A stretch of DNA of 43,829 nucleotides. Origin: Candidatus Zixiibacteriota bacterium (GTDB taxonomy: Bacteria; Zixibacteria; MSB-5A5; WJJR01). The position numbers were made by a program, and so were the translations under genes. The notes under the pieces were generated by a model that was given only the letters and a program-made list of their open reading frames with translations, was not told where the DNA came from and ran no database searches. The stretch spans positions 1 to 43,829 of the forward strand of contig JACRMA010000118.1 in the NCBI GenBank assembly GCA_016235085.1. Direction: 5' to 3'. Below, one piece after another: positions 1 to 43,829 of the stretch. Within the stretch, counting starts at the first letter, position 1; every line of letters begins with the position of its first letter.

Positions 1-434
1 GGGAGGCCGGGTGCTCGTGACGAGCACTGATCGCTACACTACCCGAGAAACCAACACCCGGGGTGTGGCCGCGGTCTATGACCGCGGCGGCCGAAGGCCG
101 TCATGACCCGGTCGCCTGCGACCCGCTTCCGCTGGCACACGATGCACTTCCGCCTGTAGCACTTATCTCCATCACTCCAGTGTCTCCTATCCCGACCGCC
201 GTGGCGCACTAATCTTCGATCACAGTCATACCAGCGTGACTGCAACTGTTCTGTTGACAGATGGAATACTCCCGGCGTTTATGGGTATTGCTTGGGACGT
301 AGGACAGTGCGCTGACAATTGAATACTCAACCGAAGGGAGGGAACCGATGTGCAGGAACCACCGATCGTGAGCGAACCTGGCGTGCGATATTTCGTTGCG
401 TTGGATTGAGGTGTCTTCATGAAAGGAGGACCCC
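1..434. other. Non-coding left end with two adjacent hairpins
   Basis: I see no convincing gene before the ATG at 435. Two GC-rich inverted repeats lie side by side. The first has a 9-bp stem (68-76 pairing with 80-88, loop TAT). The second has the arms CGGCC (88-92) and GGCCG (96-100) around GAA; both stems use base 88, so they cannot form fully at once. A smaller inverted repeat, GTGCTCGT/ACGAGCAC, lies at 11-27. None has a clear T-run, so calling them terminators would be a guess. The last bases hold the ribosome-binding site of the next gene. Confidence 0.4.
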
Positions 435-1247
435 ATGAAATCAGATAGAACGCTCACTCCAAGTCCAAATGAAACATTGTCTTGCGAGGCTTCGCCGTGG
501 CGAGGACGCCGTCGGTTGAGCGGGTGTATCTTCCTGCTTGGGATTGTCGTTTCTCTCGCAGCCACCCACTTTTGCTACGGGGCTGACAGCACGAAGGCCG
601 TATCTCGGCAGAGACTGGCTGAGTTTCGGAAGGCGTACGCGGTCACCAGCCTCAGCATGGGTGAGTTCGGCGTACCTGAACTGATCAGCGGCGCTTTGTC
701 CACCGGATCGCCCGCTGGATCCCCTGTGGACGTGACGTATGGCTTCCTTGAGGCAAACAAAGACGTCTTCCGAATGACCGACCCACGATCTGAGTTAGTG
801 TTGGTTCGCGATGAGGTGGACAGCTTGACGCACAAGAGGCACCAGAGGTTTCGGCAGCAATATCATGGGATAGAAGTCCGAGGAGGTGGGCTTACCGCTC
901 ATTTCTCCCGAAAGGGGCTGCTTGAGACAATCGGAGCCGAGTGGTACCCGGACATCACTCTCCCACTTCTGCCGTCGGTCTCCGAAGAATCGGCGCTGAG
1001 TGTCTTCTTTGCTGAGCATGGCATTCCCCGATTGTCAGGCCCAGCCCATTCAACGCGCCTGATTGTTCTCCCCTTGCAGAATCGTTACCACCTAGCGTGG
1101 CAGATCAACCTGAGGGACTGGGAGGATTTTGTCGATGCACTGGAGGGCGGAATCATCCTTTCGCTTTCCGCCAGTCGACGATCCCAACCAACCGATAAAG
1201 CGCAACCACGCTCAACGCCCGGTGCCCCACCCGTTAGGGTGGGTTAA
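435..1247 (+). CDS. Secreted protein with M4-type metalloprotease propeptide (FTP/PepSY-like), catalytic domain missing
   Basis: A protein of 270 residues with a hydrophobic segment at about 30-48 that would serve as a signal peptide. The ATG follows an ideal AAAGGAGG eight bases upstream. Residues 100-245 resemble the N-terminal propeptide of thermolysin-family (M4) proteases: an FTP-like stretch around RFRQQYHGIEVRGGGLTAHF, then a PepSY-like stretch ending HLAWQINL. Those proteases normally continue with about 300 residues carrying HEXXH, and none follows here. The last residues (PVRVG) and the TAA stop are encoded by a dispersed palindromic repeat at 1231-1341, so the gene was probably cut short by that insertion. 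The remainder may be a decaying gene or a free inhibitor/chaperone-like propeptide. The family call is from sequence pattern only. Confidence 0.65.
   Translation: MKSDRTLTPSPNETLSCEASPWRGRRRLSGCIFLLGIVVSLAATHFCYGADSTKAVSRQRLAEFRKAYAVTSLSMGEFGVPELISGALSTGSPAGSPVDVTYGFLEANKDVFRMTDPRSELVLVRDEVDSLTHKRHQRFRQQYHGIEVRGGGLTAHFSRKGLLETIGAEWYPDITLPLLPSVSEESALSVFFAEHGIPRLSGPAHSTRLIVLPLQNRYHLAWQINLRDWEDFVDALEGGIILSLSASRRSQPTDKAQPRSTPGAPPVRVG
1226..1243. repeat. Perfect 7-bp palindrome (CCCACCC-GTTA-GGGTGGG)
   Basis: The arms 1226-1232 and 1237-1243 pair perfectly around a GTTA loop. The hairpin lies at the edge of the dispersed repeat and encodes the final residues of the upstream open reading frame. 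A related but degraded CCCACCCTAGCGGG occurs at the matching edge of the second copy near 13694. Confidence 0.7.
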
Positions 1248-1341
1248 CCGTAAGGCCTGCTCACGTTCGAATTCACGCCGCGGATAGTCAGAGGAAATCC
1301 TCTGATTGTCATCGCTCTCACAGAATCATTGCAGGCCCTAC
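1231..1341 (-). repeat. Dispersed ~111-bp repeat, copy 1 (minus orientation)
   Basis: The reverse complement of 1231-1341 aligns without gaps to 13596-13706. By eye about three quarters of positions match, including the shared blocks GTAGGGCCTGC, CTGTGAGA, TTCCTCTG, ATCCGCG and CCCACCCTA. The element has inner arms GGCCTGC (1254-1260) and GCAGGCC (1331-1337) plus a central hairpin CAGAGGA/TCCTCTG. It looks like a small non-autonomous mobile repeat or a conserved structured element. It supplies the stop codon of the preceding gene. Confidence 0.7.
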
Positions 1342-1404
1342 GGCGGTTACCGTAGCGGATCGATACTCGCAGCCGCGTCGTGGGAGGGCGATCCGCCGCG
1401 GCGG

Positions 1405-1457
1405 ACTGCCGAGCCTTGCTTCCGCACGCGAAAGAAGTTCGGCAGGAGCCTCGCCCT
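1405..1457 (-). repeat. GGCGAGGCTCCTGCCGA repeat, copy 1
   Basis: The reverse complement of this stretch starts AGGGCGAGGCTCCTGCCGA and continues with a diverged sequence similar to 34833-34890, where the same 19 bases occur on the plus strand. It fills the gap between the truncated propeptide gene and the end of mobB, so almost all of 1231-1457 is repeat DNA. Confidence 0.55.
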
Positions 1458-1532
1458 TTCAAAACCTTCTCATCGCAAACAGGGGTTAAAACCGCCGGCG
1501 ATTTACGAACCCGCGCTATCCGAAAGCAGCTC

Positions 1533-2093
1533 TCAGTGAAGCTTGACTGGACCGGCCGCCCAATCAATTCGTCCAAAACTGGATCGAATCACATTGGCAA
1601 TCTCTTCAACCGGTTCAAAGTTCAGCACCGGCACATCAGCCGCCATCGGATGATCACTCACAACCGCGATCAGCCCCTGCGCGGTCGTGAAGGACGGCGT
1701 CGTAACCTCCGGATTGAGGATACACTCGACTTTGGGATGCGGCCCGCCGCGGTATCCCTCATAGATGATCAGATCCGGTGGCTGCGGCAACGCCGCAAAC
1801 GTCGCTTCCATCCACCCCTCCGAGGTGTCGCCTCTGTGCGCGGTGTAAAATCCAATTTCATTCTTCGCCACCATCCCGACAGCAATGGCGCCCGCGCGCG
1901 CCAGCCGATCCGAATCGCGCCCCGGTTTGTCGAACCCCGCTTCGTCGGACGTGTGCTTGACCGCCGCCACGCGCAACCCCTGCGCGGTGAAGTGGCGGAC
2001 CAGCCGCTCCGTGAGTGTGGTCTTGCCCGAGTTCTTGTGGCCGACAATCGCCACCGTGGAAATGCGCGCAGGCCTTGCTGCGCCTCCGCTCAT
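1533..2093 (-). CDS. mobB: Molybdopterin-guanine dinucleotide biosynthesis protein MobB
   Basis: A 186-residue GTP-binding protein of the MobB family, which helps MobA attach GMP to molybdopterin to give the bis-MGD cofactor. The P-loop GHKNSGKTT sits at residues 18-26 right after the first beta-strand. The family features that follow include VAAVKHTSDEAGFDKPGRDSDR and the later strand DLIIYEGYRG. Length is normal for a single-domain MobB. Its ATG overlaps the TGA of the upstream M1 peptidase gene as ATGA, so the two are translationally coupled. moaA, another Moco gene, lies about 5.7 kb away on the same strand. The family call is confident. Confidence 0.9.
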   Translation of the reverse strand: MSGGAARPARISTVAIVGHKNSGKTTLTERLVRHFTAQGLRVAAVKHTSDEAGFDKPGRDSDRLARAGAIAVGMVAKNEIGFYTAHRGDTSEGWMEATFAALPQPPDLIIYEGYRGGPHPKVECILNPEVTTPSFTTAQGLIAVVSDHPMAADVPVLNFEPVEEIANVIRSSFGRIDWAAGPVKLH

Positions 2094-4813
2094 TTCTTCG
2101 ACCCTTTGGGCGCCGCTCCCGAGGTGGTCGTATCGGCGGTCTTGGCCGGGCCCATCAACGCATCAAATCGCTTTTCCAAAACATCGATTCGGTCTTCCAT
2201 CCGCTTTCGGTCCTCGCCGGCCTCGTCGAGTTTGCGCGCCGTCTCATTCGGTGTTTCGTCGGGCTTCTTGTCCCGAATCGCGCTGATTGCCGCCCGCGCC
2301 GCCCGTTGCTCGGACGGCTGTGGGCTTTGCTTCGCCACCCGGTCCAAAGCCGGGATCGCCGCCTCAACCCCAAGCGCCCCGAGCGCGTTCATCACCGGCT
2401 GGCGAAAATTCTTGTTACGGTCACCGAGATATTTCTCCAGTGCCACCCGATAACGGTCCAGCTTCGTCTTGTCCGTCTCGAATTCCGCCAGTGCGCCGAT
2501 CAGTCCCACCGCCGCACCACGCACCGGCGTCGGATGGCCGGGCGTGGCGTAACGCAGTCCCAGATCGATCAGCGCGGGGTCCTTGCTTCGTTCCAGAGCC
2601 GTGAACGCGTCGCTCGCAATCGTGTGTTTCTCGGATGGCTGATCGAGTGCCCACCGCGCCAGAGACTTGCCGCGTTGGGGATCAACCATCGATGCCGCAT
2701 CAACCGCGGAACCGCGCAACGGCGCCGGGGCATTCGAACGCGCGATCGCCTCGAGTCGGGCGAACGCACGCTGATTGTTGTCGAACTTGCCAATCGCGTA
2801 AATGACGCTGTTGCGGGTGGACAGATCGGGATCGTCGAGCCCGAGCAAGAGCGAATCCAGCGCTTCCTCTCCGCCCATCTTCGCCAGCGCGTCCGCCGCT
2901 GTACGGCGCACCGCCGGTTGCCGATCGCGGCGCAACGCTGCGGTGAGCGCCGCCAGGCTCCCCGCCGATTTCTCGTGCTTTCCCAATCCCTCGACCGCGC
3001 GCATTCTGGCCAACACGCGCTGGGGATCTCTTGACTGGGTGATCAAAACCGGCGTGGCGGGGTCATAATCGATGTCCGCCAGCAGCCATCCCTCCGGATC
3101 GATCAGAATGTACATCGGTGGATTCGAAACCGGAATGAACAGCGTGTTGTCGAGCTTGTCGATTCTCACCGTGTAATGTTCGCGCCCCGGCGCCGTCACA
3201 CATTCAATCGCCAATGGAATGTCGAACACCGGTGTCACGGCATCGACTTTCTGCGTCTGCTTGACGTCGATGCGCAACAGCCGCGTCTCGCCATCAAACG
3301 ATGTCTGAACCTTCAGTTGGGGATGGCCACCGTGGTAGATCCACTGGTCGAAGAATCCGTCAAAGTCCCTGCCGGAGACCGTCTCCAGTGCCCGCTTGAA
3401 ATCCTCTGTTTCGACCGGGCGCACCGCATTGTCCGTCACATAGCGATGAATCGCCGCCCACCACAGCGAATCTCCCAGCATCCCATGGATCATGTGCAAC
3501 ACGGCGCCGCCACGGCTGTACGCGTAGCCGTCAAACAGCCGTCCCGGATCATTGTACTGATGTTGGACAGTCGAGCGCCGGTAGCCACGGGATGCCCCCA
3601 TACCGCCCTCCTGCGTTCCATTCACACTGATCAGGAATCGATCGTGCCCCCAGCGATGTCCATCCCAAAGATCCCCAAAGTAAGTCGCAAATCCCTCATT
3701 CAGCCAATTGTGCGCCCAATCACGGCACGTCAGCAAATCGCCGAACCACTGATGCGCCAGTTCGTGAGCGATCAGCCCGTTGGACCGGTCCCGGTAAAAG
3801 TCGTGCGCTTCCGCGCCGTGAAGCGTGCGCTCCGCCTCGATGGTCATCGAGGCGTTCTCCATTCCGCCATAGGTAAAATCGGATACGAACACCTGCGCGT
3901 ATTTCTCGAATGGAAACGGCACCCCGATTTTCTGCGCGAAGAACTCGATCATTCCCGGCGTCTCACCCGCCGATCGTTTGAGTTTCTCGCCTTCGCCTTT
4001 ACGGCAGTAATAGGTAACGGGAAGGCCATCGATTGTCTTCTCCGCAAGTGAGTCAAATGCTCCCACCGCCACGGCGATCAGGTAATTGCTGATTGGAACT
4101 TTCTCGACCCAATTGAAAGTGCGCGAACCATCGGGATGTTCATCGAGCCGCACCATGGCGCCGTTCGAAACGACGACGTTCGGACGAGGAGTCGTCACGG
4201 AAATGGCGGCCGTCGCCTTGTCATCCGGGTAGTCGTAGCCGGGGAACCAATACCGGTTATCCTCCTCCTCCCCCTGCGACCAGATCATCGGCATCTTCTC
4301 CGGGTCTTCCTTGACCGAGGGAATGTAGTACAGCCCCATCTCCGGCTCGCCATGGTAGTAGATTTGAATCCAGGTCGTCTCCGGAGGACTCACCGGTTTC
4401 GCAAACGTCACTTCCAGGCCATGACCGGGAACGGTGAACGTCAGGCTGGCGCCGTTTGCATCTTTGATGCTGTCGATGGTCAATCGTTCCGAATCCAGTC
4501 GCAGCCGCTCCAATCGCGGGAGAATCGGCGCGAAAGTCAGCGTGACCGACCCGGCAACCCGCACAATCAGGGGATCCAGCTCGACGTCAATCCTGGTATC
4601 GATCACATCGACCTGCCGGTCTCGTCCCCAATGCCACGCCACCGAATCCGCCGCCCAGCGCGCATCGGCCACGTCCGCGTGAGCGCGTGAGCCAACGCCC
4701 CAGCCAGAGGCCAGTGAGACCAGGATTGCCGCAAGTAGGAACCACCGAACGGGACGATGGAGACAGGTGGAATGGGCAGCTTTACACTCAGAATCAGGGA
4801 AGATTCGGAACAT
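2090..4813 (-). CDS. Secreted M1-family zinc aminopeptidase with C-terminal HEAT repeats
   Basis: A protein of 907 residues from the ATG at 4813, chosen because GAGAGGAG lies seven bases upstream and a signal peptide (RWFLLAAILVSLASGWG) follows. The longer frame to 5023 lacks both. The M1 signatures are clear: the exopeptidase motif GGMENAS at 316-322, then the zinc site HELAHQWFGD with His350, Glu351 and His354, and Glu373 in NEGFATYFG. An N-terminal beta domain (about 50-270) precedes the catalytic part. After about residue 620 come alpha-helical HEAT-like repeats, then a charged coiled coil near the end. It probably trims peptides in the periplasm or at the surface. The TGA overlaps the mobB start codon. 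Confidence 0.93.
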   Translation of the reverse strand: MFRIFPDSECKAAHSTCLHRPVRWFLLAAILVSLASGWGVGSRAHADVADARWAADSVAWHWGRDRQVDVIDTRIDVELDPLIVRVAGSVTLTFAPILPRLERLRLDSERLTIDSIKDANGASLTFTVPGHGLEVTFAKPVSPPETTWIQIYYHGEPEMGLYYIPSVKEDPEKMPMIWSQGEEEDNRYWFPGYDYPDDKATAAISVTTPRPNVVVSNGAMVRLDEHPDGSRTFNWVEKVPISNYLIAVAVGAFDSLAEKTIDGLPVTYYCRKGEGEKLKRSAGETPGMIEFFAQKIGVPFPFEKYAQVFVSDFTYGGMENASMTIEAERTLHGAEAHDFYRDRSNGLIAHELAHQWFGDLLTCRDWAHNWLNEGFATYFGDLWDGHRWGHDRFLISVNGTQEGGMGASRGYRRSTVQHQYNDPGRLFDGYAYSRGGAVLHMIHGMLGDSLWWAAIHRYVTDNAVRPVETEDFKRALETVSGRDFDGFFDQWIYHGGHPQLKVQTSFDGETRLLRIDVKQTQKVDAVTPVFDIPLAIECVTAPGREHYTVRIDKLDNTLFIPVSNPPMYILIDPEGWLLADIDYDPATPVLITQSRDPQRVLARMRAVEGLGKHEKSAGSLAALTAALRRDRQPAVRRTAADALAKMGGEEALDSLLLGLDDPDLSTRNSVIYAIGKFDNNQRAFARLEAIARSNAPAPLRGSAVDAASMVDPQRGKSLARWALDQPSEKHTIASDAFTALERSKDPALIDLGLRYATPGHPTPVRGAAVGLIGALAEFETDKTKLDRYRVALEKYLGDRNKNFRQPVMNALGALGVEAAIPALDRVAKQSPQPSEQRAARAAISAIRDKKPDETPNETARKLDEAGEDRKRMEDRIDVLEKRFDALMGPAKTADTTTSGAAPKGSKK

Positions 4814-5138
4814 AATGTCTCCTCTCAATCGACCAGGAGCAATTGTCTTTGACCTGCTTGTAAGTTCGAGTCGGCATTCGCGCCATTCTGATACGGCGAG
4901 CGGGAACCGCGCAGCCATCATACCCAATATTCTTGCCGATTCCAAGCCATTCCTGCTGCGGGGTCGATGCAGATCGCTTGACCGATGCCCACGGACGCTC
5001 CGACGGCCGTAATCCCACGGCATGGATCCATAACCGGATTCCCTTGGCTTCCTGGGGACCGATGAAGTATCATTCGTCAGGTACTAATGAGTCGGGCTTG
5101 CATGATGAGTCAGTGCCGCTGGATCCCGGCTGAATCCG
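4814..5138. promoter_or_regulatory. Divergent intergenic region between the M1 peptidase and the Wzy-like gene
   Basis: These 325 bases separate two divergently transcribed genes and should hold promoters for both. The peptidase ribosome-binding site (AGGAG on the minus strand, 4819-4825) is the only element I can name. No gene, strong hairpin or repeat was found, and no convincing -35/-10 pair stood out. Confidence 0.35.
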
Positions 5139-6527
5139 ATGAATCCCGACAGAACCAGGGATTTCCCCACGAAGAAAGCGCTACTTTGGCTCTGCGTGCT
5201 GGAGCTTGCATGCGGAATGTTGGCGATTGTGCTCGGACCACCAGCGGTCTTCCTCCCAATCGCCCTGGCGATCATGTTCGTGTCGTTCATTTGGCCTCGT
5301 GCAGGCCTTCAGATTTTGGTGATCTCGTGGTTCTTTCCGTACGCGCTCTCCGAATCGATGGGCCTGTTCCCCGCTGATTTGGTTCTCTTCTGTACGGCTG
5401 GCGGCTACACCGCAAAATCGTTGGCTTTAGGGAGGTGGCCGGTCCGGAAGACACCGCTAAATCTCTGGATATTACTCTGGGTGGCGGCGTTGCTCACTTC
5501 TGCGCTGTTCGCGCTGGACCTGCCCATGGCACTGAAGAACTGGTTGCGTCACGTTCAATTGTTCCTGCTGTTCTACACGATAGTCGGCCTGGTTGAGAAG
5601 GCAGATATCCGCAACACTGTCGGCACATTTCTGGGGCTCTGTCTGACTTTTTCGCCTTGGAATATTTTCGAATTTGTTCGGGCCGGCGGCGCCATCCGCG
5701 CCTTTGGCCCCGCCCATGTCCTGTTTTCTGGTTTCCTGGCGCTCGCGGGGACTTTTGCCACCGCCGCTTTTCTGTTCGCAGACAGCGCACGCGAACGGAC
5801 ACTTTGGGCCTTCGCGCTCTGCGTGCTTGTCGGTGGACAGATGGCCAACGAGAGCCGGGGGGCGATGATCCAGATGGTCTCGGGAATGCTGTTTGCCACC
5901 GGAATGGCTTACCGGTGGAGCCGCATGCATAAATTCGAAACAATTCGCCGGCGCATCGCCTCCCTGCTGGTCGTCGGCGCGATTGCCGCTATCGTTGTGC
6001 TGTTGGTTGCAGCTCCCTTGGTCACCAATGTTCTTGTGCGCTACTCAAGTCAGGAAGGGAATCCCCACGCCACCGCTCAAATGAGGTTGTTTCTGTGGTC
6101 ATCTGCGCTGCGGATGTTCGTGCAACACCCATTCTTCGGAGTCGGGCTCGCACAACAGGACGTTCTCGGTGAAATCCTCCCCTTCATGAAATACAATCCA
6201 CTGTACCTCCATGTCCGGGGATTGGGCTTTCACAACTCGATGATTGGCTACCTCGCCGAGACTGGGATTGTTGGTTCTGTTCTCCTCTTCATGCTTCTCG
6301 TGGCGGCACTCCGCGTGGGTCGCGGCTTACTGCCCAGGATGCGCGACCCCCATCAGGCGATGTGGCTCGTCGGAATATGGAGCATCGTCTTTGTAATCGT
6401 CACTCGGTATCTATATGAGGGACACATTTTCTATTCGGTATCCGGAATGATCACGGTTACGTTCTTCGCGTTTCTCATCGCCCTCCGTCGTCAGTGGGAA
6501 TCAATAGTCCCCCCGGAGAGCCGGTGA
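5139..6527 (+). CDS. O-antigen ligase / Wzy polymerase-like membrane protein
   Basis: A protein of 462 residues with about 11 to 12 hydrophobic helices. The C-terminal half has the Wzy_C/O-antigen ligase layout: a periplasmic loop with RLFLWSSALRMFVQHPFFGVG, then a conserved HNSMIGYLAETGIVG segment leading into the last helices. Proteins of this family either join lipid-linked glycans to lipid A core or polymerise repeat units; the sequence alone does not separate these roles. The start ATG has only a weak ribosome-binding site. Its TGA overlaps the GTG start of the next gene as GTGA, so the two glycan enzymes are coupled. Confidence 0.85.
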   Translation: MNPDRTRDFPTKKALLWLCVLELACGMLAIVLGPPAVFLPIALAIMFVSFIWPRAGLQILVISWFFPYALSESMGLFPADLVLFCTAGGYTAKSLALGRWPVRKTPLNLWILLWVAALLTSALFALDLPMALKNWLRHVQLFLLFYTIVGLVEKADIRNTVGTFLGLCLTFSPWNIFEFVRAGGAIRAFGPAHVLFSGFLALAGTFATAAFLFADSARERTLWAFALCVLVGGQMANESRGAMIQMVSGMLFATGMAYRWSRMHKFETIRRRIASLLVVGAIAAIVVLLVAAPLVTNVLVRYSSQEGNPHATAQMRLFLWSSALRMFVQHPFFGVGLAQQDVLGEILPFMKYNPLYLHVRGLGFHNSMIGYLAETGIVGSVLLFMLLVAALRVGRGLLPRMRDPHQAMWLVGIWSIVFVIVTRYLYEGHIFYSVSGMITVTFFAFLIALRRQWESIVPPESR

Positions 6528-7762
6528 TTGGCATTCGGCCGAATTTGTCCGCAGCTTTGGACCAGCCTCCCCGTCGCGATCTGGCAGTTGCCCTGGCTCT
6601 TTGCCTGGTTCTGCTCTTGTCCTCGCTGCTCGTGGGAAAGCCGGGAATCGGGTACGATGGGGACCAGTACCTCGTCTACGCGCGAAACCTCCTGGCAACG
6701 GGTCAGTTCACGTTCGATGGAGTCAATGCTTCCTGCGGCCGCGCCCCCGGATATCCACTGGTACTTGCGCTGATTCTCCTCACGACAAAGGGAATCGCGA
6801 TCCTCTATCCCCTCCAGTTGCTGCTGCTTCTCGCGAGCTACTGGTGCGTGTACCGGGTGGTCGCGCCACTCGCCCCCGGACGCTGGGGTTTGGGGCTCTT
6901 GATTACGCTTGCCGCGCTTTGGCCCCTGCATTCCCTTGCCATGGATGTGATTGCAGAACCGCTCTTCATGGCGATTACGTGCGGGAGTCTGCTTCTACTC
7001 GTGAGAGGCCTCCAGCGGCAAAGCTCCTGGTTTCTCTTTTTCGCTTCGCTGGTAATGGGAATATCGGCCCTGGTTCGGCCAGTCAATGTGTTTGCGTCGA
7101 TTATCATCGCCGCATTTTGCCTCTGGCGCGGACACCTGAACTGGAGGCGCGCTCTGCTCTTCGCCGTGGTCGCATGGTTGCCTTTGCTGCCGTGGACATG
7201 GAGGAATGCCAGACAATTCGGACAATTTGTGCCCGTCGCGGCGCACGTCGGTTCGTTTTACTATATGACTGATGCCGAGGTCTTCTGGCCAGTGCTGCTG
7301 CACTCGGCGGGGTACACCCATTCGTTGCCGATTCACAAGCAAATCGTCGGAAGTGATCTGGAGTTGGATTTCGCGGCCAACCAGCGGTACTGGCAGCGAG
7401 GCATGGCCAACATTCGCCATGACCCGCTCGGTTTCCTCAAGCGCTGCGTCCTCAAGACTGTCTTCGTGTGGAGTTATCTGCCCGGCACAAAAAAGTGGGT
7501 CTTTACTGCGCCATGGCTATTCGCGGCTGGAGTCGTCGTCCAGTGGACATTCCTCCTGGCAGCGTGGATGGGATGGCGGCTCTTTCGAAAAGCGCAGACC
7601 GCGGCCGCCGACGCCGTGATTTCCTATCCGCTGTACACGATCCTCGCGCTCTTCCCGTTCTATGCGGAAAGCCGCTTTCTGTTGCCTGTGTACATTTGGC
7701 TGTTCGGCTTTGCCTGGATATGGCTCAGTTCTAAGCTATTGAAATCGCAGCGAGTTCCGTGA
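6524..7762 (+). CDS. GT39-type membrane glycosyltransferase (ArnT/PMT-like)
   Basis: A multi-spanning protein of about 412 residues. The first periplasmic loop GYDGDQYLVYARNLL with an acidic residue, followed by RAPGYPLVLALILL, is typical of the ArnT/PMT_2 superfamily, which transfers sugars from polyprenyl-phosphate carriers. I place the start at GTG 6524: GGAG lies about six bases upstream and the codon overlaps the upstream stop as GTGA. A GTG at 6494 in the same frame is possible but lacks a good site. With the O-antigen ligase-like gene it forms a two-gene unit for building or decorating a surface glycan. Donor and acceptor cannot be read from the sequence. Confidence 0.8.
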   Translation: MIGIRPNLSAALDQPPRRDLAVALALCLVLLLSSLLVGKPGIGYDGDQYLVYARNLLATGQFTFDGVNASCGRAPGYPLVLALILLTTKGIAILYPLQLLLLLASYWCVYRVVAPLAPGRWGLGLLITLAALWPLHSLAMDVIAEPLFMAITCGSLLLLVRGLQRQSSWFLFFASLVMGISALVRPVNVFASIIIAAFCLWRGHLNWRRALLFAVVAWLPLLPWTWRNARQFGQFVPVAAHVGSFYYMTDAEVFWPVLLHSAGYTHSLPIHKQIVGSDLELDFAANQRYWQRGMANIRHDPLGFLKRCVLKTVFVWSYLPGTKKWVFTAPWLFAAGVVVQWTFLLAAWMGWRLFRKAQTAAADAVISYPLYTILALFPFYAESRFLLPVYIWLFGFAWIWLSSKLLKSQRVP

Positions 7763-7809
7763 TAAGCTTTCGGGATTGTGCCGATCCACTATCGCGTTCC
7801 CCACAACCC

Positions 7810-8802
7810 TCATCCCCCCACCGCGATCATCGCCGGACGGCCCAGAAAATCGGGCTCGTCCAAACGATGCCCGGCTGGTTTGCCCAACCAGTACCTGGTG
7901 AGTGCTTGCAAAATCGCTTCGTCATCGGCGCCGGTGCGAAGCAGACTCCGCAAATCCAGGAGCGTCTCGGCGAACAGGCATCGCGCCACCCGTCCATCGG
8001 CCGTGACGCGAATCCGGTCGCACAGTGAGCAGAACTTGTGAGTCATCGTGGAGATGAATCCGACTCTCCCCGGCAATCCATCCACCGCCCACAGCCGAGC
8101 CGGCGCTGTCGGGTCGTCGGCCGGAGTCGGGACCAGAGTCCGGGTGATCCGCGCCCGGATCTCCACCTCCGGCACCAGCAGGTTACGCGAATAGATCACG
8201 TCAGCCGTCGGCATAAACTCAATAAACCGGACATCGACTTTGGGATTCGCACAAATCTCCACAAATGCGGGAATTTCATCATCATTGATCCCGCGCATGA
8301 CCACCACGTTGATCTTGACCCGTTTGATTTCAGGATGCGCCAGCGATGCCGCGATCGCTCCTTGAACCCGGTCGAGACCGCGGCGATGGGTAATCTGAAC
8401 GAAGCGTGACTCCTGGAGCGTGTCGCAACTGATGTTCACGCTCGTCAGCCCCGCGCCGATCAGATATTCCAGATTTTGCTCCAGCAAATACGCGTTCGTA
8501 GAGATGGCGATTTCCTCGATGCCTTCAATCTGTCGCACCGCTTTCATCAACTGCGGCAACCCCGGCCTGAGCAACGGTTCACCGCCGGTGAATCTGACCT
8601 TGCGCACACCAAGGCGCGTTAGCACGCCAACCACCCGTAGAATTTCCTCGTCCGTCAGCGCCGACGGCGCCGGCGTGTGCCGAGTGGCGGCCTCCGGAGC
8701 ACAATACAAACAGCGAAAATTGCACTGCCCGGTCATCGACAATCGCAGATACCGGGGGCGGCGCCCAAATCCATCGGCACAATCGATGGCAGCAAAGCTC
8801 AT
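7810..8802 (-). CDS. moaA: GTP 3',8-cyclase MoaA
   Basis: A radical-SAM enzyme of about 330 residues that carries out the first step of molybdenum cofactor synthesis, turning GTP into 3',8-cyclo-7,8-dihydro-GTP. The N-terminal cluster motif CNFRCLYC (Cys27, 31, 34) and the SAM-binding FTGGEPLLR are present. The C-terminal cluster CSLC-x13-C that binds GTP is intact. The protein ends in the double glycine that MoaA needs for activity. I prefer ATG 8802 (GGTGGGA upstream) to GTG 8817. With mobB this shows a Moco pathway, although moaC, moaD, moaE and mogA are not in the window. Confidence 0.95.
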   Translation of the reverse strand: MSFAAIDCADGFGRRPRYLRLSMTGQCNFRCLYCAPEAATRHTPAPSALTDEEILRVVGVLTRLGVRKVRFTGGEPLLRPGLPQLMKAVRQIEGIEEIAISTNAYLLEQNLEYLIGAGLTSVNISCDTLQESRFVQITHRRGLDRVQGAIAASLAHPEIKRVKINVVVMRGINDDEIPAFVEICANPKVDVRFIEFMPTADVIYSRNLLVPEVEIRARITRTLVPTPADDPTAPARLWAVDGLPGRVGFISTMTHKFCSLCDRIRVTADGRVARCLFAETLLDLRSLLRTGADDEAILQALTRYWLGKPAGHRLDEPDFLGRPAMIAVGG

Positions 8803-8919
8803 ATCGCGCTGTCCCACCGTGATAACTTCACGCGGTCATTCTACTATGATTTACGTCCGAATATCAACAGGAACGGTGGGCATTGGGACGCTGATCGCAC
8901 CTTGAGTCCCGGGAATGCC

Positions 8920-8942
8920 GTAGGGGCGTATTGCATACGCCC
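8920..8942. repeat. GTAGGGGCGTATTGCATACGCCC palindromic repeat, single arm
   Basis: Contains the palindromic core GGGCGTATTGCATACGCCC. The same sequence recurs in inverted orientation at 43586-43608 and in a diverged form at 43490-43512. It lies in the gap between moaA and the helicase gene and could act as a hairpin or be a mobile-repeat end. Confidence 0.7.
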
Positions 8943-9019
8943 TCTTGCTCTAACGGCAATCCAACCGGATTTCGTGGTTGCTGTCATCTCGGGGAATTGA
9001 TTGGCCCCGACGAACAGTC

Positions 9020-11290
9020 CTACTGCCTGACAATCTCCAACGGCGCAAACCGAACCATCAGGGTCGTCGCAAACCCGCTGTTAAACTGCACATCGCAGGT
9101 CGTCCCGTCACCGGATCCATGCACCGCGACCACTTCGCCCTCGCCGAACTGGGCGTGCCGGATGATCGTCCCCGCCTGAACCACATGAACCAGTGACACA
9201 TCCTGACGCCGCGGCGCCGAGCCAGTGCGAACCACCGTGCGCGGCCCCTTCACCGATTGCGGCTGGTTGGGGCGCCATGTCCGCGCCGGCGCATCGTACC
9301 CGAGATTCCCCGGTTCCAAATCGCCAAACGAGACATGATTCTCGACCTCCAGGTACTCTCGCGGAATCTCCTCGATAAATCGCGACTTCAATGATGCGGT
9401 CGGACCAAAACGCATTCGCATGCGCGCATACGTCAGGAAGAGCCGCTCCTTGGCCCGCGTCGCACCGACATAGAACAATCGCCGCTCCGCTTCCCGCCCC
9501 TCGCCCGTCTCCATCGATCGCGACAGCGGGAAGAGGCCCTCTTCCAGCCCCGTGATAAACACAACCGGGAACTCAAGTCCCTTGGCCGCATGCAGCGTCA
9601 TCAGCGTGACCGCCTCCTGCCGATTCTGGTACTGATCGATATCCGTGACCAGTGCCGCCTGTTCGAGAAATCCGGACAGCGACGGCGCCTCCACGGTCAT
9701 CTCATACTCGGCCAGCGCCGCCGCCAGTTCATCGAGATTCTCCATCCGGGAATCGATGGTGATCGGGTCATCCCCTTCCCACGAACTCTTGAGATTGACC
9801 TTCTCCACAATATAATGGCACCAATCCGTGAGATTCATCGAGGCCCGCGCGGTGATGATCTCGTTCATGAGCACGGCAAATCGCTTTACCGCCTCGGCTG
9901 TCCGCGCTCCGGCCACAGCCGTGACCGCTTTGGTATCAGCGAGAAACTCAATCCATGTCCGTCCATCGGCCCGTCGCGCCGCCTCAAGCTTCTCCTGCGA
10001 CGTGTCACCAATCCCCCGGCGCGGCTTGTTGATAATCCGCCGCCAGGCCGCCACGTCGCGGCCATTAATCGTCAAATGCATGTACGCCAGAGCATCTTTG
10101 ATCTCCGTCCGCTGATAGAACTTCGTCCCGCCCACCAGCACATAAGGCGTGCTGTTGCGACGGCAGGCGTCCTCAAGCGGACGCGATTGCGCATTGGTGC
10201 GGTACAACACCACACAATCGGCGCCGGCGAATCCTGTTGATTGGCAAAGATGCCGTATCCGGCCAATGACCATCTCAGCTTCCGTGCGGTCGTCAGGCGC
10301 CATCACCAGCGTGATCTGCTCGCCGGGTGATTTTTCCGTCCAAAGTTTCTTGGGATGCCGATTGATGTTGGAGGACACCACCGCATGCGCCGCATCGAGG
10401 ATATTGGGCCGCGAACGGTAATTCTGCTCCAGACGCACGACCACGGCTTCGGGATACGCCTTTTCGAATTCGAGGATGTTCTTGATGTCGGCGCCCCGCC
10501 AGGCGTAGATCGACTGATCGTCGTCGCCGACGACACAGAGATTGCGCTGCGGCTCCGCCAGAAGACGGATCAACCGCACCTGCGCCAGATTCGTGTCCTG
10601 ATACTCATCGACCAGCACGTACGCGAACCGCTCCTGCCACCGCAGCAGCAGCGCGGGATTCTCCTCCAGAGTTCGCACGGTGCGGAGGATCAGATCATCG
10701 AAATCAACCGCTCCCGCGTCCCGAAGGCGTGTCTGATAGATCGCGTAGATCTCCGCGATCTTCCGCAGGAAATCATCGTGCGCGAGATTCGCGAATTCCC
10801 TCGGTTCTAGGAGCTGGTCTTTGGCGTCGGAAATCTTCGATTTGACCACACCCGGCGTGAATGTCTTCGCGGGAAGATTCATCTCGGCCAGAACACGTTT
10901 TAGAACTCCCTGCGAATCGTCTTCGTCATAGATCGAAAAATCCGTCGGCAGATCTGCCGCCTGATGCTCAAAGCGCAAGAACTTGGCCGCAAACGAATGG
11001 AAGGTCGACACCCAGACCGACTCCGCGGCCGGGCCGACCAGTTCGCGCACCCGCGATTTCATCTCACCGGCCGCCTTGTTCGTAAAGGTCACGGCAAGAA
11101 TCTCCCGGGGATGGACGCCGTTCGCCAAAAGCCACGCGATCCGGTACGTGATCACCCTTGTCTTCCCCGACCCGGCCCCCGCCAGAATCAGGAGCGGTCC
11201 GCCGCCATGGGTAACAGCGTCACGCTGCGGCGGATTCAAATCGTCGAGCATTCGATTGGCGTCGGTCGTCGGATATGTCTCAGTTGTCAT
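9020..11290 (-). CDS. pcrA: UvrD/Rep-family DNA helicase, PcrA-like
   Basis: A superfamily 1A 3'-5' helicase of about 756 residues. The motifs occur in order: Q motif LNPPQ, Walker A AGAGSGKT (38-45), DEYQDT (229-234), GDDDQSIYAWRG (256-267), then TLHAAKGLEF and VGATRAKERLF. The C-terminal 60 residues (IIRHAQFGEGEVV...CDVQF) match the Tudor-like tail of PcrA that contacts RNA polymerase, so PcrA/UvrD fits better than Rep. ATG 11290 is used; GTG 11293 just before it is equally possible, with AGGA about nine bases upstream. Likely role: nucleotide excision repair and clearing of replication and transcription blocks. Confidence 0.93.
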   Translation of the reverse strand: MTTETYPTTDANRMLDDLNPPQRDAVTHGGGPLLILAGAGSGKTRVITYRIAWLLANGVHPREILAVTFTNKAAGEMKSRVRELVGPAAESVWVSTFHSFAAKFLRFEHQAADLPTDFSIYDEDDSQGVLKRVLAEMNLPAKTFTPGVVKSKISDAKDQLLEPREFANLAHDDFLRKIAEIYAIYQTRLRDAGAVDFDDLILRTVRTLEENPALLLRWQERFAYVLVDEYQDTNLAQVRLIRLLAEPQRNLCVVGDDDQSIYAWRGADIKNILEFEKAYPEAVVVRLEQNYRSRPNILDAAHAVVSSNINRHPKKLWTEKSPGEQITLVMAPDDRTEAEMVIGRIRHLCQSTGFAGADCVVLYRTNAQSRPLEDACRRNSTPYVLVGGTKFYQRTEIKDALAYMHLTINGRDVAAWRRIINKPRRGIGDTSQEKLEAARRADGRTWIEFLADTKAVTAVAGARTAEAVKRFAVLMNEIITARASMNLTDWCHYIVEKVNLKSSWEGDDPITIDSRMENLDELAAALAEYEMTVEAPSLSGFLEQAALVTDIDQYQNRQEAVTLMTLHAAKGLEFPVVFITGLEEGLFPLSRSMETGEGREAERRLFYVGATRAKERLFLTYARMRMRFGPTASLKSRFIEEIPREYLEVENHVSFGDLEPGNLGYDAPARTWRPNQPQSVKGPRTVVRTGSAPRRQDVSLVHVVQAGTIIRHAQFGEGEVVAVHGSGDGTTCDVQFNSGFATTLMVRFAPLEIVRQ

Positions 11291-11528
11291 CACCAGCTGT
11301 CCTGTCTGTTATTAAGATACGTTCCATCCCATCGGAACGGCGCGGCAACATAGAACGCAATCGGCGACAAATCAACCAGGGTTGGCACGAGATTTCTGCT
11401 CTGCACGGTCATCCCCGCACAGTAGAATGTGTTGGGGGATCAATTCAGCAGCCGTGTCCTCCGTGTACAGGAGATCTGTCACGATACTCTTTGACCCTTC
11501 CCTCACCCGCGCCCTATCCTTCCCATTG

Positions 11529-12371
11529 ATGAGGAAGCTCGCGATCATCCGCAGGCTGCCATGCGTTGCCGTCCTCGCGGCACTATCGCTGGGTTCAAGC
11601 CTCGCATTCGCCGACGGGTCCCCCTGGGACCGCATCGCCAATGGCCTCGAAATCGGGCGATTCAAGGTCCAGCAAAGCACGGTCGCCGGCGATTCGACCG
11701 TGGTTGTTCTGCGCATCGATCCCAGCCGCTGGGAGATGAAGCTTCTGTCGATCAGCCAGACCGGCGAACAAGCCGGACGCAGCGCCAGGGAATGGTCGGA
11801 GAAACACAATCTCGCGGCGGTCACCAACGCCGGCATGTTCCAGCAGGACCATCGCGCTCACGTCGGATACATGAAGTCCGGCGCCCACATCAACAGTGCC
11901 AAGAGAAACAGTTACAAGTCTGCCGCCGCGTTCGGGCCGTTGCGCCCCGGCCTGCCGCCGTTTCGGATATTCGATCTGGATGTCGACCGGCTCGACTCCG
12001 TGATCGCTCAGTATGCGAATGTGGTTCAGAATCTCCGCATGGTCAGCCGGGCGCGTGAGAACAAATGGGTCGCGAAGTCGGACGTATGGAGCGAGGCCGC
12101 ACTAGGCGAGGACAAACAGGGGCGCGCTCTCTTCATCTTCTGCCGCTCCCCCTACACAGTCCACGATCTGAATGATATTCTCCTGTCGCTGCCGATAGAC
12201 TTAGTCTGCGCGCAACATCTCGAGGGCGGCCCCGAGGCCCAGCTCTATCTGCGCTGGGGAAAAACCGAACTCGAACTCACCGGCAGCTACGAATCCGCGT
12301 TCAGTCCCGATGATCTTAACCAGGTCGGCTGGCCTGTGCCGAATGTCATCGGCATCGTGCCGAAGAAGTAG
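11529..12371 (+). CDS. Secreted phosphodiester-glycosidase-like protein (NAGPA/DUF2233 family)
   Basis: About 280 residues from ATG 11529, chosen because a good signal peptide begins there (RKLAII... ending SSLAFADG). The frame stays open upstream to 11382, but that part looks non-coding. The body resembles the NAGPA/DUF2233 family: AAVTNAGMFQ near the start, a central LRMVSRAREN segment, and the late HLEGGPEAQLYL that carries the family's conserved GG. Members remove sugars linked through phosphodiesters. No clear ribosome-binding site is seen. The EamA gene starts 11 bases downstream and may be co-transcribed. Confidence 0.75.
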   Translation: MRKLAIIRRLPCVAVLAALSLGSSLAFADGSPWDRIANGLEIGRFKVQQSTVAGDSTVVVLRIDPSRWEMKLLSISQTGEQAGRSAREWSEKHNLAAVTNAGMFQQDHRAHVGYMKSGAHINSAKRNSYKSAAAFGPLRPGLPPFRIFDLDVDRLDSVIAQYANVVQNLRMVSRARENKWVAKSDVWSEAALGEDKQGRALFIFCRSPYTVHDLNDILLSLPIDLVCAQHLEGGPEAQLYLRWGKTELELTGSYESAFSPDDLNQVGWPVPNVIGIVPKK

Positions 12372-12382
12372 GGCTGTCCCCC

Positions 12383-13267
12383 TTGCTTCGCACCTCTCCC
12401 AAGACTTCCCGCGCCGTTGCGCACGCCGGCCTTTTCTACGCCGCCGCGATCTGGGGCTCCACATTCTTCCTGGTCAAGCAAGCCATCAGCGGCGTTCACC
12501 CGATCACCCTCATCGCCTATCGTTTTCTGATTGCCGCCTTGATCATGCTGGTATTCTTGCTGGTGACAAGACGCCCGCTGAGCCGCGAATTGGGCCGGGG
12601 ACTCATCCTCGGATTGGTCATTTGGGTGGAATATGTCGCCCAGACCATCGGGCTGACCATGACCACGGCGGCGAATTCCGGGTTTATCACCGGGCTGTTT
12701 GTGGTCTTCATTCCCGTCTTCCTCGCCGTCTTTTTCCGCTCGAATCCGCCGCGTCTGGAATGGCTGGCGGCGCTGGTCGCCATTGCCGGACTATGGGTGC
12801 TCACCGGCGGCCTCAAGCACATGAACTCCGGCGATGCGCTGACGCTCATCGCCGCGGTCCTGTATGCGCTCCACGTCCTGCTGACCGACCGGTTCATGAA
12901 GCGCGGCGCCGACCCCATTGCCCTGACCTTTCAGCAGTTCGCAATCGTGGGATTGTTGAGTCTGCTGACAATGGTCGTCTTTCGCATCCCGACGTCTGTG
13001 CAAACTTCGGGAACCACCTGGGCAATCGTCTTCCTCGCCTTGTTCCCAACCCTGTCGGCCTACATCATCCAGGTGTACGCCCAACGGATCATCTCGCCGG
13101 TCCGCGTCTCGCTCATCTTCGCTTTCGAACCAGTCTTCGGCGGAATCTTCGCCTGGACTCTCGGCGGCGAAACCGTCCACCTGAACAGCGCACTGGGCGG
13201 ATTCCTCATCTTTGTGGCGCTCGTGATCTCGGGATTCTCGGCGCCTGCGGAGAAGAGCGCACAATGA
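12383..13267 (+). CDS. EamA/DMT-family transporter
   Basis: 294 residues forming ten predicted membrane helices arranged as two EamA halves. The first half opens with AAIWGSTFFLVKQAISGV and the second with DALTLIAAVLYALHVLLTDRFMK. The conserved FAFEPVFGGIFAWTLGGE near the end is typical of RhaT/YdcZ-like drug/metabolite transporters. The start is TTG 12383; there is no ATG before the first helix. The substrate cannot be told from the sequence. It follows the glycosidase-like gene closely. Confidence 0.85.
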   Translation: MLRTSPKTSRAVAHAGLFYAAAIWGSTFFLVKQAISGVHPITLIAYRFLIAALIMLVFLLVTRRPLSRELGRGLILGLVIWVEYVAQTIGLTMTTAANSGFITGLFVVFIPVFLAVFFRSNPPRLEWLAALVAIAGLWVLTGGLKHMNSGDALTLIAAVLYALHVLLTDRFMKRGADPIALTFQQFAIVGLLSLLTMVVFRIPTSVQTSGTTWAIVFLALFPTLSAYIIQVYAQRIISPVRVSLIFAFEPVFGGIFAWTLGGETVHLNSALGGFLIFVALVISGFSAPAEKSAQ

Positions 13268-13378
13268 CCTCGTCGACCCAATCAGGAATAGGCTACCTGT
13301 TTGTTGGTTGACTCGTAAGGCGACGAACCAATTCACGAAACCTCTCCCGACACAATTCACGGAATATCCCCCGATGTA

Positions 13379-13398
13379 ATTCCCGCGAAAGCGGGAAT
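13379..13398. repeat. ATTCCCGCGAAAGCGGGAAT palindrome
   Basis: A 20-base inverted repeat with an ATTCCCGC arm, like the dRS3-type repeats known from several bacteria. Close copies with TTCCCGCGAAAGCGGGAA lie at 34673-34690 and 34732-34749, and a variant at 34775-34790. Confidence 0.75.
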
Positions 13399-13595
13399 CC
13401 AGTCCTCCCTCACACACTGGGTTCACTGCCTACGCGGGAGTGACGCCAATGGAGAATCGACGGGCATAGGAGCCTGGTGCTCCACCCGAAGGAGGATTGT
13501 TGAAAAACCGGGCAGACAAGAGTGTCTGCCCCACTCTAGGTCATGGAAGTTGATGCTGGGGCATTTCAACACACCCGGAGCGTGGGAGAATTCTA

Positions 13596-13706
13596 GTAGG
13601 GCCTGCTAAGATCCTGTGAGAACGAAAACGATCAGGGGAATTCCTCTGTTCATCCGCGCTATGATTTCGATTCCAAGCTGGCCGTACGAATATCCCACCC
13701 TAGCGG
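13596..13706 (+). repeat. Dispersed ~111-bp repeat, copy 2
   Basis: Matches the reverse complement of 1231-1341 over its full length without gaps, with about three quarters of bases identical by hand count. It keeps the GTAGGGCCTGC head, the central palindrome around GGGGAATTCCTC and the CCCACCCTAGCGG tail. Here it lies between genes, in contrast to copy 1, which overlaps a coding sequence. Confidence 0.7.
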
Positions 13707-13710
13707 GCCT

Positions 13711-13806
13711 GTTGAAAAACTCGTCCTCTAGATCGCGGCAGTTGCGTAAGGGGGAGGTTGCTTCGTCGCTCCCTCCGCCTTCGGCGGAGACGCTCCTCGC
13801 AACGAC
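13711..13806 (-). repeat. GCAACCTCCCCCTTACGCAACTG repeat, copy A (inverted)
   Basis: The 26 bases at 13739-13764 are the exact reverse complement of 13870-13895. The similarity continues outward to TTGAAAAAC at one end and CTCGCAACGAC at the other. With copy B it forms a large imperfect palindrome of about 215 bases. Confidence 0.8.
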
Positions 13807-13837
13807 AACTGTGCCTTTGCGTTGCCAACGACCACTG

Positions 13838-13928
13838 TGATGTCGTTGCGAGGCGCGGCTCTTTGCGCCGAAGCAACCTCCCCCTTACGCAACTGTCGCC
13901 ACCTTTCGGAGGGCTTCTTCAACACGCC
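13838..13928 (+). repeat. GCAACCTCCCCC repeat, copy B
   Basis: Begins GTCGTTGCGAGG and ends near TTCTTCAACACGCC. Thirty-four bases (13842-13875) are identical to 36851-36884 (copy C), and 26 bases are an exact inverted match to copy A. An internal stem GGCGC/GCGCC surrounds GGCTCTTT. Confidence 0.8.
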
Positions 13929-14023
13929 GAAGCGGGTGGGGCACCATTCGCCGCGACGGTGGGCAGACTTCAAATCATCGAGCGGCAAACTGCCGCTCTG
14001 TGGGGGCGGGTCGATTCCAAGGA

Positions 14024-15001
14024 TTACTTCCGCGCAACCGGCTCCGCAGGCATTCTCCCGGTACTCACATCAAATCCAAGCGACAGCCCCAAATTCCCCT
14101 GGGGACAGGCGCCGATGCAGCTTTGACACAGCGTACATTCCGGATCGAGCACCCGCGTCCCGTCGTGGATGTAGCGGTAGACTTTGACATCCATGGGACA
14201 GATTTTCGCGCAGGAGCGGCAGAGCGTGCAATTGCCTTTGCTCCCCGAGACTTTGAGCACCGATAGACGGTTCCCCGCCCGGACGAAAACCGTCACCGGG
14301 CAGACATACTTGCAGAAGGCGCGGTTGTCCTTGAGAATGTACGCCAGCGAAATTCCAACCGCGTAGTAAAGCCCGCACCCGCCCAAAAACCACCACAGGC
14401 CGTCGGTTCGTCCCCACGTGAATCCGTGATCGTAACCCAGACCGTAGACAAGCAGGGCAACCAATCCCAGACTGGCCGCGAAATGCACTATTCGCAACTT
14501 CGGCCAATGGCCTTTGTCTCTCTGCGGACTCCTCCTCCACGGCAGATAGTCAAACACCATCCAAATCCAGCATCCCCATCCGCAGAAACCGCGTCCGATG
14601 AACAGCGGCCCGGCAATCTTGGCGACCAGATAGTGTGTGACCACGCCGCCAAATACACCGGCAAGCCCATAGAAGAAGAATCCCTCAATCTGGAAACTCT
14701 GCCTTCCGAAAACACCGGCGCCGATGAACAGCGAAATTCCCACCAGCGCCAGGCTGATCTTGCGTCCAATGGACTTTCGCCGTTTGGCCGCCAGGGCATG
14801 AATCAAAAACCCGCTGCCCACTGAAAGCCCGATCAGACAGAAGAAGATGAAACTGCCAATCGAACCTTCGATCAGCCAAAGCCCAAGACCCACGATCAGA
14901 AAGAAACCGGCCACATACAGGGCTGGCCAAAGTTGGTGGGAGCGGTCGTCCTTCCCCTCCACCCGCACGGGCGCATGCCTTGTTGAATCTTCGTCGGACA
15001 T
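14024..15001 (-). CDS. Membrane polyferredoxin (NapH/NosR-like 4Fe-4S protein)
   Basis: About 325 residues from ATG 15001; the frame is open to 15100, but the upstream part looks non-coding. The protein has around six membrane helices. FCGWGCWIW and FCKYVCPV are the paired cysteine motifs of the NapH/NosR/RdxA group. Near the end two complete ferredoxin motifs, CTLCRSCAKICP and CTLCQSCIGACP, should bind two 4Fe-4S clusters in the cytoplasm. Such proteins pass electrons between the quinol pool and periplasmic reductases or maturation factors. No partner reductase is adjacent: the neighbours are a repeat cluster and a divergent glycosyltransferase. The electron acceptor is unknown. Confidence 0.85.
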   Translation of the reverse strand: MSDEDSTRHAPVRVEGKDDRSHQLWPALYVAGFFLIVGLGLWLIEGSIGSFIFFCLIGLSVGSGFLIHALAAKRRKSIGRKISLALVGISLFIGAGVFGRQSFQIEGFFFYGLAGVFGGVVTHYLVAKIAGPLFIGRGFCGWGCWIWMVFDYLPWRRSPQRDKGHWPKLRIVHFAASLGLVALLVYGLGYDHGFTWGRTDGLWWFLGGCGLYYAVGISLAYILKDNRAFCKYVCPVTVFVRAGNRLSVLKVSGSKGNCTLCRSCAKICPMDVKVYRYIHDGTRVLDPECTLCQSCIGACPQGNLGLSLGFDVSTGRMPAEPVARK

Positions 15002-15057
15002 ATGTTTGAGAGCGAACGTAACAATCTGAGCCGGGCTAACACCGGCCTTGCATTTCA

Positions 15058-16746
15058 ATGGTAACGAATTTTGTGCAGGATTGCAATACAATCCGGCCAT
15101 TGTCTCGGATCATTGCCGTTTGCCCGAACCCGGTTTTCAATTATGCTTCTTGTGTGAATGGGGCATCAAACGAGACGCCGGCCCGCCGTCCAGTCAGCGC
15201 CGCAATCGCACCTGCCACTCTGCGATGGAGCGACCTTGCCCCCGCGGCGATCCTCGCCGTTCTCACGGCGGCCCTCCACTTCTATACAAACCTCTGGGCC
15301 GGATACGGCTTCTTCCGCGATGAACTCTACTACATGGTCTGCAGCGACAACCCGGCATTCGGATATGTCGATCAACCGCCGCTGTCGATCCTTGTCCTTA
15401 CGGGATTGCGAGCGATCCTGGATGACTCGCTCTTTGCGATCCGGCTGCTTCCAGCCCTCCTGCATGCACTGACTGTGCTCATGACAGGGTTGCTCGCTCT
15501 GGAATTCGGCGCCCGCCGCCTGGCGGTCGTGCTGGCCGCGGTCGCAGCCGCCCTGTCGCCGATCTTTCTCGCCGCCGGAACATTCTATTCAATGAATGCC
15601 ATCGAAGTTGTCGTGTGGACTACGGCGGCTTGGATGATGGCGCGCATCCTGAAGAATCCGCGCCCGCGCCTCTGGCTGTTACTGGGCCTGCTTCTGGGAC
15701 TCGGTTTGGAAAACAAGATTAGCTCCGGATGGCTCTTGGCCGGGCTCTTCCTCGGATTGTTGCTGACACAACATCGCCGTTTGTTGCGGTCAATCTGGCC
15801 CTGGGCAGCCGGTGGTTTGGCGATCATCCTTTTTGCACCCTTCGTGATCTGGAATGCGCTGAATAATTGGCCCCACCTGGAGTTCATGCGCAATGCGGCA
15901 GGTGTCAAGTACGCGAGCCAGACGCCGCTTACCTTTCTGACGGGCCAGTTGATCATCAACAACCCAGTCGCCGTCCCGCTCTGGTTGGCGGGGTTGCTGT
16001 GGCTTCTTTTCGCAAAGCGAGCTTCCCTCTTTCGTCCGTTGGCATTCGTGTATCTGATCCCTCTGATCATCCTGATTGTCAACTGGCACAGCAAACCGGA
16101 GTATCTGGCGGCAGCGTACGGAATACTGTTCGCCACCGGGGCGGTGGCCCTGGAGTCGTGGAACCTTTCTCGTGTCTGGAACTGGCTCAAGCCAGTTTAT
16201 CTCGCCATCCTACTCGGGACCGGCTTGATGTTGACGCCGATGTTTCTGCCGATTGTGCCTGTGGAAAGTTACATCCATTACGCAAACGCGTTGGGGATGC
16301 AGCCCATGACCGCCGAGGGAAAACGTGTCGCGCAACTCCCGCAGTTCTATGCCGACATGTTCGGCTGGGAAGAGAAAGCCAAAGCCGTCGCGTCTGTCTA
16401 TCGCGCCTTGCCTGATTCCGACAAGGTGGACTGCGCGGTGGTCGCGGAAAACTACGGACGTTGCGCCGCGATGGATATCTTTGGCCGTCGTCTTGGGCTG
16501 CCCCGCGCTATCGGTCTGCACAACAACTACTGGCTTTGGGGACCACGCGGTCACACCGGCAAGACCGTGATCGTCCTCGGTGGAAACCGTGAGGACCTCG
16601 CAACGCGATTCGAACGCGTTGACTTGGCCGGTGTTGTGACCTGCCAGTACTGCATGCCGTACGAGGACAGCCTCGCCATATTGGTCTGCCGCAATCTCAA
16701 GACCCCCCTGGCCCAACTGTGGCCAAGCCTCAAGCACTACGAATGA
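15058..16746 (+). CDS. GT39-type membrane glycosyltransferase (ArnT/PMT_2 family)
   Basis: 562 residues with about a dozen membrane helices. The loop FFRDELYYMVC followed by NPAFGYVDQPPLSI is a textbook PMT_2/ArnT active-site loop, with the acidic residue and the YVDQPPL motif. A soluble periplasmic tail of about 150 residues follows the last helix. The start is uncertain: ATG 15058 gives a 40-residue non-hydrophobic leader, while GTG 15154 would begin closer to the first helix, and neither has a good ribosome-binding site. The stop overlaps the next ATG as ATGA. It should transfer a sugar from a polyprenyl-phosphate donor to a lipid or protein outside the membrane. Confidence 0.88.
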   Translation: MVTNFVQDCNTIRPLSRIIAVCPNPVFNYASCVNGASNETPARRPVSAAIAPATLRWSDLAPAAILAVLTAALHFYTNLWAGYGFFRDELYYMVCSDNPAFGYVDQPPLSILVLTGLRAILDDSLFAIRLLPALLHALTVLMTGLLALEFGARRLAVVLAAVAAALSPIFLAAGTFYSMNAIEVVVWTTAAWMMARILKNPRPRLWLLLGLLLGLGLENKISSGWLLAGLFLGLLLTQHRRLLRSIWPWAAGGLAIILFAPFVIWNALNNWPHLEFMRNAAGVKYASQTPLTFLTGQLIINNPVAVPLWLAGLLWLLFAKRASLFRPLAFVYLIPLIILIVNWHSKPEYLAAAYGILFATGAVALESWNLSRVWNWLKPVYLAILLGTGLMLTPMFLPIVPVESYIHYANALGMQPMTAEGKRVAQLPQFYADMFGWEEKAKAVASVYRALPDSDKVDCAVVAENYGRCAAMDIFGRRLGLPRAIGLHNNYWLWGPRGHTGKTVIVLGGNREDLATRFERVDLAGVVTCQYCMPYEDSLAILVCRNLKTPLAQLWPSLKHYE

Positions 16747-17753
16747 GTGACGCCTTTCAGGCGAAGGAATTAGCCGGGGCTTCGATGATTCAGCGTACTG
16801 ACCAAGTGATCAAGTGGCTCCTTGAGGCCGGGCACCCATCTGTACGCTATTTCACCATGATGGACCTTCTTGACGTCCCGGCAAATTCTCCGGAAGCGGT
16901 GAAGGCCAGGCGCTCAATTGCAAATGGTCCGCAGGTTCGCACGCTGCTGGCCGGGCAGCTTCCCGACGGCGGCTTCGGACGACGTCCTTATCAGAAATGG
17001 CACGGCGCCCACTGGCGTTTGGTCTCCCTCGTTGAATTGGGCGTTCCCAAAGGATTCCCGCCCGCCATCGCTGCCGCGGAAACCGTTCTGGCCTGGATCG
17101 AAAGCGAGGATCATTACCCGGTTCCATATAAAGTCGCTGGCCGTTGGCGATGCCATGCATCGATCCCCGGAAATGCCCTTGCCGTCTGCACCCGGCTGGG
17201 GTTGGCCAACGATCCGCGTGTGCGAAGATTGGCTGCCCTTCTTCTCGAAACACAGTGGCCCGATGGCGGCTGGAACTGTGACCCAAGTTCGGCGGCACAT
17301 CATTCATCGTTCCATGAAAGTCTGTCACCGTTGTGGGGACTCGTTGAGTATTGGCACGCTGCGCGCAACCCGGACGTTCGAATTGCCGCCCACGGGGCAG
17401 CGGAACTCTTCCTGCGTCACCACTTGTTTCTGTCCGATCGCACAAGCCGGATCATTGATAGACGCTGGCTTGTCCCGCATTGTCCGCCCTACTGGCATTA
17501 CGACATCTTTCAGGCACTCCTCGTTCTCTCCCGTTTCAGCCCGCTGGCTGACCCGCGTGTGAACCCCGCGCTCGATGTTGTTGAGCAAAAGCGAAGACCC
17601 GACGGCCGCTGGAACTCTGGCCAGCGTTACTGGCGGCTGGTCCGCGAGAAGTCCAACAAGCCCGTCGAGGTCCTCGACTGGGGACGTAGCGGCCCGAACA
17701 AGATGGTGACACTCAATGCGCTGCGCGTCTTGAAAGCTGCGGGCAGAGCGTAG
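16743..17753 (+). CDS. Terpene-cyclase/prenyltransferase-like alpha-alpha barrel protein
   Basis: About 336 residues from ATG 16743, which overlaps the stop of the preceding GT39 gene as ATGA. Repeated QW-type motifs (GQLPDGGFG, TQWPDGGWNC, KRRPDGRWNSG) spaced among helices indicate the alpha/alpha barrel shared by squalene-hopene cyclases, protein prenyltransferase beta subunits and PQQ-like folds. No DxDD cyclase motif or full zinc-binding set was found, so it is likely a divergent or non-classical member. It has no signal peptide. Coupling to a polyprenyl-phosphate-using glycosyltransferase is suggestive, but a function cannot be assigned. It ends 17 bases before the convergent MFS gene. 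Confidence 0.7.
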   Translation: MSDAFQAKELAGASMIQRTDQVIKWLLEAGHPSVRYFTMMDLLDVPANSPEAVKARRSIANGPQVRTLLAGQLPDGGFGRRPYQKWHGAHWRLVSLVELGVPKGFPPAIAAAETVLAWIESEDHYPVPYKVAGRWRCHASIPGNALAVCTRLGLANDPRVRRLAALLLETQWPDGGWNCDPSSAAHHSSFHESLSPLWGLVEYWHAARNPDVRIAAHGAAELFLRHHLFLSDRTSRIIDRRWLVPHCPPYWHYDIFQALLVLSRFSPLADPRVNPALDVVEQKRRPDGRWNSGQRYWRLVREKSNKPVEVLDWGRSGPNKMVTLNALRVLKAAGRA

Positions 17754-17770
17754 CGGCTCGACTGCGTCTT

Positions 17771-19099
17771 CTAGCTTCTGGGTACTGAAGCAGCACCGGT
17801 ATTTTCCGCGGCATCGGTCGCCGTTCGCAGCGCCCGCGCCTGAGTCCGCCAGGACGGAAGTTGCCAGTAGAATACACCCGCACCGATCAGACAGACGACG
17901 CCCCCAACCCCCACCGTCCCCGGCGCGCCAAGACGGTCGGCCAGCAATCCCGCCAACAACGCCCCGAACGGCGCCATACCCATGAACATCATCGAGTAGA
18001 CCGCCATCACCCGGCCACGCAGCCGGTCCGGCACCAGCGTCTGAATCAGCGTGTTGGTCGACGCCATCTGCGTCATCATCCCGAATCGCACCGGAACCAA
18101 AAGTGCCGCCGACAGCCAGAACATCCGCGAGAATGAAAACGCGATCAGACTGATTCCGAATCCCCCCGCCGCCAAAGGCACCCAGCGGCTCAATCCTTTG
18201 AGCTCCCGCCGCGCCGCCAGTCTGACCGCCCCCAAGAGTGCCCCGGTCCCCGCCGCGCTCATCAATATCCCCAGCCCGCGCGACCCGCCATGCAGAATCT
18301 GGTCCGCAAAAATCGGCATTAAAACGGCGTACGGCATCCCAGTCACACTGACCACGGCCAGCAACAGTAACAGCGAGCGAATGGGACTGGTCGTGAAGGC
18401 GTAGCGAAACCCCTCGGCGTAATGACCCAAGGTCGACCCCGGACGAACATCAGGACGCCGCGATGCCAGCGTCATCATCAGCAGCCCCGCAATAACGGCG
18501 AGATAACTAACGGCATTAGCGAAGAAACACCACCCCTCACCGATGACCGCCACCAATGTCCCCGCCACCGCCGGCCCCACCACCCGGGCGCCATTGAACA
18601 TGGAAGAGTTAAGCGCGATGGCATTCATCAAGTCGTCCTTGCCGACCATCTCCACGACAAACGCCTGCCGCGCTGGAATGTCGAATGCGTTGACGATACC
18701 CAGGCAGGTTGCCAGCACAAAGACATGCCAGACCTGCACCCGGCCAGACAACGTTAGCACCGTCAGGATCGATGCCAGCACCATCGCCGACACCTGCGTG
18801 CCGACAATAATCCGATGCCGGTTGAACCGGTCGGCCACTGCACCTCCCACCGCCGCAAACAGAAAGACCGGAATTTGCCCGCAGAATCCGACCAGCCCCA
18901 GTTGCGCCGCCGACCCGGTCAGCCGGTACACCAGCCACGCCTGCGCCAGGGACTGCATCCATGTCCCGATCAAAGAGATCAACTGCCCGCCGAAAAACAG
19001 TTGGAAATTCCGATGCCGCAATGCGCGCATCGCTTCCGGCAGCTTGAATCTGGTTCGAGCTCCCGGAGGGGTGGGGATGGCGGATTCGGTCGGGGTCAC
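17771..19099 (-). CDS. MFS exporter (EntS/MFS_3-like)
   Basis: 442 residues with 12 predicted helices. The opening FKLPEAMRALRHRNFQLFFGGQ, followed by IGTWMQSLAQAWLVYRLTGSA, is characteristic of the MFS_3 group that includes the enterobactin exporter EntS. The loop GGAVADRFNRHR carries the usual A-like motif. GTG 19099 starts the open frame; an ATG at 19030 would remove a polar, poorly conserved leader and is also possible. The substrate is unknown. It is a single gene between a convergent prenyltransferase-like gene and a GT4 gene. Confidence 0.85.
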   Translation of the reverse strand: MTPTESAIPTPPGARTRFKLPEAMRALRHRNFQLFFGGQLISLIGTWMQSLAQAWLVYRLTGSAAQLGLVGFCGQIPVFLFAAVGGAVADRFNRHRIIVGTQVSAMVLASILTVLTLSGRVQVWHVFVLATCLGIVNAFDIPARQAFVVEMVGKDDLMNAIALNSSMFNGARVVGPAVAGTLVAVIGEGWCFFANAVSYLAVIAGLLMMTLASRRPDVRPGSTLGHYAEGFRYAFTTSPIRSLLLLLAVVSVTGMPYAVLMPIFADQILHGGSRGLGILMSAAGTGALLGAVRLAARRELKGLSRWVPLAAGGFGISLIAFSFSRMFWLSAALLVPVRFGMMTQMASTNTLIQTLVPDRLRGRVMAVYSMMFMGMAPFGALLAGLLADRLGAPGTVGVGGVVCLIGAGVFYWQLPSWRTQARALRTATDAAENTGAASVPRS

Positions 19100-19248
19100 A
19101 GTTGGGAGGTCAGGCGTTTAGGTTGCTCACAAGCCAATTGTACACTCAGGTGTCCACGGGAATCCACCGCCGTGTGCTATCAGCAGGTTATCTTGTGACA
19201 AGGCGTGCGAAAAGAAGATTGTGAGACGAAAGCGTGCGAGCGGAGAAA

Positions 19249-20418
19249 CTACGCGTACATCTCCACGCCGGATCCCAGCGATGTAAACACCAGCCCCCGG
19301 TAGTAATCCGACAAGCGCTTCACTTCCAACTCCACCGAGAATTCGGTCGCGGCGCGTTCGCGCGCCGCGGCCCCAAACCGTGAAGCCAGATCCTCGGCCA
19401 AAAGCAGGATGTTGACCCGCATCGCCAGCGCGTCCGCTTCGCCGGGATCGAACAAGTACCCGCTCTCCCCGTGACGGATCAGTTCTGGGTTGCCGCCCAC
19501 TGATGTCGCCACAATCGGCAGCCCCGCCGCCATGTACGACAGCAGCGTATCCGAACAGCTCTCTGACATCGACGTCAGCACCGCGACGTCGGCCGCCTGC
19601 ATCCATCGCGCGCGTGCCGACTGATCCTCGACCACAATTAGCCGCTCGAACACACCGGCCTGCCTCGCCTGGTTCAGCAAATAGGGAATGTCCTCGGCGG
19701 AACCTGGAATCAGAAGCACGAATCGCGCGTGCGGATAAAGCGGCGCCAGGTGCGCCGCGGCATCAAGAAATGTCGCAGGGTCCTTCATCCGCTCCAGCGG
19801 ACTCTCCATGAACACGACTCGTTCCTGCAGCGAAAGTCCGAACGCATGCTTGGCATCCGCAACCGATTGCGGCGTTCGGTCAGGCAGACCGGCGCAATCG
19901 GTACCGCTGGGGATGACATCCACGCGGTCGCGCCGCACTCGTTCCTGGCGCACGAGTCTTGCCGCGGCTGCCGACGAGGTCGCCACAAATCGTGCCGGCA
20001 CCTCATTGGCCTTCCGCAGTGCAATCAGGTGATCTGAGTTCAGGGTGTGCCCCAGATCACGCACCTCGCCCATGCAGACTTTGATCCCGGCCGAGCGCGC
20101 AACGGGCAATCCCAAAATTCGTGCGTTCAAATCATACGCACAGGCCAGATCAAACTGCCCGCCGCCTGCCAGCCGCGCCAGCCGCGCCCGTCCCAGCAGG
20201 TCCCAACTAACGCCCGAACGAGAAACACCGGCTGCCTCGAGCCGGCATGGAATCGACAGACGATCAAAGTTATCCGCGATGTCATGAATCGCCACCACGA
20301 CCGGGTCAAACAGAGCCCGATCCAGCCGCGTGACGACCCGGCTCAAATGCGCCAGCGTCTCCCGGCCGGAATCATCCAGCCGGTCAACCAGATACAGAAG
20401 TCTAAGGCGTTCACGCAT
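19249..20418 (-). CDS. GT4-family glycosyltransferase
   Basis: About 390 residues from ATG 20418, where the first Rossmann strand RLRLLYLVDRLDDSG begins. GTG 20487 would add 23 polar residues and neither start has a clear ribosome-binding site. The protein has the two-domain GT-B layout. The second domain carries the nucleotide-sugar site SMSESCSDTLLSYMAAGLPIVATSVGGNPELI with the E(x7)E pattern of retaining GT4 enzymes. DVIPSGTD marks the domain hinge. It probably adds a sugar during glycan or glycolipid assembly. It is a single gene, and the tRNA-Ser gene lies behind its start. Confidence 0.88.
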   Translation of the reverse strand: MRERLRLLYLVDRLDDSGRETLAHLSRVVTRLDRALFDPVVVAIHDIADNFDRLSIPCRLEAAGVSRSGVSWDLLGRARLARLAGGGQFDLACAYDLNARILGLPVARSAGIKVCMGEVRDLGHTLNSDHLIALRKANEVPARFVATSSAAAARLVRQERVRRDRVDVIPSGTDCAGLPDRTPQSVADAKHAFGLSLQERVVFMESPLERMKDPATFLDAAAHLAPLYPHARFVLLIPGSAEDIPYLLNQARQAGVFERLIVVEDQSARARWMQAADVAVLTSMSESCSDTLLSYMAAGLPIVATSVGGNPELIRHGESGYLFDPGEADALAMRVNILLLAEDLASRFGAAARERAATEFSVELEVKRLSDYYRGLVFTSLGSGVEMYA

Positions 20419-20592
20419 AACGAACTGAGGCGCCCGCGACGGCCACACCGAATCAGTCGAGCTGATCGCCGGGTTCGCAGGCTCCACTACGCATTATCGA
20501 CGGGTGAGGACATTCTCTACAAAATGAAGAGGGGCGGGGCTGACGGCCGAAAGCTCCTTGCCCGGCTGCCCAAAATCGGATAACTTCCCCCC

Positions 20593-20683
20593 GGAGAGAT
20601 GTCCGAGTGGCTTAAGGAGCACGCCTGGAGAGCGTGTAGGCGCTAAAACCGCCTCCCGGGTTCAAATCCCGGTCTCTCCGCCA
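20593..20683 (+). tRNA. tRNA-Ser (anticodon GGA)
   Basis: The acceptor stem GGAGAGA (20593-20599) pairs with TCTCTCC (20673-20679); the discriminator is G and CCA is encoded (20681-20683). The anticodon stem CACGC/GCGTG encloses the loop CTGGAGA with anticodon GGA at 20627-20629, which reads UCC and UCU. A long variable arm between the anticodon and T stems and the GGTTCAAATCC T-arm fit a class II serine tRNA. The cloverleaf is complete. Confidence 0.97.
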
Positions 20684-21394
20684 TTTCTGGTACAATCCCC
20701 ATCGCCCCGCAACGTGGGTGGCGTAAGTGCTTGTTTTAACCGGCACCACGCGTGTGAAGCTGTCCCATCTGCCGTTCGTCCGCATCAAAGATCGAGAATA
20801 GCACTTGACCAATTGCCGAATTGCGAGTATATTAGTGATAATTAGTTCGCGGTGATACAAGCCACGTAGCCAACCGCTTTGAGAGTAGTCGCCTATCACG
20901 CACAGCTAAACCGTCACAACACGCTCGTACAAGCTTGAATTGAGAAGTAGCCGGATCCTCAGCCGCTAGTCTTTTGGGAGGCTTTGTGTCGGAACCGTTC
21001 GGGTTGGAATCCAACGCGCCACTGCGGCACCACGCGAGTTCACGACCGCGCGTGATGCCCGGCGCTCTGGCGACAGGCAGCGCGCCTGTGCTCAGTTCTT
21101 CGGTGACAACTTGATGACAAATCGCCAACATAACCACAACAGTCACATTCCACGCCGCAGACGCCGAAATCGGAATTCACTTTCATGATATGGCTTGCGT
21201 CCCCCCGTTATCACACGGCCAATCGCCGCGGGAGTGGCCTGGTGGGCTTCAGTCAGTCGGCCCTTGAATGGAAATTCGTAGCGAACCAGGGTTCTCGGGA
21301 ACAATTCATTATTGCATCAAGTTTCAACAGCCGACAGGCTTTCTTTGTCGACAACAAAACATGAACTTCAATTGCACAATCGGGAGGAGTCGAA
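20684..21394. other. Intergenic region after tRNA-Ser, no gene
   Basis: 711 bases with no convincing coding frame. It holds one good sigma-70-like promoter candidate at 20805 and the ribosome-binding site of the next gene. I saw no integrase, no repeat of the tRNA 3' end and no riboswitch I could name. The promoter lies far upstream of the next gene, leaving more than 500 bases of possible leader or small-RNA sequence. Confidence 0.5.
20805..20833 (+). promoter_or_regulatory. Candidate sigma-70 promoter (TTGACC-17-TATATT)
   Basis: TTGACC at 20805-20810 and TATATT at 20828-20833 are separated by exactly 17 bases, in a locally AT-rich stretch. The nearest plus-strand gene starts 560 bases downstream, so it would make either a long leader or an unannotated small RNA. 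This is a pattern match only. Confidence 0.4.
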
Positions 21395-23632
21395 ATGTCC
21401 GTCAGAGAACTAGCTCTGATTCGCATTTTGGGGCGGGCAGCAACAGTTCTGATCTTTACCATCATCACCAATGTCCTTCTCACGCAGCCGGTGACCGCCG
21501 CTTGGGTCGGCGTCGGTCCGCAAAACAAAGTCATTGAAGCCGTTGCCGTAGCACCCGACAACGCACTGGTGCGATTCGCCGGCGCATTCGGCTGGGGAAT
21601 CTTCAAGTCGACCAACGGCGGTGTTACCTGGTCGGCCATGCCCAACACGGGGATGACCAACGCTTACATTCGTGCAGTTCTGGCGCTCAGTTCAACAGAT
21701 GTATTCGTCGGCACCAACGATGGCGTCTATCACTCGGTTGATGGCGGGTCCTCCTGGACCTTTGTCCTGCCGACTCTCTTCTCCGTGCGCTCCCTGGCGT
21801 ATGACCCGCTGTCTGTGAGACTGTACGCCGGCACTTATGGCGATGATCTGTATTACTCCACCACCGGTGGGGGAGTCGGCACCTGGACAAAGTCAATTGT
21901 CCTCGACGATACCTCGGCGGTCGTGATGCATCACATTCGCAGTGTCGCGGTCTATGGCCGTGATTCTGTCTATGTCGGCGGATCGATTGCCGATGTGGCC
22001 AGCGGCGGTGCCCTCTTCGTCAGCCGCAATGGCGGTGTCGGGTGGTCGCAGGTGCAGCGCGGCAAGGGCATTCGCGGCTCAGTTGTCGGCATCGCGATCA
22101 GCCCCAACAATCCCGACTCAAGTTTGATTATAGGCATCGTCAAACTCGGCGTGTACAAGAGCACAGACGGCGGCATCTCCTGGCTCGGCATCGATGGCCC
22201 GTCCACCGTGCATCCCATCGGAGATACCAATATCAGTTGTGTCGCATTCACGCCCGCGTACCGCATGGCGGCTGGTGATTCGACCGGCGGCTTCTATCGC
22301 CGGGCATTGGGTGATACAACCCTGGGCTGGTGGCCGGCGACGGGAGTTCCGCTCATGCCCGCTTTTCCCACCAGTGCCTGGTCCAATGCCGCGGGGATGG
22401 AATTGATGCTCGGGACCGATGGCAAAGGAGTGTACCGTTCCACCGACAGCGGCGCTACGTTCGCCGTCAGCAACTCCGGAATGATGGGCACGGCCGTGCG
22501 GCAGATTCTCATCGCCAGTGCCGGCCGCATCGTTGTCGCGACCGGGTTCGGCGATAAAATCTGGTACACCGACAATGGCGGCACGACCTGGGCTCAGGCA
22601 GCCGTGCCAACCAGCAACTCGATCGACGACCTGGCCGCCACATCTGTACCCGGCACTCTGTACGCCGGTTCGTATGCCGCGGGTGTCCTCAAATCGACCG
22701 ACAACGGCCAGACTTGGGTGAACACGGACACAACCGTGATCAATAGATTTGTTCGCGCTGTCGCGGTTGCCCCGGGTTCGGCCACGGTGGCCTACGCCGG
22801 AACCGCCAATGGCGTCTTCAAGACAATCAACGGCGGAGCGAGTTGGGTGAGCACGAATGGTGTCTACATTCCCCCCTCAACGGCAGTTCACTCGCTCGCC
22901 GTGTCCCCATTTGCCTCCAACACGGTACTGGCCGGTACCGACTCATCGTATTTGTACCGTACCATCGATGGCGGCGCCACATGGAGCCATGTGGCGACCG
23001 CCGCCGGATTTCATGCGAACGACATATTCATTCGCACGGTGGATTTCGATCCCGCTACCTCCGGACGCGTCTACGCCGGCTGCGACAGTGGCCACGTCTA
23101 CATTTCCAGCGACAACGGCGCCACGTGGACGTACCTTGCCACACTTGCCACTGTCAATTCGGTTCGTCAGATCAGAATCGATCCTGCCCATCCAAGCCAT
23201 TTGTTCGCCGCCACATTCGGCGGCGGCGTCTTCGCCTCGCAAGACGGTGGCGCCACGTGGGCGAATATCTCCGGAGCGCTTCCCGATTCGCAGTTGTATA
23301 CGCTCACCCTTGACCCCGCCGGACCGTCAACCAATGTTTACTTGGGAACACGAGGACACGGGCTCTACAAAGGACCATACACCTTTCCGATTGCGGGTTG
23401 TAGCTGTCCCTCTCAGGGCGACCTCAACGGCGACACTTCAATCGACGTGTTTGACGTCATCGCTGTCATCGGAGTTGCGTTCAGCGGTAATCCCGATATT
23501 CAGGATCCGCAGTGCCCGATATCGCGCGGCGACGTCAATAACGACGTGAGCACGGACGTCTTCGACGTGATCTACCTGATCGCGACTGCTTTTAGCGGCG
23601 GCGCGTCACCCATCAATCCCTGCGGTCCATAG
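21395..23632 (+). CDS. Secreted Asp-box (BNR/sortilin-like) repeat protein with dockerin-like C-terminus
   Basis: 745 residues; the ATG follows GGGAGGAG at 21382-21389. A signal sequence (about 12-35) leads to a beta-propeller-like body with about eleven Asp-box motifs of the type STDGGATW (for example FKSTNGGVTW, YKSTDGGISW, FASQDGGATW), as in sialidases, sortilin-like and HCF136/YCF48 proteins. No sialidase catalytic arginine set was recognised, so it is probably a binding or structural protein. The last 70 residues carry two calcium-loop repeats, GDLNGDTSIDVFDVIAVIG and GDVNNDVSTDVFDVIYLIA, like a type I dockerin. No cohesin gene is nearby. The module more likely serves anchoring or sorting. 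Confidence 0.85.
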   Translation: MSVRELALIRILGRAATVLIFTIITNVLLTQPVTAAWVGVGPQNKVIEAVAVAPDNALVRFAGAFGWGIFKSTNGGVTWSAMPNTGMTNAYIRAVLALSSTDVFVGTNDGVYHSVDGGSSWTFVLPTLFSVRSLAYDPLSVRLYAGTYGDDLYYSTTGGGVGTWTKSIVLDDTSAVVMHHIRSVAVYGRDSVYVGGSIADVASGGALFVSRNGGVGWSQVQRGKGIRGSVVGIAISPNNPDSSLIIGIVKLGVYKSTDGGISWLGIDGPSTVHPIGDTNISCVAFTPAYRMAAGDSTGGFYRRALGDTTLGWWPATGVPLMPAFPTSAWSNAAGMELMLGTDGKGVYRSTDSGATFAVSNSGMMGTAVRQILIASAGRIVVATGFGDKIWYTDNGGTTWAQAAVPTSNSIDDLAATSVPGTLYAGSYAAGVLKSTDNGQTWVNTDTTVINRFVRAVAVAPGSATVAYAGTANGVFKTINGGASWVSTNGVYIPPSTAVHSLAVSPFASNTVLAGTDSSYLYRTIDGGATWSHVATAAGFHANDIFIRTVDFDPATSGRVYAGCDSGHVYISSDNGATWTYLATLATVNSVRQIRIDPAHPSHLFAATFGGGVFASQDGGATWANISGALPDSQLYTLTLDPAGPSTNVYLGTRGHGLYKGPYTFPIAGCSCPSQGDLNGDTSIDVFDVIAVIGVAFSGNPDIQDPQCPISRGDVNNDVSTDVFDVIYLIATAFSGGASPINPCGP

Positions 23633-23688
23633 ACCACAGCTTCCCTGGGAGAGATCGTGTTTTCGATCATCGATGGAGTCAATAATTC

Positions 23689-24879
23689 ATGTGGATAATC
23701 GGCGGAGAAATTCTCGGACTGGCCGCGCTTCTGGCACTTGAAGCCCGGCGCCACCGGCATAACCTGTCCGCGATTCCCATCCGGGTGCACGTCAATGGGA
23801 CCCGCGGCAAATCATCGGTTACACGGCTGATCGCCGCGGGATTGCGCGCCGGCGGCCTGCGCACGATCGCCAAGACCACCGGCACCAAGCCCCGCTACAT
23901 CATGGCGGATGGAACCGAGCAGGAGATCATCCGCGCCGGCAAACCGGGCGTCATCGAGCAGGTTCGTATCATCCGCCGCGCCCGCGATCAAAATGCCAGC
24001 GCCCTCGTCATCGAGTGCATGGCCGTCAAACCGGATTCGCAGAAGATCGCCGAGGAAAAACTCGTACGCTCCACCGTGGGTGTCATCACCAACGTGCGCG
24101 CGGATCATCTCGACGAAATGGGCCCCACCGTCGGCCACGTCGCCGAAGCGCTCGCCAACACGGTGCCGTTTGGCGGAGTGCTGTTCACCGCCGAACGCGA
24201 AAACCTCGAACCCCTCTGCCGCCGCGCACAGAAACGCAGCACCGCCGTCGTCGTCTCCCGGCACGAGGCGATCACCGACGCCATGATGACCGACTTCACC
24301 TACTTCGAGCATCGGGAAAATGTCGCATTGGCGCTCTCCGTGACCTCCTGGTTTGGTATTGATCCGCTCGTGGCCCTGAAAGGCATGCACAGCGCCACAC
24401 CCGATCCCGGCGCTCTGCGCGTGCATCACCTCACGGCATTCGGCACGCCCATCACCTTTGTGAATGCCTTCGCCGCCAATGATCCGGATAGCTACAAGAT
24501 CATCTGGGACCGCCTCGAACCGTGGCGCCATGATGGCGCCAAGATGGTCGCGCTGATTACCTGCCGCAAAGATCGCATCTCCCGGGCCGAACAACTGGCC
24601 CACTTGATCGTCAACGGGGTCGAGGCGGACCAGTACTTCATCTGCGGCCAGTCGACCCATACGGTGTACCAGGCCGCCATCGGGATGGGAATGGACCGGA
24701 CGCGGGTGCACGATTACGGCGGACAAGATGCCGCCGCGATTTTTGAATCGGTTTTGGAAGTGGCAAACAAACACCCGGTCACGGTTGTCGGTCTCGGCAA
24801 CATCGTGGGCCTGGGCGAACAACTGGCCAACTACTTTCAGCACAGAGGAGAGGAAGTTGTATACCGAGGCGTTGCGTGA
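23689..24879 (+). CDS. pgsB: Poly-gamma-glutamate synthase subunit PgsB (CapB)
   Basis: 396 residues. An N-terminal membrane helix (WIIGGEILGLAALLAL) is followed by the Mur-ligase-like ATP site NGTRGKSS at 36-43, an exact PgsB/CapB signature. KTTGTKPRYI and TNVRADHLDEMGPT also match the family. PgsB is the ATP-dependent amide ligase that polymerises glutamate through gamma-carboxyl links, working with PgsC. It is the first gene of a six-gene run in which most genes overlap or nearly touch. The start has GGAG about 12 bases upstream, a rather distant site. The family call is strong; that the product is poly-gamma-glutamate is by analogy. Confidence 0.93.
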   Translation: MWIIGGEILGLAALLALEARRHRHNLSAIPIRVHVNGTRGKSSVTRLIAAGLRAGGLRTIAKTTGTKPRYIMADGTEQEIIRAGKPGVIEQVRIIRRARDQNASALVIECMAVKPDSQKIAEEKLVRSTVGVITNVRADHLDEMGPTVGHVAEALANTVPFGGVLFTAERENLEPLCRRAQKRSTAVVVSRHEAITDAMMTDFTYFEHRENVALALSVTSWFGIDPLVALKGMHSATPDPGALRVHHLTAFGTPITFVNAFAANDPDSYKIIWDRLEPWRHDGAKMVALITCRKDRISRAEQLAHLIVNGVEADQYFICGQSTHTVYQAAIGMGMDRTRVHDYGGQDAAAIFESVLEVANKHPVTVVGLGNIVGLGEQLANYFQHRGEEVVYRGVA

Positions 24880-25351
24880 TCTGATCATCCACTCGGTGGG
24901 GCTGGGGCTGATTATCAGTCTCGGATTCTCCGAGACACTCGGACTGGCGGCGGGCGGAATGGTGGTGCCCGGATATGTGGCGCTGGCGATTCACGAGCCG
25001 GCCCGCGTCTTCGGCACCGTTCTGGTGGCCCTCGCTACATTTGGGATCATCAAATTGCTGTCGACTTACATGTTCATCTTTGGCCGCCGCCGGGTCGTGC
25101 TCACCATTCTGGTGGGATTCCTGCTGGGCTGGCTCTCCCGCGATTGGATGGTCTTCCACCTCAACAACAATCAACCGCTCGAATTCCAGACCATCGGTTT
25201 GATCATCCCCGGTCTCATCGCCAATTGGATGGAGCGTCAGGGTGTCGTCTCCACCATCTCGATGATGGTGATCGGGGCGATTCTGATCCGGCTCCTGCTG
25301 ATGATTCTCACCGGTGGTGACATTGCCCTCGGACAGGATGTGCTGATATGA
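24857..25351 (+). CDS. pgsC: Poly-gamma-glutamate synthase subunit PgsC (CapC)
   Basis: 164 residues with about five membrane helices. The opening YTEALRDLIIHSVGLGLIISLGF and the motif GMVVPGYVAL are typical of PgsC/CapC, the membrane partner of PgsB. The frame is open from 24728, but the real start is probably TTG 24857: GAGGAGAGG precedes it directly and the protein then has the family's usual N-terminus. That start lies 23 bases inside pgsB, so translation is coupled. The TGA overlaps the next ATG. The TTG start could hold PgsC below PgsB level. Confidence 0.9.
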   Translation: MYTEALRDLIIHSVGLGLIISLGFSETLGLAAGGMVVPGYVALAIHEPARVFGTVLVALATFGIIKLLSTYMFIFGRRRVVLTILVGFLLGWLSRDWMVFHLNNNQPLEFQTIGLIIPGLIANWMERQGVVSTISMMVIGAILIRLLLMILTGGDIALGQDVLI

Positions 25352-26481
25352 AATGGCGTCAGGAACCACTCGGAAAAGGGGCGCTGGTCGGCCTGGCGAT
25401 CTTCGCCATCCTGATCTTCTATGCCGCGGAACACACCGCGCGGCCGCTTCAGCAGCCGCGCTACAAGACCAAGCTTCGCGCCGCCGAACTTGATCAGCAG
25501 GCCCAGCGCGCGATCGCCAGCTATCTGCACGAGAAGGGCATCAAGATCGATCCGCGCAACGATCCCTGGGGTACAGGCCTGATCGGCGAGGAACGCACTC
25601 CGATCACGTCGGACCGTGGCGTGGCCACCGCCAAGACGCTCGCCACCAACCCCAACTTCGCTGCGGCGTTTGTCGAATTGCTCAACCGCGCCGGGGTCAG
25701 GAAAGGCGACGTCGTTGCCGCCGGAATGACCGGCTCGCTCCCCGGATGGGATGTGGCCTTCTTCGCCGCCTGTCAGGCCATGGAACTCAGGCCGATATCC
25801 ATCGTCTCCGTCGGCGCATCCGACTGGGGCGCGACCCGTCCCGAACTCACCTGGCTGGACATGGAAAGCATCATCACCAGGGCCAACATCTGGGACGATC
25901 GCTCGTTTGCAGCCTCCCTCGGCGGCGGCGGTGACAACGGCCGAGGCATCTCACCCGCCGGCCGCGACATGATCAAACAGGCGATTGCCCGTAACGACGT
26001 GATGCTCATCGAGGACAAGTCGCTCGAAGGCATCATCGAGCGCCGAATGGTGCTGTACGACTCGCTCGCTGCCGGCATGGGCCCGATTGCCTGTTACGTG
26101 AACATCGGCGGCGGACTCGCCAACATGGGCGGCTCACTCAATGCCAAGCTCATTTCTCCGGGAGTATCGCGACACTTGGCAAAGCGCAATTACCCGGTCC
26201 GTGCGGTCATCAATCGCATGGCCGAACGCGGGATCCCCGTCATCAACTTGTCCAACGTCGTCCACATCGCCGATATGTACAACCTCCCCGCCGTCGTCGC
26301 ACCCGAAGCGCCGGCCATCGGCGAAGGCTCACTTTACTTTCGCGAGCAATTCAACATTTCCACCACCATCATCCTGACGGCTGTGCTGATGATTGTCGTG
26401 TTTGCCGTCATCCGAATTGACCTGCGGCATCTGTTCTTCCGCCGCCGGTCCTCACTCGCGACGGTGCAGGAGCTGCCATGA
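25348..26481 (+). CDS. pgsW: Poly-gamma-glutamate system protein (PgsW-like)
   Basis: 377 residues anchored by one helix at each end (about 11-27 and 338-356), with a large domain between that faces outside. Recognisable parts include the GVRKGDVVAAGMTGSLPGW segment, YVNIGGGLANMGG and HIADMYNLPAVVAPEAPAIGEG. These match the family called poly-gamma-glutamate system protein, which accompanies pgsB and pgsC in many non-Firmicutes genomes. Its biochemical role is not established; assembly or export is the usual guess. It overlaps pgsC by ATGA and the next gene by ATGA. No PgsA or PgsE is present, so this gene may take the place of PgsA. Confidence 0.85.
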   Translation: MKWRQEPLGKGALVGLAIFAILIFYAAEHTARPLQQPRYKTKLRAAELDQQAQRAIASYLHEKGIKIDPRNDPWGTGLIGEERTPITSDRGVATAKTLATNPNFAAAFVELLNRAGVRKGDVVAAGMTGSLPGWDVAFFAACQAMELRPISIVSVGASDWGATRPELTWLDMESIITRANIWDDRSFAASLGGGGDNGRGISPAGRDMIKQAIARNDVMLIEDKSLEGIIERRMVLYDSLAAGMGPIACYVNIGGGLANMGGSLNAKLISPGVSRHLAKRNYPVRAVINRMAERGIPVINLSNVVHIADMYNLPAVVAPEAPAIGEGSLYFREQFNISTTIILTAVLMIVVFAVIRIDLRHLFFRRRSSLATVQELP

Positions 26482-27377
26482 AACGGCTGGTTGGGTCAGC
26501 AATTCTTTCAATGGTTGTGCTCATGGGAGCCGGCCACTCCTGGGGAGACGAACTGCTCGCGCCAATCCGCGGGAGCATCGTCAACCTGTCGATCAACGAG
26601 AAGCAGAGCACGTATTACAGGCTCCACACTGATTCTACACTCGAAGTGACCGCCACCGGCCCCGGCTGGCTCAGCGCCATCGTCCGGCTGATCCTGCCAC
26701 CCGGCGCCACCGACAGCGCGTCCTACCGCGTCATCGTGACCGCCGGCGCCGATACGATGAAGCAGTTCAGTGATACAGTCGGTACGGCTGATGCGGAATT
26801 GGTCGGTTCCAAGGAGCAGCCAACCACCTCCAGAAAGTTCTCCTTCCCGATTTCTGAGAAACAGCGAACCTACACCTTTCGCCTGCTAGACAACGGCGGC
26901 CGTGACGCTGCCGTGCGATTCCTTGTGCGGCGCCCGTCGGCGCATGCCAAGGAGCAGCCGCTATTCCCGATCGCGATGGATCGCTCGCTCACACTGCTCT
27001 ATCACGAGCGCAGACTCGAGTTCCATCTGGCCACCGCGCAAAATCCGGTGAAAGTCCGCGTGATCGGACCAACCAAATTGCGAATCGTCACGCGCCTGGT
27101 CTTCGGGCCGACGATGAAGGGCCTGCAGCCCTATGCGTTGGATCTGACACTCGACAAGGAGACACTCAAAGTGGAAGAACTGTCTTCCACCAAGGCGGTC
27201 TCGAGCGAGTTCGAAGACGAGAAAGAGTGGCTTCCGGGCAAAAGCCGAACCGTCTATGTCGCCATCCCCTCGGGCGAACATGATCTGACGATCACACCAA
27301 AGGCAACCACCGCCCCCGGCGTGGCCGTGCGATTCACCCTGCCGTCCGAAACCGGAACTTCAGACGAAAGCAATTGA
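26478..27377 (+). CDS. Unknown secreted protein of the pgs operon
   Basis: 299 residues with a signal peptide (about 1-23, ending SWG). I do not recognise the family. The mature part looks rich in beta strands and has two similar halves: each contains an alternating hydrophobic stretch with a STYYRL/QRTYTFRL element (NEKQSTYYRLHTD near 38 and SEKQRTYTFRLLD near 132), suggesting a duplicated beta-sandwich. The ATG overlaps the stop of the PgsW-like gene as ATGA and the next start follows four bases after its own stop. Its position suggests a periplasmic part of polymer export between the inner-membrane enzymes and the barrel encoded next. That role is inference. Confidence 0.8.
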   Translation: MKRLVGSAILSMVVLMGAGHSWGDELLAPIRGSIVNLSINEKQSTYYRLHTDSTLEVTATGPGWLSAIVRLILPPGATDSASYRVIVTAGADTMKQFSDTVGTADAELVGSKEQPTTSRKFSFPISEKQRTYTFRLLDNGGRDAAVRFLVRRPSAHAKEQPLFPIAMDRSLTLLYHERRLEFHLATAQNPVKVRVIGPTKLRIVTRLVFGPTMKGLQPYALDLTLDKETLKVEELSSTKAVSSEFEDEKEWLPGKSRTVYVAIPSGEHDLTITPKATTAPGVAVRFTLPSETGTSDESN

Positions 27378-27381
27378 CGCC

Positions 27382-28590
27382 GTGCACTCCGGACGACTCA
27401 TCATCGGTGCCGCCGCGGCCGCGTTCCTTTGTTCGATTGCGTCCGGTCATGCCGCCGGCATGAAACTTGGAGCACGCTCTCAGGACGTTCGTGTCCAGAG
27501 GGCCGCCGATTCGGCGTTCAGCCAGCGGCAACTCGATGACCCGAAGGCGCAAACTCCTGAAGTTCAGCCCCGCATACCGAATCCGCCACCCGCGCCCGCG
27601 AAGAAGAAAACCCGCTCCAGCGCCTCGCTCCGTGGGCGGTGGGAATCCGGCCTCTCTGTGCGGGGGTATTACGACGGCAATATCCTCGATTATTCGCAGC
27701 GAGACCTGGATCACTTCAAATCACGGACGCATCTCAACAAGTTCGCACTGGAAACGACCGACGACTGGGTGAGCGATCTCGGCGGTGACGTCGGCCGCCG
27801 CTGGGGCTCCAGATCGCGCAATGAGTACCGCGTTCGACTTTCCGCTGACGTACACTGGTATGCTCGCAACCAAATCAAAAATTGGGTCGACTATGCCGCG
27901 GAGGGCCGCTGGGCACGCCGCAAGACGACGCTCATCGCCCATCTGGGCTGGACCCCGCATTTCTACGTCCGCGAACTTCAGGCACGGAATATTCCTCGTC
28001 AATACCCCGCGTCACCGCCCTACAGGGCCGCCGAATACCACGCCTGGTCGGCAAATCTGGAGTATCGATTTCAATCCGCCCTCCCCTTGGAACACCGCCT
28101 TTCTGCGGGTTGGAAGCGGACCGACTACAGCCACGTTTTCGACGAACGCGACAACTCAACGTACTGGGCAGAGTATGGATGGCAGGTTCCCCTGACGGCG
28201 GCTTCGAGCGCTTCCTGGAGTTACCGCTATGCCTCGGTTCTTACGGCCGGAAGGAATCTCCCCGCCAATTTCGTGGACATCAGCCGCAGCGAACATACGC
28301 TGCAAGCCGGGCTCGAGTACGACAGCCCCCATTCACCGCTCGGGGCCGCACTGGCCGTCGCCTATGAGCGCCAGAATTTCACTTCGGGCAAGTCCACTGA
28401 TTTCGATCACTACGGCCGGCACGATGACGAGGTGCGCATCGTCCCGGAAATTCGGTTGACCCTATCCGGCGGGTGGCGATACAAACTGTTCTATCAGTGG
28501 ACTCACGATACGTCGAATTCGAAACAGACAGCCGACTTCGGCGCCTTCAGTGACAATCAACTCGGACTGCGAGTGACTCACACATTCTAG
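27382..28590 (+). CDS. Predicted outer-membrane beta-barrel protein of the pgs operon
   Basis: 402 residues with a GTG start four bases after the previous stop and a signal peptide ending near GHAAG. After a proline-rich linker (RIPNPPPAPAKKK) the protein is full of alternating aromatic strands such as WESGLSVRGYYDGNI, YRVRLSADVHWYARN and WRYKLFYQWTHD, and it ends in phenylalanine (VTHTF). Both are standard signs of an outer-membrane barrel. No named family is recognised. As the only barrel in the operon it is the natural candidate for a polymer exit channel or surface anchor. Confidence 0.8.
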   Translation: MHSGRLIIGAAAAAFLCSIASGHAAGMKLGARSQDVRVQRAADSAFSQRQLDDPKAQTPEVQPRIPNPPPAPAKKKTRSSASLRGRWESGLSVRGYYDGNILDYSQRDLDHFKSRTHLNKFALETTDDWVSDLGGDVGRRWGSRSRNEYRVRLSADVHWYARNQIKNWVDYAAEGRWARRKTTLIAHLGWTPHFYVRELQARNIPRQYPASPPYRAAEYHAWSANLEYRFQSALPLEHRLSAGWKRTDYSHVFDERDNSTYWAEYGWQVPLTAASSASWSYRYASVLTAGRNLPANFVDISRSEHTLQAGLEYDSPHSPLGAALAVAYERQNFTSGKSTDFDHYGRHDDEVRIVPEIRLTLSGGWRYKLFYQWTHDTSNSKQTADFGAFSDNQLGLRVTHTF

Positions 28591-28595
28591 CCATC

Positions 28596-29885
28596 ATGAA
28601 ACGATCACGCACGATTTGGGCACTTCTGGCGATGCTGTTGTTGGCAGGGTGTGCCAGCCCCATCAAATCTCCGCCGTCGTCCCACTTTCCCGCGATGGCG
28701 CCCGATGGCTCGCGTGTGATTATCGGGTTTACCGATGCATTGTCAGACAGATTCGGACGCGAGAATGTAGAAGTCACCGCTTCTGACGGAACCCGGCTGA
28801 TGATCGACTCAGTATCTCTCGATTCCGTATCGGGGACGATGCTGGAGATTGACGTTTCCCCGGCCTACGATCTGCGGACTCCGCTTCGTGTGAAGGTCTT
28901 CGGACTCTATTTTCTGCGCGGTCCCGCGGTCTCCGAACAGCCGCTCGAGTTGACGATCGCTCCCGGCGTACTCTACAACCGCGATATCGCCCCCTTTCTT
29001 GCCGCCCGGTGTTCCGCGTGTCATGGCGCATCGAATCCCGGTGGGGGATACCGGACCGATTCGCGCGCGGCGCTTTATGCGTTCGGCAGCGACTCGGTCG
29101 ACTTGAACCGCTCGCCGGACCTGATTCCGGGGAATGACCGCTGCCAACTGGCGGTCAAGACGTCATTCACCGGCCGCGAATTCTACCGCGCGAATCTCGA
29201 GTTCTTCGAGGCGGAATTGATCCGGCAATGGATTCTCAACGGCGACGCGGCCGATGTCCGTCCGGCGGGACAGCCGGGCTCAATCACGGCGCTGGTCCGC
29301 AATTTCACTCTCGTCAATGTCGGATTCCCCGCACAGCCGGATCTGTCCCAAGCTCTCCAGCCGTCGAATTATCGCCTCGTCGATCTCGATGTCGCCGGTC
29401 CGCCCTTCACACCGGCCAGTGTCGAGGCCGAATCGCACGGTAGCACCATCGTTACGCTTCGTTTCCCGCAACAGAAGATGTATCACCACTACCAACTGAC
29501 AGTCGGCGCGATGCACGACCAATATGGATCGCTCATGTTCGACTCGGCCACGGCCGGGTACCGGGCTCTGTTATCGTACACGGTTGACATCGCTCCGCTA
29601 TTCGCCCGGACCTGCAATAACTGCCACGGGCCGTCGGCCTCCGATTCACTGTGCGGCTCCTACCGGACAGACTCATACGGTGCCCTCTTCGGCTACGGCT
29701 CCGATTCCACGCTCGACACGCGCAACCGCAATCTGGAACCCGCCGATTCGATTTGTGCGATCGTCACCAAGACCCGCCAGATTGACGGCAAGACCGGCAA
29801 GTGCGCCATGCGTGTCCCGCTTTCCCCCATGGAATCACACCTGATCACCGACTGGGTCATCAACTACTACGCCCGTGAGAATTAG
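28596..29885 (+). CDS. Lipoprotein with two planctomycete-type cytochrome c (CxxCH) domains
   Basis: 429 residues. The lipobox LLAGC (Cys19) marks a lipoprotein. Two CxxCH haem-attachment motifs occur: CSACH at 139-143 and CNNCH at 340-344. Each is followed by GxYRTDS(R/Y)(A/G)AL(Y/F)(A/G)(F/Y)GSDS and then a C-x2 to C-x4 segment, so the two domains are a duplication. This pattern resembles the PSCyt1 planctomycete-type cytochrome c domain. An Ig-like strand region (residues 40-120, repeated near 235-310) precedes each. Haem binding is predicted from the motif only. The gene follows the barrel gene by five bases, so it belongs to the pgs operon, where a redox protein is unexpected. Confidence 0.85.
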   Translation: MKRSRTIWALLAMLLLAGCASPIKSPPSSHFPAMAPDGSRVIIGFTDALSDRFGRENVEVTASDGTRLMIDSVSLDSVSGTMLEIDVSPAYDLRTPLRVKVFGLYFLRGPAVSEQPLELTIAPGVLYNRDIAPFLAARCSACHGASNPGGGYRTDSRAALYAFGSDSVDLNRSPDLIPGNDRCQLAVKTSFTGREFYRANLEFFEAELIRQWILNGDAADVRPAGQPGSITALVRNFTLVNVGFPAQPDLSQALQPSNYRLVDLDVAGPPFTPASVEAESHGSTIVTLRFPQQKMYHHYQLTVGAMHDQYGSLMFDSATAGYRALLSYTVDIAPLFARTCNNCHGPSASDSLCGSYRTDSYGALFGYGSDSTLDTRNRNLEPADSICAIVTKTRQIDGKTGKCAMRVPLSPMESHLITDWVINYYAREN

Positions 29886-29955
29886 GCGGAACCCTCCCCC
29901 TGTCTTCTTGATCTCAGAGGTAGCACCGCCGGCCTTTTCCTAAGTCACGAAATGG

Positions 29956-30010
29956 CGAAGGGTCTGCCGTCCATCCCCTGATTCAGGGACGGAAACTCCA
30001 GATCCTTCAC
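29956..30010. repeat. GAAGG(A/G)TCTG...CAGATCCTTC inverted repeat, copy 1
   Basis: The arms GAAGGGTCTG and CTCCAGATCCTTC can pair, and inside them CCGTCC/GGACGG forms a second stem. A related copy with GAAGGATCTGCTGTCCGTCC lies at 35517-35574. Copy 1 sits between the convergent ends of the pgs operon and the beta-helix gene, where it could act as a two-way terminator. Confidence 0.6.
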
Positions 30011-30124
30011 CCATCACGCCGGATTCAGTGTGGCTTCCCAGCCATCGCCTGCGCCAAGTGATGACTCCGGCTGTTCTGTATTTCACCAGTGACTCATTAA
30101 CCCGCGCGCTTTCCCCAAAGTCCG

Positions 30125-31843
30125 TTACGGGCAGTTCCCTGGGTACGGATCGCACGCGCAGGGATTGCACGGCGGGTTCCCACCCTGGAAGGCGTAGTCA
30201 ATCATACGGACAACATCGAGGACGTCGTCGACCCCGTCACAATTGACGTCACCCCGGTCGACGTGGGGACAGCCGGCATCCTGGGCCGGCTGCGCGCCCC
30301 CGGAAAAGGCATGGTCGATCAGTGTGACAATGTCCAGAACATCGATCGCGTCATCGTTTCCCGTCACGTCACCATGGTGCACACACCCGATCTGATCCGG
30401 ATTGGGGTAGACTGGACAGTTGTCGCACGCGTCGCCGATTCCGTCGCCATCACCATCCACCTGACTCAGATTCGCCACCGTGGGACAGTTGTCACAGATA
30501 TCGCCGATCCCATCATGGTCTGTGTCTGTCTGATCGGGATTCGCGATCGACGGGCAGTTGTCCACCGGGCACGTGTTGGGAAACCCCGGATCACCGAATC
30601 CATCCCCGTCAGAGTCGGTGCAGGCATCGCACACATCACCACGGCCATCGTGATCGGCATCTTCCTGAAGCGGATTGGCGATGTCGGGGCAATTGTCGTC
30701 TAAGTCCGGAACCCCATCGCCATCGAGATCCAGAAGATCGCCGTCGGGTCCTCCGTAGGCTCCCATGTCGTTTCGGGTGGTCCCCATCGCAGGATACAGC
30801 GCCATCCCTGGGGCTCCCGGATCCTCGATGTCATTGAACGAGGGCGATGGATCGCCAGCATCGATCGCGGGTGAACCGGCGTTCAACTGAAAACTGCTGA
30901 GGTCGGCAAATGAAGGGAGCAGATTGATATTCCCGGTGCCGGCATACCCTCCGCTGACATCGGAGTACGTGACATTTGCCGTTCCTCCGAACATCAGCTT
31001 GATCTGGACCGATGTGTTACTCCAGAGAATACCGTTGGCGACAACCGCGGTCCCCGCAAACGACACGACGCCTCCACTTCCGGCGCCACCACTGACATTG
31101 GCATAGAGAACGTTGTTAAACTGTGTGGTCGCCGGTGTCGCGCCATTCAGCCAGACAGATCCGCCACCGTACGAACCCACCGCCCGATTGGCATTGAGAA
31201 TGTTATTTCTTACGGTGGCGCGCACCGGGAAGTTCAGCACGATTCCCGATCCATATGCCCCGACATTGTCAATGAATGTGTTGTACAAGATCCGGGGGCT
31301 GCCATCGCCGGCACGGATACCGCCGCCGCCATAACTCGTCACTCCGCCACCGGCGAGGTAATTGCTCTGAAACAGATTGTGCCGGATCGTCGGTGACGTG
31401 TAGGCGCAGAGAATACCCCCGCCTTCGCGAAAATACCCCGCCCCGTGCTCATCGTGCCAGACCGTCCCCAGGCCATTGGCCAGGGTGAATCCCTGAATGA
31501 CCGTCCGCGCGTCCTCGCCATCGATCACCACAATCACGCTCGCCGTGTCGGGCTTGACCGGTGCGCTGCCGTCGATGATTGTGCTGGCGATAAACGACGG
31601 ATCCTTGGCCAGCACATAATGACTGGTTAGCACGATCCTCTTGCCGAACATTCGCAAATTCTCAAAGTACATGCCGGGCGCAACCAGGACTGTGTCCCCG
31701 TTGGCAGCCGCATTGATACCGGCCTGTAGCGTCGGCTGATCCGCAGGGACATTGATTGTGGCGGCGCTCGATTCTGCTGCGATGCCAATGACAGCCAGCC
31801 CCAGCGAGGCCACCACGGCCAAACCAAATCCGTTTCTCTTCAT
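30125..31843 (-). CDS. Secreted beta-helix protein with thrombospondin-3-like repeats and dockerin-like tail
   Basis: 572 residues from ATG 31843, fixed by AAAGGAG seven bases upstream and a signal peptide ([20 protein letters not shown]). Residues 30-330 form a right-handed parallel beta-helix of the pectin-lyase fold, opening with [25 protein letters not shown]. Residues of about 345-480 hold four to five calcium-binding repeats (DxDxDGxxDxxDNCP), as in thrombospondin type 3. The tail has two dockerin-like loops, [19 protein letters not shown] and [18 protein letters not shown]. No pectinase catalytic residues are identifiable. It is likely a large secreted or surface protein of unknown ligand, sharing the tail type with the Asp-box protein. 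Confidence 0.88.
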
Positions 31844-32129
31844 GACAACTCCTTTGGACACAAGGGTCCCGATGTCAGCGCAGCAGCAGCCGCGCATCCG
31901 GCTTGTTGTCGCCGGGAGCAGGCGGGGCAATGCGCGCTCACCTGTTCATGCGGAAGACTTCAATGCTCCGATCGGCCGATCCGGGACAATCGGCGATCGC
32001 AGCCGGCCTTCCACCTGCCCGCAAGATATCGGGATGGTGCAACGGCGATATGAATCTGTGTTGAAGTGCAACTTGCGGGGGATAAGCGGCCGGTTTCGCG
32101 TGACGAGTGGCGCTCCGGCGAATGGCAAA

Positions 32130-32879
32130 CTATAATGCGCCATCCAGATTCTGACGGTATCGCCGGCTGACGGTCAGACGGGTTCCATCGCGAAGCTTAA
32201 GCACATACTCGCCCTTCCCCATCGCGTGCAGTTCTTTGATGCGGCTGATATTCACAATGATATTGCGGTGGACACGCCGGAAGGTCTTCTGATCCAGACG
32301 TTCCTCCATGCTCTTCATCGTCTGGCGATACAGGTGCTTCTGTCCGCCGGCATGGATCGTCACGTAGTTCCCCGCTGATTCGACCCAGTCGATTTCACTG
32401 ACGGCGACCAGAACCCCCCGCCCCACCGATTTGATCAGGATGCGTTCATCCTTCCGGTCAGCCGGCCGGAGATCAGCCAGCAGGGCCTGAATCTGGGCCT
32501 GGGTGATTGCCGCCTGTCCGTGAGCCATGTGCTCCCGTGCTCGTTGCACTGCCCGGTTGAAACGGTCCCGGTCGAACGGCTTCAGAATGTAATCGAGTGC
32601 ATGCACTTCGAAGGCGCGCACGGCAAACTGATCGTATGCCGTCACGAAGATGATCGCGGGAAGCGTGGCGTCACCCGCCTGCTGCAGCACACCGAAGCCA
32701 TCCAGTTCGGGCATCTGAATATCGAGGAACACCACATCCGGCGCCTGCATCCGAATCGCCTCGGCCGCCTCGCGGCCATTCGCGCATTCACCGACCACGG
32801 TCACATCGGGAATATCCGCCAACAGCGCCCTGATGCGCTTGCGCGCCAGCGGTTCATCATCGGCGATAAGAACGCGCAT
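32130..32879 (-). CDS. LytTR-family response regulator
   Basis: 249 residues from ATG 32879 (GGAAG just upstream; the open frame extends to 32984 over the kinase gene). The receiver domain shows IADDEP with Asp7-Asp8 and phospho-acceptor Asp53 in FLDIQMPELDG, then TAYDQFAVRAFEVHALDYILKPF. The C-terminal LytTR DNA-binding domain contains DWVESAGNYVTIHAG and FRRVHRNIIVNISRIKEL. It should bind DNA as a dimer when phosphorylated by the kinase encoded immediately upstream; the gap is only eight bases. Targets are unknown. Confidence 0.93.
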   Translation of the reverse strand: MRVLIADDEPLARKRIRALLADIPDVTVVGECANGREAAEAIRMQAPDVVFLDIQMPELDGFGVLQQAGDATLPAIIFVTAYDQFAVRAFEVHALDYILKPFDRDRFNRAVQRAREHMAHGQAAITQAQIQALLADLRPADRKDERILIKSVGRGVLVAVSEIDWVESAGNYVTIHAGGQKHLYRQTMKSMEERLDQKTFRRVHRNIIVNISRIKELHAMGKGEYVLKLRDGTRLTVSRRYRQNLDGAL

Positions 32880-32887
32880 TGCTTCCG

Positions 32888-33937
32888 CTATTCCTGCGCC
32901 GTCGAGGAGGTGAGGATCGGGGGCTGCAATGGCAGATGGATCGTGATTGTGAGCCCGTCGGAATCCACCATCGAAAACCGGCACCGGTCACCATAGAGCT
33001 GTTGCAGCCGTTCACGGACATTGGCCAGCCCCACCCCGTTGCCGTTGCTGCTCTGCGCTGTCCGGTCCAGACCGACCCCGTCGTCCGATACTTCGAGACG
33101 AAGCTTCTCCCCCTCGCACACAGCGCTCACCCGCACCGTTCCCCCCGCGGCCTTTGGGGTGATCCCGTGACGGATCGCGTTCTCCACCAGCGGTTGCAGG
33201 ATCAGATTGGGTACCTCCACATCGAGCGCCTGCGGTGACACGTGGATTTCGGTCCGCAACCGATCCGAAAACCGGATCCGCTCGACCTCGAGATACTTCT
33301 CCACGCGGTCGGCCGCCTCGACGTCTTCACGCATCAAAGCCGAGATCGTGTGCAGGGTATTGAACAGAAAGTGCGGCTGAAGCTGCGCCTTGAGCGCCTG
33401 CAATTGCGCCCCCGCCAGACGCGTGCGCAGCTCGGCCGCCAGCAACTCCTCCTGCCGGTGCCGCCGGGCGTAGGCGATGACATACGATGCCACGGCGATC
33501 AGCGCATACGTCAGCATGGTCGTGTGAAACCGGTTCCGCAGCATCAGCCAGAACGCATCCGAAACTGTCTCCAGTCCCGGCATGTGGACCCCATGCATGT
33601 AGTAGTAATCGATCGACCGATTGGCGCTGGCGTAGATGAACACATGGACAAGCGATATCAATGATCCGGCGACGAGATGAATCACCAGCGACATGCGCCA
33701 CTTCATGCGGTCGAATCGCAGCCGGGCACACAGCTTGAAGATGGCAACGCTGAAGATTCCCCAAAGGTACCACTCGACCAATCCCAGAAGCAGTGACTCC
33801 GACCACGTGATCGGATCCTTCGCATTCTTAAACAGGATGTACCAGCGTGTGGCCCAGAAAACGCCCAAGAGCGTCCAGCCCAACACGAAGAGCGCCCATC
33901 GCGGAAACTTACTTTCGATTGAACGACTCGGCGTCAT
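32888..33937 (-). CDS. LytS/YehU-type sensor histidine kinase
   Basis: 349 residues. Four membrane helices fill the first 155 residues, and there is no recognisable ligand domain. The His_kinase (LytS-type) domain has the phospho-acceptor in LQPHFLFNTLHTISAL (His189), the N-box LILQPLVENAIRHG and the ATP-binding GVGLANVRERL. It forms a two-component system with the LytTR regulator that follows. Similar pairs control cell-wall, surface polymer or nutrient responses, but the signal cannot be read here. Confidence 0.92.
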   Translation of the reverse strand: MTPSRSIESKFPRWALFVLGWTLLGVFWATRWYILFKNAKDPITWSESLLLGLVEWYLWGIFSVAIFKLCARLRFDRMKWRMSLVIHLVAGSLISLVHVFIYASANRSIDYYYMHGVHMPGLETVSDAFWLMLRNRFHTTMLTYALIAVASYVIAYARRHRQEELLAAELRTRLAGAQLQALKAQLQPHFLFNTLHTISALMREDVEAADRVEKYLEVERIRFSDRLRTEIHVSPQALDVEVPNLILQPLVENAIRHGITPKAAGGTVRVSAVCEGEKLRLEVSDDGVGLDRTAQSSNGNGVGLANVRERLQQLYGDRCRFSMVDSDGLTITIHLPLQPPILTSSTAQE

Positions 33938-34184
33938 CGGTCGTAAGGCGGAGTTCGGTGGCGTTCCTGACGAATGTTCATTCTTTGACCGCCGAATCGG
34001 CGTGCCTCGCCCAATCTGCGGTTCGGTGTTGGTTCACCAATCCAACCCAAGATACAGATTTTGTGAAATCCGACAAGCCGCTCGCTTCGAACGGCATCAA
34101 AAACAAACGAGATGGTCGCCGTTCAGATCTTGTGATCTGAACAACGGCCATCCCATCCTCTGTCTGATTCGCTCGTATTCGGGG

Positions 34185-34505
34185 TCAGCGTCCCGCGACC
34201 GGCGCCTTCTTCAGCGTCTGATTCGGCTTCAAGAGCAGGAACTGATGTCCTTCCTCCTGCTTGATCCGTTTGAAGACATCACAATTCATGCAAGTGAGCT
34301 GCTTATCCGCAAACGACCCCTGAACCTTGCCGCCGCAGAAGGTCCCGGCAACCGCCCAGCACAACCGTCCGCCGTTTTTGCCCGAATTATGACCATTTGA
34401 GGTCACATCCGTCGATGCCGGACACACGCCCATCTCGGCAACCTTCGCGCCACCCGGTCCCCGGCCGCAATTCTTGATCTCCCAACAGTTTGCCTTTTGA
34501 CTCAT
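34185..34505 (-). CDS. Two-CW domain protein
   Basis: 106 residues from ATG 34505, preceded by AAAGGGAGG. Cysteine-tryptophan pairs appear in NCWEIKNCG near the start and RLCWAVAGTFCGG in the middle, with further cysteines in CPAS and LTCMNCDVF. This is the small two-CW arrangement often seen alone or beside sensor proteins, presumably binding a metal or cluster. It lies upstream of the LytS/LytTR pair on the same strand but about 250 bases away, so a shared transcript is uncertain. Confidence 0.75.
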   Translation of the reverse strand: MSQKANCWEIKNCGRGPGGAKVAEMGVCPASTDVTSNGHNSGKNGGRLCWAVAGTFCGGKVQGSFADKQLTCMNCDVFKRIKQEEGHQFLLLKPNQTLKKAPVAGR

Positions 34506-34672
34506 TTCCGCCTCCCTTTGCCCCTTTGCAAAGAGTATCGGTAAGATGACAATCACCTTTCGTGATTAAGCGATCTTGAAATTAGCGAAGTTGAGGTTGC
34601 AATTGATTGCAGAGTACAAGCGGCCACGATCGCTGCGGATGTACCGGTCAGGGCCATGCGCCCTTAACGTCT

Positions 34673-34790
34673 TTCCCGCGAAAGCGGGAACCCAGGGACA
34701 CCCTGAGCGGGGCGAAGCATCCTCGACGTCTTTCCCGCGAAAGCGGGAACCCAGCCGCCGAGGTGCCCATGGACTCCCGCGTTCGCGGGA
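34673..34790. repeat. Tandem palindromes TTCCCGCGAAAGCGGGAA
   Basis: Two identical 18-base palindromes at 34673-34690 and 34732-34749, each followed by CCCAG, and a shorter variant TCCCGCGTTCGCGGGA at 34775-34790. They belong to the same family as 13379-13398. Spacing is 59 and 43 bases, and the flanks ACGTCTTTCCCGCG are shared by the first two, pointing to local duplication. Confidence 0.8.
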
Positions 34791-34832
34791 AACACATTGG
34801 GGAAGACACCACAGGGAGTGAGGCTCCGAGGG

Positions 34833-34890
34833 AGGGCGAGGCTCCTGCCGAGCCATTTTTCCGCGCGAACGCAAGCCCGGCCCGCCTCGC
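34833..34890 (+). repeat. GGCGAGGCTCCTGCCGA repeat, copy 2
   Basis: Shares AGGGCGAGGCTCCTGCCGA with the minus strand of 1439-1457 and continues with similarity (TTTTTCCGCGCGAACGCAAG against TTCTTTCGCGTGCGGAAGCAAG). It may form a stem through GGCTC/GAGCC. Confidence 0.55.
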
Positions 34891-34911
34891 CCCAGATGCC
34901 CTACTCTCGCT

Positions 34912-35349
34912 TTACGCCTTCACCACCACGACCGCGCAATGCGCGCAACGCGTGGCCTTGATCGGAATAGCCGACAGACACTCAGGACAACTCTTGGTGG
35001 CCGGTGGCGCTGCTTCTTCCGGCTTCTTCATCTTGTTCATCGCCTTGATGAGCAAGAAGATCACGAACGCCACGATGACGAAGTCGATCACCGTGTTGAT
35101 AAACACGCCGTAATTGATCGTCGGCGCCCCGGCCGCCTGCGCCGCCGCCAGCGATGCATACGGTCCGCCTTTGAGCGTGATAAACAGGCTCGAGAAGTTC
35201 ACATTGCCCAGCATCAATCCCAATGGCGGCATCAGAACATCCGCGACAATCGACGAAACAATCTTACCAAAGGCGGCGCCGATAATGATACCGACAGCCA
35301 TGTCCACCACATTGCCGCGCATGGCGAATTTCTTGAATTCCTGGAGCAT
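34912..35349 (-). CDS. mscL: Large-conductance mechanosensitive channel MscL with C-terminal zinc ribbon
   Basis: 145 residues from ATG 35349. AGGAGG lies exactly six bases before it, while the earlier ATG at 35355 abuts the site, so the site decides the start. [27 protein letters not shown] is the classic MscL N-terminus and first helix; [26 protein letters not shown] is the second helix. The channel opens under membrane tension to release solutes. After the usual end comes a treble of residues CPEC...CAHC (Cys121, 124, 135, 138), a zinc ribbon not found in model MscL proteins but known as an added tail in some lineages. Transcribed alone. Confidence 0.95.
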
Positions 35350-35516
35350 GCTCATCCTCCTCTGTCGAAACGGTTGAATCGACTCACTGAGATTTCCCGG
35401 TATCATTTAATGCCATCTGAGCCCACCATTGTCAGCCTGACTCCCCCCACCGTCATCCGGCCCCCCCAGCATTGTCAGCCTGGCTCCCCCCAATGTCATC
35501 CTGAGGAGCGAAGCGA

Positions 35517-35574
35517 CGAAGGATCTGCTGTCCGTCCCGTGCACGGCAGGCACACAACTGCAGATCCTTCGTCG
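35517..35574. repeat. GAAGGATCTG...CAGATCCTTC inverted repeat, copy 2
   Basis: The arms CGAAGGATCTGC (35517 onward) and GCAGATCCTTCG (ending near 35572) form a 12-base stem around GTCCGTCCC and GTGCACGGC. Related to 29956-30010. It is preceded by TCCTGAGGAGCGAAGCGA and by two short GTCAGCCTG-CTCCCCCCA direct repeats at about 35429 and 35474. Confidence 0.7.
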
Positions 35575-35622
35575 CGGGGTGCGTTGATTCTCGCACGCCT
35601 CCGAACTCTGCAGTCCGCCGGC

Positions 35623-36510
35623 TCACAACATCTTCCACGTCAGCCCCACCGCAATCGTCTCTTTGAAGCGGCCGCCTCGCGCGACTTCCTTATCGTAAAG
35701 CCACTGCACGTACAAACCGACGGCAACGTACTTGGCAACCTGAGCCGAAACCATATTCTCCCAGTTGACATCGATCGCCTTCCAGTAATCCTGCTCGGGC
35801 GTCCCTTTCAGTTCCTTGGAACGCGAGTAAAAGAGCGCCTTGAAGGTAGTGAGTTTGGTTTTCCAGACGATCCCCGTCTTGGGAATCTTGTACTTACCGT
35901 CGGTGACCCACTCGATGCCGCCGTCGGTGTTGGTCGTCGAGGTCGTGGCGGGAGATGGCGAACTGGTGTATGTCCGTGTGATTCGCTGACGCAGTCCGAT
36001 ACCGGCACGGGTGAGGAATTCATTGTCACCCTCCTTATGGAGCACCCGCGTCAGGCCGGCCGATTCGGTCAACTCCAAGGGATTGAGATAGAACTTGTGA
36101 TCGGGATTGGACGCGTCTTCAAATTGGGAAATGGCCCGGACAGCAACGTACGGCGGCAGCACCTTCCAATTCAGGTATCGCAGCAGACTTTCAAAATCGA
36201 TCAGATCGGATGACTTGAACGGCTTCTTCCATTTGTTCGTTTCGGCGTCCTGGCTGTGGGTTTGGCCATATGCCAGCCGCAACGCCGAGCGCCAATTCCA
36301 TGACGTCGGGAATTGCCGTTCCAACCCGAGATTGGCGCTGGCAACCCAGGTCACGCTCCCCGCTTCACCGCCCTCCCAATTGTCGGAGTAGCTGTTCTGT
36401 GTCAGATTCAGAATAAAATCCACGGATGGTTTCCAGCCGAGTGAGTCCTGGCCCCACGCCGATACCGCCAACACCAGGACAATCACCAGCGCCAGCGCAG
36501 CACGCTTCAT
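35623..36510 (-). CDS. DUF3078-family outer-membrane beta-barrel protein
   Basis: 295 residues from ATG 36510, with GGGAGGTAG upstream and a signal peptide ending SAWGQ. The N-terminal VDFILNLTQNSYSDNWEGGE is the hallmark of DUF3078, and aromatic alternating strands follow to the end (ETIAVGLTWKML). DUF3078 proteins are predicted outer-membrane barrels of unknown role, common in Bacteroidota and related phyla. The frame extends far upstream to 36810, but that part is repeat DNA. Single gene, repeats on both sides. Confidence 0.88.
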   Translation of the reverse strand: MKRAALALVIVLVLAVSAWGQDSLGWKPSVDFILNLTQNSYSDNWEGGEAGSVTWVASANLGLERQFPTSWNWRSALRLAYGQTHSQDAETNKWKKPFKSSDLIDFESLLRYLNWKVLPPYVAVRAISQFEDASNPDHKFYLNPLELTESAGLTRVLHKEGDNEFLTRAGIGLRQRITRTYTSSPSPATTSTTNTDGGIEWVTDGKYKIPKTGIVWKTKLTTFKALFYSRSKELKGTPEQDYWKAIDVNWENMVSAQVAKYVAVGLYVQWLYDKEVARGGRFKETIAVGLTWKML

Positions 36511-36620
36511 CGCTACCTCCCTCCCCAAGCCGATCATACTCCGGAGCATCTCCCCTCCCATCAAATTTCGCTGCCCCATGGTATGCGATCCCATCAAGCC
36601 AGTCAACTCTGACCTCCATA

Positions 36621-36761
36621 GGTGGCATGGGCATCCTGCCCATGCGGCCTGCCCATGTGAAGGAGGCCGGACAAGAGTGTCCGGCCTCTCGAACTTGCGA
36701 CACTGATGATATTCCATCGGACTCCTGGTGTCATTGGTGGCATGGGCATCCTGCCCATGCG
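36621..36761. repeat. Direct repeats of GGTGGCATGGGCATCCTGCCC flanking a palindrome
   Basis: Two direct copies 115 bases apart, each itself containing the stem GCATGGGCA/TGCCCATGC. Between them lies the inverted repeat GGCCGGACA-AGAG-TGTCCGGCC, whose GACAAGAGTGTC core also appears near 13513. Confidence 0.75.
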
Positions 36762-36776
36762 TGCCCCCCAAACAAA

Positions 36777-36802
36777 GACGCCCCGCAACTTCGCGGGGCG
36801 TC
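36777..36802 (-). terminator. Strong hairpin, GACGCCCCGC stem, T-rich on minus strand
   Basis: A perfect 10-base stem (36777-36786 with 36793-36802) around AACTTC. Read on the minus strand it is followed by TTTGTTTG, so it can terminate leftward transcription. A near-copy lies at 36966-36992. Confidence 0.6.
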
Positions 36803-36850
36803 CACATCATTTTCCGGCATCCGTCACAATGTCATTGCAATGACAGATGT

Positions 36851-36940
36851 GTCGTTGCGAGGCGCGGCTCTTTGCGCCGAAGCACCCCCCCCTTGCACAA
36901 CTGCCGCCGCTCTTCAGAGAACTTCTTCAACACGCCCATC
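36851..36940 (+). repeat. GCAACC repeat, copy C
   Basis: Starts with 34 bases identical to 13842-13875 and continues with similarity to TTCTTCAACACGCC. It is bracketed by the two GACGCCCCGC hairpins. Confidence 0.8.
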
Positions 36941-36965
36941 CGGCCCATGCCGCCCCCCATACAAA

Positions 36966-36992
36966 GACGCCCCGCGAACTTCGCAGGGCGTC
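36966..36992 (-). terminator. Terminator hairpin downstream of the aaRS-like gene
   Basis: An imperfect stem GACGCCC/GGGCGTC with one mismatch and an inner GC pair, followed on the minus strand by TTTGTATG. It lies 27 bases after the stop of the minus-strand aaRS-like gene, the right place for its terminator. Confidence 0.65.
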
Positions 36993-37018
36993 CATATCAA
37001 TTACCGAAACCTGTAATG

Positions 37019-38029
37019 TCAAACTTCAACCAACGCGGCCCCAACCTGCTCTGACACGATCTGAGGTTCTGTGTCGGATTGGTCACTGGTAACCGCCGGC
37101 ACATCCGCACCCACCAAAAATCCCGCACTGCGCCGGATGTCGGTTTCACTCATCAGATATTGCACCACCCGGTCGATCCCGACGCCGAATCCGTAATGCT
37201 CGCCGATGACCGGACCATGCTGTTCCATGTGCTCGAGATAATCGGAGAACTGCGCCAGCCCGAGGCCGCGTTTCTGCAATGTCGCGTACATCCCGGACCG
37301 TTGCAGGCGGTGTTTCAAAATCTCCGACTGGTGAATGCGCACTGCGCCGCCCAGCGACTCGCCCGAAATCGGCAGCAGCAGATCGCACGATTGCACCGTG
37401 GGACGGTCACCATTGCGCGATGGCGAGGGCTTCATGTTGAAGAACTTCTCCAATGTCGGTCGCGGCCCCGTCAGCGGTTGCGGATCGGGATGATGGGTCA
37501 AGAGCACCGGACCGTCTTTGCTCAGCGCGAGCTCTTGCTCGTGGGAGAAATCCTCGCCCCAGTGTTTCGCACCCAGGCCGAGGAAGTCGAGCGCTTCGGC
37601 GTACGAGAGCAACTGCAACCGTGTCGCGATCGGCGACGCACCCCATTCCTGCGACACGTCATCGATCGCGCCAAACAGCGACTTGATCGTGTCGACCAGA
37701 TTGGTGAACCCGCCACGCCCTTCGACTTCGAAGAGCGTGAACTCCCGCAGATGGCGATGATCAATCTCGGCCTCGGCGCGTCCCGATGATCCCATCGTGA
37801 ACGCGCGTGCCGTCTGCGCCAGCGCCATCTCGAGATAAAGCTGTCCGGTCTGTGCGAAGAAAAACTCGCCGGAAACATTGCCGCTTTGCACCGCCCACAG
37901 CGTGTCGACATTCTCGCACGCGCCGGTAGCGGTGACAATGCGTGGCGTGGGCACAAACTGAACCTGATTCGTCTCCGCCCAACGCCACAGAGACTTCAGG
38001 ACACGATCGTAGATCTGAAACTTGTTCAT
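37019..38029 (-). CDS. Stand-alone class II aaRS catalytic domain, AsnRS/AspRS-like
   Basis: 336 residues from ATG 38029, with GGGAGG seven bases upstream. All core parts of the AsnRS/AspRS catalytic domain are present: a motif 2-like GRAEAEIDHRHLREFTLFEVE (83-103), a GEDFSHEQE segment near 158, CDLLLPISGESLGGAVR near 215 and motif 3 GFGVGIDR (280-287). The N-terminal OB-fold that binds the anticodon is absent; the protein begins directly with the catalytic part. Such truncated paralogues include the archaeal asparagine synthetase related to AsnRS, so asparagine synthesis or aminoacylation of a non-tRNA target are possible. A normal tRNA-charging role is less likely. Confidence 0.8.
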   Translation of the reverse strand: MNKFQIYDRVLKSLWRWAETNQVQFVPTPRIVTATGACENVDTLWAVQSGNVSGEFFFAQTGQLYLEMALAQTARAFTMGSSGRAEAEIDHRHLREFTLFEVEGRGGFTNLVDTIKSLFGAIDDVSQEWGASPIATRLQLLSYAEALDFLGLGAKHWGEDFSHEQELALSKDGPVLLTHHPDPQPLTGPRPTLEKFFNMKPSPSRNGDRPTVQSCDLLLPISGESLGGAVRIHQSEILKHRLQRSGMYATLQKRGLGLAQFSDYLEHMEQHGPVIGEHYGFGVGIDRVVQYLMSETDIRRSAGFLVGADVPAVTSDQSDTEPQIVSEQVGAALVEV

Positions 38030-38611
38030 GAAAACCTCCCGTTGCAAAGCCCCCGGCGTCTCAGCACCAAGGGACGGGTTGATGGTTGAGGACCGCGAAT
38101 CGCAGCCCCTATCGGGGGTGATAAGAACGAAATCTCGCACCCGGAGTCAAGTCCAATCGAGGTAAGGCGAAGGAGGCGATGACGGTAGAACCTGACAAAC
38201 GGATTGACAAGTCTACTGGATTCTGCGAGATTGCATCGGGTTGTAGTAGTTCACAAAGGGAGCGTGACCTGAGGCGGAGGAAGCGCGAATTCATGAGGCA
38301 AACATGAAGGATTTCCGCTGCGGCGTGCAGCGGGAGCGTTCTGCGGTGGCGCTACTCTGGCAACCACATAATCCGTCAGTTACTTGCAATGGGCGCGACC
38401 GCGGCCACCATCGTTAACCGTGTTGCGGAGTACGGACCGTCAGAAGATTGGATTCGAAAACAGGTAGACCGCTTCAATCGTCCCGGGCGGCCCACGACGT
38501 CGCGGGAATGATGCGTAATGACCGGATGTAGGCAGGGACGTACTCGACGATCACGCGGCGCGGCCATTGCAAGCGGCATGAGTGTTAGCCAAGCGAAAAC
38601 GAGGAGAAAGA
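38030..38611. other. Intergenic region before the DUF5343 gene
   Basis: 582 bases between divergent genes. It holds the leader of the aaRS-like gene, a hairpin CCGCTGC/GCAGCGG (38315-38333) and the GAGGAG ribosome-binding site at 38601-38606. A 40-codon open frame near 38389 has no recognisable product. The region marks the change to sequence with more A+T-ending codons. Confidence 0.4.
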
Positions 38612-39259
38612 ATGAGCCTACCCGACAGTTACACCCAGAAGCCTGGAGCAATCGCCGCGTACTTTGATGCTGTACTCGACGCACAACCTCCAGACAGATT
38701 CTCGATCAGGTTCCTTGAGAACCTCGGATTTACGAGCACCAACGACCGCCTATTTCTTAGCATTCTGAAGGATCTAGGATTCCTGAATGTCGACGGCGTC
38801 CCCCAGCAACGGTACTACGAATTCATGGACAGGACGCGATCCCGGATCGTGCTCGCCGAGGGAATTCGCGACGCATACAGTGATTTATTCGCCGTTAACA
38901 CCAAGGCGAATGAGCTGACTCCGAGTGACGTGAAGAACAAGTTGCGAACTCTTTATGCTGGCAAGAAGACTAACAATGTGATCGATCGGATCGCAATGAC
39001 CTTCTCGGCCTTATGCGAGTACGCGGACTTCTCAAAGCCAGCCTCGGCAAAACCGCCAACAGAAGACACGAAGACCGAGACGACACCTGAGTCGCCGCAG
39101 AAGAAACTGGAAAGAGCCATCAAGGATGTGCCACAGACTGTTTCCCTCGACTCCCTCCAATACCACATCAACATAGTCCTCCCCGAGACTAGGGATCAAG
39201 GCGTCTACGACGCAATCTTTCGCTCGCTCCGGGAGCATTTAGGGACGCGTCATGAATGA
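38612..39259 (+). CDS. DUF5343-domain protein
   Basis: 215 residues from ATG 38612, set by GAGGAG five bases upstream. Residues 1-130 match the DUF5343 pattern: LPDSYTQKPGAIAAYFDAVLDAQPPDRFSIRFLENLGF with the STNDRLFLSILKDLGFL continuation, YYEFMD and LAEGIRDAYSDLFAVN. It probably has a winged-helix-like fold. A linker rich in Thr, Pro and Glu (about 148-170) leads to a C-terminal helix-strand module (SLQYHINIVLPE) resembling the DUF5343-linked oligomerisation part. It overlaps the HEPN gene by eight bases. DUF5343 proteins are often seen near defence genes; the function is not established. Confidence 0.82.
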   Translation: MSLPDSYTQKPGAIAAYFDAVLDAQPPDRFSIRFLENLGFTSTNDRLFLSILKDLGFLNVDGVPQQRYYEFMDRTRSRIVLAEGIRDAYSDLFAVNTKANELTPSDVKNKLRTLYAGKKTNNVIDRIAMTFSALCEYADFSKPASAKPPTEDTKTETTPESPQKKLERAIKDVPQTVSLDSLQYHINIVLPETRDQGVYDAIFRSLREHLGTRHE

Positions 39260-39821
39260 CTTGTATTCTTTCATCTATCGCGGTGTACTCAGTGAGGAGG
39301 CTCTAGACAAGGTTGGACGGCATCGGCGCAGGCACTTCGGCGCGGAAGAAGCTCGCGAGATGCACAAGTCCTTGTGCTATGACCTGCTTGAACCGGAAGC
39401 CCTTGCGGACGCTCAGCGAATGAGCGCCGTATACGTCGCAATACATGCCTTCGAGAACATCGTGCGCCACCTTGTGGTAAAAGCAATGGCAGATCACCAT
39501 GGTGAAGACTGGTGGCTCAAGGTTCCCGACCGCATCCGCAAGACGGTGGCCACAAGGATGTCAGAGGATGCGAAATTCAGATGGCACGGTGCTCGCGGAA
39601 CCTCTGAAATGAACTACTGCGACTTCAGTGACCTCTCCTCGATAGTAGTCACCAACTGGGTCGCCTTTGAAGACATACTGGCAAATCTGGAATGGGCGAA
39701 AGCCGTCCTGTCCACGCTCGAGAAGTCTCGGAACACGACGATGCATGGCGGTATTCTTGTGAAGGAAGATGTCGAACGGATCGGTATGAACATTAGAGAT
39801 TGGATTCGACAGACGGGATGA
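39252..39821 (+). CDS. HEPN-domain protein (Swt1-like)
   Basis: 189 residues, ATG overlapping the DUF5343 stop by eight bases. The first half has helices with AIHAFENIVRHLVVKAM, like the Swt1-type HEPN group. The late motif KSRNTTMHGG gives Arg160-x4-His165, the HEPN Rx4-6H ribonuclease site. HEPN proteins cut RNA in toxin-antitoxin and abortive-infection systems or act as helical partners. Coupling to the DUF5343 protein suggests a two-protein unit in which one holds the other in check. Nuclease activity is inferred from the motif. Confidence 0.8.
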   Translation: MNDLYSFIYRGVLSEEALDKVGRHRRRHFGAEEAREMHKSLCYDLLEPEALADAQRMSAVYVAIHAFENIVRHLVVKAMADHHGEDWWLKVPDRIRKTVATRMSEDAKFRWHGARGTSEMNYCDFSDLSSIVVTNWVAFEDILANLEWAKAVLSTLEKSRNTTMHGGILVKEDVERIGMNIRDWIRQTG

Positions 39822-40046
39822 CGAGCCCAGTCGACTACCGGACGCCCGGGCCACGCGTTGAGCGTGCCGATTCATCGTCCCGCGGGCGAGGCAAATGTGG
39901 CGTTCTTGATCGCGGGGCAACGCGACGGAGTGGCGTGCTTCATGGTTCGGAGCAAGTACCCAGGTATATGACAAGCCTAAGTACACCAGCCACGCATTGA
40001 TGTTCGAGCAAGTCGTGGCGAAGGGTGAGGAGCCGACGGGGATCAA

Positions 40047-40700
40047 ATGGGAATACTCGACACGTTTGGAATCAGCGCAGAAGACGTCAGTAAAGCATGG
40101 CACCTTCTCAAGAGGTCACGCTATCTTCCTCTCTCGCTCCCACAACGAGTCCTCGGTCTCCGACGCGCTGCGCGAGCTGCCCGTAGCGACCTGCTGACTG
40201 AGTACCTAGTCCACGAGTTTCCCGAAGCCCCGTTTCTCCAAGTCAACGGTTCCACGTACCCAGTCGCGGTATTCCGTCCATCCGAGCCAAAGCGTCTGCA
40301 ACCGGATCAGAACTCCATCATCCATCTCGATGAGAATTGGCATCCGAGAAGCCCGGTATGCGGAAGGCCTTTCTACTGGCTTCAACGTTCGGAGATTGGA
40401 GACGAAAACCGGGAGACCTTCGTCATGAAATCCCTTGAAAAGAACCCAGTCTCCCTCACTTGCGGAGTCGCGGACTTCTTCTCCTGCCTCAAGAGTGGGC
40501 AGGCCCTTGAATGGGAAATCCATCAGGCAGTTGCAAAGGCAGCTGCCAAGCGGCATTCCGCTATTGCCGATGTTAAGAGGCGGCTTCCTCTTCGTAACGC
40601 GCTCCTCAGACGAGTGTCCGACCCGCTAACAGACGGGGAGGGACGTCTGGCGGCCGTCGGCGTGTCAGTGCTGCTTGCGTACGCGGATGAAATACGTTGA
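40047..40700 (+). CDS. Hypothetical protein in the DUF5343/HEPN island
   Basis: 217 residues from ATG 40047 with GGGGA four bases upstream. I do not recognise it. It seems to be a soluble alpha/beta protein; the N-terminal 60 residues are helical and rich in Arg (QRVLGLRRAARAARSDLL), followed by a beta region (PFLQVNGSTYPVAVFRPSEP) and a helical C-terminus with SLTCGVADFFSCLKSG. No signal peptide or membrane segment. It lies 225 bases after the HEPN gene and overlaps the next gene by 14 bases. Confidence 0.6.
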   Translation: MGILDTFGISAEDVSKAWHLLKRSRYLPLSLPQRVLGLRRAARAARSDLLTEYLVHEFPEAPFLQVNGSTYPVAVFRPSEPKRLQPDQNSIIHLDENWHPRSPVCGRPFYWLQRSEIGDENRETFVMKSLEKNPVSLTCGVADFFSCLKSGQALEWEIHQAVAKAAAKRHSAIADVKRRLPLRNALLRRVSDPLTDGEGRLAAVGVSVLLAYADEIR

Positions 40701-41142
40701 GGAGCTATTTGATGTGCCCGACCCGCAAGACCGGCGTAGCAATCCCAAGTGGTTCTATGACATGGCAGCCGTGCAGGAGTTACGCAAGATGGTCTCCAAC
40801 GACAGCGTACAGCTTTGGTTCACAGGGATTGCCGTGAACATGTGTAGTCTTCGCCCGGAGATCCTATTATTGCTGCACGTCAAAGACGCGTCGTGGCTTG
40901 CGAGACACGAGACCGGTGAGGCGGGTGCGCAAGCGTTCAGGTTTAGTAAGGAGATCGCAATATCCGGCGAAGCGGTCGGGAAACTTGTCCTTAGGCCGGC
41001 TCTTCACGGCACAGCAGGCGATATGTTCCAAGAGCTACAGTTCTTTCCCGATAACACAGTTCCGGTAGGGGCAGCTGGTATCCACCTTGGCATCGAGGCT
41101 TTGAACTCCATTCTGCTTCCGCCGCAAGCCCCGCAGCCCTAG
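40687..41142 (+). CDS. Hypothetical protein in the DUF5343/HEPN island
   Basis: About 151 residues from ATG 40687, overlapping the previous gene's stop (ATG 40675 adds four residues and is also possible). The family is not recognised. The sequence alternates hydrophobic strands (SVQLWFTGIAVNMCS, EILLLLHVKDASWL) with short helices, like a small alpha/beta domain. There is no membrane helix or known motif. Tight coupling to the preceding gene suggests the two proteins act together. Confidence 0.6.
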   Translation: MKYVEELFDVPDPQDRRSNPKWFYDMAAVQELRKMVSNDSVQLWFTGIAVNMCSLRPEILLLLHVKDASWLARHETGEAGAQAFRFSKEIAISGEAVGKLVLRPALHGTAGDMFQELQFFPDNTVPVGAAGIHLGIEALNSILLPPQAPQP

Positions 41143-41453
41143 GGCGAATATCCCTCACCGGTGTAACAGGGCGAAAGCAAATCGGCCCGCCAGGTGCCTC
41201 GCAGCTCTGCTGCGGGATGACTCAACAGGGAATCAAGCATCCCAAGCAGGAAGCTAGAGTGTGGGAATCGGGTCTTGGGTGACTTGCCAGGGTGCCCCGC
41301 AGCTCTAGGTCGTGTTGAAAAACCCCTTGCACCAGACGCGGCGTTCGAGTTTTTGGCAGTATGCAAACGTGACGCGCCTCCACCACAATGACAATGCTGG
41401 AGCAAATCGTTTCGTCGATTGGTTGTCTGTAAGGATTTGGAGGGCTGTCGAAA
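41143..41453. repeat. Gap with two GCCAGGGTGCCNCGCAGCTC repeats
   Basis: 311 bases between the island and the methyltransferase gene. Two repeat copies, CGCCAGGTGCCTCGCAGCTCTGCTGCGGGA (41188-41217) and TGCCAGGGTGCCCCGCAGCTCTAGG (41285-41310), contain a GCAGCTCTGCTGC stem. A GTTGAAAAACCCC stretch near 41313 recalls the ends of the repeats near 13711. The GGAGGG ribosome-binding site of the next gene ends the region. Confidence 0.65.
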
Positions 41454-42140
41454 GTGCCGAACCTTACGCTTGAAAGAGCGTTCCAGTCACTGAAGCCAGC
41501 GGCCGTGCTGGATGTCGGCTGCGGCTGTGGTGGCCATTCCACGCGTACACTGCTTGAGCTTTGTGACCGGGTGGTTGCGATCGACGTCGCTCCCCGCCTG
41601 GCCCGATGGCACGAAATCGCTCAATCCTCGAAGGCGAGATTCTCTTGCATGGACGCCCTGGCTCTCGGCTTTCCCCGTGATGCCTTTCCACTCGTGGTCG
41701 AATCTGCCGCCCTGCACCATATCGCCCGATGGCCCGAGGTGCTCACAGAGATGCTCCGGGTCTCTTCAGATTCCATTCTCCTCCAGGAGCCTCTCGATGA
41801 TCTGCGATCCGCGGCCAAGCAGAGAACCTTCGAAGCCCAGGGCCTCTTCCTTTCGCTGCAGGCAGAGGTCGGCGTCCCCCACTACCTGCACTTGACGCGT
41901 GATGCGATCCTGTTGGCACTCGAAGGGCAGGCGGTCATTGTTGAGACACGACTGGAGACCAGTGATGCTCCGGTTTCCTTCGATGAGTTCTTCGAGTCGT
42001 TCGACGTCTTCGCCTCCCAGAGTGGCCGGAAGGAATACTGGCTCGACAAGCTTCAGACCATGAGATCGAAATTCGCTGGCGCACCACTGTGTGAAGACGA
42101 TACCCTGACTATGTGGGCCACCAAGCGTACGACCCGTTGA
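41454..42140 (+). CDS. Class I SAM-dependent methyltransferase
   Basis: 228 residues from GTG 41454, with GGAGGG ten bases upstream. The SAM-binding strand VLDVGCGCGGHSTRTLLEL, the acidic end of strand 2 (VVAIDVAPRLARWHEIA) and the motif FPLVVESAALHHIARWPEVLTEMLRV make a typical Methyltransf_11/25 domain. The substrate is unknown: small molecule or lipid substrates are likely for this size. The gene is bracketed by GCCAGGGTGCC repeats (41285 and 42174), which may mean it was inserted as a unit. Confidence 0.85.
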   Translation: MPNLTLERAFQSLKPAAVLDVGCGCGGHSTRTLLELCDRVVAIDVAPRLARWHEIAQSSKARFSCMDALALGFPRDAFPLVVESAALHHIARWPEVLTEMLRVSSDSILLQEPLDDLRSAAKQRTFEAQGLFLSLQAEVGVPHYLHLTRDAILLALEGQAVIVETRLETSDAPVSFDEFFESFDVFASQSGRKEYWLDKLQTMRSKFAGAPLCEDDTLTMWATKRTTR

Positions 42141-42173
42141 GCACTTTGACCTGCTCAGCCCGGATACCCGTCC

Positions 42174-42205
42174 CGCCAGGGTGCCGCACAGCTTGCTGTG
42201 CGATC
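42174..42205 (+). repeat. GCCAGGGTGCCGCACAGCTTGCTGTGCGATC repeat
   Basis: Third copy of the GCCAGGGTGCC family, here with the perfect stem CGCACAGC/GCTGTGCG around TT. It follows the methyltransferase gene and could also serve as its terminator, though no T-run follows. Confidence 0.7.
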
Positions 42206-42403
42206 GTTCGGAGGTACAAGACGAGAGCGCCCGGTCTTGACATCTTGGCACAAATCCGATAAATTTCAGTCAGAATTCCGGGGTCACATTCGCAGTCCCC
42301 TGATTCCGGAATGACCGTTCCGTATCGAGGCCACTCGTTCCGGACTCATGCAAGCCCGAAATGGAAAGCCTCGGCAGATCCGCTACGAATTAGGAGGATC
42401 CAG

Positions 42404-43414
42404 ATGGGCAAGAACTTCGCGTCCGTTGTTCTCATCGCCGTACTCAGCCTTGCCGTCGCACAATTCGCGGCCGCCGGCGCACCAACGGCCATGACCGTGC
42501 AAGGCAAGCTCACCAATTCCGCCGGCAACCCCGTCGCGCCCGGCGCGAAATCGTTCACATTCAAGATCTACGACGCTCAGGCAGGCGGGACAGATGTCTG
42601 GCCCGCCGGAGCAGGCGAAACGCAGCCGGTGACCACTGACGCCAACGGCCTCTGGACCGCGCAACTCGGCGCGCTGGTTCCCTTGACCAGTTCCGTGTTC
42701 GCCGGTACCGAACGGTGGCTGGAAGTCACGGTCAACGACGGGGTCAATCCACCCGAGACCCTCCCACGGATCAAGCTCAACACGAATCCGTACAGTTTCC
42801 GCACCAGCACCGAGGAGCCAGGGGTGGCAAGCAACGACCGCCACGCGGAGTTGATCCTCACCGGCGGCATCGATGTCCTCACCTCGCGGTCACTGACCGC
42901 GCCGTCCGACGGGTACATCCTGGCCATCGCAACCGGCGAGGTCTACATCGTGCACACCAACGCCGTAAACAGCCTCGGCCTGTTCGGACTCGCCGACAGT
43001 CCCGCCGCAATCGTCACCGTCCAGAATCAGACGCAGATGCCCGGAGCCGCACCCACCGGCACCTACAAGATCGCGCTCGCCGCCGCGACCATCCTGACGG
43101 TTTCCGCCGGGACGCACACCATCTATCTGCTCGGCCAGGAAGTCACCGGCAATCTGCGCGTGAACGATCTGGAACTGTCCCTCCTGTTCGTGCCAACCGC
43201 CTACGGCACGGTTGATCCCCCCGCGATTTCGAGTGGCAATGAATATGACGGGAACACCATCCCCGGTTCTGCGGCCGCACCGGTCCAGATCGAGTCAATC
43301 AGCAACTCGACGATCCAACAGGAGTTGGAAGCGCTAAGAGCCCAGCTCAATGCCCTGAAGGCACAAGTTGAAGCGGAAAGGAATCCGGCCACCGATGCGG
43401 CCGGAGACGAATAA
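42404..43414 (+). CDS. Secreted protein with repeat-type N-terminal domain and C-terminal coiled coil
   Basis: 336 residues from ATG 42404, with AGGAGG seven bases upstream and a signal peptide ending FAAAGAP. The first 120 residues (MTVQGKLTNSAGNPV, FKIYDAQAGGT, TERWLEVTVNDG, PRIKLNTNPYSFR) match a beta domain that recurs at the start of many secreted proteins in uncultured FCB-type bacteria and resembles parts of phage-tail-like proteins. The middle (residues 130-290) looks like a beta-sandwich. The end, STIQQELEALRAQLNALKAQVEAER, is a coiled coil, so the protein may be trimeric. Function unknown; probably surface or secreted. Confidence 0.78.
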   Translation: MGKNFASVVLIAVLSLAVAQFAAAGAPTAMTVQGKLTNSAGNPVAPGAKSFTFKIYDAQAGGTDVWPAGAGETQPVTTDANGLWTAQLGALVPLTSSVFAGTERWLEVTVNDGVNPPETLPRIKLNTNPYSFRTSTEEPGVASNDRHAELILTGGIDVLTSRSLTAPSDGYILAIATGEVYIVHTNAVNSLGLFGLADSPAAIVTVQNQTQMPGAAPTGTYKIALAAATILTVSAGTHTIYLLGQEVTGNLRVNDLELSLLFVPTAYGTVDPPAISSGNEYDGNTIPGSAAAPVQIESISNSTIQQELEALRAQLNALKAQVEAERNPATDAAGDE

Positions 43415-43768
43415 GGTCAATAACAAGAACACAACGTCGTTGTATCGTTGGCGACGTGTCCCGGTCGCATACTCCAGACTTCTTGCCGCGGGGTGTATTG
43501 CATCCGCCCGCCTTCCGAAAAACTTGATGATGAATCACGTGACGGTGGAGTCTCGCGAAAGACAAGCGTCTCGCCGGTGACGCACGGGCGTATGCAATAC
43601 GCCCCTACCATTCGCCGGGCAAATTCAGAGTTCATGCACTCATAGCATCAGGCGGGAAAGAGATTCCCTAAAACACGAGGTACGAGGTGTAGGTACGATG
43701 AAAGCGCTTGTGCGCCGCTCTCTGGTATGTGGGATTGGGAGCGGGGAATTGACGAAGGAGGTGCACAA
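43415..43768. other. Gap before the IS110 transposase, with repeat element and possible IS end
   Basis: 354 bases. The first two thirds hold a ~119-bp palindrome-bounded element (43490-43608). The rest (about 43610-43755) is unexplained and would be the left end and non-coding leader of the IS110-type element, where related elements encode a guide RNA. AAGGAGG precedes the transposase start. Confidence 0.5.
43490..43608. repeat. MITE-like element with imperfect terminal inverted repeats
   Basis: The left end GGGGTGTATTGCATCCGCCCG and the right end CGGGCGTATGCAATACGCCCC are inverted versions of each other with a few mismatches. Inside lies a GAGTCTCGCGAAAGACAAGCGTCTCGCC near-palindrome. The right end also matches 8920-8942. 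It carries no gene, as expected for a non-autonomous element. Confidence 0.65.
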
Positions 43769-43829
43769 GTGTTGTACGTGGGAGTGGATGCGCATTTGAA
43801 GACGTCCAATTTTGCGGTGATGGACGCGG
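43769..43829 (+). CDS. IS110-family transposase, N-terminus only (cut by window end)
   Basis: The open frame starts at GTG 43769 with AAGGAGG six bases upstream and runs off the window after 20 codons. LYVGVDAHLKTSNFAVMDA matches the start of IS110-family DEDD transposases, where the Asp of GVDAH is the first catalytic residue of the RuvC-like domain. These recombinases are guided by a bridge RNA encoded in the element's non-coding end. The call rests on 20 residues but the motif is distinctive. Confidence 0.75.
   Translation, partial: MLYVGVDAHLKTSNFAVMDA

What the first reader, a model, noticed from the sequence alone, without database searches (positions are those of the whole stretch)
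435..1341. A dispersed repeat supplies the stop codon of a truncated metalloprotease propeptide gene
Codons for PVRVG and the TAA at 1245-1247 fall within the repeat at 1231-1341, and the rest of an M4 protease is missing. So either the repeat inserted and cut the gene, or a propeptide-only protein took its end from the repeat. The strong ribosome-binding site and intact signal peptide hint the product may still be made.
Basis: partly seen in the sequence, partly recalled or inferred. Interest (0 to 1): 0.55.

Follow-up and report, generated by a model that had tools for sequence, protein, structure and literature searches.

The report
Stand-alone protease propeptide ending in repeat
A bacterium of the phylum Zixibacteriota carries a secreted 'safety-catch' part of a protein-cutting enzyme as a gene of its own, its last eight codons and stop supplied by a small repeated DNA element; relatives have similar lone genes, a few lying directly behind an enzyme in which no safety catch was found, so these pieces may work as separate partners.

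Summary
Observation confirmed, with corrections. ORF 435-1247 (270 aa) is a signal-peptide-like start plus a whole M4/M36-type prodomain (FTP-PepSY; Pfam FTP, family profile, AlphaFold and PDB fold agree). No catalytic domain follows. The repeat begins at 1221, at a codon boundary, and supplies GAPPVRVG plus TAA. It is an incomplete copy of a ~150-bp quasi-palindromic MITE/REPIN-like element (7 places here, 6 in a congener at E<1e-3). Insertion alone cannot explain the missing part: nothing of it lies behind the element. Five of six close genus members can be read to their end; all five are propeptide-only, and four take their stop from a repeat (two this element, two the next gene's upstream module). 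After sorting, 20 stand-alone prodomain genes remain in 10 of 110 genomes of the class; of the 19 besides the window's, one (congener) has this element. The genus family is mosaic; two gene pairs show purifying selection. In two other genomes, M4 protease genes with no detectable prodomain are followed directly by a stand-alone prodomain gene. Best explanation: a repeat-trimmed free prodomain acting in trans as inhibitor or foldase. Anatomy is well supported, function inferred; a decaying fragment is the main rival.

The parts
6..350 (+). Upstream module 'UP': hairpin repeat (about 66-103), TTGACA-like box 254-259, RBS GAAGGGAGGG, ATG 348-350
   Evidence: Nine copies in two genomes, each in front of a gene of the FTP/prodomain family; no sigma-70-type promoter passed the scan of 1-1540
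348..371 (+). Possible 7-codon leader ORF (MCRNHRS); M[GC][KER]N[HQ]RS in 4 genes
   Evidence: translation not shown
435..1247 (+). Stand-alone secreted FTP-PepSY prodomain gene, 270 aa
435..584 (+). Signal-peptide region, about aa 1-50
   Evidence: hydrophobic stretch after basic residues, read from the sequence; pLDDT 43-49 by blocks of ten; no signal-peptide predictor was available
615..1154 (+). Folded prodomain core, aa 61-240
   Evidence: pLDDT 84-98 by blocks of ten; family profile reaches thermolysin entry 5a3y at E 1e-21; Foldseek 3nqz_A, 3nqy_A, 4k90_B
792..929 (+). FTP motif PF07504 (aa 120-165)
1221..1345 (+). MITE/REPIN-like quasi-palindromic element; left terminal repeat intact, right terminal repeat not recognisable; right border approximate
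1245..1247 (+). TAA stop inside the element
13594..13706 (-). Second copy of the element in the window, 76% identical, behind the ORF that ends at 13267
1380..1460 (+). A different, abundant hairpin repeat (GGGAGGGCGA...)
   Evidence: most of the 49 matches

Best explanation
The locus encodes a secreted stand-alone prodomain of the thermolysin/fungalysin type. It descends from a full-length FTP-PepSY-linker-metalloprotease gene whose C-terminal part was lost. The present 3' end runs into a MITE/REPIN-like element that supplies eight codons and the stop. It belongs to a mosaic gene family with a duplicated upstream module; in the five members whose end can be read, the break lies behind the prodomain (genes broken inside it would have been hard to find with this query). 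Shown: anatomy, family, repeat, mosaicism, and separate prodomain genes elsewhere, a few behind M4 genes without a detectable prodomain. Inferred: the protein is made and acts in trans, binding a metalloprotease as inhibitor or folding helper. Likely targets are the M36/M4 enzymes of the same cell, including the M36 genes behind the same upstream module.
For: Whole prodomain by Pfam FTP, profile and fold. Five of five readable close genus members are propeptide-only; the sixth runs off its contig. 20 stand-alone cases in 10 of 110 genomes (5 of them in the genus, 15 in 8 other genomes). Purifying selection: omega 0.32 (2dlnL 15.1) for G001 C20/C23a, 0.24 (41.7) for the C81A/G001 C20 core. Split M4/prodomain gene pairs: N-termini of the two whole M4 proteins show no prodomain (hhalign 1.7% and 1.9%), their neighbours match the window family (98.1% and 99.1%; Pfam). 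Full-length relatives. Shared upstream module.
Against: The window gene has no M4/M36 gene beside it (its neighbours are MobB and an M1 aminopeptidase, convergent). Proteases of the own genome that were tested mostly carry their own FTP: C52 and C139 and C21; C81B gave no Pfam hit but aligns with the prodomain half of G001 C67 at 55%. omega for the window core is saturated, and its signal-peptide part is not clearly constrained (0.82, 2dlnL 0.23). Selection in relatives may predate truncation. One of the two prodomain neighbours tested by hhalign (L202:3082-3831) has no Pfam FTP or PepSY hit. No expression data.
Confidence: 0.5

Rival explanations
1. Decaying fragment: the gene is a remnant of an M4-type protease gene whose C-terminal part was deleted; the open frame of the prodomain simply has not decayed yet.
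For: The C-terminal part and any remnant are gone; the different 3' break points in relatives look like passive loss; no clear constraint on the signal-peptide part.
Against: About 245 codons open with a whole predicted fold; purifying selection in two related pairs; stand-alone genes recur in 10 genomes, some in protease-prodomain gene pairs.
Confidence: 0.35
2. The element inserted into a full-length gene and by itself cut it.
For: Left terminal repeat is intact at 1221 and the stop lies in the element.
Against: No coding remnant seen behind the element (1345-1533) and the right terminal repeat is missing, so a deletion is needed as well; 18 of 19 other stand-alone loci lack the element.
Confidence: 0.08
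3. Off-state of a switching locus: the C-terminal part can be restored by recombination between repeats or with paralogues (mosaic family, shared upstream module, poly-C/G tracts that split two M36 siblings).
For: Mosaic identities; upstream modules alignable over longer stretches within than between genomes; poly-C14 and poly-G11 tracts in the frame overlap between prodomain and M36 part of C81B and C21.
Against: No M4 part of the right type found in the genome; no tract in the window gene; metagenome assembly may misread homopolymers.
Confidence: 0.07

Closest known systems
Prodomains of M4/M36 metalloproteases (entries 5a3y, 3nqy/3nqz, 4k90; that the matched chains or parts are the prodomains is recalled)
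   Same: Sequence profile covers positions 58-241; the three best fold matches, with moderate TM-scores of 0.50-0.56 by target length
   Different: Here the prodomain is a gene of its own with no catalytic part
SUB1-ProM, stand-alone subtilisin propeptide-like inhibitor of Plasmodium (PMC6993865, abstract read)
   Same: A propeptide encoded alone; in that case beside protease genes and a tested inhibitor
   Different: Unrelated propeptide and protease family, a eukaryote; no inhibition shown here
Bacterial MITE/ORF fusions: ERIC, Yersinia palindromic sequence/RU-2, RU-3, Rickettsia palindromic elements (PMC2229807 and PMC10969869, passages read)
   Same: A small mobile repeat supplies codons to a chromosomal ORF, for RU-3 at a C-terminal end
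   Different: A different element, not in Rfam; here it also gives the stop of a secreted prodomain, in two species
REPINs (PMC3116915, search listing only)
   Same: Two hairpin repeats in inverted order around a spacer (REPIN anatomy recalled)
   Different: Longer spacer with its own palindrome; few copies found; partner transposase not looked for

Membership tests
M4/M36 prodomain (FTP-PepSY) | FTP motif above the curated cut-off | tested here: met
   41.3 bits against 21
M4/M36 prodomain (FTP-PepSY) | PepSY half present | tested here: inconclusive
   No Pfam PepSY hit even at E 10; the family profile aligns through the C-terminal half of the 5a3y prodomain (to position 241) and the fold matches
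M4/M36 prodomain (FTP-PepSY) | Catalytic domain in cis | tested here: not met
   Stop at 1245; none behind it
MITE / REPIN-like element | Terminal inverted repeats | tested here: met
   Four copies (C12, C60, C53, G001 C66) of the 12 aligned have both GGTGCC.../...GGCACC-type ends; the window copy has only the left one
MITE / REPIN-like element | Dispersed copies | tested here: met
   7 + 6 places at E<1e-3 in two genomes
MITE / REPIN-like element | Target-site duplication | tested here: inconclusive
   None evident by eye in the flanks printed
MITE / REPIN-like element | Partner transposase | not tested
Stand-alone propeptide inhibitor | Prodomain encoded alone, with a secretion signal | tested here: met
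   (signal read by eye)
Stand-alone propeptide inhibitor | Gene lies beside a cognate protease | tested here: not met
   Not in the window; met in G036:C39 and G109:C210
Stand-alone propeptide inhibitor | Inhibits or folds a protease in trans | not testable with these tools
   needs a bench assay

The most novel reading that the evidence does not exclude
Zixibacteriota encode split zymogens: M4 proteases made without a prodomain, with the prodomain supplied in trans by a neighbouring or distant gene. In the window's genus this has become a recombining family of free prodomains behind one shared upstream module together with M36 proteases whose poly-C/G linker tracts may switch them on and off, so that the ratio of free prodomain to protease is adjustable, and repeats fix the 3' ends.
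Probability: 0.22. Interest if true: 0.75.

Novelty: new variant of a known kind. Interest (0 to 1): 0.48.

Why it matters
Prodomains of thermolysin-like enzymes are textbook cis-acting parts (recalled). Separately encoded prodomains directly behind M4 genes without one would make trans folding and inhibition in this family directly testable in natural pairs. The window gene shows how such free prodomains can arise: loss of the C-terminal part, with a small mobile repeat providing the new end. The repeat-ORF fusion by itself is a known kind of event.

Tried and rejected
Rfam scan of 1-5000: no match up to E 1. Genome contigs with the single protein: no relative; with the family alignment: 16 loci, which named the congener's contigs by their lengths. 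Orthologous site in the congener: its contig C31 starts inside the M1 aminopeptidase gene, so the site could not be seen; in G006 no FTP gene lies beside mobB. Sigma-70-type promoter in 1-1540: none. Pairwise omega for window core pairs: saturated. NCBIfam: no match of the window protein near a cut-off. The idea that the lost part was only an anchor domain was dropped after (M4 domains follow). Of the 31 short ORFs (480 aa or less) among 108 listed matches I removed 8 at contig edges (two of them, G094:C55 and G031:C79, by position only), 1 split at poly-G (C21), 1 with a frameshifted M36 part (second G008:C16) and 1 not examined (G001:C5), leaving 20. The profile used was built from an alignment that contains short members. 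Literature: eight searches; no listed title or abstract start was about separately encoded M4 prodomains; three papers were opened; most subscription papers are not held.

Full report
What is in the window. The ORF 435-1247 encodes 270 aa. Pfam gives FTP, the fungalysin/thermolysin propeptide motif, at 1.4e-10, and no PepSY. A profile of the family (A4, 11 rows) reaches the thermolysin entry 5a3y at 1e-21 over profile positions 58-241, and Mcp02 (1.5e-8), an extracellular metalloproteinase (4k90_B, 0.0017) and pro-elastase more weakly. AlphaFold with 14 rows gives pLDDT 84-98 by blocks of ten for residues 61-240, 43-49 for residues 1-50, and 48 and 60 for the last two blocks; mean 80.3, pTM 0.68. 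The three Foldseek hits under E 0.001 are 3nqz_A, 3nqy_A and 4k90_B (TM-scores 0.35-0.40 by query, 0.50-0.56 by target length). So the protein is a whole prodomain with a signal-peptide-like start and a tail, predicted with low confidence, whose last eight residues come from a repeat. No catalytic domain follows; the next genes are a convergent MobB and an M1 aminopeptidase.

The repeat. The element starts at 1221, where its terminal repeat GGTGCCCCACCC coincides with codon 263, and gives GAPPVRVG plus TAA. Full copies (C12, C60 and C53 of the own genome, C66 of the congener G001) are about 150 bp with inverted ends and a central palindrome. A covariance model finds 7 places in the own genome and 6 in G001 at E<1e-3, several on both strands because the element is quasi-palindromic (four of the 13 trained the model, and not all first-look candidates were scored). 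The window copy lacks the right end. In G001 the gene on C20 ends in the same element at a different linker position, and there the left end is missing, which speaks for a deletion running into an element, not a clean insertion. In the window, too, insertion alone would leave the C-terminal coding part behind the element; it is not there.

The family in the genus. The own genome has two further close members, C81A (42%) and C38 (38%); G001 has three, C20, C23a and C23b (45, 45 and 41%). Five of the six can be read to their end and none of these has a catalytic domain; C23a runs off its contig. The window gene and G001 C20 stop in the element; C81A and G001 C23b stop in the left part of the upstream module of the next gene; C38 ends without either repeat. 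Thus 4 of 5 readable genes take their stop from a repeat. That may be no more than cut frames running into repeats. C81A and C23b keep a piece (TIMIEG.., IMTEGFEGAFP..) that resembles the start of the region after the linker in full-length relatives, so their ancestors were probably longer. G016:C24 and G030:C19 are such full-length proteins: FTP, Peptidase_M4 and M4_C above the Pfam cut-offs in both, CARDB above it in the first and PepSY in the second (below it in the other). A search with the C-terminal part found only C52 and C139 in the own genome, two M4 ORFs with their own FTP; the excised piece was not found.

Mosaicism and the shared upstream module. Nucleotide identity between C81A and G001 C20 is 0.48 at window residues 121-150 but 0.95-0.99 at 181-240; G001 C20 and C23a are 0.94-1.00 alike over the first 180 residues, 0.87 at 181-210 and 0.63-0.67 after that. 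One housekeeping gene (UvrD) is 90% identical between the two genomes. The upstream module (window 6-350) has nine copies, four here and five in G001, each in front of a gene of this prodomain family; for C81B and G001 C67 the family link is by similarity, as Pfam FTP is absent or below the cut-off. No copy was found at C38. The copies in front of the window gene, C81B and C21 are 87-88% alike over 341-344 nt; copies of the two genomes align over only 36-102 nt, at 78-97%. Coding orthology crosses genomes: C81B with G001 C67 55/60% (prodomain/catalytic half), C21 with G001 C23c 46/49%, other pairs 30-42%. C81A has a shortened module. This fits gene conversion or repeated duplication of the module, or replacement of its left part between species.

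Selection. These do not prove selection after truncation, C23a's end is unknown, and mosaicism disturbs such estimates.

Stand-alone prodomains in the class. A search of 110 genomes of the class at 80% completeness or more found matches in 63. Of 108 listed matches, 31 lie in ORFs of 480 aa or less; after removal of 8 at contig edges, two split genes and one not examined, 20 remain in 10 genomes: 5 in the genus and 15 in 8 other genomes. The element's model was run on the 19 loci other than the window's: only G001 C20 has it. In two genomes of one family the arrangement is striking. G109:C210 has an M4 gene (641 aa, HEWAH), then a 277-aa prodomain ORF whose first ATG comes one base after the M4 stop (a start 22 codons further in would suit a signal peptide better), then a secreted protein not tested with Pfam. 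G036:C39 has an M4 gene (657 aa), a 250-aa prodomain gene 77 bases on, a secreted protein with a below-cut-off dockerin match, then an N-terminally cut M4 ORF and a second prodomain gene. Profile comparison finds no prodomain in the N-terminal 204 and 236 residues of the two whole M4 proteins (G109 1.7%, G036 1.9%), while their neighbours, tested the same way, match the window family (G109 99.1%, G036 98.1%). By Pfam alone the G036 neighbour has neither FTP nor PepSY, and the G109 neighbour has PepSY above and FTP below the cut-off. One further site (G036:C117) has an M4 remnant before the prodomain gene, and one (G109:C141) a subtilase. At the other 10 stand-alone genes outside the genus, tblastn with M4, M36 and S8 queries found no catalytic part in the stretch held.

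Reading. Stand-alone prodomains are a recurrent, partly protease-linked gene type in this class, so the window gene is more likely a free prodomain than mere debris, although debris cannot be excluded. Activity in trans of a lone propeptide has been shown for the unrelated SUB1-ProM (PMC6993865, abstract). I recall an experiment in which the thermolysin prosequence worked in trans, but found no paper of it here. Repeat-ORF fusions in bacteria are known (PMC2229807 and PMC10969869, passages). What would be new is the natural split between M4 proteases and their prodomains.

Taxonomy. The contig lengths of G001 C20 and C23 equal those of JAKAKI010000037.1 and JAKAKI010000074.1 (isolate WY4.bin59), and that of G030:C1 equals JAKEHY010000038.1, 'Candidatus Zixiibacteriota bacterium'. 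The window's genome shares a genus with G001 and a class with G030.

Noticed in passing
L208:454-4158 (G109:C210) and L202:1031-7552 (G036:C39): M4 protease genes without a detectable prodomain followed directly by stand-alone FTP-PepSY genes and another secreted protein ('cohesin-like' is my recall, not a Pfam hit): possible split zymogens.
   Followed up: yes
L091:1641-1651 (G000:C21) and G000:C81:14138-14151: Poly-G11 and poly-C14 tracts in the frame overlap where prodomain and M36 part of two sibling proteases fall out of frame; the genome has 15 C/G tracts of 9 or more, three of them in this family (the third in C38). Phase variation or assembly error.
   Followed up: partly
window 348-371: 7-codon leader ORF, conserved in four family members, between the first ribosome-binding site and the gene.
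   Followed up: partly
window 1380-1460: Another hairpin repeat (GGGAGGGCGATCCGCCGCGG...) that accounts for most of the 49 genome matches.
   Followed up: no
L202:4860-4990 (G036:C39): The second M4 ORF of G036 is cut at its N-terminus beside a GCAGTCCGCCGCGGCGGACTGC palindrome; a similar one lies near window 1388.
   Followed up: partly
L203:2900-3566 (G036:C117): An M4 gene matched only at its first 37 residues and from about residue 458 on still stands before an intact prodomain gene.
   Followed up: partly
window 13841-13940 and 36850-36943: Further direct and inverted repeats of about 40-76 nt with GTTGCGAGGCGCGGCTC.
   Followed up: no
G001:C23:20091-20202: Run of C-rich low-complexity sequence at the linker of the G001 M36 gene, perhaps an assembly artefact.
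   Followed up: no

What the first reader, a model, noticed from the sequence alone, without database searches (positions are those of the whole stretch)
23689..29885. Six-gene pgs operon joining PgsB/PgsC/PgsW to a barrel, an unknown periplasmic protein and a two-haem lipoprotein
The genes overlap or lie within five bases of each other (ATGA at 25348 and 26478; gaps of four and five bases later; pgsC starts inside pgsB). Known family knowledge: PgsB and PgsC make the poly-gamma-glutamate chain, and model Gram-positive systems add PgsA and PgsE. Neither is here. Instead there is a secreted protein with two similar halves, a barrel ending in Phe and a CxxCH lipoprotein. Inference: this is a diderm polymer synthesis and export machine reaching from inner to outer membrane, possibly tied to a redox step. 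The operon as a whole is not one I know as described.
Basis: partly seen in the sequence, partly recalled or inferred. Interest (0 to 1): 0.78.

Follow-up and report, generated by a model that had tools for sequence, protein, structure and literature searches.

The report
Polyglutamate operon with outer-membrane barrel
A bacterium with two membranes carries, as one tight gene unit, a known enzyme set for making a glutamate polymer plus two previously undescribed partner proteins, one periplasmic and one outer-membrane barrel, that probably carry the polymer out of the cell; how this polymer leaves two-membrane cells is otherwise unexplained.

Summary
The operon is real. PgsB, PgsC and PgsW match NCBI's curated models; the next gene (X, 299 aa) and the barrel match nothing in Pfam, NCBIfam or PDB sequences.

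In all 133 genomes held of the phylum, PgsW occurs in 19. Sixteen of these form one class (six families) with the order pgsB-pgsC-pgsW-X-barrel (some cut by contig ends). X and barrel were not found without pgs genes, except one relic where a ~4.4 kb deletion joins the start of pgsB to the end of the barrel gene. The other three pgs genomes lack X and barrel and have gamma-glutamyltransferase beside pgsB, as in Cetobacterium.

The five-gene core is a conserved unit, but PgsB-PgsC-PgsW is a known triad, so lacking PgsA is not new. The two-haem lipoprotein occurs in only 3 of 16, so a general redox step is unsupported.

Best explanation: a gamma-polyglutamate synthase with its own envelope-crossing export path: X as periplasmic polymer-binding adaptor, the barrel as exit channel. 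Synthesis rests on homology; export is inferred. New variant of a known kind.

The parts
21395..23632 (+). secreted Asp-box/BNR beta-propeller protein (745 aa) with dockerin-like C-terminal repeats; conserved upstream neighbour, possible extra component
   Evidence: Pfam Sortilin-Vps10/BNR; full-length orthologue in only 5 of 119 genomes, all 51-89 bp upstream of pgsB
23689..24879 (+). pgsB, poly-gamma-glutamate synthase ATP-dependent ligase, N-terminal membrane anchor
   Evidence: TIGR04012 431 bits, cut-off 222.7; Mur_ligase_M
24857..25351 (+). pgsC, polytopic membrane subunit; TTG start inside pgsB, conserved as TTG or GTG in relatives
   Evidence: TIGR04011 127 bits, cut-off 96.5; PF14102; start codons
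25348..26481 (+). pgsW, 'poly-gamma-glutamate system protein': two terminal transmembrane segments around a domain predicted periplasmic
   Evidence: TIGR04332 306 bits, cut-off 100; hydropathy with positive flanks; no PDB relative
26478..27377 (+). X: secreted basic protein of two homologous beta-rich halves (residues about 26-155 and 158-292)
   Evidence: alignment of 13; hhalign of halves 99.5%; no Pfam/NCBIfam/PDB match; pI mostly 9-10
27382..28590 (+). outer-membrane beta-barrel protein (402 aa, about 12-14 strands predicted), Phe at C-terminus
   Evidence: alignment of 12 with conserved YDDNI/YSD, YYYRN, FDERD, DVS, GRxD motifs; amphipathic strand peaks; no family match
28596..29885 (+). 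two-haem c-type lipoprotein, present only in one family
   Evidence: lipobox and two CxxCH; weak PccH/PSCyt1 matches; full-length relatives in 3 of 119 genomes only
29010..29024 (+). first haem motif CSACH
   Evidence: sequence
29613..29627 (+). second haem motif CNNCH
   Evidence: sequence

Best explanation
This is a gamma-polyglutamate synthesis and export operon of a diderm bacterium. PgsB (ATP-dependent ligase) and PgsC (membrane subunit) make and thread the polymer through the inner membrane, with PgsW, anchored at both ends with its domain in the periplasm, standing where PgsA stands in Bacillus. X, a basic tandem beta-domain protein in the periplasm, binds the polyanion and passes it on. 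The barrel is the outer-membrane exit. The haem lipoprotein and the upstream propeller are lineage-specific additions that act on or hold the polymer. Shown: gene identities by curated models, tight order, co-inheritance of five genes, duplication and basic charge of X, barrel-like pattern. Inferred: polymer chemistry, topology, and the roles of X and the barrel.
For: PgsB/C/W exceed curated cut-offs. PgsB and PgsW over cut-off occur in the same 16 of 119 genomes. X and barrel were found only in genomes with PgsW: 16 of 19 against 0 of 114, apart from the relic (Fisher 5e-18, which ignores relatedness). Order and spacing are kept across six families. Relic deletion from pgsB to barrel in G036, with an intact operon in congener G120. 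Congruent divergence of X, barrel and PgsW (Mantel r 0.94-0.97). X is basic, pI 7.2-10.3. Barrel pattern and C-terminal Phe. No PgsA or gamma-glutamyltransferase in the genome.
Against: No polymer has been shown in this phylum. Fusobacterial-type pgsBCW loci and three divergent loci here lack X and barrel, so a barrel is not always needed, or is encoded elsewhere. AlphaFold models were unusable for the barrel (pLDDT 28) and poor for X (42), so neither pore size nor complex is tested. Strand prediction alone cannot tell a channel from an enzyme or anchor. The Mantel correlation would also follow from simple vertical inheritance.
Confidence: 0.55

Rival explanations
1. The barrel is not an exit pore but an outer-membrane enzyme or anchor: it fixes the polymer to the outer membrane, trims it or modifies it, and X presents the polymer to it. 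The polymer would stay cell-bound as a capsule or periplasmic layer.
For: The barrel has strikingly conserved polar residues (D98, N100, Y104, S105, D128, N163, R197, D299, R346, D348, N392), more than a plain pore needs. Twelve-stranded barrels include enzymes such as OmpLA and LpxR (own knowledge). The genome lacks gamma-glutamyltransferase, which in Bacillus anthracis (CapD) releases or anchors polymer (role from own knowledge).
Against: No known barrel-enzyme family matches. A separate exit route would then still be needed.
Confidence: 0.25
2. The operon makes a different gamma- or amide-linked anionic polymer or a short oligomer attached to another molecule, not free gamma-polyglutamate.
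For: PgsB belongs to the Mur-ligase/FolC superfamily, whose members join various amino acids. PgsW chemistry is unknown. In Francisella the homologous capBCA locus has not been shown to make capsule (PMC4688374).
Against: PgsB scores 431 bits against a 222.7-bit equivalog cut-off and PgsC is over its cut-off.
Confidence: 0.2
3. The haem lipoprotein is a core part and the machine couples polymer export to an electron-transfer step.
For: It lies 5 bp behind the barrel in the window and close behind it in all three genomes that have it, with both CxxCH motifs conserved.
Against: Found in 3 of 16 operons, all of one family. No conserved Met or second His stands in the first haem domain as axial ligand. 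Thirteen operons do without it.
Confidence: 0.07
4. Barrel and X import or scavenge a polymer and only share regulation with the pgs genes.
For: Barrels with periplasmic binding partners often import polymers (own knowledge).
Against: No transporter or hydrolase is in the operon. X and barrel were not found without the synthase genes.
Confidence: 0.07

Closest known systems
pgsB-pgsC-pgsW triad of Fusobacteriota (Cetobacterium somerae plasmid p1, NZ_CP143320.1)
   Same: Same three families in the same order with overlapping genes
   Different: Cetobacterium has gamma-glutamyltransferase and a succinylglutamate-desuccinylase-like gene upstream and no X or barrel next to it
Francisella capBCA locus
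   Same: Diderm CapB/CapC locus with a third membrane gene; FTT_0807 is called capA, 'hypothetical poly-gamma-glutamate system protein' (PMC5362203), the product name of the PgsW model
   Different: No barrel or X partner is described; its role in capsule is disputed (PMC4688374). The gene-name order differs between these two papers; the link to PgsW is by product name, not tested by sequence
Bacillus pgsBCAE / B. anthracis capBCADE
   Same: PgsB and PgsC families
   Different: PgsA and gamma-glutamyltransferase are absent from this genome; PgsW, X and barrel are not described parts of the Bacillus systems
Cyanobacterial pgsB/pgsC locus (Chroococcidiopsis plasmid pCHRO.01)
   Same: A diderm pgsB/pgsC pair with envelope genes beside it
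   Different: It carries an HlyD-type periplasmic adaptor and a serine hydrolase instead; no PgsW, X or barrel match in the stretch searched
Cloacimonadota PGA operon (Ca. Digestoria delfossei)
   Same: Predicted PGA operon in an uncultured bacterial phylum (PMC13082233)
   Different: Described there as CapB, CapC and CapA(PgsF) only, with the typical Gram-positive organisation

Membership tests
PgsB (TIGR04012 equivalog) | score above 222.7 bits | tested here: met
   431.3 bits
PgsC (TIGR04011 / PF14102) | score above 96.45 bits | tested here: met
   126.9 bits, PF14102 121.3 bits
PgsW (TIGR04332) | score above 100 bits | tested here: met
   305.6 bits
PGA capsule system as modelled by CapsuleFinder | CapB and CapC present (mandatory) | tested here: met
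   model in PMC5542703; genes
PGA capsule system as modelled by CapsuleFinder | PgsS depolymerase absent (forbidden part) | not tested
   no model of PgsS was run
Bacillus-type pgsBCAE operon | PgsA (PF09587) present | tested here: not met
   no match in the genome, and none over cut-off in 17 of the 19 PgsW genomes
Bacillus-type pgsBCAE operon | PgsE small peptide present | not tested
   about 50 residues; not searched
Gamma-polyglutamate producer | gamma-linked glutamate polymer made | not testable with these tools
   needs chemistry
Outer-membrane beta-barrel protein | signal peptide, amphipathic strands, C-terminal aromatic residue | tested here: met
   hydrophobic leader; 13 peaks against 4.8 +/- 1.8; Phe last in 9 and Trp in 1 of 12 members
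Outer-membrane beta-barrel protein | closed barrel fold | tested here: inconclusive
   AlphaFold pLDDT 28 with two sequences
c-type cytochrome lipoprotein | lipobox and CxxCH motifs | tested here: met
   LLLAGC, CSACH, CNNCH
c-type cytochrome lipoprotein | conserved distal axial ligand | tested here: inconclusive
   no conserved Met or second His in the first domain; H415 possible in the second (three sequences only)

The most novel reading that the evidence does not exclude
X and the barrel are the first dedicated periplasmic and outer-membrane parts of a gamma-polyglutamate (polyamide) exporter, so pgsB-C-W-X-barrel defines an envelope-spanning polyamide secretion system of diderm bacteria.
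Probability: 0.5. Interest if true: 0.75.

Novelty: new variant of a known kind. Interest (0 to 1): 0.57.

Why it matters
Genomic surveys place PGA capsule genes in many diderm phyla (Planctomycetes, Synergistetes, Fusobacteria; PMC5542703), yet the model used there has no outer-membrane part, and no outer-membrane exit for this polymer was found in the literature that could be searched. Two defined protein families, not found without the synthase genes in this phylum and lost together with them in one relic, give a concrete and testable candidate for that missing step, and mark a distinct class of PGA system with PgsW in place of PgsA.

Tried and rejected
Foldseek with the weak X model returned generic tandem jelly-roll proteins with TM-scores mostly 0.2-0.45: taken only as a hint of two beta-sandwich modules. 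Pfam, NCBIfam and PDB sequence searches with single proteins and alignments gave nothing for X or barrel and no PDB relative for PgsW. A viral-contig search for PgsW found no relative. Plasmid search for the barrel: no match. A Fusobacteriota-wide search was not possible. The flanking two-component system was examined as a linked regulator and not adopted: a relative of the kinase also sits in a genome without pgs genes. Literature on PgsW under that name: none; Zixibacteria with pgsB: none.

Full report
OBSERVATION. The six ORFs, overlaps and gaps described are all present. PgsB (23689-24879), PgsC (24857-25351, TTG start inside pgsB after a GGAGAGG site) and PgsW (25348-26481) score far above NCBI's curated cut-offs: 431 against 222.7, 127 against 96.5 and 306 against 100 bits. 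The next three genes match no curated family well. X and the barrel have no significant match in Pfam, NCBIfam or the PDB even when every member of an alignment is scanned or a profile is used. The lipoprotein has only weak cytochrome c matches (PccH, PSCyt1). Between the window and a congener (L002) all genes show purifying selection, dN/dS 0.04-0.18, so they are real genes. Promoter- and terminator-like sites inside the operon do not exceed chance, and none on the + strand separates the genes convincingly.

ANATOMY OF THE PARTS. PgsW has a transmembrane segment at each end with positive residues on the outer flanks, which by the positive-inside rule puts its 300-residue domain in the periplasm; this is inference. 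X has a signal peptide and two homologous halves of about 130 residues (hhalign probability 99.5%), each with a GP...R motif and a P-x-G-x-H-x-Y-like motif. It is basic in nearly all members (pI 7.2-10.3, most above 9), and 7 of 19 invariant or nearly invariant positions are Arg, Lys or His, as expected of something that binds a polyanion. The weak AlphaFold model shows beta strands throughout (pLDDT 42) and resembles generic tandem jelly-rolls, a hint only. The barrel has 13 amphipathic beta peaks in its last 322 residues against 4.8 +/- 1.8 in shuffles, while PgsW has 5 against 5.2. Its C-terminal residue is Phe in 9 and Trp in 1 of 12 members, and it carries invariant polar motifs (YDDNI..YSD, YYYRN, FDERD, DVS, GRxD). 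The AlphaFold model of the barrel was useless.

CO-INHERITANCE. In 119 genomes of the phylum PgsW and PgsB (over cut-off) occur in exactly the same 16. In all 133 genomes held, PgsW occurs in 19 and the barrel in 16 of those plus one relic; X occurs in the same 16 (X itself was searched in 119 genomes and in the added loci). No genome without pgs genes has X or an intact barrel. The order pgsB-pgsC-pgsW-X-barrel with overlaps or gaps of a few bases recurs across families f1, f6, f9, f10, f13 and f15; in G084 the barrel lies on another contig because the first contig ends, G132's contig ends inside the operon, and G120's barrel is cut by a contig end. Within family f1, three genomes have the unit and four lack all of it. 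The sixteen are not independent, so the Fisher value (5e-18) overstates the case; the spread over six families and the relic carry the argument.

A NATURAL DELETION. In G036 the first 72 or so codons of pgsB run directly, out of frame, into the last 50 or so codons of the barrel gene. The congener G120 has an intact operon, and its pgsB start aligns with the relic up to the break. About 4.4 kb, estimated from intact relatives, was lost, from inside pgsB to near the end of the barrel gene. The relic shows that its ancestor also had pgsB and barrel as the ends of one block.

TWO CLASSES OF PGSBCW IN ONE PHYLUM. Three genomes (G044, G090, G107) carry divergent PgsB, PgsC and PgsW (PgsB 248-262 bits) without X or barrel. 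Directly upstream of their pgsB is gamma-glutamyltransferase, as near pgsB on a Cetobacterium plasmid. The X-barrel class has no gamma-glutamyltransferase beside pgsB, and the window's genome has none at all and no PgsA. So PgsW systems seem to come either with gamma-glutamyltransferase or with X and barrel; this is a pattern in 19 genomes, not a law.

THE LINEAGE ADD-ONS. The two-haem lipoprotein is found full length only in three genomes of the window's family, always directly behind the barrel. Its first haem domain has no conserved Met or second His that could be a distal ligand, so ordinary electron transfer is not indicated. The upstream Asp-box propeller (21395-23632) is found full length in just five genomes (families f1 and f6), each time 51-89 bp before pgsB; it is as well linked as the lipoprotein and should count as a candidate component. 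In f10 and f15 a sigma-factor-like and an anti-sigma-like gene stand upstream in several loci instead (read by eye).

MECHANISM. Most likely PgsB-PgsC polymerise glutamate at the inner membrane and thread it out; PgsW takes the place of PgsA on the periplasmic side; X binds the chain and hands it to the barrel, which lets it out. Gene identities, order, co-inheritance, charge and barrel-like pattern are shown. Polymer identity, topology and roles are inferred. The main rival is that the barrel anchors or processes the polymer rather than being a pore.

COMPARISON WITH WHAT IS KNOWN. PgsB/PgsC systems in diderms are known from surveys; the CapsuleFinder PGA model requires only CapB and CapC and has no outer-membrane part (PMC5542703). 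Fusobacterium nucleatum is reported to make polyglutamate (Candela 2009, cited in PMC3815933). PgsW is a named NCBI family and the product name given to Francisella FTT_0807 (PMC5362203). The Cloacimonadota operon is described as CapB-CapC-CapA (PMC13082233). A cyanobacterial plasmid has an HlyD adaptor beside pgsBC. None of these has X or this barrel in what was found. Hence: new variant of a known kind, with two new families.

LIMITS. Only one phylum could be searched in depth, plus plasmids and viral contigs. The phylum itself was not identified by name here; the dockerin-like tails recall Zixibacteria (own knowledge, not tested).

Noticed in passing
21395-23632: Secreted Asp-box propeller with dockerin-like C-terminal repeats, a full-length orthologue only beside pgsB in families f1 and f6; the C-terminal repeat is shared with many other secreted proteins of the genome.
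   Followed up: partly
G036:C51 about 48870-49240 (in L063): Deletion scar joining the start of pgsB to the end of the barrel gene; the congener G120 keeps the operon.
   Followed up: yes
24857 and the same place in relatives: pgsC starts with TTG in 12 of 13 loci and GTG in one, overlapping the end of pgsB; a conserved weak start may set the PgsB:PgsC ratio.
   Followed up: partly
L060, L061, L062: Divergent PgsBCW class with gamma-glutamyltransferase upstream and very long (about 1050-1870 aa) acidic secreted proteins downstream.
   Followed up: partly
L049, L050, L052, L053: Upstream of pgsB stand genes that look like DNA polymerase III delta, sigma factor and anti-sigma factor; L049, L051, L052 and L053 have PspC-like genes downstream (read, not scanned).
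   Followed up: no
32130-33937: LytTR two-component pair on the opposite strand downstream; a related kinase (30% identity) lies downstream of the operon in L059 too, but one also sits in a genome without pgs genes.
   Followed up: partly
30125-31930: Secreted protein with thrombospondin type 3 repeats and the same dockerin-like tail.
   Followed up: no
20593-20683: tRNA-Ser (GGA) gene just upstream of the propeller-pgs block; whether it marks an insertion site was not tested.
   Followed up: no
L058 9283-10281: PgsW frame ends about 45 codons early compared with its congener L059, losing the C-terminal transmembrane segment: a frameshift, real or an assembly error.
   Followed up: no
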